Below, piece after piece: positions 1 through 45,491 of a stretch of 45,491 nucleotides of DNA. Each line of letters starts with the position of its first letter. The first letter of the stretch is position 1. A model generated the notes under the pieces. That model was given only the letters and a program-made list of their open reading frames with translations, did not search any database and was not told the DNA's origin. The stretch is from a virus: positions 1 through 45,491 of IMG/VR virus record IMGVR_UViG_3300032163_000030, one strand, 5' to 3'. The position numbers were made by a program, and so were the translations under genes.

Positions 1-56
1 TAAGGTAAGATAACCTCTTTCAAAACAGCTGTCGAATTACTGAGTAAAAACGCCAT
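1..56 (-). CDS. Major capsid protein, N-terminal end (duplicate of the 45420 end)
   Basis: On the minus strand an ATG at 56-54 opens the same reading frame as the capsid gene that begins at 45420. The frame runs off the window edge after 18 codons because the window was cut inside the overlap of a circular genome. It is not a second gene; the complete gene lies at 44149-45420. Confidence 0.9.
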   Translation of the reverse strand, partial: MAFLLSNSTAVLKEVILP

Positions 57-127
57 ATTATTTCCTTAGATATTACTATCTAAGTTTTCTCACCTCCTTC
101 TACCTTTAAGTTTAATTTTGAAAGGCT
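1..127. repeat. Terminal direct repeat closing the circle (copy 1)
   Basis: Bases 1-127 are identical to 45365-45491. A length of exactly 127 matches a common assembler k-mer, so this most likely reflects a circular or circularly permuted genome and not a true biological terminal repeat. The unique genome is then about 45,364 bp. The copy holds the first codons of the capsid gene and its leader. Confidence 0.9.
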
Positions 128-821
128 AATCCTGAAACATCCGTTCTTCGACCTGTTTTTCAAGGTTATCAGGCGTGATGGCAACCTTTTGAGGTTGCTT
201 AGAACCCGCTGTACTCTCAGACTCCGTAACCATCCCTGGTTTTTTGATTTTGTCGATTTGTTTTGCTTTCCAGTCATCTAATTCTTTCTCAAAAAGGTCG
301 TTGTATGCCTTTTGCGGATTCCTAATCCCCGTTTCTTGCATATGCTCAACAAGCCTCATCGGGGTTACTTCTGGCTTACCTTCAGTCTTGGCAACTTCAA
401 CTACCGACTCAACATCCTCCCGTAAATCCCTGGCTTCTAACCTTTGATCAATATAATTATTGACATCATCAATCAAAAGTATCCCTAAATTCCTTGCTTC
501 TTTCCTTGCCTGTTCCCTTAATTCCTCTTGAGTAAGTTCGGCCCCAGTTTCGGCTTTGGCTGTAATCTTGGCTTGTTTTGTTTCCTCAAGTTCCTTTTCA
601 ACCTCGCTTAACCTTTGGGTTGCTTTGACATAGTCAGGATAGATTTTAGTCAAATCCCGATTCTGTTTTGTTTGAACATCTTGAGCAAATTCACCAAGAC
701 CTACAAGTTTTGAAAGTTCCTCTTGGGTGTATTCCTTTTCCCCTAATTTGATTTTTTCAGGTTCTTGTGGTGCTTCTGCAGGGGTTTCCTCCTGCTTGGC
801 ACCAAAAATATCGTCTGCCAT
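126..821 (-). CDS. Probable capsid scaffolding protein
   Basis: This 231-residue acidic protein is rich in Glu, Lys and Gln. It has a predicted coiled coil at about residues 60-110, no membrane segment and a charged C-terminal tail. Size, composition and position directly before the major capsid gene (which follows across the circular junction) are typical of the internal scaffold that guides procapsid assembly and is then removed. A strong AGGAGGTG precedes the ATG at 821. No protease motif is visible, so a separate scaffold is preferred over a protease-scaffold fusion. The call rests on context and composition, not on a sequence motif. Confidence 0.7.
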   Translation of the reverse strand: MADDIFGAKQEETPAEAPQEPEKIKLGEKEYTQEELSKLVGLGEFAQDVQTKQNRDLTKIYPDYVKATQRLSEVEKELEETKQAKITAKAETGAELTQEELREQARKEARNLGILLIDDVNNYIDQRLEARDLREDVESVVEVAKTEGKPEVTPMRLVEHMQETGIRNPQKAYNDLFEKELDDWKAKQIDKIKKPGMVTESESTAGSKQPQKVAITPDNLEKQVEERMFQD

Positions 822-872
822 CTAATTCACCTCCTTGCTGTATAGATTTTCACTAGCAGTGAAGTTCGGCAC

Positions 873-906
873 AAAAAAAGAGCCTTTCCACGGCTCCTTA
901 TTTCCG
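873..906 (-). terminator. Hairpin with U-tract, copy 1 of a repeated element
   Basis: Reading leftward, a GAGCC/GGCTC stem with a short loop is followed by seven T. It lies 39 bases after the stop of the lectin-like gene at 945 and before the scaffold leader. The element is nearly identical, over 34 bases, to the one at 8049-8082 and related to those at 34142 and 39508. Confidence 0.75.
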
Positions 907-944
907 ATTGCTTAACTATATTTTAGATTTCTTACACTATCTTG

Positions 945-2543
945 TCAACTTTGCCCTACACCAAGCAATGTTTTCCAGCCTACAATTGATGGGCCAGCTG
1001 GAGGTGCCCCAATCGATGTTACCTTAAACCCAAACCGTGCAGCGTTAATTTCAGCAAGTGTCCATTGGGCAGAAGTATCAGGATTGGTTGTCCAAGTAAC
1101 AGAACAGTTAGACGCAAAACTTGTAGTCGGAGTCATCTCTGTTCCGTAATAATAGTTCGCCCCGATCTTGACATAAGGCGTTATTTTGCTTGAGCCATCC
1201 CCTTTTACCCTTCCATATAAAATAACCTGATAAATCGCATCTGGCCCCGCTACTACATAAGTAAACGCCTGAACATCGTTTAGGGTGGAGTCCTCTATAT
1301 AATCGGTATCATCAGGTGAAGTTAATCCCGCATCAACATTGGTAAATTTATTAGGTGTTCCATTAGGGTTGCCCGTCCATTGGGTATCTGATCCGTCAGC
1401 CGTTGGTTGGGTATTGGTGGTATAAGAGGTTGAAGTACCTGCAGCAACCTGAAAACCCATCTCCATCGCATTGATTCTGGCTTGGGTTAAGGCATCACCG
1501 TTAGGACAATGGTCATAGCCTACAAAGGCAAGAGTATAAGCATTTGTTCCCCACCCATAAGAAGTCGTATAGTCGATTCCATTGTCACGGATAAGGAATT
1601 TTAAAGCTCTTTCCCCTGCAACTTCTCCCCTTGCCAACATATAAAAGGTAACCCCCTTGATCGTGGCAGCAAAAGTTCCATCTACTAAACCGTGAGTTTG
1701 GGTTTTGGCAGCTGCCCCTAAAAACAAACCGTTATAGGTCGTATCCCCGTCTGAGGCAGCATAATCGTCAACATTGAGGTATTTATTAGTCGCATCCCCT
1801 ATCCCTACCGCATCATTGTAGGTTCCTGCCGCATCAACCGTTCCGTACACTGGAACTGTCGTATTCCACCAAGCTGGGGTATCATTGTGGGCAGTGAAAG
1901 CAATATCCCCAATATAGATGTTGCAGTTTGGAGCATTGGTTTTTGATGTAGCCCCGAATATACAAGAACTAATAGCAGTTCCAGAACCAGTATCATTACA
2001 TTCATCGGTTTCATTTATCCGCAGATAAGTTGTTCCGCTTTTTGTCCTGTTAATTTCGACCTGATAGACAGTGTTGGCAGTAAGAACAGTTGGCCCGACA
2101 ACCGCACCCGCCCCGCCATCTTGCAGTTCCAGTTTTTTGGCGGTATCAAGCCAAAGCCTACAATCATTCATAACCAAGAATTGGGCAGAAACAGCAGGAG
2201 TGGCATCAAACTTAAACTTAAACTGGAGTGAGGCGTTATCAAAACTCCCAAAGGTATTCCAAGTAAAAGTATTGGTATAGGTTGCAGAAACCGAAGGATA
2301 ATTTATTTTAAAAGCCCGACCAGTGGAAAAACCAGCATCGGTTACATTGGTTACATTTCCCGTATAAGCATCAAATTCCGCAAAGTCGGTGGTTGAAGCA
2401 CCCGAACCTAATACTAAATGGGTATTTGACGGAGCCGATGACCAAGCATCCCCTCTTAAAACTACATACCAAAGGGAAGTACATCTTCTTAGATAATAAG
2501 TATAAGGGCGTAGCTCGGCTTCCGAAACATAGAGGTTAGACAT
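945..2543 (-). CDS. Lectin-like virion surface or receptor-binding protein
   Basis: A 532-residue protein rich in Thr, Gly, Asn and aromatics. The segment at about residues 60-220 looks like a concanavalin/LamG-type beta-sandwich (alternating strands, TVYQVEINR motif). The C-terminal half carries jelly-roll-like Gly/Tyr-rich segments of the kind found in phage fibres. The ATG at 2543 is chosen over an upstream in-frame codon at 2573 because GGAGGAG sits 7 nt before it and it overlaps the stop of the previous gene. Likely role: surface attachment or head decoration. No catalytic motif was recognised. Confidence 0.6.
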   Translation of the reverse strand: MSNLYVSEAELRPYTYYLRRCTSLWYVVLRGDAWSSAPSNTHLVLGSGASTTDFAEFDAYTGNVTNVTDAGFSTGRAFKINYPSVSATYTNTFTWNTFGSFDNASLQFKFKFDATPAVSAQFLVMNDCRLWLDTAKKLELQDGGAGAVVGPTVLTANTVYQVEINRTKSGTTYLRINETDECNDTGSGTAISSCIFGATSKTNAPNCNIYIGDIAFTAHNDTPAWWNTTVPVYGTVDAAGTYNDAVGIGDATNKYLNVDDYAASDGDTTYNGLFLGAAAKTQTHGLVDGTFAATIKGVTFYMLARGEVAGERALKFLIRDNGIDYTTSYGWGTNAYTLAFVGYDHCPNGDALTQARINAMEMGFQVAAGTSTSYTTNTQPTADGSDTQWTGNPNGTPNKFTNVDAGLTSPDDTDYIEDSTLNDVQAFTYVVAGPDAIYQVILYGRVKGDGSSKITPYVKIGANYYYGTEMTPTTSFASNCSVTWTTNPDTSAQWTLAEINAARFGFKVTSIGAPPAGPSIVGWKTLLGVGQS

Positions 2544-2790
2544 CAAACAACTCCTCCCACCAACTGTCGGCAAGGTTTCCCATCGCCACTACTGCTCTCC
2601 ACGGGTCTAAACTAAAGATGTGGATTTGGATATTCTGGTTTGGGCGTTGAATACTTGCCCTTTTCTGGAGTTCCTGCTCTACCGCATAACGGTCAAGGGG
2701 ATCACAAGAGAGGATAATCTCTTGAATCTCTTTGTCTTCAAAGATAATCTCATCCCCTTCTTTGCAACCCCCTATAACAAGCCTTGCCAT
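2536..2790 (-). CDS. Small hypothetical protein of the fibre cluster
   Basis: An 84-residue acidic soluble protein with an N-terminal Gly/Cys segment and a Trp-rich C-terminus. I do not recognise it. It overlaps the pentapeptide-like gene upstream by 19 nt and the lectin-like gene downstream by 8 nt, which indicates tight translational coupling in the fibre cluster. A chaperone or fibre-attachment role would be guesswork. Confidence 0.55.
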   Translation of the reverse strand: MARLVIGGCKEGDEIIFEDKEIQEIILSCDPLDRYAVEQELQKRASIQRPNQNIQIHIFSLDPWRAVVAMGNLADSWWEELFDV

Positions 2791-3386
2791 TCTTCCTCCT
2801 TCAAGTCGGGGTATTGGGAATCGGCATAAGCCTTAAACCTCGTACTAAAGACTTTCCAGAGGCGAGGATCGGTTTTGAAAACCCCCATTAAGAACCGAAA
2901 GAAGTCAATGTCGGGATACCACTTGGCGTGCCACAAAGCCCCAAGTTCCTCATAACATAAATCTTTTCTTGCCTTGACATCCTCGGCTGCCTCCAAAGCC
3001 CTTTTCTGCAATCCTTCATCTTTGATTTTGGCAGCCTCCTGCTCGAACAAGTAAGCCAAAGGTTCGTGGGCAAAAGCGGGGAAAAGCCCAGTGGCGGTTA
3101 CGACTTTATCCCTGATCTGTCTTTGCCAAGCAGTCAAAGAGGCAACCATTTTGGCTTCCTCCAAAGTACAATCTTGGGTGGTAAAGCCTGTCAGGTCGCT
3201 ATTAGTAAAGTCAGGTCTTATAAATTTGGTGTTGACGGCGGTGAGGTTTCTTAAATTGCCAAATTTGCAGTCGGTGAACTCGGAGTCGAGGATATAGCCA
3301 TCCGACCAATCCTCTTTGGAATAGTCTTGGTCTTTGGTAATTTCACCTTTTTTAATGACTCTTGGTTTCTCAGCATCTCGTTCCAT
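2772..3386 (-). CDS. Hypothetical protein with pentapeptide-repeat-like N-terminus
   Basis: A 204-residue protein. Residues about 30-75 show a loose A(N/D)Lxx pentapeptide-like pattern (SEFTDCKFGNL, TKFIRPDFTNSDLTGF), which in known families folds as a right-handed beta-helix. The rest is mixed helical with many Trp, Lys and Glu. The ATG at 3386 forms a TAATG overlap with the stop of the fibre gene. An earlier in-frame start at 3401 would be TTG and is less likely. Phage proteins of this sort often sit beside fibre genes as adaptors or assembly factors; no enzymatic motif is seen. Confidence 0.5.
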   Translation of the reverse strand: MERDAEKPRVIKKGEITKDQDYSKEDWSDGYILDSEFTDCKFGNLRNLTAVNTKFIRPDFTNSDLTGFTTQDCTLEEAKMVASLTAWQRQIRDKVVTATGLFPAFAHEPLAYLFEQEAAKIKDEGLQKRALEAAEDVKARKDLCYEELGALWHAKWYPDIDFFRFLMGVFKTDPRLWKVFSTRFKAYADSQYPDLKEEEWQGLL

Positions 3387-5512
3387 TAAGTAGTTTTCCA
3401 ATACTGAACCGTAATAAAAGCTGTCCCTGCACCGACAAAATGATAAATAAGTTCAGAGTTAGTTCCAGTTTCAATCGGTGGGTTGAAATCCCTTGCAATA
3501 CCACCCCCAGGAGGAAAGAATCCTGCTGCCAAAACCGAACCCCCTTGGATTGCCGAACCAATCAGAACCCTAACATCAGCAGTTCCAGTATTGACTACAA
3601 TTGAACAACCTGAAATGACATGAACTGTTCCTGCACCCGATGCTGCAGATAGTGTTCCAAAAGCTGATCCTGCCGCTACCCCTAAAGTCCCATAGGAAGT
3701 TACTTGGTTTGTAGGTCGCCAATTCTGTCTGAAAGTACCTGCAGTAATTGTACCCGCAGCTAAAGCTGCAAGAGTACCAGTAGTTATCGTTCCTGAAGTA
3801 AATGTACCAATTGCCCCACTTGTAACAACTGTTCCTCCAGCAATATTTAGAATAGTACCTATTGTCGCAAGATTAGTTAGTGATCCTGTAGTAAGAGTAC
3901 CAGCAGTTTGGAGAATAGAGCCACCCGCTATAATAGCAACCGTACCTACCGATGCTAAATTAGTTAGAGAACCAGTGGTAACAGTTCCAGCCGTGTGGAC
4001 ATGGGAACCAGCCGCAACAACAGCTATAGTTCCAGTATTTAAATTTGAAATAGTCCCTAATGTGGCTAAATTTGTTAATGAACCAGTAGTTAATGTTCCT
4101 GACACTTGAACTATCGAACCTGCTGTAATTACATCAACTGTTCCTACTTTAAGAACCGTTCCTAATTTTTCCTGAGTCCCAGCTAAGATGGTCGTAACGG
4201 TTCCAGCTGTTTGAACCATAGAACCTGCAGCTATAATTCCTAATGTCCCACCTTCAACCCGTGTTATTGTACCTGCTTTGAGTAAATTAAGGCTTCCCGC
4301 CTCAACAACATTTAATGTTCCGATACTGTTAATATTGCCAACTACTACTGTCCCTCCTGCTATATTGGAAACTGTACCTACTGTTGCTACATTTGCAATA
4401 GAGCCTGTTGTTACCGTTCCGACTGTCTGAACCATAGAACCTGTCGAAATAACCGTACCAGCCGTAACTACTATTGATCCACCCCCCAGCCTTGTAAGAG
4501 TACCCCCAACAATATTTGTAAGTTCGCCTAAAGTTCCTCCCTCAATTTTGGTAATGGTTCCTGCTTTTAAGAGATTAAGACTCCCTGTTTCAACAGCAGT
4601 CACGGTTCCCTTAACAAGATTATTAACTGCTGTTAATGTTCCTGCTACCACATTAGTAACTGAAGTAACCGCAGCAACTGTCCCTGTCACCAAGTTGGCA
4701 ATAGTTCCACTCATCAAGGTTCCAACAGTAGCTAAATTGGTTAATGATCCCGTAGTAACTGTCCCTGCGGTCTGAACAATTGATCCGCCCCCAATTCTAG
4801 TTATGGTTCCTGACTCAACTACTCCCACTGTTCCAATCGTATCTAAATCTCCAATCGTACCTGCCGTAACTACCACCGAACCCGAAGCAATATTACTAAC
4901 TGTCCCAACTGTGGCGAGGTTAGTTATCGAACCGATAACAACAGTTCCCGCAGTAACAACGATTGAACCCCCCTCAAGTCTTGTCAGTGTTCCCGCAACT
5001 AAATTCTTGACCGAATCAAGAGTGCCAGCAGCAACTATATCCAAAGTTCCACCTGGAATATCAGTCATAGTCACATTGGCTGTGGTTTCTACCGTTCCAC
5101 CGATTCCTAAAATTGTACCTACTGTTCCCAAGGTTTGCTGACTTCCTGTAACAACATTCATGTCAGAACCGCCAGTAGCGGAGAAAGAACCTACAATGTT
5201 CAAAGCCCCATCAGTCCCAACTGAAAATAATCTGGCAGTTCCACCACTATCAATCCCCCCAATAGCCATAACATTGGTCGTTCCAGGCCATGCAGAACCC
5301 GCAGCCATAACATCAACTCTATAGGAATTTGTGGGATCGGAGATATAGACTTTGCCGACAATCTGGCCTAATTGCTCATTGTCAACAATGACTTTGAGGC
5401 GGCCACTATCATGGGCAATTAACCGAATGGTGTCGGTAGTATCCTCAGTGCCTGTGTGAGCAATGAGTCCTGTATTGCGGTTGTTATCAAAGATTGCATC
5501 TTGCTTAGCCAT
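3386..5512 (-). CDS. Long repetitive fibre protein (Gly/Thr/Val beta-repeat)
   Basis: A 708-residue protein. Residues about 105-590 consist of more than twenty imperfect units built on AGTVTTGSLTNLATVGT-like segments, with turns at GG/GS and alternating Val/Ile/Thr/Leu. This predicts a long triple-stranded or single beta-solenoid shaft. The N-terminus (about 1-100) is non-repetitive and probably anchors to the virion. The last 110 residues form a distinct, likely trimerising or binding head domain ending in QYWKTT. It is located between portal and scaffold genes with other surface proteins. The repeats also make the DNA internally repetitive, so unit number may vary between relatives. Confidence 0.65.
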   Translation of the reverse strand: MAKQDAIFDNNRNTGLIAHTGTEDTTDTIRLIAHDSGRLKVIVDNEQLGQIVGKVYISDPTNSYRVDVMAAGSAWPGTTNVMAIGGIDSGGTARLFSVGTDGALNIVGSFSATGGSDMNVVTGSQQTLGTVGTILGIGGTVETTANVTMTDIPGGTLDIVAAGTLDSVKNLVAGTLTRLEGGSIVVTAGTVVIGSITNLATVGTVSNIASGSVVVTAGTIGDLDTIGTVGVVESGTITRIGGGSIVQTAGTVTTGSLTNLATVGTLMSGTIANLVTGTVAAVTSVTNVVAGTLTAVNNLVKGTVTAVETGSLNLLKAGTITKIEGGTLGELTNIVGGTLTRLGGGSIVVTAGTVISTGSMVQTVGTVTTGSIANVATVGTVSNIAGGTVVVGNINSIGTLNVVEAGSLNLLKAGTITRVEGGTLGIIAAGSMVQTAGTVTTILAGTQEKLGTVLKVGTVDVITAGSIVQVSGTLTTGSLTNLATLGTISNLNTGTIAVVAAGSHVHTAGTVTTGSLTNLASVGTVAIIAGGSILQTAGTLTTGSLTNLATIGTILNIAGGTVVTSGAIGTFTSGTITTGTLAALAAGTITAGTFRQNWRPTNQVTSYGTLGVAAGSAFGTLSAASGAGTVHVISGCSIVVNTGTADVRVLIGSAIQGGSVLAAGFFPPGGGIARDFNPPIETGTNSELIYHFVGAGTAFITVQYWKTT

Positions 5513-5513
5513 T

Positions 5514-5777
5514 TCATTTCGCTACTTGTTTCTGCATCTCCTTTACTTGCTGTTGCGGTGTTTTATCTGGTGCTTGAGGTGCTTCGGGTTGGGGGGTTTG
5601 AGTTGCCAAAACTGGCAGATATTTCTCCAGTTCCTCGTTGGTTTTACCAGTCTTGATTGCAACAATGCTATATCCTTGGGACAAAAATGCCCTTTTTAAA
5701 AGGTCATAAAACTCACCGATTAATTTATCGACTGATTGACTTTCATAATTAAATTCAACTATCTGTCTGTGTATCAT
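5514..5777 (-). CDS. Small hypothetical protein
   Basis: An 87-residue protein with an ordered N-terminal half and a Pro/Gln/Ala-rich, probably disordered C-terminal half. It overlaps the preceding small gene by ATGA and stops one base before the fibre gene. No family is recognised. The position suggests a virion-associated or fibre-linking role, which is inference only. Confidence 0.5.
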
Positions 5778-5965
5778 GCCATTTGTTTTTTCGCCATTGA
5801 AACTGCACTGGATGAATAATTGCGTTTTGATGGTTTCTTTTTCTTTGATTTACCCGCCTTTGACATCGCAATAGCTATAGCCTGTTTTTGCGGTCTGCCT
5901 GAATGAACAAGTTCTGATATGTTAGCCGAGATTGCTTTTTGGCTACTTCCCTTCATTAGAGGCAT
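5774..5965 (-). CDS. Small basic protein of a family common in environmental phages
   Basis: A 63-residue Lys/Ser-rich protein. The pattern [14 protein letters not shown] followed by [13 protein letters not shown] is one I recognise from small conserved phage proteins (the DUF6496-like type) of unknown function. It overlaps the portal C-terminus by 23 nt and has AGGGGGAG in front of its ATG. The high positive charge suggests nucleic-acid contact, but this is unproven. Confidence 0.6.
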
Positions 5966-8048
5966 TTTCTCCCCCTTTCTTTAAGACTTGTTGAGTAACT
6001 TGGTGGTCAACTACTTGCTCTGGGGAAATGTTAATCCCTGCTTGGGCCGCCATTTGGGCTTGGCCTTCGGGCGGTAAGTCTTTAAAGGAAATTGATTCTG
6101 AAGGCTTTTTTGGAGGTTCTGCTTGAGAGCCTTGTGCCCCCGCCATTAAACCAGAATCTTTGATTGTCTGGGCTACCCCAACTTGGGTTTCTTGGATTCT
6201 TGTCTTTTGGTCTGGGAACATTTCCGATCCTTTCAAATCTTTCAGGACTTCCGCAACTGCAACCTTAACCTGTTGGATTTGCTGGTCAGTCATATTGCCT
6301 TGGTTCTGGTATTTGTCCATTGATTCCATAAATTCGGCAGTTGCACCAAACTGATAAGTTTCAAAGACTTTTTCAATAATGGTCTTGACCGCCTGGGGCG
6401 GGATAAGGCCTTGTTTAACCAAAGGCAATAGGAACTCGGAAAGCAACTTGAGAATCGCATCCCTCTTTCCTTGCCTGGTGAAACCTAATCCTGCCTCAAC
6501 CTCAATATCAACCCGATAATCCTTGGAAAGTGGAACTGTGTTGGCATCAACTGGAACTTTCAGTTCTTGTCTTTTGGCCATTGCGTTTTTCCCGACTACA
6601 TCAAAATACTGCGGTTCTCCCTTTTCAAGATATTCATAAGTCTGGGGAGTAACAAAATAATCATCGGCTATATCCAAAAACTTTTGGGCAAGTTTCTTGA
6701 CTGTATTTTTGAATCTCCTCTGCGGTATAGCAAGTGAGGCATATTCTGATTCCTTTAATGATTCGATTGCTGCATTTGCCCGAACACCCGTTGGAATCTT
6801 GGCAAGAGTTGACATGGTGACTCCCTGCTCCTCAATGAAAGTGGACAGAAGCCCCATAAAGGAAAAGACAAAGTTGGGGATTGGGGAAATGTTGCCTTGG
6901 ACTGGGGGAGTGGTCATGTATTCGATCACCTGACCGCCTGGAACATTAGTCGGTTTCCATTGTTCTCCTTGTCTTTTAAGCCAGAATCCAGTAACCATCG
7001 TATTAACATATCTTTCAACCCTTGAGGTAATAACATCCAGGGATTTATTTTGGGGAATAAATCTTTCAATCAACGGCACTTGGTAGATTGGGCCTGGTTC
7101 AAACCTGAACTCGACAAAAGGATATTCGGGAATATCAAGGTATTCGTCATAAAGCCAGGTATCCCCAGCAACAAAAGAGTGACGGATGACAGGATCACCG
7201 TCTTTTCGGTCAATTTTCGACTTTTTCACCCGATCTCGGTTTTTAGCACTGACATATTCCTTCAAAAACGCCTCTTTTAAGATTACAGTGGCAATTATGT
7301 CAGGATTGCCTTGAAATCCCTCTTTTGCCTTCTCATAAGCCTCTTTAATCTCAGATGAGGCCAATTTATTGTCTGGAGAGAGTTTAAGGCGTTGTGCTGG
7401 ATCAAATAGCTCATTTGCCTTGATTTCAGCGATGGTTCTGGGTATTCCTTTGATTAAAACGGGAGAATCATAGATTTCGGTCAGATTTCCTTTGAGATAG
7501 ATGTCAAAAGCGTCATAAACCTGGGTTCTGATCTTCTCTTGTACCGCATCGGGCCAAACTTGCATGAAAGATACCCCATGTTTGGCCGCCAAAATGACCA
7601 TTAAGGCCAATTTCTCGGATATTTCCTGCTTTTTGAACTCCTCCTCGATCCAATGACCTGTAAGTGAGGCTATTTTTTGGGTTGCTTGCTTGGCTTGTAA
7701 AAGTTCCTGGGGGTTGGCAAAAGCCGATACATTCAGCTGAGAGGGATAGACCACGGGTGTTGGATCGTTGATTACTAAAAGGTTGGCTACCCCCCTTATT
7801 TGTTTGGATGCTTTGGGGATTGCCCTGGTAGGTGCTTGGAGGTCTGATGAGGCAGATAAATCAACTATCTTGCCAGTTGATCGGGAAAGGTAGCGGAAAT
7901 GGTATCCATCATCAAAAAAGTTATTGTCATACCAGTGTCTTTCATGCACCCGTCTGACCATTTTCAGCCATGACATTACCTCGTCAATAGTTTGACCGAT
8001 ATTCTCCGACTCGACCTGTGCGGTTTGAAATTCCCCTAAATCTGGCAT
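5943..8048 (-). CDS. Portal protein
   Basis: The 701-residue length, position after the large terminase and features such as [19 protein letters not shown] at the N-terminus, a long helical stem region (about 400-470) and a Gln-rich helical C-terminus fit the large podovirus-type portal (P22 gp1-like group). It forms the dodecameric ring at the unique capsid vertex through which DNA enters and to which the tail adaptor binds. The ATG at 8048 directly abuts the U-tract of a hairpin (8049-8082), and the only Shine-Dalgarno-like purines lie inside that hairpin. Confidence 0.85.
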
Positions 8049-8082
8049 AAAAAAAGAGCCTTTCCACGGCCCCTTATTTCCG
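8049..8082 (-). terminator. Hairpin with U-tract touching the portal start codon, copy 2
   Basis: A minus-strand GGGGCC...GGCTC hairpin followed by seven T; the next bases are the portal ATG. It matches the 873-906 element at almost every base. No promoter can fit between the U-tract and the portal gene, so transcription of portal must read through. It may act as an attenuator or RNA-processing site. Confidence 0.7.
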
Positions 8083-8098
8083 TAATCTTGTCTTAATT

Positions 8099-8371
8099 TT
8101 AGGCGTTAAGAATTGTTTTGTCAAAGGTTTCGTCATCAAGGGAGGAAACTTCAGACCATTCGGGTGGTAATTCTGGAGTCGGTTCTTGGGGTTTAATCGC
8201 CTCGATCTTATCTGTCATTTCAAAGTTTGAAAAATCCTGGGCGTTCCTTGCCATCAGGGAATTGATCATCTTATTCTTTTGTTTATTCTCCAGATAAAGA
8301 TACCAGGCCAGAAAAGCCAGAAGGCCAAGGTCGTTAAAGGCCAGAAAAGCGATAGCAATTATTTCAGCCAC
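8099..8371 (-). CDS. Small single-pass membrane protein
   Basis: A 90-residue protein with one hydrophobic helix at residues 4-26, then a Lys/Asn-rich stretch and an acidic Pro-rich tail. The topology suggests a short N-terminal anchor with a cytoplasmic tail. It lies between the terminase-linked gene and the portal and overlaps the former by 8 nt. The function is unknown; nothing specific for a holin is seen. Confidence 0.55.
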   Translation of the reverse strand: MAEIIAIAFLAFNDLGLLAFLAWYLYLENKQKNKMINSLMARNAQDFSNFEMTDKIEAIKPQEPTPELPPEWSEVSSLDDETFDKTILNA

Positions 8372-8831
8372 GCAGATATTCCTCCAATGGGTTGGGAATT
8401 ACAAAATAGTCAAAGTTGTAAGTGATTGGATCGGGATTGTCAATGTAGGGGTTGGGGGTGTTAATAACAGTAATATCTATCGGGATACCCATAAAATCGT
8501 AAGAGATTAAAAGTTCCCCTGCTGGTGGAGAATCAGGCTCAAATACCATAGTTTTTGTGTAACCCCGCCTCAAGTAATCGGCAAGGTGGGAGTAGATTGT
8601 TCCTTTTCTTTCGGGAGTCAAATCAAGTTGTCTGATCCCTGCCTGGAGTCTGTCAACATCCAACCTCCCCGCCTTGACAGTTCTGGCGGTTTCACCCAAT
8701 AGTAGACATTTGGTTCCTGAGAGTTTTTCAAAGAGGTCAAATAAGTCCCGAAGTGCAACATGTAAATCCTCTTGGCTAAATTGGGCCTTCAAATCCTGCT
8801 TCTTCCCATTCTTGCTGGTTTTGGTAGTCAT
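8364..8831 (-). CDS. Hypothetical protein, possibly nucleotidyltransferase-like fold
   Basis: A 155-residue soluble protein. The order helix, then CLLLGETA, then a KAGRLDVD segment and later strands (ELLISYDFMGIPIDITVI) resemble minimal nucleotidyltransferase-fold proteins, but the GS-x-D catalytic triad is not clearly present. It overlaps the end of the large terminase by 56 nt, so it is translated with it. A packaging accessory role is possible. I do not assign a function. Confidence 0.45.
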   Translation of the reverse strand: MTTKTSKNGKKQDLKAQFSQEDLHVALRDLFDLFEKLSGTKCLLLGETARTVKAGRLDVDRLQAGIRQLDLTPERKGTIYSHLADYLRRGYTKTMVFEPDSPPAGELLISYDFMGIPIDITVINTPNPYIDNPDPITYNFDYFVIPNPLEEYLRG

Positions 8832-10110
8832 ATTCCGACTCCATTATAAGTCTTTTTTTGAATTTTTGTAAAGGTGTCAGTTCAACAATCTGCTGTGGGA
8901 TGACAACGGGATTCAATTCGTGGACTGCCAGGGCCAGGGAGATGACAATATCATCGTGCATTTCCTTTCCTTCAGGTGCACCGTAATAGATTTTTCCTGT
9001 CGGGCCTATCTTGTAAGAGAAATTCTCCAATTCATTAAGCGTTTCCTCTAAGTTAATAATTGAAAATCTTTTTAATTGAATCCAGATTGATAACTTTTGG
9101 ATCATCTCTAACTTTAGGGTATGGGTGATGGTAATTGGATCACAGGCGATTGACATTCTTGAGAGGTCATCAACAATCGGATCCCCTATTCCTGTTGAAT
9201 CAATACAGCAAATGGCGTGGTTATAATGTCGGCAAACTTCAGCAATCTTGTTTTTCTGATAAACCCAGTCAATCTGGTTAAACCTTTCCTGATAAACCTG
9301 CTGGTTGGTTGATCTTTTGAAAACTGTTAAGACGGTGTAAGCCTGGTGTTTGGCAAGATCGCACCCCACCACATACAGTTCACCTGGTATTGGGGGTTCT
9401 GGAGTGGCTGTGGCGACTGCACGGACTCCTTTAAAGACTTGCCCGACACCTTCCATCCAGGCACACTCGTATTCTTGGTTATAGAATTCCTCGGAGATGG
9501 CGGTACGCCTGGCTTCTTCCAAAACTGAAGGTTTTAAAACTCCTGAAGCTGAGGCTCTTAAAAGCCAAGACTTCCATTCTGCAAACTTTTCCGATTCTCC
9601 TCTTTGGTAAAAATCCCATAAATGATTCTTGCCCATCGGGGTTCCGATAAACCATGCCCAACCGTTATTTGCCCTGAGAACTGGCTCCAAGATTTGCCAT
9701 GCTTCGATCTTCTGTTTTTGAAATTCGTCAAACACAATCCCCATCGGCCCAGCACCCCGCAAAAAATCTGGATCATCGGCCCCCTTGAGCTGAATTACTG
9801 AGTGATTTTTTAAGGTTAAAACTAATTCCTGTTCATTTTTCTTGGCGATAATTCCTTCGGGAATAATGCGGAAAAGCATATTAGGATCACGCCAAATTGC
9901 ATCTTTGGCTTCAGAATAGGTAGGAAACAAATGCCAGTAGACTCCAACTCGCATTAAGGCTTGGTTAATTAGTTCAATTAAAGCAGTCGTAGTTTTTCGT
10001 GCCCGTCTGTGCCAAACAAGAATTTTAAAACGAGTAGGATCAAAGATTACCTGACTTTGATGGGGCATCAAGTCGGATGGTGGAAAAATTATTTCATGAG
10101 TATCCGCCAT
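8776..10110 (-). CDS. terL: Terminase large subunit (packaging ATPase/nuclease)
   Basis: A 444-residue protein. The N-terminal ATPase has a Walker A region at residues 34-41 (HRRARKTT) and Walker B near residue 120 (GIVFDEFQ). The C-terminal RNase H-like nuclease has acidic residues in VVGCDLAKHQ, CIDSTGIGD and MHDDIVISLA. It drives DNA into the procapsid through the portal and cuts concatemers. The Walker A is unusual: the glycine normally before the lysine is Arg. Upstream lies a 360-base pentanucleotide array instead of a normal leader. The ribosome site is weak. Confidence 0.92.
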   Translation of the reverse strand: MADTHEIIFPPSDLMPHQSQVIFDPTRFKILVWHRRARKTTTALIELINQALMRVGVYWHLFPTYSEAKDAIWRDPNMLFRIIPEGIIAKKNEQELVLTLKNHSVIQLKGADDPDFLRGAGPMGIVFDEFQKQKIEAWQILEPVLRANNGWAWFIGTPMGKNHLWDFYQRGESEKFAEWKSWLLRASASGVLKPSVLEEARRTAISEEFYNQEYECAWMEGVGQVFKGVRAVATATPEPPIPGELYVVGCDLAKHQAYTVLTVFKRSTNQQVYQERFNQIDWVYQKNKIAEVCRHYNHAICCIDSTGIGDPIVDDLSRMSIACDPITITHTLKLEMIQKLSIWIQLKRFSIINLEETLNELENFSYKIGPTGKIYYGAPEGKEMHDDIVISLALAVHELNPVVIPQQIVELTPLQKFKKRLIMESEYDYQNQQEWEEAGFEGPI

Positions 10111-10120
10111 AAGATCATTT

Positions 10121-10480
10121 TAACATACTTGCCTTGCCCTGACTTAACGGAACTCACCTAGCCCCGCCGTACCTGATCTCGACAGACCATGCCATGCATT
10201 ACCACGCCTCAACCCGCCTTACCTGGCCTTATAAGATAAATCCATCCTTGCCGTGCCTTAACTTAACGGAACTTACCTAACCCCAACGAAACGGGCCTCA
10301 ACAAACCTGAACATGCAATACCATAACTGGCCCTATCTTGCCGTACCTTACCGCACCTTGTAAGATAAGTTCTTAGCCTTGCCTTGCCCAAACCCACCAC
10401 ACCGTACCACACCGCACACTACCGAACCGCAACTCGCCAAACCCCGCCATACCATACCGAACCCAAACGCACCTAGCCAC
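10121..10480. repeat. Degenerate pentanucleotide-periodic array (ACCNN/GCCNN)
   Basis: A gene-free 360-base block in which ACC, GCC or CCN recur about every five bases, with G nearly absent at phase positions. The complementary strand is GGTNN/GGCNN. Longer blocks recur inside it: CTTAACGGAACT at 10143 and 10262, and TAAGATAA at 10232 and 10361, spaced 119 and 129 bases. Composition differs sharply from neighbouring genes. No ORF, tRNA or terminator is evident. Five bases is half a helical turn, so arrayed protein binding or a replication or packaging site is conceivable. The function is unknown. Confidence 0.8.
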
Positions 10481-10483
10481 AAA

Positions 10484-10978
10484 CTACTTGCTTATCATTT
10501 CCCGTAGCTTATTAAGTTCACTTTCTGTGAACTGTTGGGCTACTTGAGTTACCTGACTGGCTCTTTGGATATTGTCAAAGGTCTGATTGAAAGCAGCCCT
10601 TATGTTAGCATTGAACGCCATAAAATCCTGAACTTTTGCTTTTTCTTCAGGAGTTAGTTTTACGGTATCAATGTGTCGTGTTTCGAAATTAGCCATTTTT
10701 ACCTGCCTTCCAGCAGAATCATGGTGTTCCTCAGCACGATTTAATATATCCATGCCTTCAACAAGTTTGTAACCAATTCCTCTCTCAATATTCAAGGAAC
10801 GCTTTTGAGTTTTTAGAAGTTCTTTCTTAGCCCTGTAAAGTGAAGTCCTATTCTCACGAATATCAGAGTCAATAACTTCCGTCAATTCACCATACTCAAA
10901 GATCGTTCCTGTTGGTTTATCCTCTACAAAATCGTAGATCATCTGCCAATAGGCTTTTTCATTTTTGGGTTGGAACAT
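10484..10978 (-). CDS. Hypothetical protein, winged-helix-like N-terminus with coiled-coil tail
   Basis: A 164-residue protein. The first 75 residues (FEYGELTEVI, then RTSLYRAKKELLK, then IGYKLVEG) have the helix-helix-strand order of a winged helix, including a plausible wing ending at YKLV. The C-terminal half is helical and Gln/Glu-rich. This predicts a DNA-binding, oligomeric protein. It is flanked on both sides by the pentanucleotide-periodic DNA, so it is a natural candidate to bind it; that is inference. Confidence 0.6.
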   Translation of the reverse strand: MFQPKNEKAYWQMIYDFVEDKPTGTIFEYGELTEVIDSDIRENRTSLYRAKKELLKTQKRSLNIERGIGYKLVEGMDILNRAEEHHDSAGRQVKMANFETRHIDTVKLTPEEKAKVQDFMAFNANIRAAFNQTFDNIQRASQVTQVAQQFTESELNKLREMISK

Positions 10979-10989
10979 ATTTAATTAGT

Positions 10990-11036
10990 CTTGCCCTGCC
11001 ATACCGAACCGCACCATAACTTACCACACCGCACCA
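10990..11036. repeat. Short second tract of pentanucleotide-periodic DNA
   Basis: The interval between the genes at 10978 and 11043 again shows ACC/GCC every five bases (for example TACCGAACCGCACC), the same texture as 10121-10480. The array therefore brackets the winged-helix-like gene. Confidence 0.7.
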
Positions 11037-11042
11037 AAAAAC

Positions 11043-11630
11043 TTACTTCACCTCTTTAAAGGAAATTACATCAAAGGTACCGTATGGGCCTGGTTTCTTT
11101 GGTGACGATGGTCGCCAATCGCCCAGTCCTGCTACAATACCTGCGTTGGTTAAAATCTCTTTGATGTCATCTACCGACAAAACATTATTGGGTTTAGTTG
11201 TGATAGAAAAACTAACTTCATAACCTTCGGGAATTGCTGTTCTTATCCGATCCACTCTTGATCTTTGAACAACAACACCGCAAGTATGAAGCCAATCATT
11301 TTCCTTAATTCTATCAATCGTTACTGGTTTTCCTTCAACCAGTACCAAAGGTTCTTGGTTGGCAATGGCAAGAGATGTATAAATAACTCGGGTTATTGCA
11401 ACTTTCCTTATCTTTTTTCCTTTTGAGCCTTCAAACATACAAGCCATCAGGTTAGTCCAAGGCATAATGACCTCACCCTTATCATTAAGATAGGTGGTCT
11501 TTATCCATTCCTCGGAATAATCAGTTGTTTGACTTGTGATCTTTTTGGTTGAAGCGGCTGCTACGGGATATTTGTGAAGGAGTAATTGTGCTGAACCTTT
11601 TATTGTTACATCTATTTGCATTATTTTCAC
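11043..11630 (-). CDS. Conserved phage-type protein of unknown function
   Basis: A 195-residue soluble protein. It opens with a strand (MQIDVTIKGSAQLLLHKYP) and closes with GLGDWRPSSP then KPGPYGTFDVISF. I recognise this gene layout (N-terminal 'I-x-G-x-x-x-L-L-x-H-x-x-P' and C-terminal 'G-x-G-D-x-R-P-x-x-x-G-x-F') from unassigned phage proteins with a ferredoxin/RAMP-like look. Nucleic-acid binding is possible. AAGGAGGAGGTG precedes the ATG and a good promoter lies at 11654-11682. Early or regulatory expression is likely because it has its own promoter ahead of terL. Confidence 0.6.
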   Translation of the reverse strand: MKIMQIDVTIKGSAQLLLHKYPVAAASTKKITSQTTDYSEEWIKTTYLNDKGEVIMPWTNLMACMFEGSKGKKIRKVAITRVIYTSLAIANQEPLVLVEGKPVTIDRIKENDWLHTCGVVVQRSRVDRIRTAIPEGYEVSFSITTKPNNVLSVDDIKEILTNAGIVAGLGDWRPSSPKKPGPYGTFDVISFKEVK

Positions 11631-11653
11631 CTCCTCCTTTTTGAGATGTTAAT

Positions 11654-11682
11654 AATGTACAGCAGATGCACATTAATGTCAA
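11654..11682 (-). promoter_or_regulatory. Sigma70-type promoter for the 11043-11630 gene
   Basis: On the minus strand TTGACA (11682-11677), a 17-base spacer and TACATT (11659-11654). It is followed by a leader with a strong Shine-Dalgarno before the ATG at 11630. The -35 lies in CCTATTGACA, a ten-base string also present at 11851-11860 (minus) and 12572-12581 (plus). Confidence 0.7.
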
Positions 11683-11691
11683 TAGGGAAGT

Positions 11692-11820
11692 TTAGGAGTG
11701 CTTTTCTTCAATTTTCCTAATAATATACTTTGGGATTCTTCTAACCGTAATAGTAAGAGGCAGTTTATCCAAATAGCGGTAGGGAGTCCTAAAGAACTTT
11801 CTCGCATTAACAAATTTCAT
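11692..11820 (-). CDS. Phd/YefM-like mini DNA-binding protein (candidate)
   Basis: A 42-residue basic protein from an ATG at 11820 that is too short for routine gene calling. The order NARKFFRTPYRYL, then LPLTITVRRIPKYII, resembles the N-terminal strand-helix-strand of Phd/YefM antitoxins (S-x-x-x-R-x-x-x-x-x-x-L ... T-x-x-G/R-x-P-x-x-I). The toxin-binding tail is missing and no toxin gene lies next to it, so a small repressor is more likely than a toxin-antitoxin pair. Its promoter places the start site at or next to the ATG. Confidence 0.5.
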   Translation of the reverse strand: MKFVNARKFFRTPYRYLDKLPLTITVRRIPKYIIRKIEEKHS

Positions 11821-11826
11821 GATGCA

Positions 11827-11856
11827 ATACTACCATACTGTCATGACTTATGTCAA
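11827..11856 (-). promoter_or_regulatory. Promoter giving a leaderless message for the Phd-like gene
   Basis: On the minus strand TTGACA (11856-11851), an 18-base spacer and TAGTAT (11832-11827). Only six bases separate the -10 from the ATG at 11820, so transcription should start at or within a base or two of the start codon. Confidence 0.65.
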
Positions 11857-11860
11857 TAGG

Positions 11861-12094
11861 GTATTTTTTATTTGGAAATGGAATTAGAACAGAATACAGT
11901 AGTAAAAATATTTAGTCCCCCCTGGGTGCCCGCCCAGTGCCCAACCACCCTATTCTAGCCACGCCAAGCCATGATCTAGAATAATGATATAAAAAGAAGC
12001 ATTGTGATACGGCTATTGATACAGTTTGTTCATGCCATGTCGCACAATAATGCTTTTGTGACGCTGTACAGGCATGATTAGGCTATACTAACGC
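11861..12094. other. Gene-free stretch with inverted repeats beside the small terminase
   Basis: About 230 bases without a convincing ORF or RNA gene. It holds a perfect 8-base inverted repeat TATTCTAG/CTAGAATA (11951-11958 and 11976-11983, 17-base loop), a GC-rich TGGGTGCCCGCCCA segment near 11927-11941 and an imperfect GCATTGTG/CACAATAATGC pair near 12000-12056. Its place beside terS makes it a reasonable place to look for the packaging recognition site. Confidence 0.45.
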
Positions 12095-12535
12095 CTATAG
12101 GTTATCTTTGTTGGGGTTGTAGCCACTTGGAGTTATAACTATTCTTAGCTCACCCTTGCTTTGTACTGCTAGCATAGACTTAGGAGCGAATTGGTTGGGG
12201 AATATGCGTTCTAGAAGCCATTCAGAGTGTTTAGCGTCTGTTCTAGAGGCTTTATTAACATTCGTTAAATGTCTAGCTTTAAAAAATACCATTGCTTCTT
12301 CTATTTGGCTTACAAGGCTTTCATTACGATTTAAGAATCTATAAAAAGTTGGTTCTGAAATATAGACTAGACTACAAGTATCTTTGATCGTATGTCCTTG
12401 CTTTAAAAACTTTAATATCTTTTTAAACTTATATTGATTAATCTTATGTCTATTACCTTTTTCTTTTGCCCATAGTTGAACTTCAGCTAAGGTTTGAGGC
12501 TTTGTTTCTTCTGGTACTGTTAAATCGTTTGCCAT
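12095..12535 (-). CDS. terS: Terminase small subunit (probable)
   Basis: A 146-residue protein. A homeodomain-like helix-turn-helix occupies about residues 38-75 (ILKFLKQGHTIKDTCS followed by SEPTFYRFLNR), then a helical region with TDAKHSEWLLERIFPNQF, a pattern typical of small terminases where the HTH is followed by an oligomerisation helix. It would recognise the viral packaging site and recruit TerL. It is separated from terL by three genes and the pentanucleotide array. The start has no Shine-Dalgarno; a -10 box lies 8 bases upstream. A transcriptional regulator is the alternative. Confidence 0.7.
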   Translation of the reverse strand: MANDLTVPEETKPQTLAEVQLWAKEKGNRHKINQYKFKKILKFLKQGHTIKDTCSLVYISEPTFYRFLNRNESLVSQIEEAMVFFKARHLTNVNKASRTDAKHSEWLLERIFPNQFAPKSMLAVQSKGELRIVITPSGYNPNKDNL

Positions 12536-12543
12536 TTGATTGG

Positions 12544-12552
12544 ATTATATCA
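12544..12552 (-). promoter_or_regulatory. Extended -10 promoter of terS (leaderless)
   Basis: The minus strand reads TGATATAAT, a perfect extended -10 (TGnTATAAT), with eight bases between it and the ATG at 12535. No good -35 is visible, as expected for extended -10 promoters. The message should begin at about the start codon. Confidence 0.65.
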
Positions 12553-12575
12553 TATTGCCAGCCATAAGTTGCCTA

Positions 12576-12603
12576 TTGACAATACTCTATATTATACTAT
12601 AAT
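12576..12603 (+). promoter_or_regulatory. Strong rightward promoter of the plus-strand block
   Basis: TTGACA (12576-12581), a 16-base spacer and TATAAT (12598-12603): both hexamers are full consensus. It lies back to back with the terS promoter and reads into the small genes at 12632 and 12806. Confidence 0.75.
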
Positions 12604-12631
12604 TAACTAGGATAGGTTATATATTAATAGT

Positions 12632-12778
12632 ATGTTAAGAACCATTTTAATTATCTTAGCAGTAGCAATCATATTAATTATAGTATTCAAGCTAAGTCAA
12701 AAAAGACTAGATAATTACAATCGATCAGTTTGTGCCGTCTATGGGTTGCAAGCCGATTGCAGGACACCATTAAAGTAA
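12632..12778 (+). CDS. Small membrane protein
   Basis: A 48-residue ORF from an ATG at 12632. One very hydrophobic helix spans residues 3-19, followed by a basic stretch and a tail with two Cys (CAVYGLQADC). It is the first gene after the consensus promoter at 12576. Only a weak purine stretch precedes it. Such single-helix early proteins may affect superinfection or the host membrane; the function is unknown. Confidence 0.45.
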   Translation: MLRTILIILAVAIILIIVFKLSQKRLDNYNRSVCAVYGLQADCRTPLK

Positions 12779-12805
12779 AACAAAAAGGAAGGGGGTGAGA
12801 AATAA

Positions 12806-13069
12806 ATGACAAAACAATTTACAATTTTAAAAGTTGGTTATACTCATGGAATTTATGGCTGCAGTGGCGAGTATTTTAATTGTATCTATACAACCAAAAA
12901 TGGTCTAAGCTCTTTTCCATTTAATGGAATGTATGGAGCAGAAGAAAGAGTTGCAGGAACTTTAAGAAGTCGAGGCTTTGAGGAAAAGTATACACCAACC
13001 GATTATGGAAAAATGAAGGCGAAAATCAATTTCAGGGCACTGACTGAATTTCAAAAAGCAAATGGATAA
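12806..13069 (+). CDS. Hypothetical early protein
   Basis: An 87-residue soluble protein with many aromatic and Gly residues in the first half and a Lys-rich C-terminus. AAGGAAGGGGGTGAG precedes the ATG. I do not recognise it. It lies between the consensus promoter and the terminator at 13161, so these two small genes form a separate early unit. Its last codons lie in a duplicated 20-base string (13054-13094). Confidence 0.55.
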   Translation: MTKQFTILKVGYTHGIYGCSGEYFNCIYTTKNGLSSFPFNGMYGAEERVAGTLRSRGFEEKYTPTDYGKMKAKINFRALTEFQKANG

Positions 13070-13094
13070 AAGTGAAAAGCAAATGGATAAAAGT
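13054..13094 (+). repeat. Tandem duplication at the 3' end of the 12806 gene
   Basis: AAAAGCAAATGGATAAAAGT occurs twice (13054-13073 and 13075-13094) with one base between. The gene's stop TAA lies in the first copy. It looks like a recent 21-base slippage duplication. Confidence 0.85.
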
Positions 13095-13160
13095 CGCCAA
13101 ACGCCCCTTACTCTATACTCTCCATATAGCTTAATACTATTACCAGAAGTAAGATTCCCA

Positions 13161-13205
13161 GAGGATGCTCCCCTTCCCTCAAAGAAGAAGGCATCCTCTT
13201 TTTAT
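13161..13205 (+). terminator. Rho-independent terminator of the first plus-strand unit
   Basis: An eight-base stem GAGGATGC/GCATCCTC with a 22-base loop is followed by a T-rich tail (TTTTTATT). It ends transcription from the 12576 promoter and isolates the sugar operon that follows. Confidence 0.8.
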
Positions 13206-13301
13206 TACCGTCAGTTGAGTTCCCTTCGAAAGCCGAGGATTAAAATACTACTAAAGGCAGGGAAGCCCTAAGTATGCAGATTTGCACTGCTTTTAAATCG
13301 G

Positions 13302-13484
13302 CTAATCCTCTTTAACCCCTTGCCGATCTTGTAAATACATATCAATAGCAACTTCAACATCAAATAATGCTCGATTGTAGCCATCACGCCACATTTTTTT
13401 GGTTAATGGTAATCCGCCACGAACAGCAAAAGTTTTTCTTCTGGTGAAATCTTTTAGATAGTTGACTGGAATAGTAGTGTCCAC
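13302..13484 (-). CDS. Possible small hypothetical protein
   Basis: A 60-codon minus-strand ORF opening at GTG 13484. It has a basic N-terminal half and a helical C-terminus (DVEVAIDMYLQD). Against it: there is no Shine-Dalgarno, and the GTG directly follows a terminator-like U-tract. For it: the composition looks protein-like (LPLTKKMWRDGYNRALFD), and the ORF fills an otherwise empty gap on the opposite strand to its neighbours. I do not recognise it. Confidence 0.35.
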   Translation of the reverse strand: MDTTIPVNYLKDFTRRKTFAVRGGLPLTKKMWRDGYNRALFDVEVAIDMYLQDRQGVKED

Positions 13485-13490
13485 AAAAAA

Positions 13491-13529
13491 AGCCCTAAGA
13501 CGGGTAAATGTTTAGGGCTCTTACCCGTC
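13491..13529. promoter_or_regulatory. Two interleaved inverted repeats before the sugar operon
   Basis: Stem A pairs AGCCCTAA (13491-13498) with TTAGGGCT (13512-13519). Stem B pairs GACGGGTAA (13499-13507) with TTACCCGTC (13521-13529). The order A5-B5-A3-B3 is that of an H-type pseudoknot or of two mutually exclusive hairpins. Read leftward, stem A is followed by seven T, a terminator shape. Confidence 0.7.
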
Positions 13530-13581
13530 AATGTATCATAACCACAATTAAAAAACAATTGCAACCCCCAATTTTAGGGTG

Positions 13582-13590
13582 TGCTATACT
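13582..13590 (+). promoter_or_regulatory. Extended -10 promoter of the sugar operon
   Basis: TGCTATACT (TGn plus TATACT) ends ten bases before the ATG at 13601. A TTGCAA at 13559 is 20 bases upstream of the hexamer, too far for a normal -35. The predicted leader is only about 3-4 bases and has no Shine-Dalgarno. Confidence 0.6.
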
Positions 13591-13600
13591 ATCTGGTAGA

Positions 13601-14803
13601 ATGTCTGCCATTTTAGTCGGTGCCACAGTTTATGACAATTTGGAAAAAGAGGCGGTGATTAAAGTTCTTGATGAGGGTTGGCTGGGAGTCGGTAAATATG
13701 CCAAAGAGTTTGAGGACAAGGTTGCCAAATATGTCGGTCATAAATACGGTATAGTTACCAACTCTGGATCATCTGCTCTACTTCTTGCTGTTCAATCCTT
13801 AGAATTACCCAAAGGTTCAAAAGTTATCGTTTGTGCTTGTGGTTTCCCAGCTACAGTTAGCCCGATTATCCATGCTGGACTTATTCCCATTTATGTTGAT
13901 GCTGAAATGACATCATATTCTATTGATCCCCATGAGATTGCCAAAGCGACCATGCAACATGATGCAAAAGCTGTCGTATTTGCCCACACAGTCGGCAATG
14001 TAGCCAACATGGACAAGGTGATGGCGATTGCTAAACTTCACAACCTCTTGGTCATAGAGGACATCTGCGACGCTCTAGGGGCTATGTGGGGCAAGAAACA
14101 AGTCGGATCATTCGGGGACATTTCCTGTGTTTCTTTTTATCCAAGCCATCATATTACAGCAGGGGGATTGGGAGGAATGATGCTAACCTCCAATGATGAC
14201 TATGCAACAAGGGCAATCTCACTTAGGGATTGGGGTAAAACTCACAATTCTCCAACCTATTACGATGCTTACACGACTGATGAAAGAAACTTTGTGATGG
14301 TAGATTCAATCTCTTATGACTACCGCTACACTTACTCCCATATTGGCTACAACCTCAAGCCAGCAGATTTAAATTGTGCCTTTGGAATTGCCCAGATGGA
14401 TAAACTGGATAGTTTTATCGAAAAGAGGAACGCCAACTACCAGAAACTATTTGATTTGTTCAACAGATCGCCCTATTTTGTCATGCCCAAACACCACAAA
14501 GAGGCAACCCCATCATGGTTTAACTATCCCGTGGTGGTCAAGGAAAACACAATCTTTACAAGAGATCAATTAGTCAAATACTTTGAAAAGCATGAGATAA
14601 GATGTCGTCTGTTCTTTGCAGGCAACATAACAAGACAACCAGCCTTTAAGGGAACAGGAATAATCTTAGGGGATTTGCCAGTATCTGACCTTTTAATGAA
14701 ACAGGCGTTTTTGATTGCTTGCCACCCAGCATTGACTGATGATAATATCCTCCATATTGGGAAAGTGTTAGACAATTTCTTGCATGAAAAAGATATTAAT
14801 TAG
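13601..14803 (+). CDS. PLP-dependent sugar 3-dehydratase, RfbH/ColD-like (DegT fold)
   Basis: A 400-residue DegT/DnrJ/EryC1-fold protein with NSGSSAL (54-60), EDICDALG (153-160) and SFYPSHHIT (178-186). Ordinary DegT aminotransferases have the PLP-binding Lys where this protein has His183. That exchange is the hallmark of the 3-dehydratases RfbH/E1 and ColD, which remove the C3 hydroxyl of a 4-keto-6-deoxy sugar nucleotide. The Cys cluster after SLRDWG that holds the 2Fe-2S centre in RfbH is absent, so it is more ColD-like in that respect. The ATG at 13601 fits the family start; an upstream in-frame ATG at 13508 falls inside the interleaved hairpins. It is the first gene of the sugar operon. 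Confidence 0.85.
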   Translation: MSAILVGATVYDNLEKEAVIKVLDEGWLGVGKYAKEFEDKVAKYVGHKYGIVTNSGSSALLLAVQSLELPKGSKVIVCACGFPATVSPIIHAGLIPIYVDAEMTSYSIDPHEIAKATMQHDAKAVVFAHTVGNVANMDKVMAIAKLHNLLVIEDICDALGAMWGKKQVGSFGDISCVSFYPSHHITAGGLGGMMLTSNDDYATRAISLRDWGKTHNSPTYYDAYTTDERNFVMVDSISYDYRYTYSHIGYNLKPADLNCAFGIAQMDKLDSFIEKRNANYQKLFDLFNRSPYFVMPKHHKEATPSWFNYPVVVKENTIFTRDQLVKYFEKHEIRCRLFFAGNITRQPAFKGTGIILGDLPVSDLLMKQAFLIACHPALTDDNILHIGKVLDNFLHEKDIN

Positions 14804-15575
14804 TTCGGGTTCAAGCTTTATAGCAAAAAACATTCGGGAACAATTAAAGTACAACTTTACCGCCCCCTTGCACCTTGGTCTTGATTTACTTGATCCCAAA
14901 GCGGTCAACAAGTTCTTTAAGAATAAATACTTTGATGTGGTGATCCATACCGCTGGGGTTGGTGGCAGGGGAAACAAGACTGACGGGGAGGATGTCTTTT
15001 ACCAGAATGTCTGTATGTTTGAGAACATAATCCAGAATGAGGAACACTTTGGCAAGCTGATTAATATGGGATCGGGTGCAGAATATGGCAAGCAGTTGCC
15101 GATTGTCAATGTCAAAGAAACTTTTGAAAGAATACCGACTGACTTTTACGGGATGGCAAAGCAGGTAATCGGCATGGTAATTGAAAGAACCAAAAAAGAT
15201 ATGGTCAACCTACGGACTATGGCGGCTTGGGGGAAATATGAAAAGCCTGATAGGTTTATCTCAACCATATTGTCTGATCCTGAAGAACTTTATATCCACG
15301 ATTGCCTATTTAATTACTGTTATGTTGATGACTTGGTAAAGATCATTGACTGGTTTATTAACAACGATTCGGAATACCGCACCTACAATATCGGTGGTAC
15401 AAAGATCAGACTGACTGATATTGCAAAGAAACTAAAGAAACCATATATTTTGGGTGATCCAGGGAATGAATACACCTGTGATGATACACGACTACGGGAG
15501 GAATTAAAGTTTAAGTTTTCAAACTTTGATAAATGTCTGAAAAAATACCAGTCGCAATTCTTGGTACAGGCTTGA
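14784..15575 (+). CDS. NAD(P)-dependent sugar epimerase/reductase (extended SDR)
   Basis: A 263-residue SDR. The Gly-rich nucleotide motif is degenerate (SSGSSFIAKNI, residues 7-17). The catalytic set is Ser97 in NMGSG, Tyr122 and Lys126 in YGMAK. YVDDLVK and YNIGG later in the chain are typical of nucleotide-sugar SDRs. The expected reaction is reduction or epimerisation of a 4-keto sugar nucleotide, in this setting perhaps reduction of the branched product. It overlaps the dehydratase by 20 nt and the next gene by 43 nt. Confidence 0.8.
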   Translation: MKKILISSGSSFIAKNIREQLKYNFTAPLHLGLDLLDPKAVNKFFKNKYFDVVIHTAGVGGRGNKTDGEDVFYQNVCMFENIIQNEEHFGKLINMGSGAEYGKQLPIVNVKETFERIPTDFYGMAKQVIGMVIERTKKDMVNLRTMAAWGKYEKPDRFISTILSDPEELYIHDCLFNYCYVDDLVKIIDWFINNDSEYRTYNIGGTKIRLTDIAKKLKKPYILGDPGNEYTCDDTRLREELKFKFSNFDKCLKKYQSQFLVQA

Positions 15576-16363
15576 TAGGAACTGATCTTTTGATGAAGGT
15601 CATCCGATCTCCCCTCTTGGAGTGTGTGATGTTTGCTGGACAACGCAAAGACTCACCAGGAATAGAAAAAGCCAAAGAGTTTGGAATACCAACCAGCGAC
15701 AAATCAATTGATGCAATCTTAAAATCAAATGCCAGAATCGTTTTCTCAGCCACCACAGCCAAAGCCCACCAGGAACATTCACCCAAACTAAAGGATAGGT
15801 TTGTTCTAGACCTGACACCATCCCATATCGGCAAGTTGTGTGTGCCAGAGATCAACTTAGAGGAATGTCTTTCCGAGCAGGAACTATCCCTTGGTTCTTG
15901 CGGAGTCCAGGCAACAATTCCTTTAATCAATGCCTTGGTCAATCCGTCTTATGTCGAGGTGGTTTCAACTATTGCTTCCAAATCAGCAGGACTAGGGACA
16001 AGAAATAACATTGATGAGTACACCAGAATCACCTCTGATGCCATCACTGAACTGTGCCAGGTCAAATCTAAAGCCATTATCATCCTCAACCCAGCAGAAC
16101 CACCGATTGTGATGCACAACACGATCTACGCTGTTGTAGAGCGGAAACCAAATCTTAAAAAAGTGGTGGCAAGAATGAAAGAATATGTGCCAGGATACAG
16201 GTTAATCTTAAAGCCAGTCTTTGAAACTAACAGGCTGACTTTCATTAACGAGGTTACGGGATCGGGGGATTACTTGCCACCCTATGCAGGAAATCTTGAT
16301 ATGATTAACTGTATAGCCCTTTATATTGCGGAGTCTTATGCTAAGAAAAATCAAAAAGACTGA
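15533..16363 (+). CDS. Acylating acetaldehyde dehydrogenase (MhpF/DmpF-like)
   Basis: A 276-residue protein with N-terminal NAD motif VAILGTGLIG (7-16), catalytic Cys123 in GSCGVQATIP, TRNNIDEYT and the C-terminal GSGDYLPPYAGN, all characteristic of acetaldehyde:NAD+ oxidoreductase (CoA-acylating). It is slightly shorter than the usual 295-310 residues. In known pathways it forms a channelling complex with 4-hydroxy-2-oxovalerate aldolase, whose homologue is two genes downstream. In a sugar operon it probably runs from acetyl-CoA to acetaldehyde, supplying the aldolase; that direction is inferred. Confidence 0.85.
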   Translation: MSEKIPVAILGTGLIGTDLLMKVIRSPLLECVMFAGQRKDSPGIEKAKEFGIPTSDKSIDAILKSNARIVFSATTAKAHQEHSPKLKDRFVLDLTPSHIGKLCVPEINLEECLSEQELSLGSCGVQATIPLINALVNPSYVEVVSTIASKSAGLGTRNNIDEYTRITSDAITELCQVKSKAIIILNPAEPPIVMHNTIYAVVERKPNLKKVVARMKEYVPGYRLILKPVFETNRLTFINEVTGSGDYLPPYAGNLDMINCIALYIAESYAKKNQKD

Positions 16364-16676
16364 CAAGATACTATGCGTTTGTGAAGGTGGCAATTCAAGA
16401 TCGGTTGCCTTGGCTTGGCTATTCAAAAAGAGCTTTGGAATGGAAGCAATATCGGTAGGGTTAAGGGAATCAAGCAAAGAAACTTTGACAATGCTGGGAA
16501 AGTGGGCAGACCATATAATCCTGACTGACAGAAACCTGAAAGACAGGATACCGAAAGAATGGAAACCAAAGTTGAGAGTCTACCACTCTGGGCCAGATAT
16601 TTATTTTAAAGGATTTGCGGAAACCTTAATCAATAAGTTCTTACAATACTTGGAGGATGATGGAATCAAGAATTGA
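16338..16676 (+). CDS. Small C-x5-R phosphatase-like protein
   Basis: A 112-residue protein. CEGGNSRS near residue 17 matches the C-x5-R-S/T phosphate-binding loop of low-molecular-weight or dual-specificity phosphatases. The general acid Asp is not certain (candidates in ILTDRN). The ATG at 16338 follows GGAG; an earlier in-frame TTG at 16326 is unlikely. It might dephosphorylate a sugar phosphate intermediate, filling the role GmhB plays in heptose pathways, or act on a regulatory protein. It overlaps both neighbours by about 20-26 nt. Confidence 0.6.
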   Translation: MLRKIKKTDKILCVCEGGNSRSVALAWLFKKSFGMEAISVGLRESSKETLTMLGKWADHIILTDRNLKDRIPKEWKPKLRVYHSGPDIYFKGFAETLINKFLQYLEDDGIKN

Positions 16677-17673
16677 GATATTTGACAGCAGTTTAAGGGA
16701 TGGTAGTCATGCGGTTAGACACCAACTGACCAAAAGCCAGATTTCAAAGTATGCAAAGTTGGCAGAGGAGGCTAAGATACCTGTGATCTTTGTCGGTCAT
16801 GGTGATGGGATCGGTGCTTCATCAATCCACCTTGATTTCTCCTTATTGACTGATAGGCAAATGCTGGTGGCGGCTAAAAAAGAATTGAAGAATACTAAAC
16901 TTGGCACTTTCCTAATCCCAGGATTCGGCACAATTAAGAACGATCTTGAACCGATCATTGACCTGATTGATTATCTTGAGATTGGCTGCCACTGCACCGA
17001 AGCAAACATCACCAGACAGCACATGGAATATGCCAAAAGCAAGGGTTTGAAAGTCTATGGTTGCTTGATGATGAGTCACATGATAGAGAAAGAGATGCTA
17101 TTGGAACAAGCAAAACTAATGCAAGGCTATGGTGCAGATGGGGTACTTTTAATGGATTCGGCTGGGGCTTCTTTACCAGAAGATGTTATGTGGAAAGTAG
17201 ATTGTCTAGTTGACGGTTTGGATATTCCAGTTGGTTATCACCCACATAATAATTTAGGATTGGCAGTCGCCAATGCAATTGGTGCCATAGAGGCAGGGGC
17301 AACAATTATTGATGGTACAACCAGAGGGTTTGGGGCTGGGGCTGGTAATTGTCCTTTGGAAATCCTGATAGCGGTCATGGATAAGATGGGATATGAAACT
17401 GGCGTTGACTTTTACAAGCTCTTAGATGCCTCTGAATTTATTGACTCGTTCGCCCCACCACAGGTCATCTCACCAATCAGTATCGTCTCTGGTTTGGCTG
17501 GTGTTTTCTCAGGATTTGCCCCTCTTGCAAAACGGGCTGCTAAGCGATTTAATGTTGATGTGAGGGATATATTTGTTGAACTTGGTAAAAGAAAAGTGGT
17601 AGCAGGACAGGAAGATCAGATCATTGAGGTAGCAAGCAAACTAAAAACAAGCAGGATCGAGGCTTTATCATGA
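16657..17673 (+). CDS. 4-hydroxy-2-oxovalerate aldolase-like enzyme (HMGL family)
   Basis: A 338-residue TIM-barrel protein. The first strand motif FDSSLRDGSHAVRHQ carries the metal Asp15, Arg14 and His18; GHGDGIGASS follows; the second metal motif is HPHNN (His195, His197); GFGAGAGNCPLE closes the active site. These are the MhpE/DmpG signatures, and length is close to the family's 340. The reaction is reversible aldol joining of pyruvate and an aldehyde. With the acetaldehyde dehydrogenase it would make 4-hydroxy-2-oxovalerate. The start is ATG 16657 or 16660; GGAGG lies immediately before. Confidence 0.88.
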   Translation: MMESRIEIFDSSLRDGSHAVRHQLTKSQISKYAKLAEEAKIPVIFVGHGDGIGASSIHLDFSLLTDRQMLVAAKKELKNTKLGTFLIPGFGTIKNDLEPIIDLIDYLEIGCHCTEANITRQHMEYAKSKGLKVYGCLMMSHMIEKEMLLEQAKLMQGYGADGVLLMDSAGASLPEDVMWKVDCLVDGLDIPVGYHPHNNLGLAVANAIGAIEAGATIIDGTTRGFGAGAGNCPLEILIAVMDKMGYETGVDFYKLLDASEFIDSFAPPQVISPISIVSGLAGVFSGFAPLAKRAAKRFNVDVRDIFVELGKRKVVAGQEDQIIEVASKLKTSRIEALS

Positions 17674-18152
17674 GGCCATCACTTGATCTATTAAAGGACA
17701 GAAAGAAACTTGTCGGGGCAGAGATAGGAGTTGCTGACGGGGGTAATGCCGAAAGGATATTAAAGAATCTTGATATTAAAAAGTTATATCTGGTTGATAT
17801 TTGGAAGAAATACAAAGAAGAAGAAAGCATCCTTGATTCAACTGCTAGTGAAGCAAACGCCAAAGAAAGGTTGAAAGACTACAAGCAAGTGGTTTTTATC
17901 AAAAGCCCTTCAGTAAAAGCAGCCAAAAAAATAACAAATAAAACTCTTGATTTTGTCTATATTGATGCCAACCACGAATACAAATTTGTCAAGAAAGACA
18001 TCGAGGCTTGGTTACCAAAAGTTAAAGTAGGGGGAATGATAGCAGGGCATGATATTGACAGACCAGGAGTCAAACAGGCAGTTAAAGAAATACTTAATCC
18101 AACTGAACTTATGGGGGTGGGGCCAAGTGACTGGTACAAATATATCGAATAA
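17670..18152 (+). CDS. SAM-dependent methyltransferase (class I, Methyltransf_24-like)
   Basis: A 160-residue Rossmann methyltransferase. Motif I is AEIGVADGGNAERIL (17-31), motif II includes LYLVDIW, motif IV is LDFVYIDANHEY, and GGMIAGHD follows. The His/Asp pattern matches the small sugar or O-methyltransferases found in glycan operons. It would cap a hydroxyl of the sugar product. It overlaps the aldolase by ATGA and the thiamine enzyme by about 26 nt. Confidence 0.8.
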   Translation: MRPSLDLLKDRKKLVGAEIGVADGGNAERILKNLDIKKLYLVDIWKKYKEEESILDSTASEANAKERLKDYKQVVFIKSPSVKAAKKITNKTLDFVYIDANHEYKFVKKDIEAWLPKVKVGGMIAGHDIDRPGVKQAVKEILNPTELMGVGPSDWYKYIE

Positions 18153-18654
18153 GATAATGAAATTCTTGGAAGATAAGGGCGTGAAGCATATCTTCACCGT
18201 ACCAGGTGGTCATGCGATGTTTTTAAATGATGCCCTTTTTAGTTCAAAGATCAAACCGATTTTCTGCCATCACGAACAGGCAGCTGGTATGGCAGCAGAG
18301 GCTTACGGCAGGATTGCAGGACTTGGAGTTTGTATGGTCACAGCAGGGCCAGGAGTAATCAATGTCTTAAATGGTGTGGTTGGTGCGTGGTGTGATTCCT
18401 CTCCTATGATTATCATTTCAGGAACAAACTATTCCAATGAAGTTGCTTACCTGAAGAAGAATAAAATGAGGCAAGTAGGGTTGCAGGGAGTCAATACTGA
18501 GGCGATTGTAACCCCCATCACCAAATACTTTGTTACATTGACTGGCAAGGACTTAAAAAATGTGTTGTCTAAGGCCCTTAAAGAGGCCACCACGGGTAGG
18601 AAAGGGCCATGTTGGATAGAATGTCCGCTTGATGTCCAATCGAAGGAAACATGA
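18127..18654 (+). CDS. Thiamine-diphosphate enzyme, N-terminal (Pyr) half
   Basis: A 175-residue equivalent of the pyrimidine-binding domain of acetolactate-synthase-like enzymes: FTVPGGHAMFLNDAL, then catalytic Glu50 in HHEQAAGMAAEAYGR, then TAGPGVINVLNG. It stops after CWIECPLDVQ, the normal end of this domain. The remaining domains are encoded 430 bases further on, after an HNH endonuclease gene. The GTG at 18127 is chosen because it restores the family's usual N-terminus; an ATG at 18157 is the alternative. Two separate chains probably combine to form the enzyme. Confidence 0.82.
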   Translation: MTGTNISNKIMKFLEDKGVKHIFTVPGGHAMFLNDALFSSKIKPIFCHHEQAAGMAAEAYGRIAGLGVCMVTAGPGVINVLNGVVGAWCDSSPMIIISGTNYSNEVAYLKKNKMRQVGLQGVNTEAIVTPITKYFVTLTGKDLKNVLSKALKEATTGRKGPCWIECPLDVQSKET

Positions 18655-19106
18655 CATCTAATAACCCATTTCCAAAAGGACATAAAATAAATTTAGGCAG
18701 GAAACAATCAGAAGAAACAAGACGCAAAATAAGTCTTGGACTTATGGGTAGGCAACTTTCAGCTGAATCAAGAGCCAAGATAGGTATGGCACATCTTGGA
18801 AATAAATGGGGAGTAGGGCATCACCCATCAGAAGAATTGAAAAAGAGATGGAGTGAACAAAGGTTGGGTAATAAAAGTTCCAGCTGGAAAGGCGATAAGG
18901 TTGGATATTCTCAATTACACAAATGGATTCGTAAGTATAAAGGGCGACCTTTATGGTGTAGTTTTTGTGGATCAACTATGAAAATCCAATGGGCTAATAT
19001 CAACCACGATTATAAGCGTGACCTTGACGGTTGGATGGCATTATGTATCAGTTGCCATATTAAATATGATGAAAGGGAAAGAAATGGCAAAGGTCAATTC
19101 GTCTAG
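18651..19106 (+). CDS. HNH homing endonuclease with NUMOD3 repeats
   Basis: A 151-residue protein. Residues 8-70 carry two or three NUMOD3-type DNA-contact repeats (GRKQSEETRRKIS, GRQLSAESRAKIG, HHPSEELKKRW). The HNH core is at about 100-142 with paired Cys (WCSFCG and CISCH) and INHDYKRDLDGW. It overlaps the upstream half-gene by ATGA and the downstream half-gene by 23 nt. It is a free-standing mobile endonuclease lodged inside the thiamine-enzyme gene. Similar genes lie at 40760 and 43403. Confidence 0.88.
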   Translation: MTSNNPFPKGHKINLGRKQSEETRRKISLGLMGRQLSAESRAKIGMAHLGNKWGVGHHPSEELKKRWSEQRLGNKSSSWKGDKVGYSQLHKWIRKYKGRPLWCSFCGSTMKIQWANINHDYKRDLDGWMALCISCHIKYDERERNGKGQFV

Positions 19107-20097
19107 ATATTCAAAACCTCTCTTAATAATCGGTAATGGAGCCAGAGGCTTAGACTGGACTAAGTTCGGTCTGCCTATCATTACCACCCGATTGGGAATT
19201 GATTTGATTGAATCAGACAATCCTTTATTTATTGGTAGATACGGGTTATTCACCGATAAGCCATCCTATCTTGCTGTTCAAAATGCTGATATTGTCTTTT
19301 GTGTGGGGGCAAGACTTGATCCTGGCTTTGCTGGCTATAACAATGAGGACTTTGCCCCCAATGCTAAAAGAGTGATTGTTGATATTGATAAGAAAGAATT
19401 GGCAAAGATTCGGGCTGATGTTAAGTACAATATGTCAGCCAAAGATTTCTACAAGCAATGGCGAGTGGAGATCAGAAACAACGAGTGGCTTGCCCAGTGC
19501 CAACAATGGAAAAGGGATTATCCTTTGGAACTGACAGGATCGTACAAAGCAATCAGGGAAATATCAGACCGAGCCAAACCTGATGACATGATTGTAGTTG
19601 ATACCTCCTCCTCATTTCATATCGCCTCACAAATCTGGCAGATCAAGAAAGGCCAAAGATACATCACCACGGGAGGAATCTCAACGATGGGCTATTGGCC
19701 CGCAGCAATGGGAGTACAGTTGGCTTCAGGGAGGAGAGTAATTTGCATCACGGGTGATGGTTGCCTACAAATGAACATTCAGGAGTTGGCAACAGTCGTC
19801 AAAAACAAACTAAAAATAAAGATTTTCGTGCTTAATAATGACGGCTATCTCCTGATAAGACATACCCAAAAGAAATACTTTCATCATGTAATGGGTGAAT
19901 CACCCAAGACTGGCTTGGGATTCCCTAATTTCTCAACAATAGCCTTGGCTTATGGGATCAGATATACAGATGATATTAAAGATGCCATGAGGGGCAATGA
20001 TCCCGTGCTTTGTGAACTGTTCACACCTAAATGGGAGCCATTACAAGGTCGCATAGATGAAATCGCCAGCCAACGAGATAGTAACCAGACTTACTAA
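19084..20097 (+). CDS. Thiamine-diphosphate enzyme, central and C-terminal (PP) domains
   Basis: A 337-residue protein. The central Rossmann-like domain (about 10-125) begins KPLLIIGNGARG. The PP domain holds the cofactor motif GDGCLQMNIQE (224-234) ending in LNND (250-253), the classical GDG-x26-NN signature. Together with the 18127 half this gives about 510 residues, near the usual 540-570 of acetolactate-synthase-like enzymes. The ATG at 19084 has AAGGG upstream; the open frame back to 19018 only reads through the endonuclease gene. The likely role is decarboxylating a 2-oxo acid and passing the acyl group to a keto-sugar. Confidence 0.85.
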   Translation: MAKVNSSRYSKPLLIIGNGARGLDWTKFGLPIITTRLGIDLIESDNPLFIGRYGLFTDKPSYLAVQNADIVFCVGARLDPGFAGYNNEDFAPNAKRVIVDIDKKELAKIRADVKYNMSAKDFYKQWRVEIRNNEWLAQCQQWKRDYPLELTGSYKAIREISDRAKPDDMIVVDTSSSFHIASQIWQIKKGQRYITTGGISTMGYWPAAMGVQLASGRRVICITGDGCLQMNIQELATVVKNKLKIKIFVLNNDGYLLIRHTQKKYFHHVMGESPKTGLGFPNFSTIALAYGIRYTDDIKDAMRGNDPVLCELFTPKWEPLQGRIDEIASQRDSNQTY

Positions 20098-20485
20098 ATG
20101 TTTTGAAAGAGGCAACCGAGCTTTTATTTGCGGTAACGGGGGATCAGCCCAGCAAGCCAACCACTTTGCCGCAGAGTTAGTCCACGAAGGATACCCCGCT
20201 ATTTCACTTTGTTCTGACATATCAGTCATTACCGCCATTGCCAACGATGAGGGATATGAGAATATCTTTCGGGATCAGCTTATGGCCTTGGCTGAAGAAG
20301 GCGACATTTTAATCTGCCTGTCAACTTCAGGAAAATCCAAGAATATCCTTAAAACATTCTATTGGGCTAAGTGTCACGACTTAGAGATAATAGATTTTCC
20401 AAGAAAGGGAGATACGGCCCACTGTCAAGAATATCATTTGCATTTGATCCATAAAATCTGGAGGGATTTAAAACGAGAGGCCTAA
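20057..20485 (+). CDS. SIS-domain sugar-phosphate isomerase, GmhA-like
   Basis: A 142-residue protein with CGNGGSAQQANHFAAEL (25-41), then TAIANDEGYENIF and CLSTSGKSKNIL. This is the pattern of sedoheptulose-7-phosphate isomerase, though the chain is shorter than the usual 190 residues: the N-terminal helix is trimmed. It would start an ADP- or GDP-heptose-like route. It overlaps the thiamine-enzyme gene by 41 nt and the next gene by 13 nt. Confidence 0.8.
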   Translation: MKSPANEIVTRLTKCFERGNRAFICGNGGSAQQANHFAAELVHEGYPAISLCSDISVITAIANDEGYENIFRDQLMALAEEGDILICLSTSGKSKNILKTFYWAKCHDLEIIDFPRKGDTAHCQEYHLHLIHKIWRDLKREA

Positions 20486-21168
20486 TTTTAGCAGGTGGTT
20501 TGGGAACAAGGCTCTGGCCTATCACCAAAGACATTCCCAAGCCGATGGTCAAGGTAGCGGGCAAACCCTGTCTTGAATGGATCATCGGGAATCTTAACCG
20601 ACATGGGATCACAGAGATAATGATTTATGTCCACTATAAGGCTGATGTTATCAAGGATTATTTTAAAGATCAGGTGAAGTATGACTATACTGCCGAGCTT
20701 ACTGGTACAGCCGAAACAGTTTGCAGAAATGCTGATTGGCTGACTGAAAAGGAAGATGATTTCTTGGTAGTCAATGGGGATACTATTACCAACTGTGACA
20801 TCACCGAGTTGATTGCCGAACATAAGAAAGGGAAAGCCCAAGTAACTGCGTTCTTCAGCAAGGATAAGGTCTTGGGTATTTTTTTAAAAAACGGTGGCAC
20901 ATTGATAATCAACAAAGAAGCACTTGAATCTATCAACCAGCATTATCTCTTAGAGGAAATCTTTAATAAGCGTAACATGACTGAGAGAATAGCTCAGCCT
21001 TCAGTCTATCGGGTAGCCAGGGATGAGTGGATTTACTTTGATATTGGAACCCAATTGGAGATTGACCACTTCGAAGCATTTGTTGAGGAACAACAGCGAT
21101 GGGTGAATAGTTTGGTTCCATTCGATATAATACAGGGTAAAGATGTCGCCAATAATCAGGTGCCCTAA
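20473..21168 (+). CDS. Sugar-1-phosphate nucleotidyltransferase, HddC/RmlA-like
   Basis: The first residues are RGLILAGGLGTRLWP, followed by KPMVKVAGKP and FLVVNGDTI: the nucleotidyltransferase signature for NTP and metal binding. The family start falls exactly at an ACG codon (20473) that sits 7 bases after GGAGGG; no ATG, GTG or TTG in frame lies before the motif (an upstream stop is at 20452). The next candidate, TTG at 20500, would delete the catalytic GG loop. ACG initiation, or an ATG-to-ACG variant, is therefore likely. Together with GmhA it suggests a heptose-type nucleotide sugar (HddC uses GTP). Confidence 0.82.
   Translation, partial: TRGLILAGGLGTRLWPITKDIPKPMVKVAGKPCLEWIIGNLNRHGITEIMIYVHYKADVIKDYFKDQVKYDYTAELTGTAETVCRNADWLTEKEDDFLVVNGDTITNCDITELIAEHKKGKAQVTAFFSKDKVLGIFLKNGGTLIINKEALESINQHYLLEEIFNKRNMTERIAQPSVYRVARDEWIYFDIGTQLEIDHFEAFVEEQQRWVNSLVPFDIIQGKDVANNQVP
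21126..21131 (+). promoter_or_regulatory. -10 box ahead of the 21143 gene
   Basis: TATAAT lies 11 bases before the ATG at 21143, with no clear -35 and no proper Shine-Dalgarno spacing. It is another near-leaderless arrangement and could start a new unit after the sugar operon. Confidence 0.45.
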
Positions 21169-21442
21169 TTGTTTTTATTTCAATCCAGCAAGTCCTGATC
21201 CAGAAACGATCAGTGGCAACAAACTAATTGCCAAAATCCTTCCCGACCTTTCAATTGCCATCAGGCTACCCAAAAGACGATGGGATGGGGAACACCAGAC
21301 GGTTGTGGTTGTCGGGGATAGTTTTGAACTGTTGTGCGGTGAATGTCTAACCCCTGTCTTTAAAAAGGAATCAACCACCATCCAATTGGGGACTTTAACT
21401 GTCACTCAAGGATCATTTAATGCCATGATCGGTACTGCTTGA
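21143..21442 (+). CDS. Small zinc-ribbon-like protein
   Basis: A 99-residue protein with CPNC at residues 7-10 and CGEC near residue 66, a possible four-Cys zinc site, with beta-strand-rich sequence between. It overlaps the nucleotidyltransferase by 26 nt. The function is unknown; such phage proteins often bind nucleic acid or partner proteins. Confidence 0.55.
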   Translation: MSPIIRCPNCFYFNPASPDPETISGNKLIAKILPDLSIAIRLPKRRWDGEHQTVVVVGDSFELLCGECLTPVFKKESTTIQLGTLTVTQGSFNAMIGTA

Positions 21443-21456
21443 TCCTAAACTCCCCC

Positions 21457-21485
21457 TTGACAAACCATCGCTTAACCTCTACAAT
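21457..21485 (+). promoter_or_regulatory. Strong promoter giving a near-leaderless message
   Basis: TTGACA (21457-21462), a 17-base spacer and TACAAT (21480-21485), then ten bases to the ATG at 21496. The predicted leader is about 3-4 bases. Confidence 0.7.
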
Positions 21486-21495
21486 CATATTTACT

Positions 21496-21681
21496 ATGAC
21501 AAATCATCGTAACTGTTTGGTAGATCAAGTTGATGATGATACTTCTGCCTATTCCTGCACAAACCATAACCGCAGAGTATGCCCAACCTGTTATGAAGAA
21601 ATATCAATCACTTCAGTACAATGTCAGGATTGTTTAAATAAATTAGAAAGGTATAACAAATGGAATCCGAAGAATATTTAA
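21496..21681 (+). CDS. Small Cys/His zinc-binding protein
   Basis: A 61-residue protein with C-x-n-H pairs: NCLVDQ, SCTNHNRRVCPTC and CQDCLNK, resembling a B-box or treble-clef type small zinc domain. The ATG at 21496 is chosen because the strong promoter at 21457 points to it; the open frame back to 21439 would lie upstream of the start site. It overlaps the HTH gene by 22 nt. Confidence 0.55.
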   Translation: MTNHRNCLVDQVDDDTSAYSCTNHNRRVCPTCYEEISITSVQCQDCLNKLERYNKWNPKNI

Positions 21682-21836
21682 CCAGCAGTGAAGTTTCAAC
21701 TTTCTTCAAAATTAGCAGACAGACTATCTGGCTTTGGGTTAAAAAAGATATTCTCCCCGCCTACAAGATTCAAGGTAGTCGTCAATGGAGATTCAAAAAG
21801 GAGGAAGTTTTAAATCTTTTAAAACCAAAAGCATGA
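21660..21836 (+). CDS. HTH_17 excisionase-family DNA-binding protein
   Basis: A 58-residue ORF too short for the usual threshold. YLTSSEVSTFFKISRQTI, then WLWVKKDILPAYKI, then WRFKKEEVLNLL is the winged helix-turn-helix of MerR/excisionase-type proteins (helix, recognition helix beginning SRQT, wing, and final R-F-x-x-x-E-V). It ends in ATGA shared with the next gene. It probably acts as a transcriptional regulator or architectural factor; no integrase is present for it to serve as an excisionase. Confidence 0.72.
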   Translation: MESEEYLTSSEVSTFFKISRQTIWLWVKKDILPAYKIQGSRQWRFKKEEVLNLLKPKA

Positions 21837-22156
21837 ACCTCTTTAAGAAACAAGCCTCAGAAGAACAGAAAGCCAAATGGAGAGCCTATACCTACAAGTG
21901 GAGAGCCACCCACCCAAAGGAGTACAAGGCTTACAAGATTAAACTGGCTGATATATTCAGGGTGAAATATGCCAATGACCCAAAATTCAAGGAACACCGC
22001 ACAAAAATGAATAAGAAATGGCGGGGACACAATAAAGAAGCGGTTAATGCAGCCCAGAAAAGAAGGATGGCAATGATCTATGAGTGCTGGCAGATGTATC
22101 GAGGTCGTTATTTAGCAAGAAAAGAAAAGGAGAAAAATGGACAAGCCAACAGCTAA
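21833..22156 (+). CDS. Basic Trp/Lys-rich hypothetical protein
   Basis: A 107-residue very basic helical protein (KWRAYTYKWRATHPKEYKAY, later KKWRGHNKEAVN). The ATG at 21833 overlaps the HTH stop. The R/K/W-rich heptad-like pattern resembles helical regions seen near phage endonucleases but no catalytic motif is present. It probably binds nucleic acid. Confidence 0.5.
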   Translation: MNLFKKQASEEQKAKWRAYTYKWRATHPKEYKAYKIKLADIFRVKYANDPKFKEHRTKMNKKWRGHNKEAVNAAQKRRMAMIYECWQMYRGRYLARKEKEKNGQANS

Positions 22157-22370
22157 TGCCTACGATATTGACAACACCGCTTACCACCAAGAGTTGAATA
22201 CTCTTAACCTTCTCTATCTCTCTGAAGCTGGGATGTTGGAAAAAGAGAATCAATATCGGGCAGACTTATTGAAAGAATTTATTATGAACTTAATGTCGTT
22301 AGCCTATGCCAAAGGTTTTAAAGATGGCAAGCTCGTGAAAGGAGCACAAAATGAACTGCGTCAAGCATAA
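22137..22370 (+). CDS. Hypothetical helical protein
   Basis: A 77-residue acidic, Leu/Tyr-rich protein, mostly helical, with AAAGGAGAAAA before its ATG. It overlaps the flanking genes by 20 nt on both sides. I do not recognise it. Confidence 0.5.
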   Translation: MDKPTANAYDIDNTAYHQELNTLNLLYLSEAGMLEKENQYRADLLKEFIMNLMSLAYAKGFKDGKLVKGAQNELRQA

Positions 22371-22788
22371 AATAGTTATGGAAAGGAAAGACAAGAAAGG
22401 AAGATTCTACCACTGGGTAGAAGGAATGGACAAAGTAATGTGTTATGGTCTTTATCAGGTTGACCTAAATCAAATGAACAGGGAACCTATTACCCCGCCA
22501 GTTCCAACAACTGATGAGGTAACAGAACAAATCACCGCCGAGGAAGCTGTGGAAATGCTAGGGAATACCATGAAGGAACCCAAGCCAGAGATGACAAGTG
22601 AAGAAAAGATGTGGCGGGATAAGGAAGATAGGCAAGCCGAAAGGGAAAAGATTAAAAACGACCAGATAAGAAGATTGACGCTTGCCAAAAGTTGTATCAG
22701 CCAAGGGATTGATATTGATGTCGCAAGGCAGAACAATGACCTTGAATTGTGGGATCATTGGGTAGAAACAGGCGACTTTGATCTTTAA
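22351..22788 (+). CDS. Hypothetical charged protein
   Basis: A 145-residue protein. An N-terminal Cys/His segment (CVKHKIVMERKDKKGRFYHW) is followed by a Pro/Thr/Glu-rich linker and a highly charged helical region (about 75-125). GAAAGGAGCAC precedes the ATG. I see no known domain. Confidence 0.5.
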   Translation: MNCVKHKIVMERKDKKGRFYHWVEGMDKVMCYGLYQVDLNQMNREPITPPVPTTDEVTEQITAEEAVEMLGNTMKEPKPEMTSEEKMWRDKEDRQAEREKIKNDQIRRLTLAKSCISQGIDIDVARQNNDLELWDHWVETGDFDL

Positions 22789-22795
22789 AAGTCTT

Positions 22796-22822
22796 TTGTA
22801 GGGCTGGATATTAAAGTATAAT
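22796..22822 (+). promoter_or_regulatory. Possible promoter after the 22351 gene
   Basis: TATAAT at 22817-22822 with a weak TTGTAG at 22796. It would drive the acidic micro-ORF and nuclease-like gene that follow. The -35 is poor. Confidence 0.35.
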
Positions 22823-22862
22823 TTAGGGGACTGACAATCTAAGGAGAAAGGAAGTGATAAGT

Positions 22863-22934
22863 ATGGCAGACGAACCAAAAGTTGAAGAAGAAAAAGCTCC
22901 TGAAGTAGAAGTCCCCGCAGAAGGGGAAGAATAA
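22863..22934 (+). CDS. Acidic microprotein
   Basis: A 23-residue ORF of which over a third is Glu (MADEPKVEEEKAPEVEV start). A good AAGGAGAAAGG lies upstream, and a GTG at 22854 is in frame as an alternative start. Such short polyacidic peptides could mimic DNA. This is a guess based on charge only. Confidence 0.35.
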   Translation: MADEPKVEEEKAPEVEVPAEGEE

Positions 22935-22941
22935 AAATGTT

Positions 22942-22985
22942 TGGCCTAGTTGATACTTGTATGGGCAGGATTATTAACTAGGCCA
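22942..22985 (+). promoter_or_regulatory. Long-stem hairpin ahead of the nuclease-like gene
   Basis: A perfect ten-base stem TGGCCTAGTT/AACTAGGCCA with a 24-base loop, ending 11 bases before the ATG at 22997. There is no T-tract, so it is more likely a translational control or mRNA-stability hairpin than a terminator. Confidence 0.6.
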
Positions 22986-22996
22986 TTACTTTCTAA

Positions 22997-23290
22997 ATGA
23001 GCAGGTCAAAATATGAGAAAAAAGCACAGGCCGAGCTTGAAAAAGAGGGTTGGGAAGTGGACTGGAAGGTACGACCTTTTAGAGTTTCCAAAGGATACCA
23101 AGTTGATTTCCTTGCGAGATTCGATCTTCTGTGTTATCGAAGGGGAACTCTGCGGCTTATTGCCATTAAAGGACATCAGGGAGTCCCAAAAGAATTGAGA
23201 GATAAGATCAAAGATTTTAATGTTGACAAGATTGTCAAAGAGATTTGGGTGTTTAGGAAAAACAAAACAATAAAGAAAGAAACTATTTAA
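22997..23290 (+). CDS. Small PD-(D/E)xK-like nuclease-fold protein (tentative)
   Basis: A 97-residue protein. The arrangement KKAQAELEKEGWEV, then VDFLARFDLL, then LRLIAIKGHQG resembles the helix-strand-D...x-x-K core of restriction-like or Holliday-junction-resolvase-like proteins. The usual E/D before x-K is replaced (IAIKG), so activity is uncertain. No Shine-Dalgarno is obvious; a strong hairpin stands just upstream. It is one of the few candidates for DNA processing in this genome. Confidence 0.5.
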   Translation: MSRSKYEKKAQAELEKEGWEVDWKVRPFRVSKGYQVDFLARFDLLCYRRGTLRLIAIKGHQGVPKELRDKIKDFNVDKIVKEIWVFRKNKTIKKETI

Positions 23291-23364
23291 TGTTTAAAAG
23301 AATGGAAATGGCAGTTGATATTGACTATAACCTTGTGATTAAGGAACTAAGTGAAAATAAATAA
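23290..23364 (+). CDS. Microprotein, paralogue A
   Basis: A 24-residue ORF overlapping the previous stop as TAATG. Its start MFKRME and its tail DYNLVIKEL match a second micro-ORF at 24935-25003 (MFKRME ... DYEKVIKEL). The first 19 or so bases of the two ORFs are identical. The function is unknown. Confidence 0.45.
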   Translation: MFKRMEMAVDIDYNLVIKELSENK

Positions 23365-23539
23365 ATGGTTCGGTAAATTTAATATTAGATTAGAAATTAG
23401 ACGGAAGCGACATTACCACCATTCAATGGAATGGAATACTAAAACATGGATGAAATACGCAATGAAATACGGAACTGGATTTGCCCAAGTTAAATGGGAT
23501 ATTAAAAAACCTTGGGAATTTTGGAAGAAACAGAAATAG
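23351..23539 (+). CDS. Small basic Trp-rich protein
   Basis: A 62-codon ORF with a GTG start, rich in Trp, Lys and His (WNTKTWMKYAMKYG). It overlaps paralogue A. The composition suggests a nucleic-acid or membrane-surface binding peptide. No known family. Confidence 0.4.
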   Translation: MKINKWFGKFNIRLEIRRKRHYHHSMEWNTKTWMKYAMKYGTGFAQVKWDIKKPWEFWKKQK

Positions 23540-23577
23540 ATTATGAAAGTGTAATTGAAAGTTTAAGAAAGGAGTAA
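23521..23577 (+). CDS. Possible microprotein, paralogue C
   Basis: An 18-codon frame opening at TTG whose product (EETEIDYESVIESLRKE) aligns with the tails of the 23290 and 24935 microproteins. It is very short and without a clear start; it is listed because of the similarity. Confidence 0.25.
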   Translation: MEETEIDYESVIESLRKE

Positions 23578-23579
23578 AT

Positions 23580-24485
23580 ATGTGTCAAGGTTGTGCTATA
23601 TTCGCAAATAATAAGAAGGCTCTTTATGCCAAAAAGACTGTATCCCATTCAGATGGGGCAAAAGAGTTGAGGATTAATGAGGACAAATACAGGAAGTTTG
23701 AGTACCTTTGGTGGAAGAAGGAACTAAATCAAGTTCATTATGATGAAGTTGCAAAGAATATTCTTGCCAAAGTAGATATTGAAAAAGCAACTAAATTATC
23801 TTCCGAATTAGTAAAGAAAAATCTTAAATCTCAAGCCCAACTTGCCAAATGGCTTAAAGGGGTTCCCGAAGAATGGGACAAATTATTAGACCCGAAGTTT
23901 AAGTCTTTGGCTATGAAGGTTTCTCCTAAACTATTAACCTATCAGGACAAGATTAAAAGTTTTAAGTATTCCGATAAGAAATTTAATCCCTATCAAGCAA
24001 CCAAATTGCCGCCAGTTGAGGAAATAAAGAAAGCAATTCCTGTAAAAGTCAGGAATCAGGTCTGGAGTCAGGTCTGGAGTCAGGTCAGGAGTCAGGTCTG
24101 GAGTCAGGTCTGGAGTCAGGTCGGGAGTCAGGTCTGGAGTCAGGTCGGGGGTCAGGTCTGGAGTCAGGTCGGGGGTCAGGTCAGGAGTCAGGTCGGGGAT
24201 CAGGTCTGGAGTCAGGTCTGGGGTCAGGTCGGGGGTCAGGTCGGGGGTCAGGTCTGGGGTCAGGTCAGGAGTCAGGTCGGGGGTCAGGTCGGGGGTCAGG
24301 TCTGGAGTCAGGTCTGGGCAGTTTCCTATTGGGGAATAAAAACCCAATTAGGACTATCAATAAAGCATTGGTTCTTTGATTTCCTAAAGTTGGGAATAAT
24401 GATTGTATTTGTTAAAGGAAAAGCGAAGGTATTTGGAAAGAAAGGTAAGTTTTTAGGTGAGTATGATATTAAAGAGTTTAAATAA
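23580..24485 (+). CDS. QV-tetrapeptide repeat protein
   Basis: A 301-residue protein. Residues 1-155 are charged and helical with an N-terminal CQGC. Residues about 160-246 are 22 consecutive tetrapeptides x-x-Q-V in which the variable pair is WS, GG, RS, GS, WG, GD or RN. The C-terminal 55 residues are aromatic and basic. Each tetrapeptide is one 12-base DNA unit. The alternation of Gln and Val suggests a narrow beta-solenoid or amyloid-like stack. GGAGTAAAT precedes the ATG. I do not know its function; surface or storage roles are speculation. Confidence 0.65.
24057..24314 (+). repeat. 12-base in-frame tandem repeat (about 21.5 units)
   Basis: Units of CAGGTC plus six variable bases (TGGAGT, GGGGGT, AGGAGT, GGGAGT, TGGGGT, GGGGAT) run without interruption. 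Because the unit is 12 bases, gain or loss of units keeps the frame. Units vary mainly at the first and fourth variable bases. Confidence 0.9.
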
Positions 24486-24506
24486 AAACCTATTGGAGGG
24501 ATTAAA

Positions 24507-24665
24507 GTGAAGAAAATACGAAAAATAAAGTTTAGTGGTTATTTAGAAACTGATATACCAATTGGTGTTCCTTTAGTTTGGTCTAAAAGAAACCACCGAA
24601 TAGGATTTCGTATAGCAAGTAAAAAATGGTTAGAAAATTATTTAATTAACTTATCAATTACTTAA
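24507..24665 (+). CDS. Small hypothetical protein
   Basis: A 52-residue basic ORF with GTG start and TTGGAGGG seven bases upstream. The upstream string TATTGGAGGGATTAAAGTGA recurs before the genes at 25191 and 25721. I do not recognise it. Confidence 0.45.
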   Translation: MKKIRKIKFSGYLETDIPIGVPLVWSKRNHRIGFRIASKKWLENYLINLSIT

Positions 24666-24676
24666 AGGAGGAATAA

Positions 24677-24910
24677 ATGAAACTTAGATTAAAGATAGAA
24701 ATGACATTGGGAAAATATGCTTTGAGTTTTGCACCAACCGAGAAACAATATGGAATTTTTATGGAAGAAGCAGTTGACCAAATCCTTAAAGAAGTTAAGG
24801 GGTGCGTACCAAAAGAAAAGAAGATTGGTCTTAAAGAAGATCCTTGGGATGATTATGAAGATGCAGGTTACAACCAATGCCGAAAAGATTTCCTTAAAAA
24901 CTTAGAATGA
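24677..24910 (+). CDS. Hypothetical protein
   Basis: A 77-residue protein with AAAGGAGGAATAA before its ATG. The N-terminal half is a strand-helix unit (RLKIEMTLG ... EEAVDQILKEV), the C-terminal half acidic then basic. No known family. Confidence 0.5.
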   Translation: MKLRLKIEMTLGKYALSFAPTEKQYGIFMEEAVDQILKEVKGCVPKEKKIGLKEDPWDDYEDAGYNQCRKDFLKNLE

Positions 24911-24934
24911 ACATCTTTTGGAAGTTACATCTTA

Positions 24935-25003
24935 ATGTTTAAAAGAATGGAACTTAATACCCAAGTGGATTATGAAAAAGTAATTAAGGAGTTGGAGAAA
25001 TGA
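24935..25003 (+). CDS. Microprotein, paralogue B
   Basis: A 22-residue ORF beginning MFKRMEL and ending VDYEKVIKELEK, matching the 23290 microprotein at both ends. It ends in ATGA overlap with the next gene. Confidence 0.45.
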   Translation: MFKRMELNTQVDYEKVIKELEK

Positions 25004-25173
25004 ATTGGTATTTGGTTGAGATGAAAATAGCTTTACAACTAAAAGGAGCAATGCAATACACAATGAAAAAAGAAGTTGTTGAGGCAAACAACCCAAGAAA
25101 AGCCATTAACAAAGTTTTAGAAGATTTTGGTGAGTTTAATGGTTGGGATTTAATTGATATTAAGAAATTATAA
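25000..25173 (+). CDS. Small hypothetical protein
   Basis: A 57-residue ORF starting in ATGA overlap. The central helix EANNPRKAINKVLEDFGEF resembles a short alpha/beta unit. GGAGTTGGAG lies upstream. Not recognised. Confidence 0.5.
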   Translation: MNWYLVEMKIALQLKGAMQYTMKKEVVEANNPRKAINKVLEDFGEFNGWDLIDIKKL

Positions 25174-25190
25174 AAAGTATTGGAGGGATT

Positions 25191-25724
25191 ATGAGAACCA
25201 TAAAATTTAGAGCATGGGATAAAAAAGAAAAGAAAATGTATCCAGTCTTTGAGATTACTTGGATACAGGGTGGTGGGTATGGAGTACATCTTCCCAAAAA
25301 GAAGATATTATATCTTGATGAGTTTGAACTTATGCAATATACAGGCCTCAAAGAAAAAAACGGTAAAGAGATTTATGAAGGGGATATTGTTGAGTATTTT
25401 GATTGGTGTTATGCCTCCAAAGAAGAAATGCAGTTTAAAGTAAATGAATTAGGAAAGGCAAAGAAAAGTTGGCCAATTATTAAAAAATTTACAAACGCTT
25501 ATGGCGATACTTCTCTCAACGCTTACAAACCGCTTGTAGGAGTAGTTAAATGGAATCAAGAATGTTGTACTTATGAGCCTTTAATAAACTCACAAGACGA
25601 TTTTAATAGTAATAGTTTTGCTTATGTTTGTATTACGGATGCCGAAAGCGACTATCCAGACAGTTATTATAAAGTAATTGGCAATATTTATGAAAATCCA
25701 GAGATATTGGAGGGATTAAAGTGA
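25191..25724 (+). CDS. YopX-like protein
   Basis: A 177-residue protein. RTIKFRAWDKKEKKMYPV at the N-terminus, then LMQYTGLKEKNGKEIYEGDIV, and later VKWNQE and VIGNIYENPE are the typical YopX sequence blocks found in many phages. The molecular role of the family is unknown. GGAGGG precedes the ATG in the recurring leader string. Confidence 0.85.
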   Translation: MRTIKFRAWDKKEKKMYPVFEITWIQGGGYGVHLPKKKILYLDEFELMQYTGLKEKNGKEIYEGDIVEYFDWCYASKEEMQFKVNELGKAKKSWPIIKKFTNAYGDTSLNAYKPLVGVVKWNQECCTYEPLINSQDDFNSNSFAYVCITDAESDYPDSYYKVIGNIYENPEILEGLK

Positions 25725-25864
25725 AAGATAAACAAGAAAAGACAAAAGATTATTGGAAAACTTGCAAACACCAATTTTGGAAAGACAGGTGTCCTCCAAA
25801 TTGTTTTAATTGTGGAAAAACAGAAGAAGAACTTTTCCAATTAACTTACAAAAAGAAAGTTTAA
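25721..25864 (+). CDS. Small zinc-knuckle-like protein
   Basis: A 47-residue ORF starting at GTG that overlaps the YopX-like stop. It carries C-x-H and CPPNCFNCGK, a plausible zinc-binding set. TTGGAGGG lies seven bases before the start. The function is unknown. Confidence 0.5.
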   Translation: MKDKQEKTKDYWKTCKHQFWKDRCPPNCFNCGKTEEELFQLTYKKKV

Positions 25865-25888
25865 CTTATCAATTAGAAAAAAGATAGA

Positions 25889-26206
25889 ATGAAGAAGAAA
25901 TATAAGTTTTACGATAAAATTTACTTTGCAACTGTAATTGTTAAGGTTGGAGAACCATTGGACAAATTAAGAAATGCTGGAATGACGACTTTAGACATCG
26001 ACAACAAAAAGGGTGGAACAAAGAGATATTATTTAATAAACCTCGACAACAAAAAAGATTTTTATTCTTTGATGCATGAATGTTTGCATTTAGTAAGAAG
26101 GATATTTGATGATCGGGGGGTTGAGTTCAGGGCAGAAAACGATGAAGCAATCGCATATTATTTTATGTATTGGTTTAAACAAATTTGGAGAAGAATAAAC
26201 AAGTGA
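25889..26206 (+). CDS. HExxH zincin-like small protein
   Basis: A 105-residue protein with MHECLHLV (an H-E-x-x-H zinc motif) near residue 60 and a downstream acidic AENDEAIAYYF that could give the third ligand. This layout is seen in small phage metallopeptidase-like proteins of unknown substrate. The N-terminal part is a strand-rich basic segment. The enzymatic role is inferred from the motif only. Confidence 0.65.
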   Translation: MKKKYKFYDKIYFATVIVKVGEPLDKLRNAGMTTLDIDNKKGGTKRYYLINLDNKKDFYSLMHECLHLVRRIFDDRGVEFRAENDEAIAYYFMYWFKQIWRRINK

Positions 26207-26283
26207 ATACTTTTCTTTTAATAGCATTGATAGTAGTAATAAGTTATATTTTAGGGCATTACTTTGGAAGGAAGGGAATGTAG
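26203..26283 (+). CDS. Tiny single-helix membrane peptide
   Basis: A 26-residue ORF starting at GTG in overlap with the previous stop. Residues 3-18 are purely hydrophobic (TFLLIALIVVISYILG). It ends TAG directly before the ATG at 26284, a compact linkage. Confidence 0.4.
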   Translation: MNTFLLIALIVVISYILGHYFGRKGM

Positions 26284-26559
26284 ATGATAATCCACAAAGT
26301 CCGTCAACCGTTTTTATGCAGGGAAGGGCAATTTACTCCAGGCCAGAGAGATTTATGTATCGGATTGGATTATCAGGCAATTAAAAATACAAGTTTGTTC
26401 TGGTGCTACCTGGGCAAGAATACCAAGACTCATTATGAAATTGATTGTGCCGATGCCCTAAAAATGGGACAACCTTGGAAGAATAAAAAAGGAAAAACTG
26501 TAGTTATTGTTCCGCTTTCGATAGCTAAAATAGTAAAAATTGGAGAGGAGGTGAAATAA
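26284..26559 (+). CDS. Hypothetical protein
   Basis: A 91-residue protein, strand-rich, with three Cys and many Lys. GGAAGGGAATG lies ahead of the ATG. I do not recognise it. Confidence 0.5.
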   Translation: MIIHKVRQPFLCREGQFTPGQRDLCIGLDYQAIKNTSLFWCYLGKNTKTHYEIDCADALKMGQPWKNKKGKTVVIVPLSIAKIVKIGEEVK

Positions 26560-26560
26560 C

Positions 26561-27328
26561 TTGAAAAGAACAATCGAAATTATTTTGGGAGTACTTTTAG
26601 TAATCTTTCTGGCTGTTGCAATTTGGAAAGTAGTTACCGCTTGTGATGACAAGTGCAATGAAAGGACTGTAACAAGACACCAACATTGGGTAGATGCTAC
26701 CTACAAATGTCCAGCAGCTGATTCGGCATATACCAGTACTGACAACAGTAAAGATTGTAAGAGAAAAATAAATGATCATTGGCGATATGCTGATCAGGTT
26801 GTTGATATTGCTGGTCATTGGGATTCACATTGGAGTGATTGGAAAGATGAACCCTGTATCACTACCACAACCAAGAATTGTGAATCGAAGATAGAACACA
26901 GGAACGGGGATGAGGGAAGATGGGAAAATGGCGAATGTCCTAAGCCATCACCAAGTCCAACACCAGAAGTTACACCTACACCAACACCAGAGGAATCAAC
27001 ACCTTCTGCCAAAGTTGATAACTTCTCAGAACCAGGCCCAGCGTCACCGCCACCAGCTTGTGTGGCAAGGGAAATAAAGGAAACACCAACGGTTTTGGAA
27101 CTGAAGCGGATTGATAAGGACACCATCTTTGTTAGCTGGAGTCCAGTTGATGAGGGAATTGGTGATTACATTGTTTGGTACGGCCCATCAGAAAATGCTA
27201 TGCCATTCAATCTTAAAGTCCACGGTCTATCAACCGAAATTAATGGTGCGGTTGGATCGACTTGGGTGGCAGTACAAGGTACAGACAACTGCGGAGTAGG
27301 GAGTTTATCAGCAAAGTTTGATCCGTAA
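26561..27328 (+). CDS. Membrane-anchored Cys-rich surface protein with Fn3-like domain
   Basis: A 255-residue protein with TTG start, GAGAGGAGGTG upstream. One hydrophobic anchor (residues 5-25) without a clear cleavage site is followed by a Cys/Trp/His-rich segment (about 28-125), a Pro/Thr linker (128-168, PSPTPEVTPTPTPEE) and a C-terminal domain whose TVLELKRIDKDTIFVSWSPV pattern fits a fibronectin type III fold. It is probably exported and tethered, facing the cell wall or outside. Possible roles are superinfection exclusion or surface alteration; this is inference. Confidence 0.6.
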   Translation: MKRTIEIILGVLLVIFLAVAIWKVVTACDDKCNERTVTRHQHWVDATYKCPAADSAYTSTDNSKDCKRKINDHWRYADQVVDIAGHWDSHWSDWKDEPCITTTTKNCESKIEHRNGDEGRWENGECPKPSPSPTPEVTPTPTPEESTPSAKVDNFSEPGPASPPPACVAREIKETPTVLELKRIDKDTIFVSWSPVDEGIGDYIVWYGPSENAMPFNLKVHGLSTEINGAVGSTWVAVQGTDNCGVGSLSAKFDP

Positions 27329-27345
27329 GTTGTATAATAGTTGTT

Positions 27346-27427
27346 GAAACTTCTTTGAAGTTTCGGTGCTGGGGCTTTTTAAAACACGCAGACTTTGGAA
27401 GTCACTTGAGGAGAATCTAAGCCCCAG
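27346..27427 (+). promoter_or_regulatory. Structured leader RNA before the lysozyme-like gene
   Basis: Three helices are visible: GAAACTTC/GAAGTTTC with a TTT loop (27346-27364), an outer stem CTGGGGCTT/AAGCCCCAG (27369-27377 with 27419-27427) and, inside it, GACTT/AAGTC around TGG (27391-27403). The only strong purine ribosome site (GAGGAG) lies within the outer loop, about 23 bases from the TTG start. TATAAT at 27333-27338 could be the -10. It has the look of a regulatory leader. Confidence 0.55.
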
Positions 27428-27436
27428 TCCCGAACC

Positions 27437-27949
27437 TTGAAAAAAGGCATAGCAATTGGAATAGTAGCGTTCGTCTTGAGCCTACTAATTCTGGCTTTTA
27501 TACCTAAATCAAGCGTGTCGGAGGAGGATGCTACACCCGACATCACAATTGAATACCCCAGTCCAACCCCAGACATCCGACCAGCAAAGGTCGCAGATTA
27601 TTTTGGAGAATTACCAGCCGCAACCTACTCCGCAAAGTTTGTCCAAGTCGCTGACAAATACAATCTTCCTTATGAACTTCTCCCGTCAATTTGTATGGCT
27701 GAGTCAACAGGGTTTAAGGCCTCTGTGGGGAACAACGGTTTCGGTTTTGGCTGCACTGACTCTAGTTCCTGTGTGGCGTATGATTCAAAGGATCAGGCAA
27801 TCGAGGAAGTGGCAAGAGAACTCAGTGAAGGCGATCTGTATGTTGATAAAACAATCGAAGGAAAATTGGTAATGTATAATGGCAAACCGTACTCCCAAAG
27901 GGTAGCAGGGATTATGATGCAGATTGATGCAGTTGAGTCAGACCATTGA
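27437..27949 (+). CDS. Membrane-anchored lysozyme-like (glucosaminidase/SLT fold) protein
   Basis: A 170-residue protein with TTG start. N-terminal helix GIAIGIVAFVLSLLILAFI anchors it; a Pro-rich linker follows; the domain from about residue 60 reads DKYNLPYELLPSICMAESTG with a candidate catalytic Glu in AES, then NNGFGFG and a final YSQRVAGIM. This is the order seen in lysozyme-superfamily bacteriophage and cell-wall hydrolases. It lies in the plus-strand block, away from the lysis genes, so it may remodel the wall or act in superinfection and not in final lysis. No Shine-Dalgarno is near the start. Confidence 0.65.
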   Translation: MKKGIAIGIVAFVLSLLILAFIPKSSVSEEDATPDITIEYPSPTPDIRPAKVADYFGELPAATYSAKFVQVADKYNLPYELLPSICMAESTGFKASVGNNGFGFGCTDSSSCVAYDSKDQAIEEVARELSEGDLYVDKTIEGKLVMYNGKPYSQRVAGIMMQIDAVESDH

Positions 27950-28134
27950 AAAGTCATCAACATTTTACCAAAATAGCCACACCGTTTTCCCACACTTAGC
28001 CTCAACTCCAAAAAACCCGACTTGACAAGTTTTTTTAACCCTTTTTGAATTTAAGGTTAGCCTCATTTTGTGCGTAGACATTTCCCAAAATGACACCATG
28101 AGATAATTAGTATATAGAAAGGAGGTGAAAAAAA

Positions 28135-28362
28135 ATGATTAGAAACATTAGAACTTACTGTGTACCAGTAAATTTGAGATCGGCTAGGGCATTTATTAAA
28201 GCCCATCCGAACTCAAAGGTTTTCGGTAATATTTCTGACGAGGAATCTTTACAATATCTTGATTCACTTGAAAAAGTAGGAGTGGAGGTAGTCCCATGTC
28301 CACACGCAGATAAAAAAGGTCATTGTCAAGGAACTCACACAGAATATATTGACTTCGTTTGA
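28135..28362 (+). CDS. Small hypothetical protein, last gene of the plus block
   Basis: A 75-residue protein with a very strong AAAGGAGGTGA site. The C-terminus has CPHADKKGHCQGTH, a Cys/His cluster that may bind metal. A weak promoter (ATGACA, TATATA) may lie at 28091-28123. It is followed directly by the bidirectional terminator. Not recognised. Confidence 0.55.
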   Translation: MIRNIRTYCVPVNLRSARAFIKAHPNSKVFGNISDEESLQYLDSLEKVGVEVVPCPHADKKGHCQGTHTEYIDFV

Positions 28363-28368
28363 ATAATT

Positions 28369-28397
28369 GGGCGGTACTAACACTACCGCCCTTTTAT
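28369..28397. terminator. Terminator between the converging blocks
   Basis: A seven-base stem GGGCGGT/ACCGCCC with a nine-base loop followed by TTTTATTATA. It ends the plus-strand block. On the other strand the A/T-rich flanks could also help stop leftward transcription arriving at 28406. Confidence 0.82.
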
Positions 28398-28405
28398 TAT
28401 ACCAT

Positions 28406-28606
28406 TTATGATTGACATAAGTGATTAGGGCGGGTTACCGAATCAACTTCAACCAAAATATCAACCGTATCCAAAGTACCTTCTTTATAAACCTTACCCC
28501 CTGTAACTTCCATTTCAAAGTCTATTCCATTTTCATTTACATCAAAAGAACACAGTTTCCCTTTAATTAACTTACGATCCTTAGTAATAATTAAGATTTC
28601 TTTCAT
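28406..28606 (-). CDS. Small hypothetical protein, last gene of the minus block
   Basis: A 66-residue strand-rich protein (EILIITKDRKLIKGKLCSF start). It overlaps the next gene upstream by ATGA. It is the final gene before the shared terminator. Not recognised. Confidence 0.5.
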   Translation of the reverse strand: MKEILIITKDRKLIKGKLCSFDVNENGIDFEMEVTGGKVYKEGTLDTVDILVEVDSVTRPNHLCQS

Positions 28607-28989
28607 TTGAATTTATCCCTGATGAAATTAAATCTTGGGGTTTTTGGGTGAAGGTCTAACTTCTCAATCTCCTGGCTTGAAGGCAATATCACTGGCTGAT
28701 CCGATTCCCAAACATCTATTTTATTTCTGCTTCTTAAATGTTCAGGGAAACTCTTTTCCCAAAGTCTCTTGACTAAATACTGACCGCTTGAGAAACATCT
28801 TACTGCCTCATAAAACTGTAAGTCCTTGGCGTTCTTGAAAATGAAGTGCTGATGGGGAACAAATCTGAAGCGGTGCATCGGGAAAGGATAGTTGGATTCT
28901 CCCGCAAGACGGAGGTTATGCTCAAAAGCTTCCATAATCTCTTGGGTCTCTTGAACTGTAAATCCATCAAGTATATGCCTCTCTAACAT
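28603..28989 (-). CDS. Hypothetical protein
   Basis: A 128-residue His/Phe-rich protein (FPMHRFRFVPHQHFIF in the middle). No domain is recognised. It sits at the distal end of the lysis region and overlaps both neighbours. Confidence 0.5.
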   Translation of the reverse strand: MLERHILDGFTVQETQEIMEAFEHNLRLAGESNYPFPMHRFRFVPHQHFIFKNAKDLQFYEAVRCFSSGQYLVKRLWEKSFPEHLRSRNKIDVWESDQPVILPSSQEIEKLDLHPKTPRFNFIRDKFK

Positions 28990-29122
28990 TTACACCACTC
29001 CTTGCTAAGTAAGTTGTCCAATGACTTCCTGGACCTAAATCTTTATAAATAGGCAGTTCAACCATTATCCAATGGTTGTTTTTTCTTCTTGGTATTTTAC
29101 GGTATCCAATTACTTCAAGCAT
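28967..29122 (-). CDS. Small hypothetical protein
   Basis: A 51-residue basic protein beginning MLEVIGYRKIP. The ATG at 29122 overlaps the holin-like stop (ATGCTTGA). The open frame reaches back to a TTG at 29158 but the ATG has AAGG at proper spacing. That AAGG lies in a hairpin (29125-29140). Confidence 0.45.
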   Translation of the reverse strand: MLEVIGYRKIPRRKNNHWIMVELPIYKDLGPGSHWTTYLARSGVNVREAYT

Positions 29123-29306
29123 TCTTGACCTTCGGGTCAAAGAAATTCTTACCTGCAACTAAAACTAAGTTGATAATCCCCAAAACATATGGGTTGAAAA
29201 GGTCTGGTTTGCCAGCAAGATAAGCAATCAGGGCGTTGATAGCCCCTGCTGCAACAACATAAAGTAATACCTTAACTGTCTTTCCAAGGGTTGTATCAAA
29301 TTTCAT
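29115..29306 (-). CDS. Holin-like membrane protein
   Basis: A 63-residue protein with two hydrophobic helices (about 14-32 and 40-53) joined by a short Pro-containing turn and a charged C-terminus. Size and place right after the CHAP endolysin fit a small holin that opens the membrane for lysis. The ATG at 29306 is six bases after AGGAGGTG, so it is preferred to the in-frame GTG at 29315. Confidence 0.7.
   Translation of the reverse strand: MKFDTTLGKTVKVLLYVVAAGAINALIAYLAGKPDLFNPYVLGIINLVLVAGKNFFDPKVKNA
29125..29140 (-). promoter_or_regulatory. Hairpin enclosing the ribosome site of the 29122 gene
   Basis: A perfect six-base stem TTGACC/GGTCAA around a four-base loop. On the minus strand the AAGG used as Shine-Dalgarno sits at the loop and stem edge. 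Folding would hide it unless ribosomes translating the holin-like gene open it. Confidence 0.5.
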
Positions 29307-29311
29307 ATTTT

Positions 29312-30118
29312 TCACCTCCTTCTAAAGAAATCTAGTAGTTTAGTAAGCCAGCTAATTGTTTCTGCTGATGGTTGGGGAGGAGTTTGTTTCTGACACTCTG
29401 CAAGTTGAGTTTTCAAATCCTCTAATTCTTTTTGGGCAGTATGTAATTGGTCTCCAAAGTCGGTGTCTTTCAAATACTCCGCTTGGATGGAATCTTTAAG
29501 GTGTAGAATCTCATCGTCTTTTTCTTTGACGACTGGATCGATGTAGATTTTGGTAAAACGGGAATCCCCCATCAGGCTCTTTAGGAAATCGGTAGTGTTT
29601 GTCCAATGTTCAATCCGGTATTTCTTTTCGTCATCATTCGGCCCTTCACCGCAAATTACCATGTAAGAATCGATAATTATCTGTTCAATCGACTGAAAGT
29701 TACTCCCAGAAGGGGCTGTAGTCGCTTGTGTGACCTGTTTAGGGTGCAACCAGCCACTTACGCCATTGTAGTTATGGTTTTGGATATGGCATGGCGTACC
29801 AGTTGGATAATTTTGGTCAAAAGACCGAAATGAATCAACATTGCCTTCAATAAAAACAGCAATGTGTCCGTTGGTAGTGTTGTTCCAAATAACTAAGTCA
29901 CTTTCCTTGGGAATGCCATCAGGAGTATTGCCAATATAATCGTAATTGTCACCAGCTTTTGTAGGAAAGTCACGGGCATTAGTCCATTCAATAATAGGTA
30001 ATCCTAAAACATCCCGAATAAATCCATTTGCTAAATCGACACATTGGTTTAATGCTGCCGATCCAGCAATTTCAAGGAATTTCCCTTGCCACTTTACGAC
30101 AAAATCATTAAGACTCAT
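29312..30118 (-). CDS. CHAP-domain endolysin
   Basis: A 268-residue protein. The CHAP domain (about 15-125) has catalytic Cys in NQCVDLANGF, His in GHIAVFI and the Asn-containing DQNYP segment. It would cut peptide bonds in peptidoglycan. A middle region (about 140-195) is of unknown fold, and residues 200-245 form a coiled coil ending in a hydrophobic amphipathic tail, not a usual wall-binding domain. No signal peptide, so release depends on a holin. It is adjacent to the holin-like gene. Confidence 0.82.
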   Translation of the reverse strand: MSLNDFVVKWQGKFLEIAGSAALNQCVDLANGFIRDVLGLPIIEWTNARDFPTKAGDNYDYIGNTPDGIPKESDLVIWNNTTNGHIAVFIEGNVDSFRSFDQNYPTGTPCHIQNHNYNGVSGWLHPKQVTQATTAPSGSNFQSIEQIIIDSYMVICGEGPNDDEKKYRIEHWTNTTDFLKSLMGDSRFTKIYIDPVVKEKDDEILHLKDSIQAEYLKDTDFGDQLHTAQKELEDLKTQLAECQKQTPPQPSAETISWLTKLLDFFRRR

Positions 30119-30543
30119 TTCACCACCTGGAAATTCTCAGTCTTTAAATGGTATATCTTCGACCTCAAAGGATTGATCTTATACTCGATGTTTATTTCCA
30201 AATGCCATGTTCCTGGGATAATTTCATTGGGTACTTGGACTAACATTTGGGTTTTGTTGCATCCTTTAACTACGGAAGTTTCTTTCGGGGGTAAGTTGAT
30301 TTCAATAGCATTGACAAAACTCCTTCGGGAAATAGCAGAAATATCCATAAACTTACAGGCATCAACCTGATAAATTACATTGTCCCCAATTTTAACCGTC
30401 TTGTTTTCGTTCATTATCTTATAAGGCTGGATATTAGGTTTGAATACTTCCAAAGGAAATACCATAAGATAAATGACATATCCAAAAGCCACCAACACCA
30501 AGAACAAAAGAACCATTGGTAGTTTGCTGTAAATGTGTGTCAT
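30115..30543 (-). CDS. Membrane-anchored protein of the lysis region
   Basis: A 142-residue protein with one N-terminal hydrophobic helix (about 9-29) and an exported-looking beta-rich domain with two Cys. Position next to the endolysin suggests a lysis accessory such as an i-spanin substitute, but no coiled coil typical of spanins is seen. It overlaps neighbours by ATGA on both sides. Confidence 0.55.
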   Translation of the reverse strand: MTHIYSKLPMVLLFLVLVAFGYVIYLMVFPLEVFKPNIQPYKIMNENKTVKIGDNVIYQVDACKFMDISAISRRSFVNAIEINLPPKETSVVKGCNKTQMLVQVPNEIIPGTWHLEINIEYKINPLRSKIYHLKTENFQVVK

Positions 30544-30749
30544 GTGAATAGTTTGGTAACTACAATTGCCAAAATAATTGCCCCGATATTTAGGGCGGTC
30601 AAAACTGTCATTCTGGTTTTCATCTGGATCATTGATTCTTGAATATGGGGTAAATCGTTGGTCAAGATGTGGTCAATCTTGCAATCAAGTTTGTCATAGT
30701 TCTTTTCCAATTGTTCAACCCTGTAAGTTAGAGTATTGTTGTTTTTCAT
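30540..30749 (-). CDS. XhlA/holin-like coiled-coil membrane protein
   Basis: A 69-residue protein. Residues 8-45 form a heptad coiled coil (RVEQLEKNYDKLDCKIDHIL), and one C-terminal membrane helix spans about 48-68. This is the XhlA / hemolysin-associated layout seen in phage lysis cassettes. Here it may cooperate with the holin-like protein at 29115. Confidence 0.6.
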   Translation of the reverse strand: MKNNNTLTYRVEQLEKNYDKLDCKIDHILTNDLPHIQESMIQMKTRMTVLTALNIGAIILAIVVTKLFT

Positions 30750-30779
30750 TTGACATTCTATTTATAGTTATGTTATAGT
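30750..30779 (+). promoter_or_regulatory. Plus-strand promoter inside the lysis region
   Basis: TTGACA (30750-30755), an 18-base spacer and TGT plus TATAGT (30771-30779), an extended -10. Eight bases further is an ATG on the plus strand. It opposes the direction of the surrounding late genes. Confidence 0.65.
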
Positions 30780-30787
30780 CACGACTA

Positions 30788-30949
30788 ATGGAATCGATAC
30801 TTTTTGTTATCATCGTTATTGGCGGTGCCTTTATTGTCAGCCGCATCTCTGACAAAATGCGTGGTACCATCAAGCTGACCAACCTAGAAAAATATGGTTG
30901 GATTATCCTTATTGTTATTCTTCTGCTTGTGTTTCTGTTGTCGCTGTAA
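30788..30949 (+). CDS. Two-helix membrane protein on the opposite strand (leaderless)
   Basis: A 53-residue ORF. Hydrophobic helices lie at 4-18 and 37-53 (WIILIVILLLVFLL), separated by a basic loop RISDKMRG. It is the only plus-strand gene in the minus block, has its own near-consensus promoter and ends 35 nt inside the 3' end of the ejection-protein gene. Its place beside the lysis genes suggests an antiholin or superinfection protein, made from an independent promoter. This is inference. Too short for normal gene calling. Confidence 0.6.
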   Translation: MESILFVIIVIGGAFIVSRISDKMRGTIKLTNLEKYGWIILIVILLLVFLLSL

Positions 30950-33149
30950 GTGCTGTTTGGGCACCACCGCTTTGGATAATCCTATTATAAATTTCCCTGA
31001 ATAACTTTATTTTATATTTGATAGTTTCCGCACTATCAAATGGTTGAGGAAGTTGGGTAACATAGAATTTCATTTCATCTTTATTAAGAGCCGCACCCGT
31101 TCTTAACCTGGTTAAAATATCTGATGCTTCTTTTCTGGCAGTTGCAAAGATTCTTGCCCCTGGCGATCCTGGGACTGCTGCCTGGATTGCAATATTAGGA
31201 TTCTTATTTATTTCACTTTCAATTACATCCAAAGCTTTTAGCCCTGATAGGGCATTGTTAGTATTTAGTCTTTCCGCAGCCGTTCCCCCACCTGTTTTTT
31301 GAGTTTTAAGATAAGATTCCTGAACATCATAAGCGGCCTTAATCCTGTCTTTGGTTTTTGAAGAAATGTCAGGAGAAAGAAGTACCTGTTGCATTTGCTC
31401 TGGTGTAATCGTTCTTTGGGTTTGAGCTGTTTCTGGGGTAGTAGTTGTTGGAGCAGTAGTTTCTGCTGTAGTTGGTGGCCCAGCCATTAAAGTTGCTTGT
31501 TGAGAAGCACCAGGCCATCTTGCCCCTACTTGGGCTCCTACTGGAGCTGCCCCTGCAGCCAAGGAGCCTCCTAAAAGTTGGTCAAGATTAGAAAATCCAG
31601 TTCTCGCTACTCCCTTGCCTGCACCACCGATTTTACTTGTCACTCCACTTAATTTGCCTCCTGCTTTCTCAAGCATTTGGGCACCCCCAACATTAAATCC
31701 TGGAGAAGATAGTAAGGTTTTACCAGCTTCCGATCCAGCTGATCCTAATGCCCACAATGGCGATATTGCTCCCCTGGCAGCAATTCCCCCGACTTTCCCT
31801 ATCTGTTCACCAAGTCTGGTTGTCTGGGACAAAGCTGCCTGTTGTGTCAGATCAATCATCCGTGACAGTTTAACAAATGGGGCCTGCATTGCCCGAAGGT
31901 CAGCAATCGTACTTGCTTTGGATAACTGCTCACCTAACCGTGGGGTAATCTCTGAGGCTTGAGCAATCAATTGGGGAGTCTTTAATAAATTTATTACACC
32001 TGCTTCTCCACCTCTTGCCAATCCCGATTCTTTGGCAGCTTGTTCAATACCATTTAAAATTTCATCAGCTGCCGCCATATAAGCTTTGCCAATACTTTCA
32101 TTGTTGATGTTACCAGTTAAATAAGTGCTTGTGTTGAGCCATTGATGCCCCATCTTTTCAAGTTCCCGTGCATGATCCCAAGCATCCAACGGATTCATAA
32201 AACCTATTTTTTTGCCAGTCGGGAAATGAGTAGAGATTTGGGTTAAAATTCTCTTTTTAACTTTTTCCTCTATCAAACTTTTTTCTAAAACATTTTGGGC
32301 TGATTTAATTGACTCACCAAGAGGGACTTCTTTTTCAATATTGCCAACCACCTCTCTGGTAAATTTCGAAATCAAACCACTATCTCCCGTTACTTGATTG
32401 GCAACCTGTGCCAATTCTTCCATTGGTTTTGTTCCTAAGCCCTGGTCAATCATTTCTTTACCTACCGATTGGAAATTCAATGATTTGCCAAGTTTAGTAG
32501 GAACAATAAATTGAGCCAAAAATTGTTTAACAGGCATAGAAATCTTAGGGATTGCCGCCTCTAGTTTGGGGGCAACCGCAGCGGCTACTGGCTCAAATGC
32601 CCGCTTTAGAATTGGGGCCAAAACTTTGCCCCCGACTCCTGCTCCTGCTGCTCCCGTAACTGCCGCTCCTATGCCTGGTTTACCTTCAGAAATCCCTGCC
32701 AGCTCTCCAGCCAAAGCCCCTCTCATAAGAAGCTGTGACAATTTTAATTCGCCACCGAAAGGAACTCCCCAAGCGGCTACTCCCGCTGAAGCCTTACCTT
32801 GTCTGAGTAATGATTCTACTGGATTGGCTGAAACATCTGCAGCAGTCTGCTGAGTATTAAAAATATCTGGCGTGGCAATTTTGGCTCCTAATTGCGGATT
32901 GAACTTTCCTACACCCGCAGCAAGCAAAGACTGGGGTATGGTAATGACTGCCGAGGCAATATTCTTTCCAGTTTCTTCAAACGGTTGCTTTATTCCTTGC
33001 CAAAGCTGACTTAAAACTCCCTGCTGGGGCTGTTGGGTTGGGGCGTTTGTGGTTGGGGTTTCCAATTGAGCCATTGTCTGAGGATCAAACTCAGAATCAT
33101 CAATTGTCCCAATCCTTCCATCTTTTAATTTGACTCTTATTCTTGACAT
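30915..33149 (-). CDS. Large Ala/Gly-rich virion protein, candidate ejection protein
   Basis: A 744-residue protein. The N-terminus (about 1-30) is a small strand-rich motif (MSRIRVKLKDGRIGTIDD), then a long Ala/Gly/Pro-rich region with hydrophobic stretches near 130-190, helical segments and a Thr/Gln linker near 545-585. Such a composition is typical of podovirus internal proteins that pass into the cell envelope during DNA ejection. No transglycosylase motif was found. The ATG at 33149 overlaps the previous stop; the in-frame TTG at 33161 is unlikely. Confidence 0.6.
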   Translation of the reverse strand: MSRIRVKLKDGRIGTIDDSEFDPQTMAQLETPTTNAPTQQPQQGVLSQLWQGIKQPFEETGKNIASAVITIPQSLLAAGVGKFNPQLGAKIATPDIFNTQQTAADVSANPVESLLRQGKASAGVAAWGVPFGGELKLSQLLMRGALAGELAGISEGKPGIGAAVTGAAGAGVGGKVLAPILKRAFEPVAAAVAPKLEAAIPKISMPVKQFLAQFIVPTKLGKSLNFQSVGKEMIDQGLGTKPMEELAQVANQVTGDSGLISKFTREVVGNIEKEVPLGESIKSAQNVLEKSLIEEKVKKRILTQISTHFPTGKKIGFMNPLDAWDHARELEKMGHQWLNTSTYLTGNINNESIGKAYMAAADEILNGIEQAAKESGLARGGEAGVINLLKTPQLIAQASEITPRLGEQLSKASTIADLRAMQAPFVKLSRMIDLTQQAALSQTTRLGEQIGKVGGIAARGAISPLWALGSAGSEAGKTLLSSPGFNVGGAQMLEKAGGKLSGVTSKIGGAGKGVARTGFSNLDQLLGGSLAAGAAPVGAQVGARWPGASQQATLMAGPPTTAETTAPTTTTPETAQTQRTITPEQMQQVLLSPDISSKTKDRIKAAYDVQESYLKTQKTGGGTAAERLNTNNALSGLKALDVIESEINKNPNIAIQAAVPGSPGARIFATARKEASDILTRLRTGAALNKDEMKFYVTQLPQPFDSAETIKYKIKLFREIYNRIIQSGGAQTALTATTETQAEE

Positions 33150-33150
33150 T

Positions 33151-34137
33151 TTATTTACCAAATATTACATCTTCTGGATTACCAGAATAACCTGAGAATC
33201 CTGCTTCTTCTTGAAAGGAAGATGGTGCTGATGAATTACCTACCGCCCCTACGGTTTGAAATATTTTATTTAAGGCTGTAGTTTCATCTCCAGTTCCTGT
33301 ACCTGTTGATTGAAGGAATTGTAATTGTCCTGTCTGCGGATTAAATGAATAGAGATTGCCTCCAGATGATACTGTTTGGTAGGAAGGGCCAGCGGCAGCT
33401 TGCTGGTTGGCAGTTTGTGCCTCAGTAAGCTGTTTAGTCAAATCATCAAGCCTTGACTGGAACTTTTGGTCTTGCTGGTAAGCATATTGAGTCCAAGAGT
33501 CAGTGATTGCCTGATTTGCACCTCCAGCTTGGAGTTCAGCAATCTTATCATAGACTGTCCTTTCGGCTGCTACCCGCTGGTCTGCAAGAGTGGCGATTTG
33601 GTTTCTAATATCTCTGACATCGGCTTCTTGGGCAAATTGGGTTTCTTTCAATTGCCCACCATAATACTCAGAAATTCCACCCGTTTGTTGGTTTAAATAC
33701 TTCTGGTAAATGTCGGAAGAAAGTGGAATCCCCCGTTTGCCATATTCGGTAGCTGCGGTTTTTCCAGCTGTGGCTGTTTCTGAGGCTTCCCTGCCTTTAA
33801 GTTCTTTGACTAAATTGGCGTATCTGTCAAGGAGAGGCTGTTCCTCCCCCGCTAATCTTTGTTCTGCCCCAGTATAAGTGGCAGCAATTTCAGGAAGGGC
33901 TGCCTGATAAGAAGCAATCGCAGGAGCGTTGGCCGCCTGTCTTTGCTTTAATTGCTGCTCATAAATATCCTGCTGAGATAAAGTGGGGTTGTAGCCAGCA
34001 GCTTGGGAAGCAGAAACATCTCGTTTTCCTGAACCGCCTGTAGCTTTCCAGTCGGCTATTGCTGCTTCATTGCCCCAGCCTTGGTAACCCCCAAGGCCCA
34101 TCTGCATCAAATCTGCTACTGAAGTTGGATCAGCCAT
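33151..34137 (-). CDS. Coiled-coil Gln/Ala-rich virion protein, candidate ejection protein
   Basis: A 328-residue protein with long helical Gln/Ala/Glu-rich segments (about 55-245), for example QQDIYEQQLKQRQAANAPA and AEQRLAGEEQPLLDRYANL, and a Gly/Ser/Gln-rich C-terminus. It sits between tail genes and the large ejection candidate. Its start lies just after the hairpin at 34142-34175. The role as an internal head or ejection protein is inferred. Confidence 0.55.
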   Translation of the reverse strand: MADPTSVADLMQMGLGGYQGWGNEAAIADWKATGGSGKRDVSASQAAGYNPTLSQQDIYEQQLKQRQAANAPAIASYQAALPEIAATYTGAEQRLAGEEQPLLDRYANLVKELKGREASETATAGKTAATEYGKRGIPLSSDIYQKYLNQQTGGISEYYGGQLKETQFAQEADVRDIRNQIATLADQRVAAERTVYDKIAELQAGGANQAITDSWTQYAYQQDQKFQSRLDDLTKQLTEAQTANQQAAAGPSYQTVSSGGNLYSFNPQTGQLQFLQSTGTGTGDETTALNKIFQTVGAVGNSSAPSSFQEEAGFSGYSGNPEDVIFGK

Positions 34138-34141
34138 CTAT

Positions 34142-34175
34142 AAAAAAAGACCTCTCTCAAGGCCCCTTGTTTCCT
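34142..34175 (-). terminator. Hairpin with U-tract, copy 3
   Basis: A minus-strand GGGGCCTTGAG...AGGTC hairpin with a run of seven T ending four bases before the ATG at 34137. It follows the 34211 gene. Same style as 873, 8049 and 39508, including the preceding AAGGGGCC. Confidence 0.6.
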
Positions 34176-34210
34176 CTCTCTTTAAATACATTTTAAGATT
34201 TTCGGATCAG

Positions 34211-34399
34211 TTAGTCAACTTTATTTATTTTCTTTAACAGCTTTTTATCTTTCTTATTTGCACTGAAAGCCTTAAACTCCTCATCTGTCAAGCCTGATAA
34301 ATCAATTTCCTCAATAGGTTCGACTTCATTAGGTTGGATGCTTGCCATCCCCCCAACAATATACTCATCACCATTTTCATATCTTAAAAGTTTTCTCAT
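34211..34399 (-). CDS. Small acidic/basic hypothetical protein
   Basis: A 62-residue protein with an acidic middle (EVEPIEEIDLSGLTDEEF) and Lys-rich end. It overlaps the preceding gene by ATGA. Not recognised; probably a minor virion or assembly protein. Confidence 0.5.
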   Translation of the reverse strand: MRKLLRYENGDEYIVGGMASIQPNEVEPIEEIDLSGLTDEEFKAFSANKKDKKLLKKINKVD

Positions 34400-34905
34400 G
34401 CCCCAACCCCCGAAACATAATCAAGATAAACCCATTGGGTAACAAAAGTAATAGCCTGGGTGCTTGTTCCTGTAGTATCAATAATCATTCCCCTCCACTC
34501 ATCAGAAACCCCATCGTAATGGGCATAATCAATCTCTCCACCAACTACATTATATCTTCCAACTGTGACACTTCCACCTCTCACAGGATAAATTTGGTTT
34601 GATCCTGCAACACTGGCTCCTTGGTAGATTGCAATTGATGGCTTACCAAAAGTAGGAGTCAAGATTTGGGGGGAATTGTAAGTGATTGTGGAAGTCAAAT
34701 TCAAAACCGAACCTAAATTAAAAGTTCCCAATCCCGTACCTGGATCGGAAAACTTAACGAAATTAGCAAGGTTGACTTTGGAAGCATTTAATTTACTGGC
34801 TTGAACTTGGTATAAAACATCAAAATCGGTAGCCTTGATAGTGGTTGTTTTTAAGGCTGTCAGCTTTCTTAAATTAGAATCATAACCAATACTTCCGTAA
34901 TTCAT
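34396..34905 (-). CDS. Beta-rich structural protein
   Basis: A 169-residue Thr/Ser/Gly-rich protein with many short strands, likely a virion surface or tail-associated jelly-roll. It directly follows the tail hub gene (ATGA overlap). No enzymatic motif is visible. Confidence 0.5.
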   Translation of the reverse strand: MNYGSIGYDSNLRKLTALKTTTIKATDFDVLYQVQASKLNASKVNLANFVKFSDPGTGLGTFNLGSVLNLTSTITYNSPQILTPTFGKPSIAIYQGASVAGSNQIYPVRGGSVTVGRYNVVGGEIDYAHYDGVSDEWRGMIIDTTGTSTQAITFVTQWVYLDYVSGVGA

Positions 34906-36302
34906 CCTCTTGTGGTAATCAAATCATAATTTACTGTGAACCCAAATTGTTGGAACCTTGCGTCAGTTGAGGATTCAATAACTTTCCAAAAGAGAAGTTT
35001 GCCCTCTGATCCACCTGGGAACCTAAACTCAGCTACCCCATCATGGAAGTCACCAATTGATACCCAGTTCTTTGAGGCATTGGTAAAAGTATCACCAATC
35101 GCCACTTGAAAATCTGCCTCGCATCCTGGATTGGCAAAAACATTTATGTAATTAAATTGCTTATCAATTTCGGGTGCGTCAAAATGCAATACTCCTGCCA
35201 TTGCTGCACTAATTGCCACCCCATTGTCGGAAGTATTAGTTCCCCCATAGGTATAACACTGACCTGTGGCATCACCAAAGATTAATTGCTTATTACTATT
35301 CTGATCAAGATAAGTTCCAAAGGCGGTTGGTAGGTTGGCAAAATTCCAGTTGCTCCACTCATCCTGCTGGAAATTATATTTATGAATACAGTTATTGATT
35401 GTTTCTCCAGTTAAATCGTCAGTTACAGTTCCAACAGCACAAAGGTAGTCATAGCGATAACAAACTCCTGGGGCAGTATCAAAAACAGTTCCTTGGATTC
35501 CCGATCCTACATCATTATAAATTTGTTTCTCAATCGGGTTGGAGATAAGTTGGGGACTAGAACCACCATAACCAACATATCCTAACCTAGTAAGATAAAT
35601 TTTGTAATCCTCAATGTTGCCAATTGAAACTGGAGAACTTGGCCCCATATCAGTTGCAAGATCAGTCAAACTATAATCATCCCACCTGAACATATTGCAA
35701 GTATCCTTGGTCATTATTGCCCTATCCGCAACCTTAAACATACATCTCGGTGCCCCTCCCCCTGGAATATCAATTGAAGAAGAATCAGTAGTCCAATCGG
35801 TTGGAGTTCCTCCTGTTGCAAAATGGGCAGCGATTGTTCCTAAAGCATAAAGTCGGTCATGGTAGTTAATAAGTTGATTGGAGGCAGGACAGCCAGCCAA
35901 AGTAGTAAAAGAAGTTCCATTAGTAGAATATCGGGTGTCAGTAACACCATCACCAACTGCCAATAAAGTACCTTGAATATCAGCACACCCTACTCTTTCC
36001 CCAGCAGTTATTGTTCCGTCACCACAAACTGTCCAAGCCCCAGTTCCTTGTTTGGAATAGAAAAGAGAACCTCCAGCAGAAGCATAATTCCAGAATTGTG
36101 TTCCAACATTAGTTCGCCAGGAGAAAAGGGAATCAATTGGTAGTCCGAGTGAAGCTAAATAAGTGTTGTAACCTGGTCGTTTTTTTTTTGCTCCAATCAT
36201 GTCGTCTTCCATATTGACGCATTGGAGCAAATCCCCAGCATTTTGAAGCATGGGGTTGACTTTTAAGTTGATCCCACCGATCTGAAATACTCGATAGACC
36301 AC
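34902..36302 (-). CDS. Tail hub/nozzle, P22 gp10-like beta-propeller
   Basis: A 466-residue protein beginning VFQIGGINLKVNP then KKKRPGYNTYLA; repeated WxxF/Y blades follow (about every 45-60 residues). This combination (an N-terminal strand with RPG and a propeller body) is typical of P22 gp10-type DNA-stabilisation / nozzle proteins. It would plug or extend the head-tail adaptor. The start is GTG right after the previous stop, with GGGGAGGG upstream. Confidence 0.7.
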   Translation of the reverse strand: MVYRVFQIGGINLKVNPMLQNAGDLLQCVNMEDDMIGAKKKRPGYNTYLASLGLPIDSLFSWRTNVGTQFWNYASAGGSLFYSKQGTGAWTVCGDGTITAGERVGCADIQGTLLAVGDGVTDTRYSTNGTSFTTLAGCPASNQLINYHDRLYALGTIAAHFATGGTPTDWTTDSSSIDIPGGGAPRCMFKVADRAIMTKDTCNMFRWDDYSLTDLATDMGPSSPVSIGNIEDYKIYLTRLGYVGYGGSSPQLISNPIEKQIYNDVGSGIQGTVFDTAPGVCYRYDYLCAVGTVTDDLTGETINNCIHKYNFQQDEWSNWNFANLPTAFGTYLDQNSNKQLIFGDATGQCYTYGGTNTSDNGVAISAAMAGVLHFDAPEIDKQFNYINVFANPGCEADFQVAIGDTFTNASKNWVSIGDFHDGVAEFRFPGGSEGKLLFWKVIESSTDARFQQFGFTVNYDLITTRG

Positions 36303-37415
36303 TTAACCCTCCCCATCTGTCACATCCGTAAATTGGATCATAGTTGGGCCAGTCTTGTCCCTGGGAGAGATTTGGGCAACAAACATTCCCCTCTGGGCGT
36401 TGGCATCACCAAATTTATCTCTGGCTTCTGGGGTTTTTCCTTCCTTCTGGTAGGCCTGCCCCAGCGAATAGTCCACAAATGATTTGGTGTAGCCTCTCAT
36501 CGACAGGGGCAGGCCGTCAGTGTCATTCACCATCGGAGTACCCAAACGATAAAAGTAAATTCTGGCTGTGCCACCATCTTCGGCTGGCAGGATGTGGACT
36601 ACCGAATCCCCTTCCCAATTGTGGTATGGGTGGGTTGTATTGAAATCCTCATTGGGATAAGTTTCATTGACCATCATCTTGGTTGACTGGAACCAATCAG
36701 AACCGTTGTAAGTGACATCAACCCTTCTTGGTTGCTTGTAATCAGCAGTCGTGACAGTTCCCAAGCCTGTTGTGCTGAAAGCCACATCAACAGTCCCAAT
36801 CGTGTAATCCTGATTAACCGCAATAGCAGCATTGACCATTTCCTCCCGCCATTCATTGATCCAGTTATCGATCTGACCGTCAGTTATAAAGCTGGAGTTC
36901 CAAAGTTTCTCCTTTACCCTTTCCCTCATTGAGGAAAGCCAATAAAATTCTGGGGTTATGACAATCCAATCAGATTCTATTGAATTGTTTGATAAGGCTG
37001 AGTTCTTGTAATAGGTCTTATAAGCATAAGTAATTGAACCTGTGGCATCCTCAAATTGGGTATAGGGATTATCAGCTTGGATAGTTATTGTCCCATCAGT
37101 CATCGGGACAGCAGTCCCTGCTGTACCTGTGGCTGATCTCTCAAAAACTATTTGGTTGAATTTAAGGAAATATACTGGAGTATTGGCAGGATGAGGAAAT
37201 GAGGTAGTAGCAACATTGATTGTACCAACATTGGCAGCTGTTCCTAATTTTATCTCAGTTCTTTCCTCCCCAGTTTTACCTATCTGGAGTGCCCAACCGT
37301 CTGTCAACCCAGTTGAATTTTTAACCAAAAGTGCCGTAGTTCCTGCGGCAACATCATTAGCAAGATAGGTTACTTGTGCATTTTGGTCTAAGTTATTGTC
37401 TTGTCGTATTATCAT
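36303..37415 (-). CDS. Probable head-tail adaptor (gp4/gp6-like) with Ig-like N-terminus
   Basis: A 370-residue protein. Residues 1-155 are strand-rich and Ig-like (LVKNSTGLTDGWALQIG). From about 165 a helical adaptor-type domain follows (MRERVKEKLWNSSFITDGQID, then INEWREEMVNAAIAV), which is the pattern seen in podovirus and siphovirus connector proteins. Ends near the GTG of the hub gene. It probably joins the portal to the hub. Confidence 0.62.
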   Translation of the reverse strand: MIIRQDNNLDQNAQVTYLANDVAAGTTALLVKNSTGLTDGWALQIGKTGEERTEIKLGTAANVGTINVATTSFPHPANTPVYFLKFNQIVFERSATGTAGTAVPMTDGTITIQADNPYTQFEDATGSITYAYKTYYKNSALSNNSIESDWIVITPEFYWLSSMRERVKEKLWNSSFITDGQIDNWINEWREEMVNAAIAVNQDYTIGTVDVAFSTTGLGTVTTADYKQPRRVDVTYNGSDWFQSTKMMVNETYPNEDFNTTHPYHNWEGDSVVHILPAEDGGTARIYFYRLGTPMVNDTDGLPLSMRGYTKSFVDYSLGQAYQKEGKTPEARDKFGDANAQRGMFVAQISPRDKTGPTMIQFTDVTDGEG

Positions 37416-37419
37416 TTAT

Positions 37420-38355
37420 TTACCAGTATTTAGATTGTAAGCCAGTTGTTCCTCTTGCTACATATGGATTATCTTTACAAGCAAAATAGTGATAGACCTC
37501 TGCCACCTTATTGACATTAAAATAACTTCCTACTTGGAATCCATCTGTTTCAAGGGCTTGAATTAAATCGGCAGTCCACCCTCCTCCACAATATCCCGAT
37601 AGATCACCTACAGTTCCATACCTTATTGCGTTTTGTCTTGCAACAGTAGTGATGTTAGACAAAAGCACAAAAGTAGGTTGGAAACCAACCCCTGTGATAG
37701 AACGGTCATCAGCGTCATTCCCTGTATAATTCCCAACTTTAATTCCACCAGCGACTTGTTTAAAAGCAAACCAATAGTAAGTTTGTCCTGTCTTGTTTGA
37801 ACTTTGGTAAGTATCATCCCTGTTACCGACTTGAAATCCATCACCATTAACTGCTTGGATTATATTATTGAAAATCGGCCCACCTGTGCATGATTGGGTA
37901 TTTAAGGTCTGGTCTCCGCCTAAAGAAGAAATCCAATGGTTATTCATTATTCCGTCAGCATCACTTTTTATAAAAATGAAGTCGGGTTGGAACCCTACAC
38001 CTGTAATCCACCTGTCATCAGCGTCATTCCCAGCAAAGCTACCGTAATTAAAATCAGTAGCAGCGTCCTTTTTAAATGCAGCATAGGCATAAAGAAGTGT
38101 ATCTTTGTTGACGGAAGTGCTTGAACCGACTTGAAATCCATCAGCATCTAAGGATTGGATATTATTTGCTCCCAGAGGAGAATTTTGGAAAAAGAAAGCA
38201 GAATCCCCTGCCATTGAAGCTGTTTTCCAAACCCCAACATAAGAGTCTGCGGTATTGGTATCGTGGATAATTACTAATTCAGGTTGAAAACCCACACCTG
38301 TAATTCCACGGTTATCTAACCCATTTCCAGTATAAGTGCCAGTTGTGAGTCTCAT
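37420..38355 (-). CDS. Tail fibre/receptor-binding protein with three repeats
   Basis: A 311-residue protein made of three copies of a 95-residue unit: G-x-Y/F-x-GN-x-x-D-x-R-x-ITGVGFQP, then V/I strand blocks, then DGFQVG. Each unit looks like a beta-sandwich, and the three together may form a fibre tip or trimer-like monomer. The ATG at 38355 (MRLTTGTYTGNG) is chosen; the frame extends to 38373 but overlaps the previous gene without a ribosome site. Confidence 0.6.
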   Translation of the reverse strand: MRLTTGTYTGNGLDNRGITGVGFQPELVIIHDTNTADSYVGVWKTASMAGDSAFFFQNSPLGANNIQSLDADGFQVGSSTSVNKDTLLYAYAAFKKDAATDFNYGSFAGNDADDRWITGVGFQPDFIFIKSDADGIMNNHWISSLGGDQTLNTQSCTGGPIFNNIIQAVNGDGFQVGNRDDTYQSSNKTGQTYYWFAFKQVAGGIKVGNYTGNDADDRSITGVGFQPTFVLLSNITTVARQNAIRYGTVGDLSGYCGGGWTADLIQALETDGFQVGSYFNVNKVAEVYHYFACKDNPYVARGTTGLQSKYW

Positions 38356-38356
38356 C

Positions 38357-38920
38357 TCAATCAATATATCCAACGCAGGTTATTGTTACATTACTTGTAC
38401 CTGCTTGTGACCAAACTAAAGCTGAACCTGAAGTAGTCCTTAGTGGGGGATCAATTGGAGTTAAGGCAAGACCGCCATTAGAACCAAAGCATAAAGTTCC
38501 TAAAACATTATTTAAGGTTCCAGTACCTGAAGATAAACCGACTCTGGTATCGGCTGCTGTACCTGCTGAGATTACAAGCCCTGTAACATAAATTGTTGAT
38601 CCTGAAACTGCAGCCTTAACTGTTCCTGTGGTAGTTCCTGTTCCCGAAACAACAGTTGCAAACTCATCACCATGCCTTAAACCAATACCTAAAGTCTGGG
38701 ATTGTAAAGCTGTCGGGGTAGTCTGTTCGGCATAAAGGGCTGGAACCGCAGTAATTACAACTGAACCACCCGCTAGGTTAGTGATTGCCTTTACTGTACC
38801 AGTAAAAGGTGAGGTAAGCCCTGCCGCCCCAACATCAAGCTTGACGATTGGAACTTCAATTGCCCCTATTTGATCTGAAAAAACTGTTGTTTGTGTGCCT
38901 TCATTTATTGATAGTGCCAT
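38357..38920 (-). CDS. Beta-rich virion surface protein
   Basis: A 187-residue Gly/Thr/Val-rich protein. The C-terminal third (SGSALVWSQAGTSNVTITCVGYI) resembles the end of other fibre or decoration proteins, and the middle resembles the tail of the 3386 fibre (GLVISAGTAADTRVGLSSGTG against TGTADVRVLIGSAIQGG). It is probably a fibre or decoration subunit. Confidence 0.5.
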   Translation of the reverse strand: MALSINEGTQTTVFSDQIGAIEVPIVKLDVGAAGLTSPFTGTVKAITNLAGGSVVITAVPALYAEQTTPTALQSQTLGIGLRHGDEFATVVSGTGTTTGTVKAAVSGSTIYVTGLVISAGTAADTRVGLSSGTGTLNNVLGTLCFGSNGGLALTPIDPPLRTTSGSALVWSQAGTSNVTITCVGYID

Positions 38921-38933
38921 GTTTTATTCTTTC

Positions 38934-39155
38934 TTATGGAATCTCTGCTTGAATAATTGTCATTTCTACTGGATAAGTCAAGCCTGGTATTCCCATATAT
39001 TGTCCTTGCTGGATTATCTCTACCGAAAGTTGTAAAGGAACACTCAATGATAAATTAGATAAATTACTAGGTTTAATATCAGCCATTATTAAATTGCTAG
39101 GTTTGGTATCAACTATTCTTGAACTAGTCGGTTTGGTATCTGTCAGCCTTCTCAT
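38934..39155 (-). CDS. Small protein with short internal repeats
   Basis: A 73-residue protein with three DTKPSNL-like repeats near the N-terminus and a strand-rich C-terminus. It overlaps the preceding gene by ATGA. Probably a small structural or linker protein. Confidence 0.45.
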   Translation of the reverse strand: MRRLTDTKPTSSRIVDTKPSNLIMADIKPSNLSNLSLSVPLQLSVEIIQQGQYMGIPGLTYPVEMTIIQAEIP

Positions 39156-39490
39156 GTTTCATAAACAATTGTATATGGCACCGCCCTATTTGCACTCTCT
39201 GTTCCTTCTGATGTTGCAACAACCGAAACAGTCCCATAAAGCGGATATTGGCTACCAGACTGATAAGTTCCAGATTCCGCTTTTGTCCCAGATGAAAAAA
39301 TAGTTCCACCTGGACTCATAACTACTCCAAGATTAGTAGAATTGGAAGATTGCATATCTGGTGTTGTAAAACCAGTGAACCAAGCTAATCCATTAGCAGT
39401 AAAAGTTGTGGTTCCTGCCTTAGTAGTATCGCTGGTGGCAATAGTTACTGTGCCACTTTGAACATTTACATTGCGTTGTTTATCTGACAT
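39152..39490 (-). CDS. Small beta-rich structural protein
   Basis: A 112-residue Ser/Thr/Gly-rich protein (VQSGTVTIATSDTTKAG). Strong AGGAGGTGA site. It opens a new segment after the hairpin at 39508. Likely virion surface. Confidence 0.5.
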   Translation of the reverse strand: MSDKQRNVNVQSGTVTIATSDTTKAGTTTFTANGLAWFTGFTTPDMQSSNSTNLGVVMSPGGTIFSSGTKAESGTYQSGSQYPLYGTVSVVATSEGTESANRAVPYTIVYET

Positions 39491-39507
39491 TTAATTCACC
39501 TCCTATT

Positions 39508-39540
39508 AAAAAAGACACCCCTAAAGGTGCCCCTTATTTC
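39508..39540 (-). terminator. Hairpin with U-tract, copy 4
   Basis: A minus-strand GGCACC/GGTGTC-type stem followed by six T, located after the glycosyltransferase stop (39571) and before the ribosome site of the 39490 gene. GAAATAAGGGGC precedes the stem, as in copies 1 and 2. Confidence 0.75.
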
Positions 39541-39570
39541 ACCAGAACTTAGTTATATTTTAGTGATTAT

Positions 39571-40776
39571 TTAAGACAAAGGCAATAGATCACTTTGCAA
39601 CTGTTCAATTAAAGGTAGCCATTTCTCTTTAAAAATTGTATCAATGTTGAAATTGTCCTCAACATTCTTTCTGCAATCCTTGGCAACCTGTTCAGGGTTC
39701 TCTTTGAGCATCTTATAAACCTTCTCCATCGCCATCCAGATTGACTTGGATTCTGGCACTTCCCAGAAAGATAAGGCTGATGTCCACCTTCTTGAGGCTA
39801 CTTGGGCGATCTCCCCAGTCTTGCCTGGAATGATAAGTTCTGGCATTGAGTGGCAGTTGTTGACCACTACTGGCTTACCACAAGCTTGGGATTCAACAAT
39901 CGTCAATCCGAACCCTTCGGTCTGGGAAGGGTGAAGCAAGGCATCAAAAGCGTTATATTGAAATTCAATATCTTCTCTTGTCGCAAAAATACTGGCAAAA
40001 AGCTGATCCAAGAAGAAAATCTTATCTCCTATTCCTAAGTATTGGGAATACTCACGAATCGGGAAACTGCCTGGTGAAATCTGTTGGGTGTGAACAAACA
40101 ATCTTGATTCGGGATGGGCTTTAACAAAAAAGTTAAAAGCCTCCAAAGCCTCTTGGAAACTCTTTCTTGGGGGATTTTCTTTATTGGCGGCAATCATTCC
40201 CCATAAGAAACAATCTTCTGGAAGCCCCAACTTTCTCCTTGCCTCCATCTTGTCTTTGGGTTGTAGAAGTTTTAAATCAACTCCCTCATAAATCATTTCC
40301 GAATTAAAGCCATGTTTGATAAGTTCATCATGACCAAACTTGGAAAAGGTAATGATCTTGTCAGCCAAAGGCAAACATCTCATCACAGCAGGGGCGACAG
40401 GAGTGGAATCAATCGGCATATAGGGAATCCACTTGCAACCGATATTGTGCAGACTTTGAATATACCCAGGATCAATCACCCAAACATCAATCATTGAAAT
40501 TGCCAGTTTTGCCCCGAAATTCCTTGCCCCATAAAACATCGTATCGGCCCCATGAGGATCATTGACTGATGGATACATCCGCAAAGTTCCTTCATCCATT
40601 CGGTAATCTATCCAGTGACCGCTAAGCCCAGCTTTTGAGGCTTGGGCTACTTGGAATCCTTCTTTTAAGAGGCGTTTGATTAAAAATTCAAGTTCTACGG
40701 CATATCCCGATTGAGTTTTCTAAGTCCAAACGGCATCTCCGTGAAAAATGATTTTTAAATCACGCCGCTTGGTCAT
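39571..40776 (-). CDS. GT4-type glycosyltransferase with an in-frame amber codon at position 19
   Basis: The 402-codon frame from ATG 40776 (GGAGGTG seven bases upstream) starts KRRDLKIIFHGDAVWT and after a TAG continues SGYAVELEFLIKRLLKEGF, exactly as a GT-B glycosyltransferase N-terminus should. The C-terminal domain holds the donor-site motif HPSQTEGFGLTIVESQACG with the E-x7-E pattern. The TAG (40722-40720) would stop synthesis unless suppressed; a shorter product could restart at 40599. Other genes end normally in TAG, so general recoding is unlikely. Substrate unknown. Confidence 0.75.
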
Positions 40777-41311
40777 AGGACATCACCTCCTGAACTACTT
40801 TAGGCTTATTGCCATAAGTAGGTGTCTGTTTGTGGCACTCGACACAAAGTGTTCTACCATTTGAAACTTTAAATCTTAGTTCTGGATAAATACTCCAAGG
40901 CTGTATGTGGTCAGCATTTAAAGTTATTTCAACTCCTCTAACTTTTCTCCTTCCACAGATTTGGCAAGTAAAGTTATCTTTTTTATAAACTGCTATTCGC
41001 CATTCTTTATACTTTTGACTATCGTGTCTATCATTTATTAATGAAATCCCTCCTTGCCAATTCCAATGATTTTTACCTCTAGTTCTTTTACTTGCTTCTA
41101 AATGCCATTTTAAGGAATGTTTAAAAGTTCCTTTTTTATTCTTATTCCAAGGAATCCTTCCCCGCATCTTATTTTTTGTTTCTTCCGAAAGAGACCTACC
41201 TTTTAAAACTAAACTTATCTTCTTTTTAGTTTCACTAGAACGCTTTTTGCCAAGCCAATAGTTATATGATTTATGGCCTTTTACAAACCATCCTCTATTA
41301 TTTCTCAACAT
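40760..41311 (-). CDS. HNH homing endonuclease with NUMOD3 repeats
   Basis: A 183-residue protein with NUMOD3-type repeats (GKKRSSETKKKIS, GRSLSEETKNKM) and an HNH core with CQICG, NADHIQPW and CVECHKQ. It sits between the two glycosyltransferase genes, overlapping the first by 14 nt and the second by 17 nt, and supplies the latter's ribosome site inside its own 3' end. Confidence 0.87.
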   Translation of the reverse strand: MLRNNRGWFVKGHKSYNYWLGKKRSSETKKKISLVLKGRSLSEETKNKMRGRIPWNKNKKGTFKHSLKWHLEASKRTRGKNHWNWQGGISLINDRHDSQKYKEWRIAVYKKDNFTCQICGRRKVRGVEITLNADHIQPWSIYPELRFKVSNGRTLCVECHKQTPTYGNKPKVVQEVMSYDQAA

Positions 41312-42116
41312 TTATTAGGGATTTTATATACTCACGAACCTCTGGCTGAAAAATTGTTTCTAAGTGATCGAATTTACCAGGTTGGGCACCGCCAGCAAAA
41401 TGGTAAGCAATGATCTCTTTGTCGTAATCTCCTGGCCAGATGTCGTGGTCTGCACCAGATTTAGCGGGAAGGATTAACTTTTTATCTTTTAAAATTATTT
41501 GCGAAGCATATCCCTTAACTATTAACCCGTGCCATTTATTATTCGGTTCCCTGTCTAGAAACCTGACATTATAATCTCCATAAAAGACCAGGATATTTAA
41601 GAAATCCTGCTCAAAGAACTGGTAATGTTGCCTCGCTGGTGTGCAAAGTCTAAGCCAATGTTTGGCAAATCTTTCTGATTTAACAACCACAAACCCGCAG
41701 TTGACATAATCAATCGGAGCAACATCCCAGACTGAAACATTCTTGCCCATCAATTGAACTTGGGAAACAAGTTCCCTGGGTGAAGCATTTTGGGTTACTG
41801 CAACATCAAAATCCCCTTCCCAAGTATGGGAAATATCCCCAGTGATTATCATGTCCGAATCCAACCTTGCCACACATTCATATTCCTCCATCAACTCATT
41901 GATAAAGATAGGAGTCATAAAACGCATCTTAAACTCACTAGGATTGATTGTGGGGAAACCAAGTCTTTCTGCATCCTTGGCAGTATAGAGTTTAATATCG
42001 GCTTTCTTTTCAATATCGGGATTGGTCTTTTTAAGGGAGGAAATCATCTTGAGGGAATAATCGTAGTAAATATCTCCTATTCCCGTAACCAAGATTGCAA
42101 GAGGTTTTTTAGCCAT
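41298..42116 (-). CDS. GT-A glycosyltransferase (GT8-like)
   Basis: A 272-residue protein. The start MAKKPLAILVTGIGDIYYDYS is followed by a Rossmann-like region and the metal motif D-x-D in ARLDSDMII (about residue 95). Later VNCGFVVV and the C-terminal HFAGGAQPGKF fit GT8-like enzymes. The ATG at 42116 has AAAGG upstream; the frame extends to 42158 through a hairpin and is less likely. Target unknown: because it lies among capsid and tail genes, virion protein is a candidate. Confidence 0.75.
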   Translation of the reverse strand: MAKKPLAILVTGIGDIYYDYSLKMISSLKKTNPDIEKKADIKLYTAKDAERLGFPTINPSEFKMRFMTPIFINELMEEYECVARLDSDMIITGDISHTWEGDFDVAVTQNASPRELVSQVQLMGKNVSVWDVAPIDYVNCGFVVVKSERFAKHWLRLCTPARQHYQFFEQDFLNILVFYGDYNVRFLDREPNNKWHGLIVKGYASQIILKDKKLILPAKSGADHDIWPGDYDKEIIAYHFAGGAQPGKFDHLETIFQPEVREYIKSLINVEK

Positions 42117-42125
42117 TACGCCTTT

Positions 42126-42145
42126 GGGGTAGCAAACGCTACCCC
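42126..42145 (-). promoter_or_regulatory. GC-rich hairpin before the GT-A gene
   Basis: A perfect eight-base stem GGGGTAGC/GCTACCCC with a four-base loop, five bases before the AAAGG of the glycosyltransferase. There is no U-tract. Likely an mRNA stability or translation-control hairpin. Confidence 0.6.
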
Positions 42146-42180
42146 TCAAGCGTAACAAATCATCTTAACAAAAGTCAAGA

Positions 42181-42873
42181 TTAGGCTACTGGAGTCAGTG
42201 CTTGGGCATTGGCTTCACCTGGTTTGTCATAAGTCGGCTTGTAAAGAACCGAAATAACCATCGAACCAGTTACATTCTGAGATGCACAAATAGCGTGCAT
42301 GGTTGTATTAACCAAAGCACCTATTGTTCCACCAACTACTGATGAACCAGCCTGACCTGTCGTACAAGCCATGCTGATAACATCGGCTGTTCCAGCAATT
42401 TTATCTGGTAAGCCAAATAAAGCAGTTGTTCCTGTCGTTCCCCAACCTAAAGTCATAGTTGAAGCTCCTGGGTGGGTTCCGTGATAACCAGTTCCAGTTA
42501 TAACTTGGGCGAAAACTTTAGTTCCTGCCACCGTACCACCACCTGTCCCTGCACCTGCTCCTGTAGCAACAGCAATTGTTTCGGTAATAACATTTCCGAA
42601 TTGATCTTTGCCGTTGACAATAGCAGAACCAAAGGTTGAACCATGTGTTCCAGCAAGGTTAAGTTCCAAGCTTCGTGGATAATCGGCTGCGGGGCCTCCT
42701 ACAAAAACAAAAGCCCCTGATGCACTTGTTCCACCCCCAACACAAGTTCCACAAGCTGCAGTCCCTATTTGAGGGAAAACAATAATATATTGCTTCACTG
42801 TGTCAATTTCTGATGGTGCAACTTTTGCTCCACTAAATGCAAAATCTGGATGCCACTGTTTAATCCCTGGCAT
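42181..42873 (-). CDS. Beta-rich head or decoration protein
   Basis: A 230-residue Gly/Thr/Ala-rich protein (VGGGTSASGAFVFVGGP). AAAGGGGGTGA precedes the ATG. Position soon after the capsid gene and composition suggest a capsid decoration or minor head protein. No enzymatic motif. Confidence 0.55.
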   Translation of the reverse strand: MPGIKQWHPDFAFSGAKVAPSEIDTVKQYIIVFPQIGTAACGTCVGGGTSASGAFVFVGGPAADYPRSLELNLAGTHGSTFGSAIVNGKDQFGNVITETIAVATGAGAGTGGGTVAGTKVFAQVITGTGYHGTHPGASTMTLGWGTTGTTALFGLPDKIAGTADVISMACTTGQAGSSVVGGTIGALVNTTMHAICASQNVTGSMVISVLYKPTYDKPGEANAQALTPVA

Positions 42874-42897
42874 ATAATTTTCACCCCCTTTAACGCT

Positions 42898-43026
42898 TTA
42901 GCGTTTTAAAATATCTAATAAGTCGTATTCTCTGGACTGGTGTAATTCCTGCGATTCGGCACATTTCCCTAAAAGACAGTCTGGTATCCCGTATTCTTCT
43001 TGTTCCTTTATTATTTCTTGGCACAT
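42898..43026 (-). CDS. Small Cys-containing ORF
   Basis: A 42-residue ORF from ATG 43026, which follows the previous stop TAG without a gap. MCQEIIKEQEEYG then CLLGKC gives three Cys. It ends in a small AACGCT/AGCGTT hairpin (42892-42906). Its function is unknown; it is coupled to the gene before it. Confidence 0.4.
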   Translation of the reverse strand: MCQEIIKEQEEYGIPDCLLGKCAESQELHQSREYDLLDILKR

Positions 43027-43413
43027 CTAATCTTTTAATATCCAAGCATTGCTTCGCAGTTCAGCCATAATCTGTTGCTTGATTTCCTCACCTCTTAATC
43101 TTGCTAATTCTTTCCTGCCAAAGTATTTCAATGCCGCCTGGTTTGAACTGTCAGTCTTTGGATTGTATTTGGTATTCGCCAAATGCAGAAGGAATGACGC
43201 TGCCGCATCAATCCTCTCATCCAAGGTTTCATTATAAGTCTTTCTCTTTTTCCTCATCAGAATATCGTTTTTCTTAATCGAATCGGCAATTACCTGACGA
43301 TTATGCTCTGGATTAAAGCCTGGATCTGGGTCTTTTGGGATATATTTAAAATCAACTCCATCTATTATTCCACTGTTTGGATGATTGTAGAGCTTGGGGC
43401 CCCTAGCCTTCAT
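43027..43413 (-). CDS. Hypothetical protein after the capsid
   Basis: A 128-residue basic protein (MKARGPKLYNHPNSG start), mostly helical after residue 45. AAGGAG lies six bases before ATG 43413; the frame extending to 43431 lies in the endonuclease gene. It may be a head-completion protein by position. Confidence 0.5.
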   Translation of the reverse strand: MKARGPKLYNHPNSGIIDGVDFKYIPKDPDPGFNPEHNRQVIADSIKKNDILMRKKRKTYNETLDERIDAAASFLLHLANTKYNPKTDSSNQAALKYFGRKELARLRGEEIKQQIMAELRSNAWILKD

Positions 43414-44053
43414 AAAAACTCCTTCTAACATTATGGTTGTTCAAATAGGTAGTTGTTTCTTTATGGCAATCGAAACATAAAGTTCTTGCATTACCCATAT
43501 CCCATAATTTCTCACAGTTTATAGCTTCTTCAATCGAGCGAACATTATTTTCTTTAATAATTGAGGCAAAAGTCTTTGGGAAGTGATCTGCGTGTAAAAC
43601 ATTCGATCTTCGCCCACAGCTTTGACACCTATAATCGTCACGCTGGAAGATACTTTGTTTCCAAAGATTATATTCAATCAAATGCCTGATTTTATTATTT
43701 AGAGGGGTAATCCCACCCTTCCAATTCCAGTTATTTTCTCCTGAAATCTGAGGATATTTTTTGCCTTTATTCCAAGGGGTTGCTCCCAAAGAATTTTGGA
43801 GTCCTAGATGTGAACAAGATCGACATTTTTGATAACCATAAGTTCCTAATTGTTTCCCACAATTCTCACATTTAGGCAATCCGCCTTTCCAGTTTGGATT
43901 TAATTCTCTATTCATTTTACCTTTTAAGGTCGCTACGATTTTCAATTTTGTATCTTCACTACAAGGAATCCCCTTATTCCAAGGAATCATACCTTTTTTA
44001 AATCTAGTATCTTTGGCTGTTTTCATGCGGGGCTGCAAGAGTTGAACTTGCAT
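43403..44053 (-). CDS. HNH homing endonuclease with NUMOD3 repeats
   Basis: A 216-residue protein. A NUMOD3 motif (IPWNKGIPCSEDTKLKI) is followed by a zinc-finger-like insert (CENCGKQLG, then CRSCSH) and an HNH core with CQSCGRR, LHADHFPKT and CFDCHKE. It lies between the capsid gene and the next head gene. GTAGGG stands six bases before the ATG at 44053; an inner ATG at 44026 (MKTAKDTRFKKGM) is also typical of the family. Confidence 0.87.
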   Translation of the reverse strand: MQVQLLQPRMKTAKDTRFKKGMIPWNKGIPCSEDTKLKIVATLKGKMNRELNPNWKGGLPKCENCGKQLGTYGYQKCRSCSHLGLQNSLGATPWNKGKKYPQISGENNWNWKGGITPLNNKIRHLIEYNLWKQSIFQRDDYRCQSCGRRSNVLHADHFPKTFASIIKENNVRSIEEAINCEKLWDMGNARTLCFDCHKETTTYLNNHNVRRSFYEG

Positions 44054-44148
44054 GATTCCCTACCCCCGTTGGTAGTTGGTAAGGTATCAGCTAACTTATT
44101 GATTCGTTTCGCCTTTCCTTTCAAGTGCCCAACTAACCAAAGCACTTA

Positions 44149-45420
44149 CTATTTTGTCTTTTGAGTTTCCTTAGCATTGGCTGCAGGGCAAAGACACATT
44201 ACATTCAAGAACCAAACCATAACGGCCTGGTAAGTAATAGTATCTTTAATCCTGAGTAGTGAATTCGCACCTTCTTCAAGCCAGTTCATGTCGGAAACCT
44301 GACACAGAGTCCAAGTGTCAAGGTCAAGAATTACGACCTCTCCATCTGGAACCATGTAGTCAAGAAATACCCCTACACTGCCACCGCCTGCCGCAAATTC
44401 CAATCCTGTCCACCCACCCATAAGGTCGGTAGAGTTGACTGTCCTTCGCATCGCTGTCAAGAGATCACCATATCGTTGATAGAGTGATTTGTTGACGAAG
44501 ATAGCAAATTTGTCACCTTCCCTTGCATATTTCCTCGCAGCGAGATAAGCACCTTCCATCCTTGACAAAGTCAATGCTTCTGCGACTGAACCGAATTGGG
44601 GTTTCCAAGCGGCTGTCGTTCTGGCAAGACCTGCATATTGGTTAGTGCCTGTTCTTGAATCGAGGACTTCGTGGATTCCATTCATCATGTTTGAACCAAA
44701 TCCTTCACTTGATCCGTCAAGAATCGCAACTGCATCGTTGGCAACCATGCCAGCGGTACCTGCTGCGGTAAGAGTGACGGTTCCTGTGGCAACACCTGCT
44801 CCATCATTGGTAACTGTACCGATAATACCTACATCGGCATTAGCGGTTCCAATTCCAATGTATTGTCCACCGTAAAGCCATTCGCCTGGTGCAATGTCAC
44901 CGTTGACCGTGCCATACCAATCACGGGTATGACCATCATCAATGTTTGCATCCATTGCTTTGACTGTGAACTCAGAACTTGATGTTGAACCTGATACTTG
45001 GGCAACAATGCCCGAAGCATCGTAGTAAAGTTGTCGATTGATCTCTCGTGCAAAGTCGGAAACTAGAGTTTGAGCCTGTTCTGTAAAGGTGTTGACAATT
45101 GCCCGCCTGTCACCTTGTGAGGCATCAATCGCCAATTTGGAGATATTGAAAGCCCCAGTGACCTGCTTAATACCAACTGAACCTCTACTGAAAGAAACAC
45201 CATTTGTGGCATTAACACTGTTACCATCGTTTGCTAAGTTGGTAATTCCGCCATGCCTGGTGGTTCTGATTGCTGCGTGAAAAGCATTGTTAATGGTTGT
45301 CACACCAGCATTTCTTTTAAACAGATTCAAAGTAATAGTCTGCTTTGGAAAGTTGTCTTGAACATAAGGTAAGATAACCTCTTTCAAAACAGCTGTCGAA
45401 TTACTGAGTAAAAACGCCAT
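44149..45420 (-). CDS. Major capsid protein, HK97-fold
   Basis: A 423-residue protein. The N-terminal arm (about 1-40), the long spine-helix region (about 100-135), an inserted Gly/Thr-rich domain (about 145-250) and a C-terminal P/A-domain with KFAIFVNKSLYQRYGDLL and GVFLDYMVPDGEVVILDLD fit the HK97 fold with an extra insertion like that of P22-type capsids. The gene ends TAG followed by TAA. The scaffold gene lies directly before it across the circular junction. Confidence 0.88.
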   Translation of the reverse strand: MAFLLSNSTAVLKEVILPYVQDNFPKQTITLNLFKRNAGVTTINNAFHAAIRTTRHGGITNLANDGNSVNATNGVSFSRGSVGIKQVTGAFNISKLAIDASQGDRRAIVNTFTEQAQTLVSDFAREINRQLYYDASGIVAQVSGSTSSSEFTVKAMDANIDDGHTRDWYGTVNGDIAPGEWLYGGQYIGIGTANADVGIIGTVTNDGAGVATGTVTLTAAGTAGMVANDAVAILDGSSEGFGSNMMNGIHEVLDSRTGTNQYAGLARTTAAWKPQFGSVAEALTLSRMEGAYLAARKYAREGDKFAIFVNKSLYQRYGDLLTAMRRTVNSTDLMGGWTGLEFAAGGGSVGVFLDYMVPDGEVVILDLDTWTLCQVSDMNWLEEGANSLLRIKDTITYQAVMVWFLNVMCLCPAANAKETQKTK

Positions 45421-45491
45421 ATTATTTCCTTAGATATTACTATCTAAGTTTTCTCACCTCCTTCTACCTTTAAGTTTAATTTTGAAAGGCT
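45365..45491. repeat. Terminal direct repeat closing the circle (copy 2)
   Basis: Identical to 1-127. It holds the start of the capsid gene and its leader up to the scaffold stop codon region. Confidence 0.9.
45421..45461 (-). promoter_or_regulatory. Capsid gene leader: strong ribosome site, hairpin, start codon
   Basis: On the minus strand GGAGGTGAG (core 45461-45457) lies 36 bases before the ATG. Between them is a perfect eight-base hairpin CTTAGATA/TATCTAAG with a four-base loop (45448-45429). Folding shortens the effective distance to about 16 bases. A second weaker AAGG lies on the hairpin's 3' edge, five bases before ATG. The same sequence is at 57-97. Confidence 0.6.

Follow-up and report, generated by a model that had tools for sequence, protein, structure and literature searches.

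We consider it likely that the phage analysed here builds a rare sugar, namely a nucleotide-activated 3-deoxy sugar branched at C4 and of the erwiniose type, using a thiamine diphosphate (ThDP) enzyme encoded in two pieces. The genes lie in the 45.5 kb record IMGVR_UViG_3300032163_000030, whose full length of 45,491 nucleotides is called the window. Because a large terminase, a major head protein and a glycosyltransferase are encoded in it, the record is viral; the terminase and major head protein, together with an order of virion genes shared among its relatives, place it in the Caudoviricetes. Judging from sequence comparison, the virus belongs with Ca. Roizmanbacteria, tiny uncultured bacteria, as its host lineage. 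A temperate lifestyle was considered; with Phage_integrase as the one profile used, no such domain was found in the window or in three relatives. The features concerned are:

12095..12535, minus strand: small terminase-like gene bordering the cassette locus (role from its position beside the large terminase)
13601..14803, plus strand: RfbH-like PLP C3-dehydratase (DegT/RfbH; PF01041, 296 bits; catalytic His183 kept)
14784..15575, plus strand: short SDR (YxxxK at 122; PF01370, 67 bits)
15533..16363, plus strand: acetylating acetaldehyde dehydrogenase, MhpF/DmpF type (TIGR03215, 302 against a cut-off of 282; Cys123 kept)
16326..16676, plus strand: LMW-phosphatase/ArsC-like protein, 116 aa (CEGGNSR at residue 19; C-x5-R-S loop)
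16657..17673, plus strand: 4-hydroxy-2-oxovalerate aldolase, MhpE/DmpG type (TIGR03217, 369 against a cut-off of 286)
17670..18152, plus strand: class I methyltransferase (Methyltransf_24 profile match)
18127..18654, plus strand: YerE-like ThDP carboligase, N part (PF02776, PYR domain; catalytic Glu50)
18651..19106, plus strand: homing endonuclease gene of NUMOD3/HNH type, lying between the two ThDP parts (PF07460, 30 bits against a cut-off of 20.4)
19084..20097, plus strand: YerE-like ThDP carboligase, C part (PF00205 and PF02775; central and PP domains)
20057..20485, plus strand: SIS-domain GmhA-like sugar-phosphate isomerase (profile matches)
20473..21168, plus strand: sugar-1-phosphate nucleotidyltransferase (NTP transferase; start inferred)
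39571..40599, minus strand: GT4 glycosyltransferase, in the virion-gene region, kept in 4/4 related phages examined
41298..42158, minus strand: GT8-type glycosyltransferase, LgtC fold, kept in 4/4 related phages examined

In the proposed pathway, the dehydrogenase would convert acetyl-CoA to acetaldehyde, which the aldolase would join with pyruvate to give 4-hydroxy-2-oxopentanoate. RfbH would strip the C3 oxygen from a host-supplied 4-keto sugar nucleotide, and the two-piece YerE/ErwE-like enzyme would decarboxylate 4-hydroxy-2-oxopentanoate and place its C4 acyl unit on the C4 ketone. The SDR would then reduce the newly formed carbonyl, a YerF-like role that we consider probable, and the GT4 and GT8 enzymes of the phage would attach the sugar to a virion protein or to a host surface glycan. 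Given that a full-length 4,6-dehydratase was not found in the phage, the acceptor would have to be host-derived; the SDR itself matches a 4,6-dehydratase family only weakly and in part.

Profile searches of the open reading frames found every enzyme that an earlier, sequence-only reading had named at 13601-21168, the first gene of the cassette starting at 13601, but that reading had overlooked the NUMOD3 gene and the small phosphatase-like protein. The gene set is beyond chance, with NCBIfam E-values down to 1e-122, and recurs in many genomes. Two of its members are less widely shared: the methyltransferase is absent from the module of a sister phage (L010), and no counterpart of the 116-aa protein was found in the relatives compared. 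A single-sequence model of the latter (mean pLDDT 71) has its best fold matches among arsenate reductases and LMW phosphatases, and its ATG start is possibly at 16338.

The aldolase retains R14, D15, H18, H195 and H197 as well as the communication domain (DmpG_comm); such an enzyme could take another aldehyde, a point that we count against the pathway. The ThDP enzyme retains its catalytic Glu and the GDG...N cofactor motif across both parts, with GDG at 224 and NN at 251 of the C part. The best solved-structure match of this enzyme is 8rph (E 5e-71), followed by acetolactate synthases (8e-59). 8rph is JanthE from Janthinobacterium sp. HH01, a YerE-like ketone carboligase that takes 4-hydroxy-2-oxovalerate as donor. 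This match and the gene neighbourhoods described below both favour the pathway, which the sequence-only reading had proposed. That reading had also expected a C4 donor to give a branch longer than that of yersiniose. The donor chemistry is indeed documented, for bacterial ErwE, which uses 4-hydroxy-2-oxobutanoate, -pentanoate and -hexanoate and has CDP-4-keto-3,6-dideoxyglucose as its natural acceptor (PMC12247030); thus, neither the chemistry nor the length of the branch is in itself new.

ErwE's acceptance of several hydroxylated donors also lends something to an alternative that we regard as unlikely, namely that the branch comes from another 4-hydroxy-2-oxo acid, or from plain pyruvate, and is set on a heptose core activated by the SIS protein, with or without a kinase, and the nucleotidyltransferase. 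In the sister phage, a GmhA-like SIS protein, an HddA-like kinase and a nucleotidyltransferase stand in a row, the kinase between the other two hinting at a heptose; the same trio accompanies a split transketolase in phage G088, and other viral modules join RfbH and the ThDP enzyme to PanB and HldE-type heptose genes. The window, however, has no kinase, and both its dehydrogenase and its aldolase score above the cut-offs of the acetaldehyde and 4-hydroxy-2-oxovalerate families. Furthermore, the module occurs in cellular clusters together with genes for glucose-1-phosphate cytidylyltransferase and with CDP-/dTDP-glucose 4,6-dehydratase-like genes. The SIS protein and the nucleotidyltransferase might activate the same branched sugar; the SIS protein reaches 108.5 bits against the GmhA (sedoheptulose-7-phosphate isomerase) equivalog, below its cut-off of 209.45.

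The carboligase would assemble from two polypeptides. The N part probably starts at GTG 18127 and the C part at 19084. The split falls in a linker, and 99 of the 105 ThDP loci examined encode a single chain. This one-chain norm, the endonuclease-type gene between the halves and a nucleotidyltransferase with no ATG, GTG or TTG ahead of its conserved LILAGG motif would be expected if a homing endonuclease had broken the ThDP gene and the operon were decaying cargo. We find this very improbable. The enzyme is split at the same point in the sister phage, with other genes in the gap, and in a Ca. Roizmanbacteria genome (L022), where the gap has no insert; hence, the genes in the gap came in after the split, and endonuclease insertion as the origin of the split was ruled out. 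In a tree, the three split enzymes group together with 100/100 support, and intact relatives branch outside this clade. Between the window and the sister phage, the ThDP halves (65% and 69% identity) and RfbH (70%) have evolved like the large terminase and major capsid protein (65% each), whereas the SDR, dehydrogenase and SIS protein are less conserved (48-55%). Identity of the halves is about 81% at codon position 2 and about 38% at position 3, which points to purifying selection on both. A homologue of the NUMOD3 gene occurs elsewhere in phage G088, and since no RNA family, group I introns included, was found in the window with Rfam, the insert looks like a free-standing gene and not an intron. 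As for the nucleotidyltransferase, translation may begin at ACG 20473 behind GGAGGG, or by a -1 frameshift at T TTA AAA.

Conservation of the neighbourhood extends well beyond the sister phage. The aldolase occurs on 11 viral contigs; RfbH accompanies it on 10 of them, and the ThDP enzyme and dehydrogenase lie next to it on 10, the exceptions (L020 and L018) both being cut by contig ends. When the viral contigs were searched with the aldolase or RfbH as a single protein, no matches came up, and an alignment had to serve as query; in the isolate-phage collection, the aldolase was confined to a contig of Salmonella chromosome that is listed there as a phage. The 80 closest cellular aldolase loci have the dehydrogenase in 79 cases, a related ThDP enzyme in 65 and RfbH in 50. 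In contrast, neither the ThDP enzyme nor RfbH is present at three DmpG loci, catabolic or other (L002, L004, L006). By the sequence-only reading's own criterion, closest homologues from unrelated settings such as aromatic catabolism, lacking sugar-cluster relatives, would have refuted it; the loci compared show the opposite, and no aromatic-degradation neighbourhood surrounds the aldolase-dehydrogenase pair in the window or its relatives, only sugar genes. That the operon is a catabolic or energy set, with MhpEF breaking 4-hydroxy-2-oxovalerate to pyruvate and acetyl-CoA, is hardly credible and is rejected on these neighbourhoods: the family names do stem from aromatic degradation, and homologues on plasmids sit among degradation genes of that kind, but no upstream degradation gene is seen in the window and the linkage to RfbH and the YerE-like enzyme is constant across phyla.

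The window's RfbH is closer to E1 (297 bits) than to ColD (156 bits), and scores 388 bits against the RfbH NCBIfam equivalog, under the cut-off of 423. His replaces the PLP Lys (SHHIT, aligned to E1 H220). The Fe-S cluster ligands of E1, which we take to be C193, C251, C253 and C261, correspond to C, H, S and T; the four cysteines are complete in all 24 further viral RfbH homologues and in all but one of the 47 cellular ones. Given that E1's ligands are missing, the mechanism must differ. Their loss is compatible with a glutamate-dependent, ColD-type C3 dehydration, and no more than that; a cluster-free ColD-like mechanism is our guess.

In syntenic relatives, one of which sits on a Roizmanbacteria-order chromosomal contig, the same terminase-side locus holds other sugar/ThDP cassettes (split transketolase with an SDR). 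Differing versions at one spot in related viruses suggest that the cassette probably decides the sugar coat of the virus or of its host. Tentatively, this Ca. Roizmanbacteria phage lineage may have a terminase-side swap site for ThDP sugar-branching cassettes, each phage writing its own branched sugar on the virion or host surface through GT4 and GT8. The exchanged sets might be a C4-branch set (two-subunit YerE-like enzyme with cluster-free RfbH) or split transketolase with SDR, the latter with or without heptose activation. With the same reserve, the two-subunit YerE-like carboligase could be a new architecture common to host and phage.

The sequence-only reading knew of no described phage pathway of this kind, and a search of the open literature for phage branched-sugar pathways gave nothing relevant, although this leaves priority unproven. 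From the sequences compared, the following appear to be new: (I) the ThDP split, found again in a related phage as well as in a Ca. Roizmanbacteria genome, with both halves as conserved as virion genes; (II) the lost Fe-S cysteines of RfbH; (III) alternative sugar/ThDP cassettes at the terminase-side locus; (IV) conserved GT4 and GT8 glycosyltransferases accompanying the cassette. If true, this would be, as far as searches reach, the first phage pathway to cover the keto-sugar precursor step of a branched sugar together with the making of its acyl donor, in phages whose hosts are ultra-small bacteria of almost unknown surface biology. Two of its enzymes lend themselves to direct testing: a naturally split YerE-like carboligase, whose class is in demand for the synthesis of chiral tertiary alcohols, and an RfbH without the cluster. 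The exchange of such cassettes next to the terminase is a concrete hypothesis for glycan change by these phages.

Several known systems bear comparison. With DmpG/DmpF and MhpE/MhpF, the window shares the aldolase and acetylating dehydrogenase, the communication domain and the catalytic residues, but it lacks the aromatic-degradation context and the synthetic direction is presumed. With YerE and yersiniose A of Yersinia pseudotuberculosis, it would have in common RfbH-type C3 deoxygenation, ThDP carboligation at C4 and SDR reduction; YerE has been described with a pyruvate donor, for a C2 branch, and is one chain. In phage Aeh1, an endonuclease gene (mobE) also lies between two halves of an enzyme (nrdA); the window differs in that its inserted gene is younger than the split, which also occurs, without any insert, in a cellular genome. 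JanthE is a single chain with a CDG motif, whereas the enzyme of the window has GDG and comes as two chains. Phages of the same bacterial group, the Patescibacteria, carry nucleotide-sugar genes as here, those named being galE, rmlB, rmlD, manA, gmd and rmd; a text search of the main text of that study gave no aldolase, no DegT and no sugar-related ThDP enzyme (PMC12911398). Finally, ErwE and erwiniose of Pectobacterium atrosepticum (PMC12247030), compared by description and not by sequence, share with the window a YerE-like ThDP enzyme and, as predicted here, a 4-keto-3,6-dideoxy sugar acceptor and a hydroxylated 2-oxo acid donor; the window differs in being phage-encoded, in its two-polypeptide ThDP enzyme, in having the aldolase and dehydrogenase within the operon, and in an RfbH without Fe-S cysteines.

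The 45,491 bases constitute a complete IMG/VR virus record. Its genes for the large terminase, the major head protein, an SU10-like adaptor, a GT4 glycosyltransferase and, by a weak match, an SU10-like portal protein mark it as a tailed phage. Domain and family matches confirm the sugar-gene cluster that the sequence-only reading described at 13601-21168. Adjacent genes touch or overlap, in the following order:

1, + strand, RfbH-like dehydratase
2, + strand, SDR
3, + strand, acetylating acetaldehyde dehydrogenase
4, + strand, 116-aa LMW-phosphatase/ArsC-like protein
5, + strand, 4-hydroxy-2-oxovalerate aldolase
6, + strand, methyltransferase
7, + strand, ThDP enzyme, N part
8, + strand, NUMOD3 endonuclease-type gene
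9, + strand, ThDP enzyme, C part
10, + strand, SIS/GmhA-like isomerase
11, + strand, nucleotidyltransferase

At 23580-24485, the window also encodes a protein whose sequence includes an extended tract of WSQVGSQV-type tandem repeats; other repeat proteins (DPARESYFAIT and KAHQAWEKA repeats) lie near the module of the sister phage, L010 (IMGVR 3300022222_000004).

In the alignment, R14, D15, H18, H195 and H197 of the aldolase and C123 of the dehydrogenase are invariant. The ThDP enzyme has Glu50 in its N part and GDG224 and NN251 in its C part, and its best solved-structure match is 8rph, the YerE-like carboligase JanthE, which accepts 4-hydroxy-2-oxovalerate as a substrate. ErwE joins hydroxylated 2-oxo acids, preferring for example 4-hydroxy-2-oxobutanoate, -pentanoate or -hexanoate, to CDP-4-keto-3,6-dideoxyglucose, forming erwiniose (2025 review, PMC12247030). 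The earlier proposal that the aldolase pair, run in the synthetic direction, supplies 4-hydroxy-2-oxovalerate as a four-carbon acyl donor is supported by both the JanthE match and the ErwE precedent; this chemistry is therefore already known in bacteria, and is the most economical reading of the cluster. The ThDP enzymes of two other loci, L011 and L012, carry the CDG motif (NCDGG) as in JanthE and are adjoined by the aldolase pair, a context which suggests that JanthE-type enzymes use aldolase-made donors. A further 24 IMG/VR contigs, which we take to be probably marine (L135-L158, e.g. L137:8181-13934), encode RfbH and an intact YerE-like ThDP enzyme; PanB (ketopantoate hydroxymethyltransferase) directly follows the ThDP gene in at least 21 of the 24, with an SDR and then, in most, split HldE heptose genes downstream. 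In these contigs PanB may play the corresponding part of making the donor, in this case another 4-hydroxy-2-oxo acid.

Because the aldolase takes its family name from the breakdown of aromatics, its gene neighbourhood was tested. A profile scan of viral contigs returned 11 loci: RfbH is present in 10, and in 10 the dehydrogenase and a same-family ThDP enzyme adjoin the aldolase, the exceptions to either count being loci cut by contig ends. From 84,980 species genomes, the 80 closest cellular loci were taken, spanning Bacteroidota, Bacillota, Pseudomonadota, Verrucomicrobiota, Patescibacteria, some archaea and others. Within the fetched flank, the dehydrogenase is found in 79, the ThDP enzyme in 65 and RfbH in 50, counts that apply to the closest relatives and not to all DmpG, since sugar-linked aldolases made up the alignment used as query. 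RfbH and the YerE-like ThDP enzyme are absent from the degradation and other plasmid or chromosome DmpG loci used as contrast. Hence, instead of aromatic-catabolism relatives devoid of sugar clusters, the linkage found is to RfbH and the ThDP enzyme. One record in the phage collection, AFYI01000006, was rejected as a false hit: although filed as phage, it carries genes for rRNA and ribosomal proteins and is a piece of a Salmonella chromosome.

The ThDP enzyme is a single chain in 99 of 105 loci. Intact homologues have a linker of ~35 residues between the PYR and central domains, and it is at this linker that the window's pieces end and begin. The split point is identical in L010, the viral contig nearest to the window, where the gap of ~1.5 kb holds two genes differing from the window's insert; one is a 25% homologue of the window gene at 11043-11630, outside the window's own ThDP gap. 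G-rich GGTAAGGTGAGGTGCGG-type repeats (L010:12165-12300 and 12780-13000) lie around a gene inserted between the L010 halves. In L022, a Ca. Roizmanbacteria contig, the split point is as in the window, with no insert and with the halves overlapping in different frames. This may be a frame error in assembly, but such an error would need to mimic the phage split point. The three enzymes form one clade (support 100/100), with four intact enzymes from the same bacterial class outside it, and the simplest history is a single split event predating the inserts. Between the window and L010, identity is 65% for one half and 69% for the other, on a par with terminase (65%) and head protein (65%), with codon position 2 conserved at 81% and position 3 at only 37-38%; both pieces are under purifying selection. 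A second, different split or frameshift, between the central and PP domains, occurs at L014:4759-6506 and L015:6337-8084, the frame break being an ATGA overlap found in these two separate contigs.

The window's RfbH retains the active-site His that replaces Lys in the RfbH family, but lacks three of the four cysteines that serve as Fe-S ligands in the Yersinia enzyme. All four are kept in 46/47 cellular and 24/24 further viral homologues. Three cellular homologues also lack the cysteines (L021 and the Roizmanbacteria-order genomes G078 and G080) and are placed beside those of the two phages in the tree (moderate support, 87). The G080 gene shares its stretch of DNA with the dehydrogenase-aldolase-ThDP genes. 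As judged by these residues, a cluster-free RfbH subfamily therefore exists, which may work in the manner of ColD. Separately, a Ca. Roizmanbacteria RfbH (L022:15210-17903) has an apparent intein adjoining its active-site motif.

No full-length 4,6-dehydratase is encoded in the record, so the host would have to supply the keto-sugar; in cells, clusters that contain the module do include cytidylyltransferase and 4,6-dehydratase-like genes. The SIS and nucleotidyltransferase genes may be part of a heptose route, because L010 has an HddA-like kinase between them, which the window lacks. The window's nucleotidyltransferase has no ATG, GTG or TTG start (20460-20485). An ACG at 20473 sits 8 bases downstream of GGAGG, and T TTA AAA, at the end of the SIS gene, is in the frame in which a -1 shift would fuse the two proteins; either an ACG start or frameshift fusion is possible.

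The 49-kb L010 contig shares TerL, portal, MCP, GT4 and GT8 with the window (62-69% identity) and has the module in the same position. Among 83 Roizmanbacteria-order genomes, one, G062, carries a head protein 49% identical to the window's; when the sample was broadened to 374 genomes from the class, no other carrier appeared. The 487-kb contig of G062 bears uvrA-, uvrB- and uvrC-like and elongation-factor-family genes, then a syntenic phage region, which supports a Roizmanbacteria-order host. On the terminase side, this prophage-like region has an SDR, a split transketolase and a methyltransferase, whilst related phages have an SDR and split transketolase (G085) or SIS, HddA-like kinase, nucleotidyltransferase, SDR and split transketolase (G088). 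The differing cassettes thus point to a site of exchange for sugar cassettes that include a ThDP C-C ligase. All relatives examined keep, among their virion genes, the GT4 enzyme and one of GT8 type; the GT8 model matches LgtC and, lower in the list, a chlorovirus capsid glycosyltransferase. The glycosylation target could be a virion protein or the host surface.

Judged from its genes, the pathway would belong to the known YerE/ErwE kind, as a variant of it. Common nucleotide-sugar genes are already known from Patescibacteria phages (PMC12911398); the present module is not known from them. The novelty lies in finding such a pathway in a phage, with donor synthesis encoded in the operon and an enzyme in two pieces, together with the predicted cluster-free RfbH and the putative exchange site.
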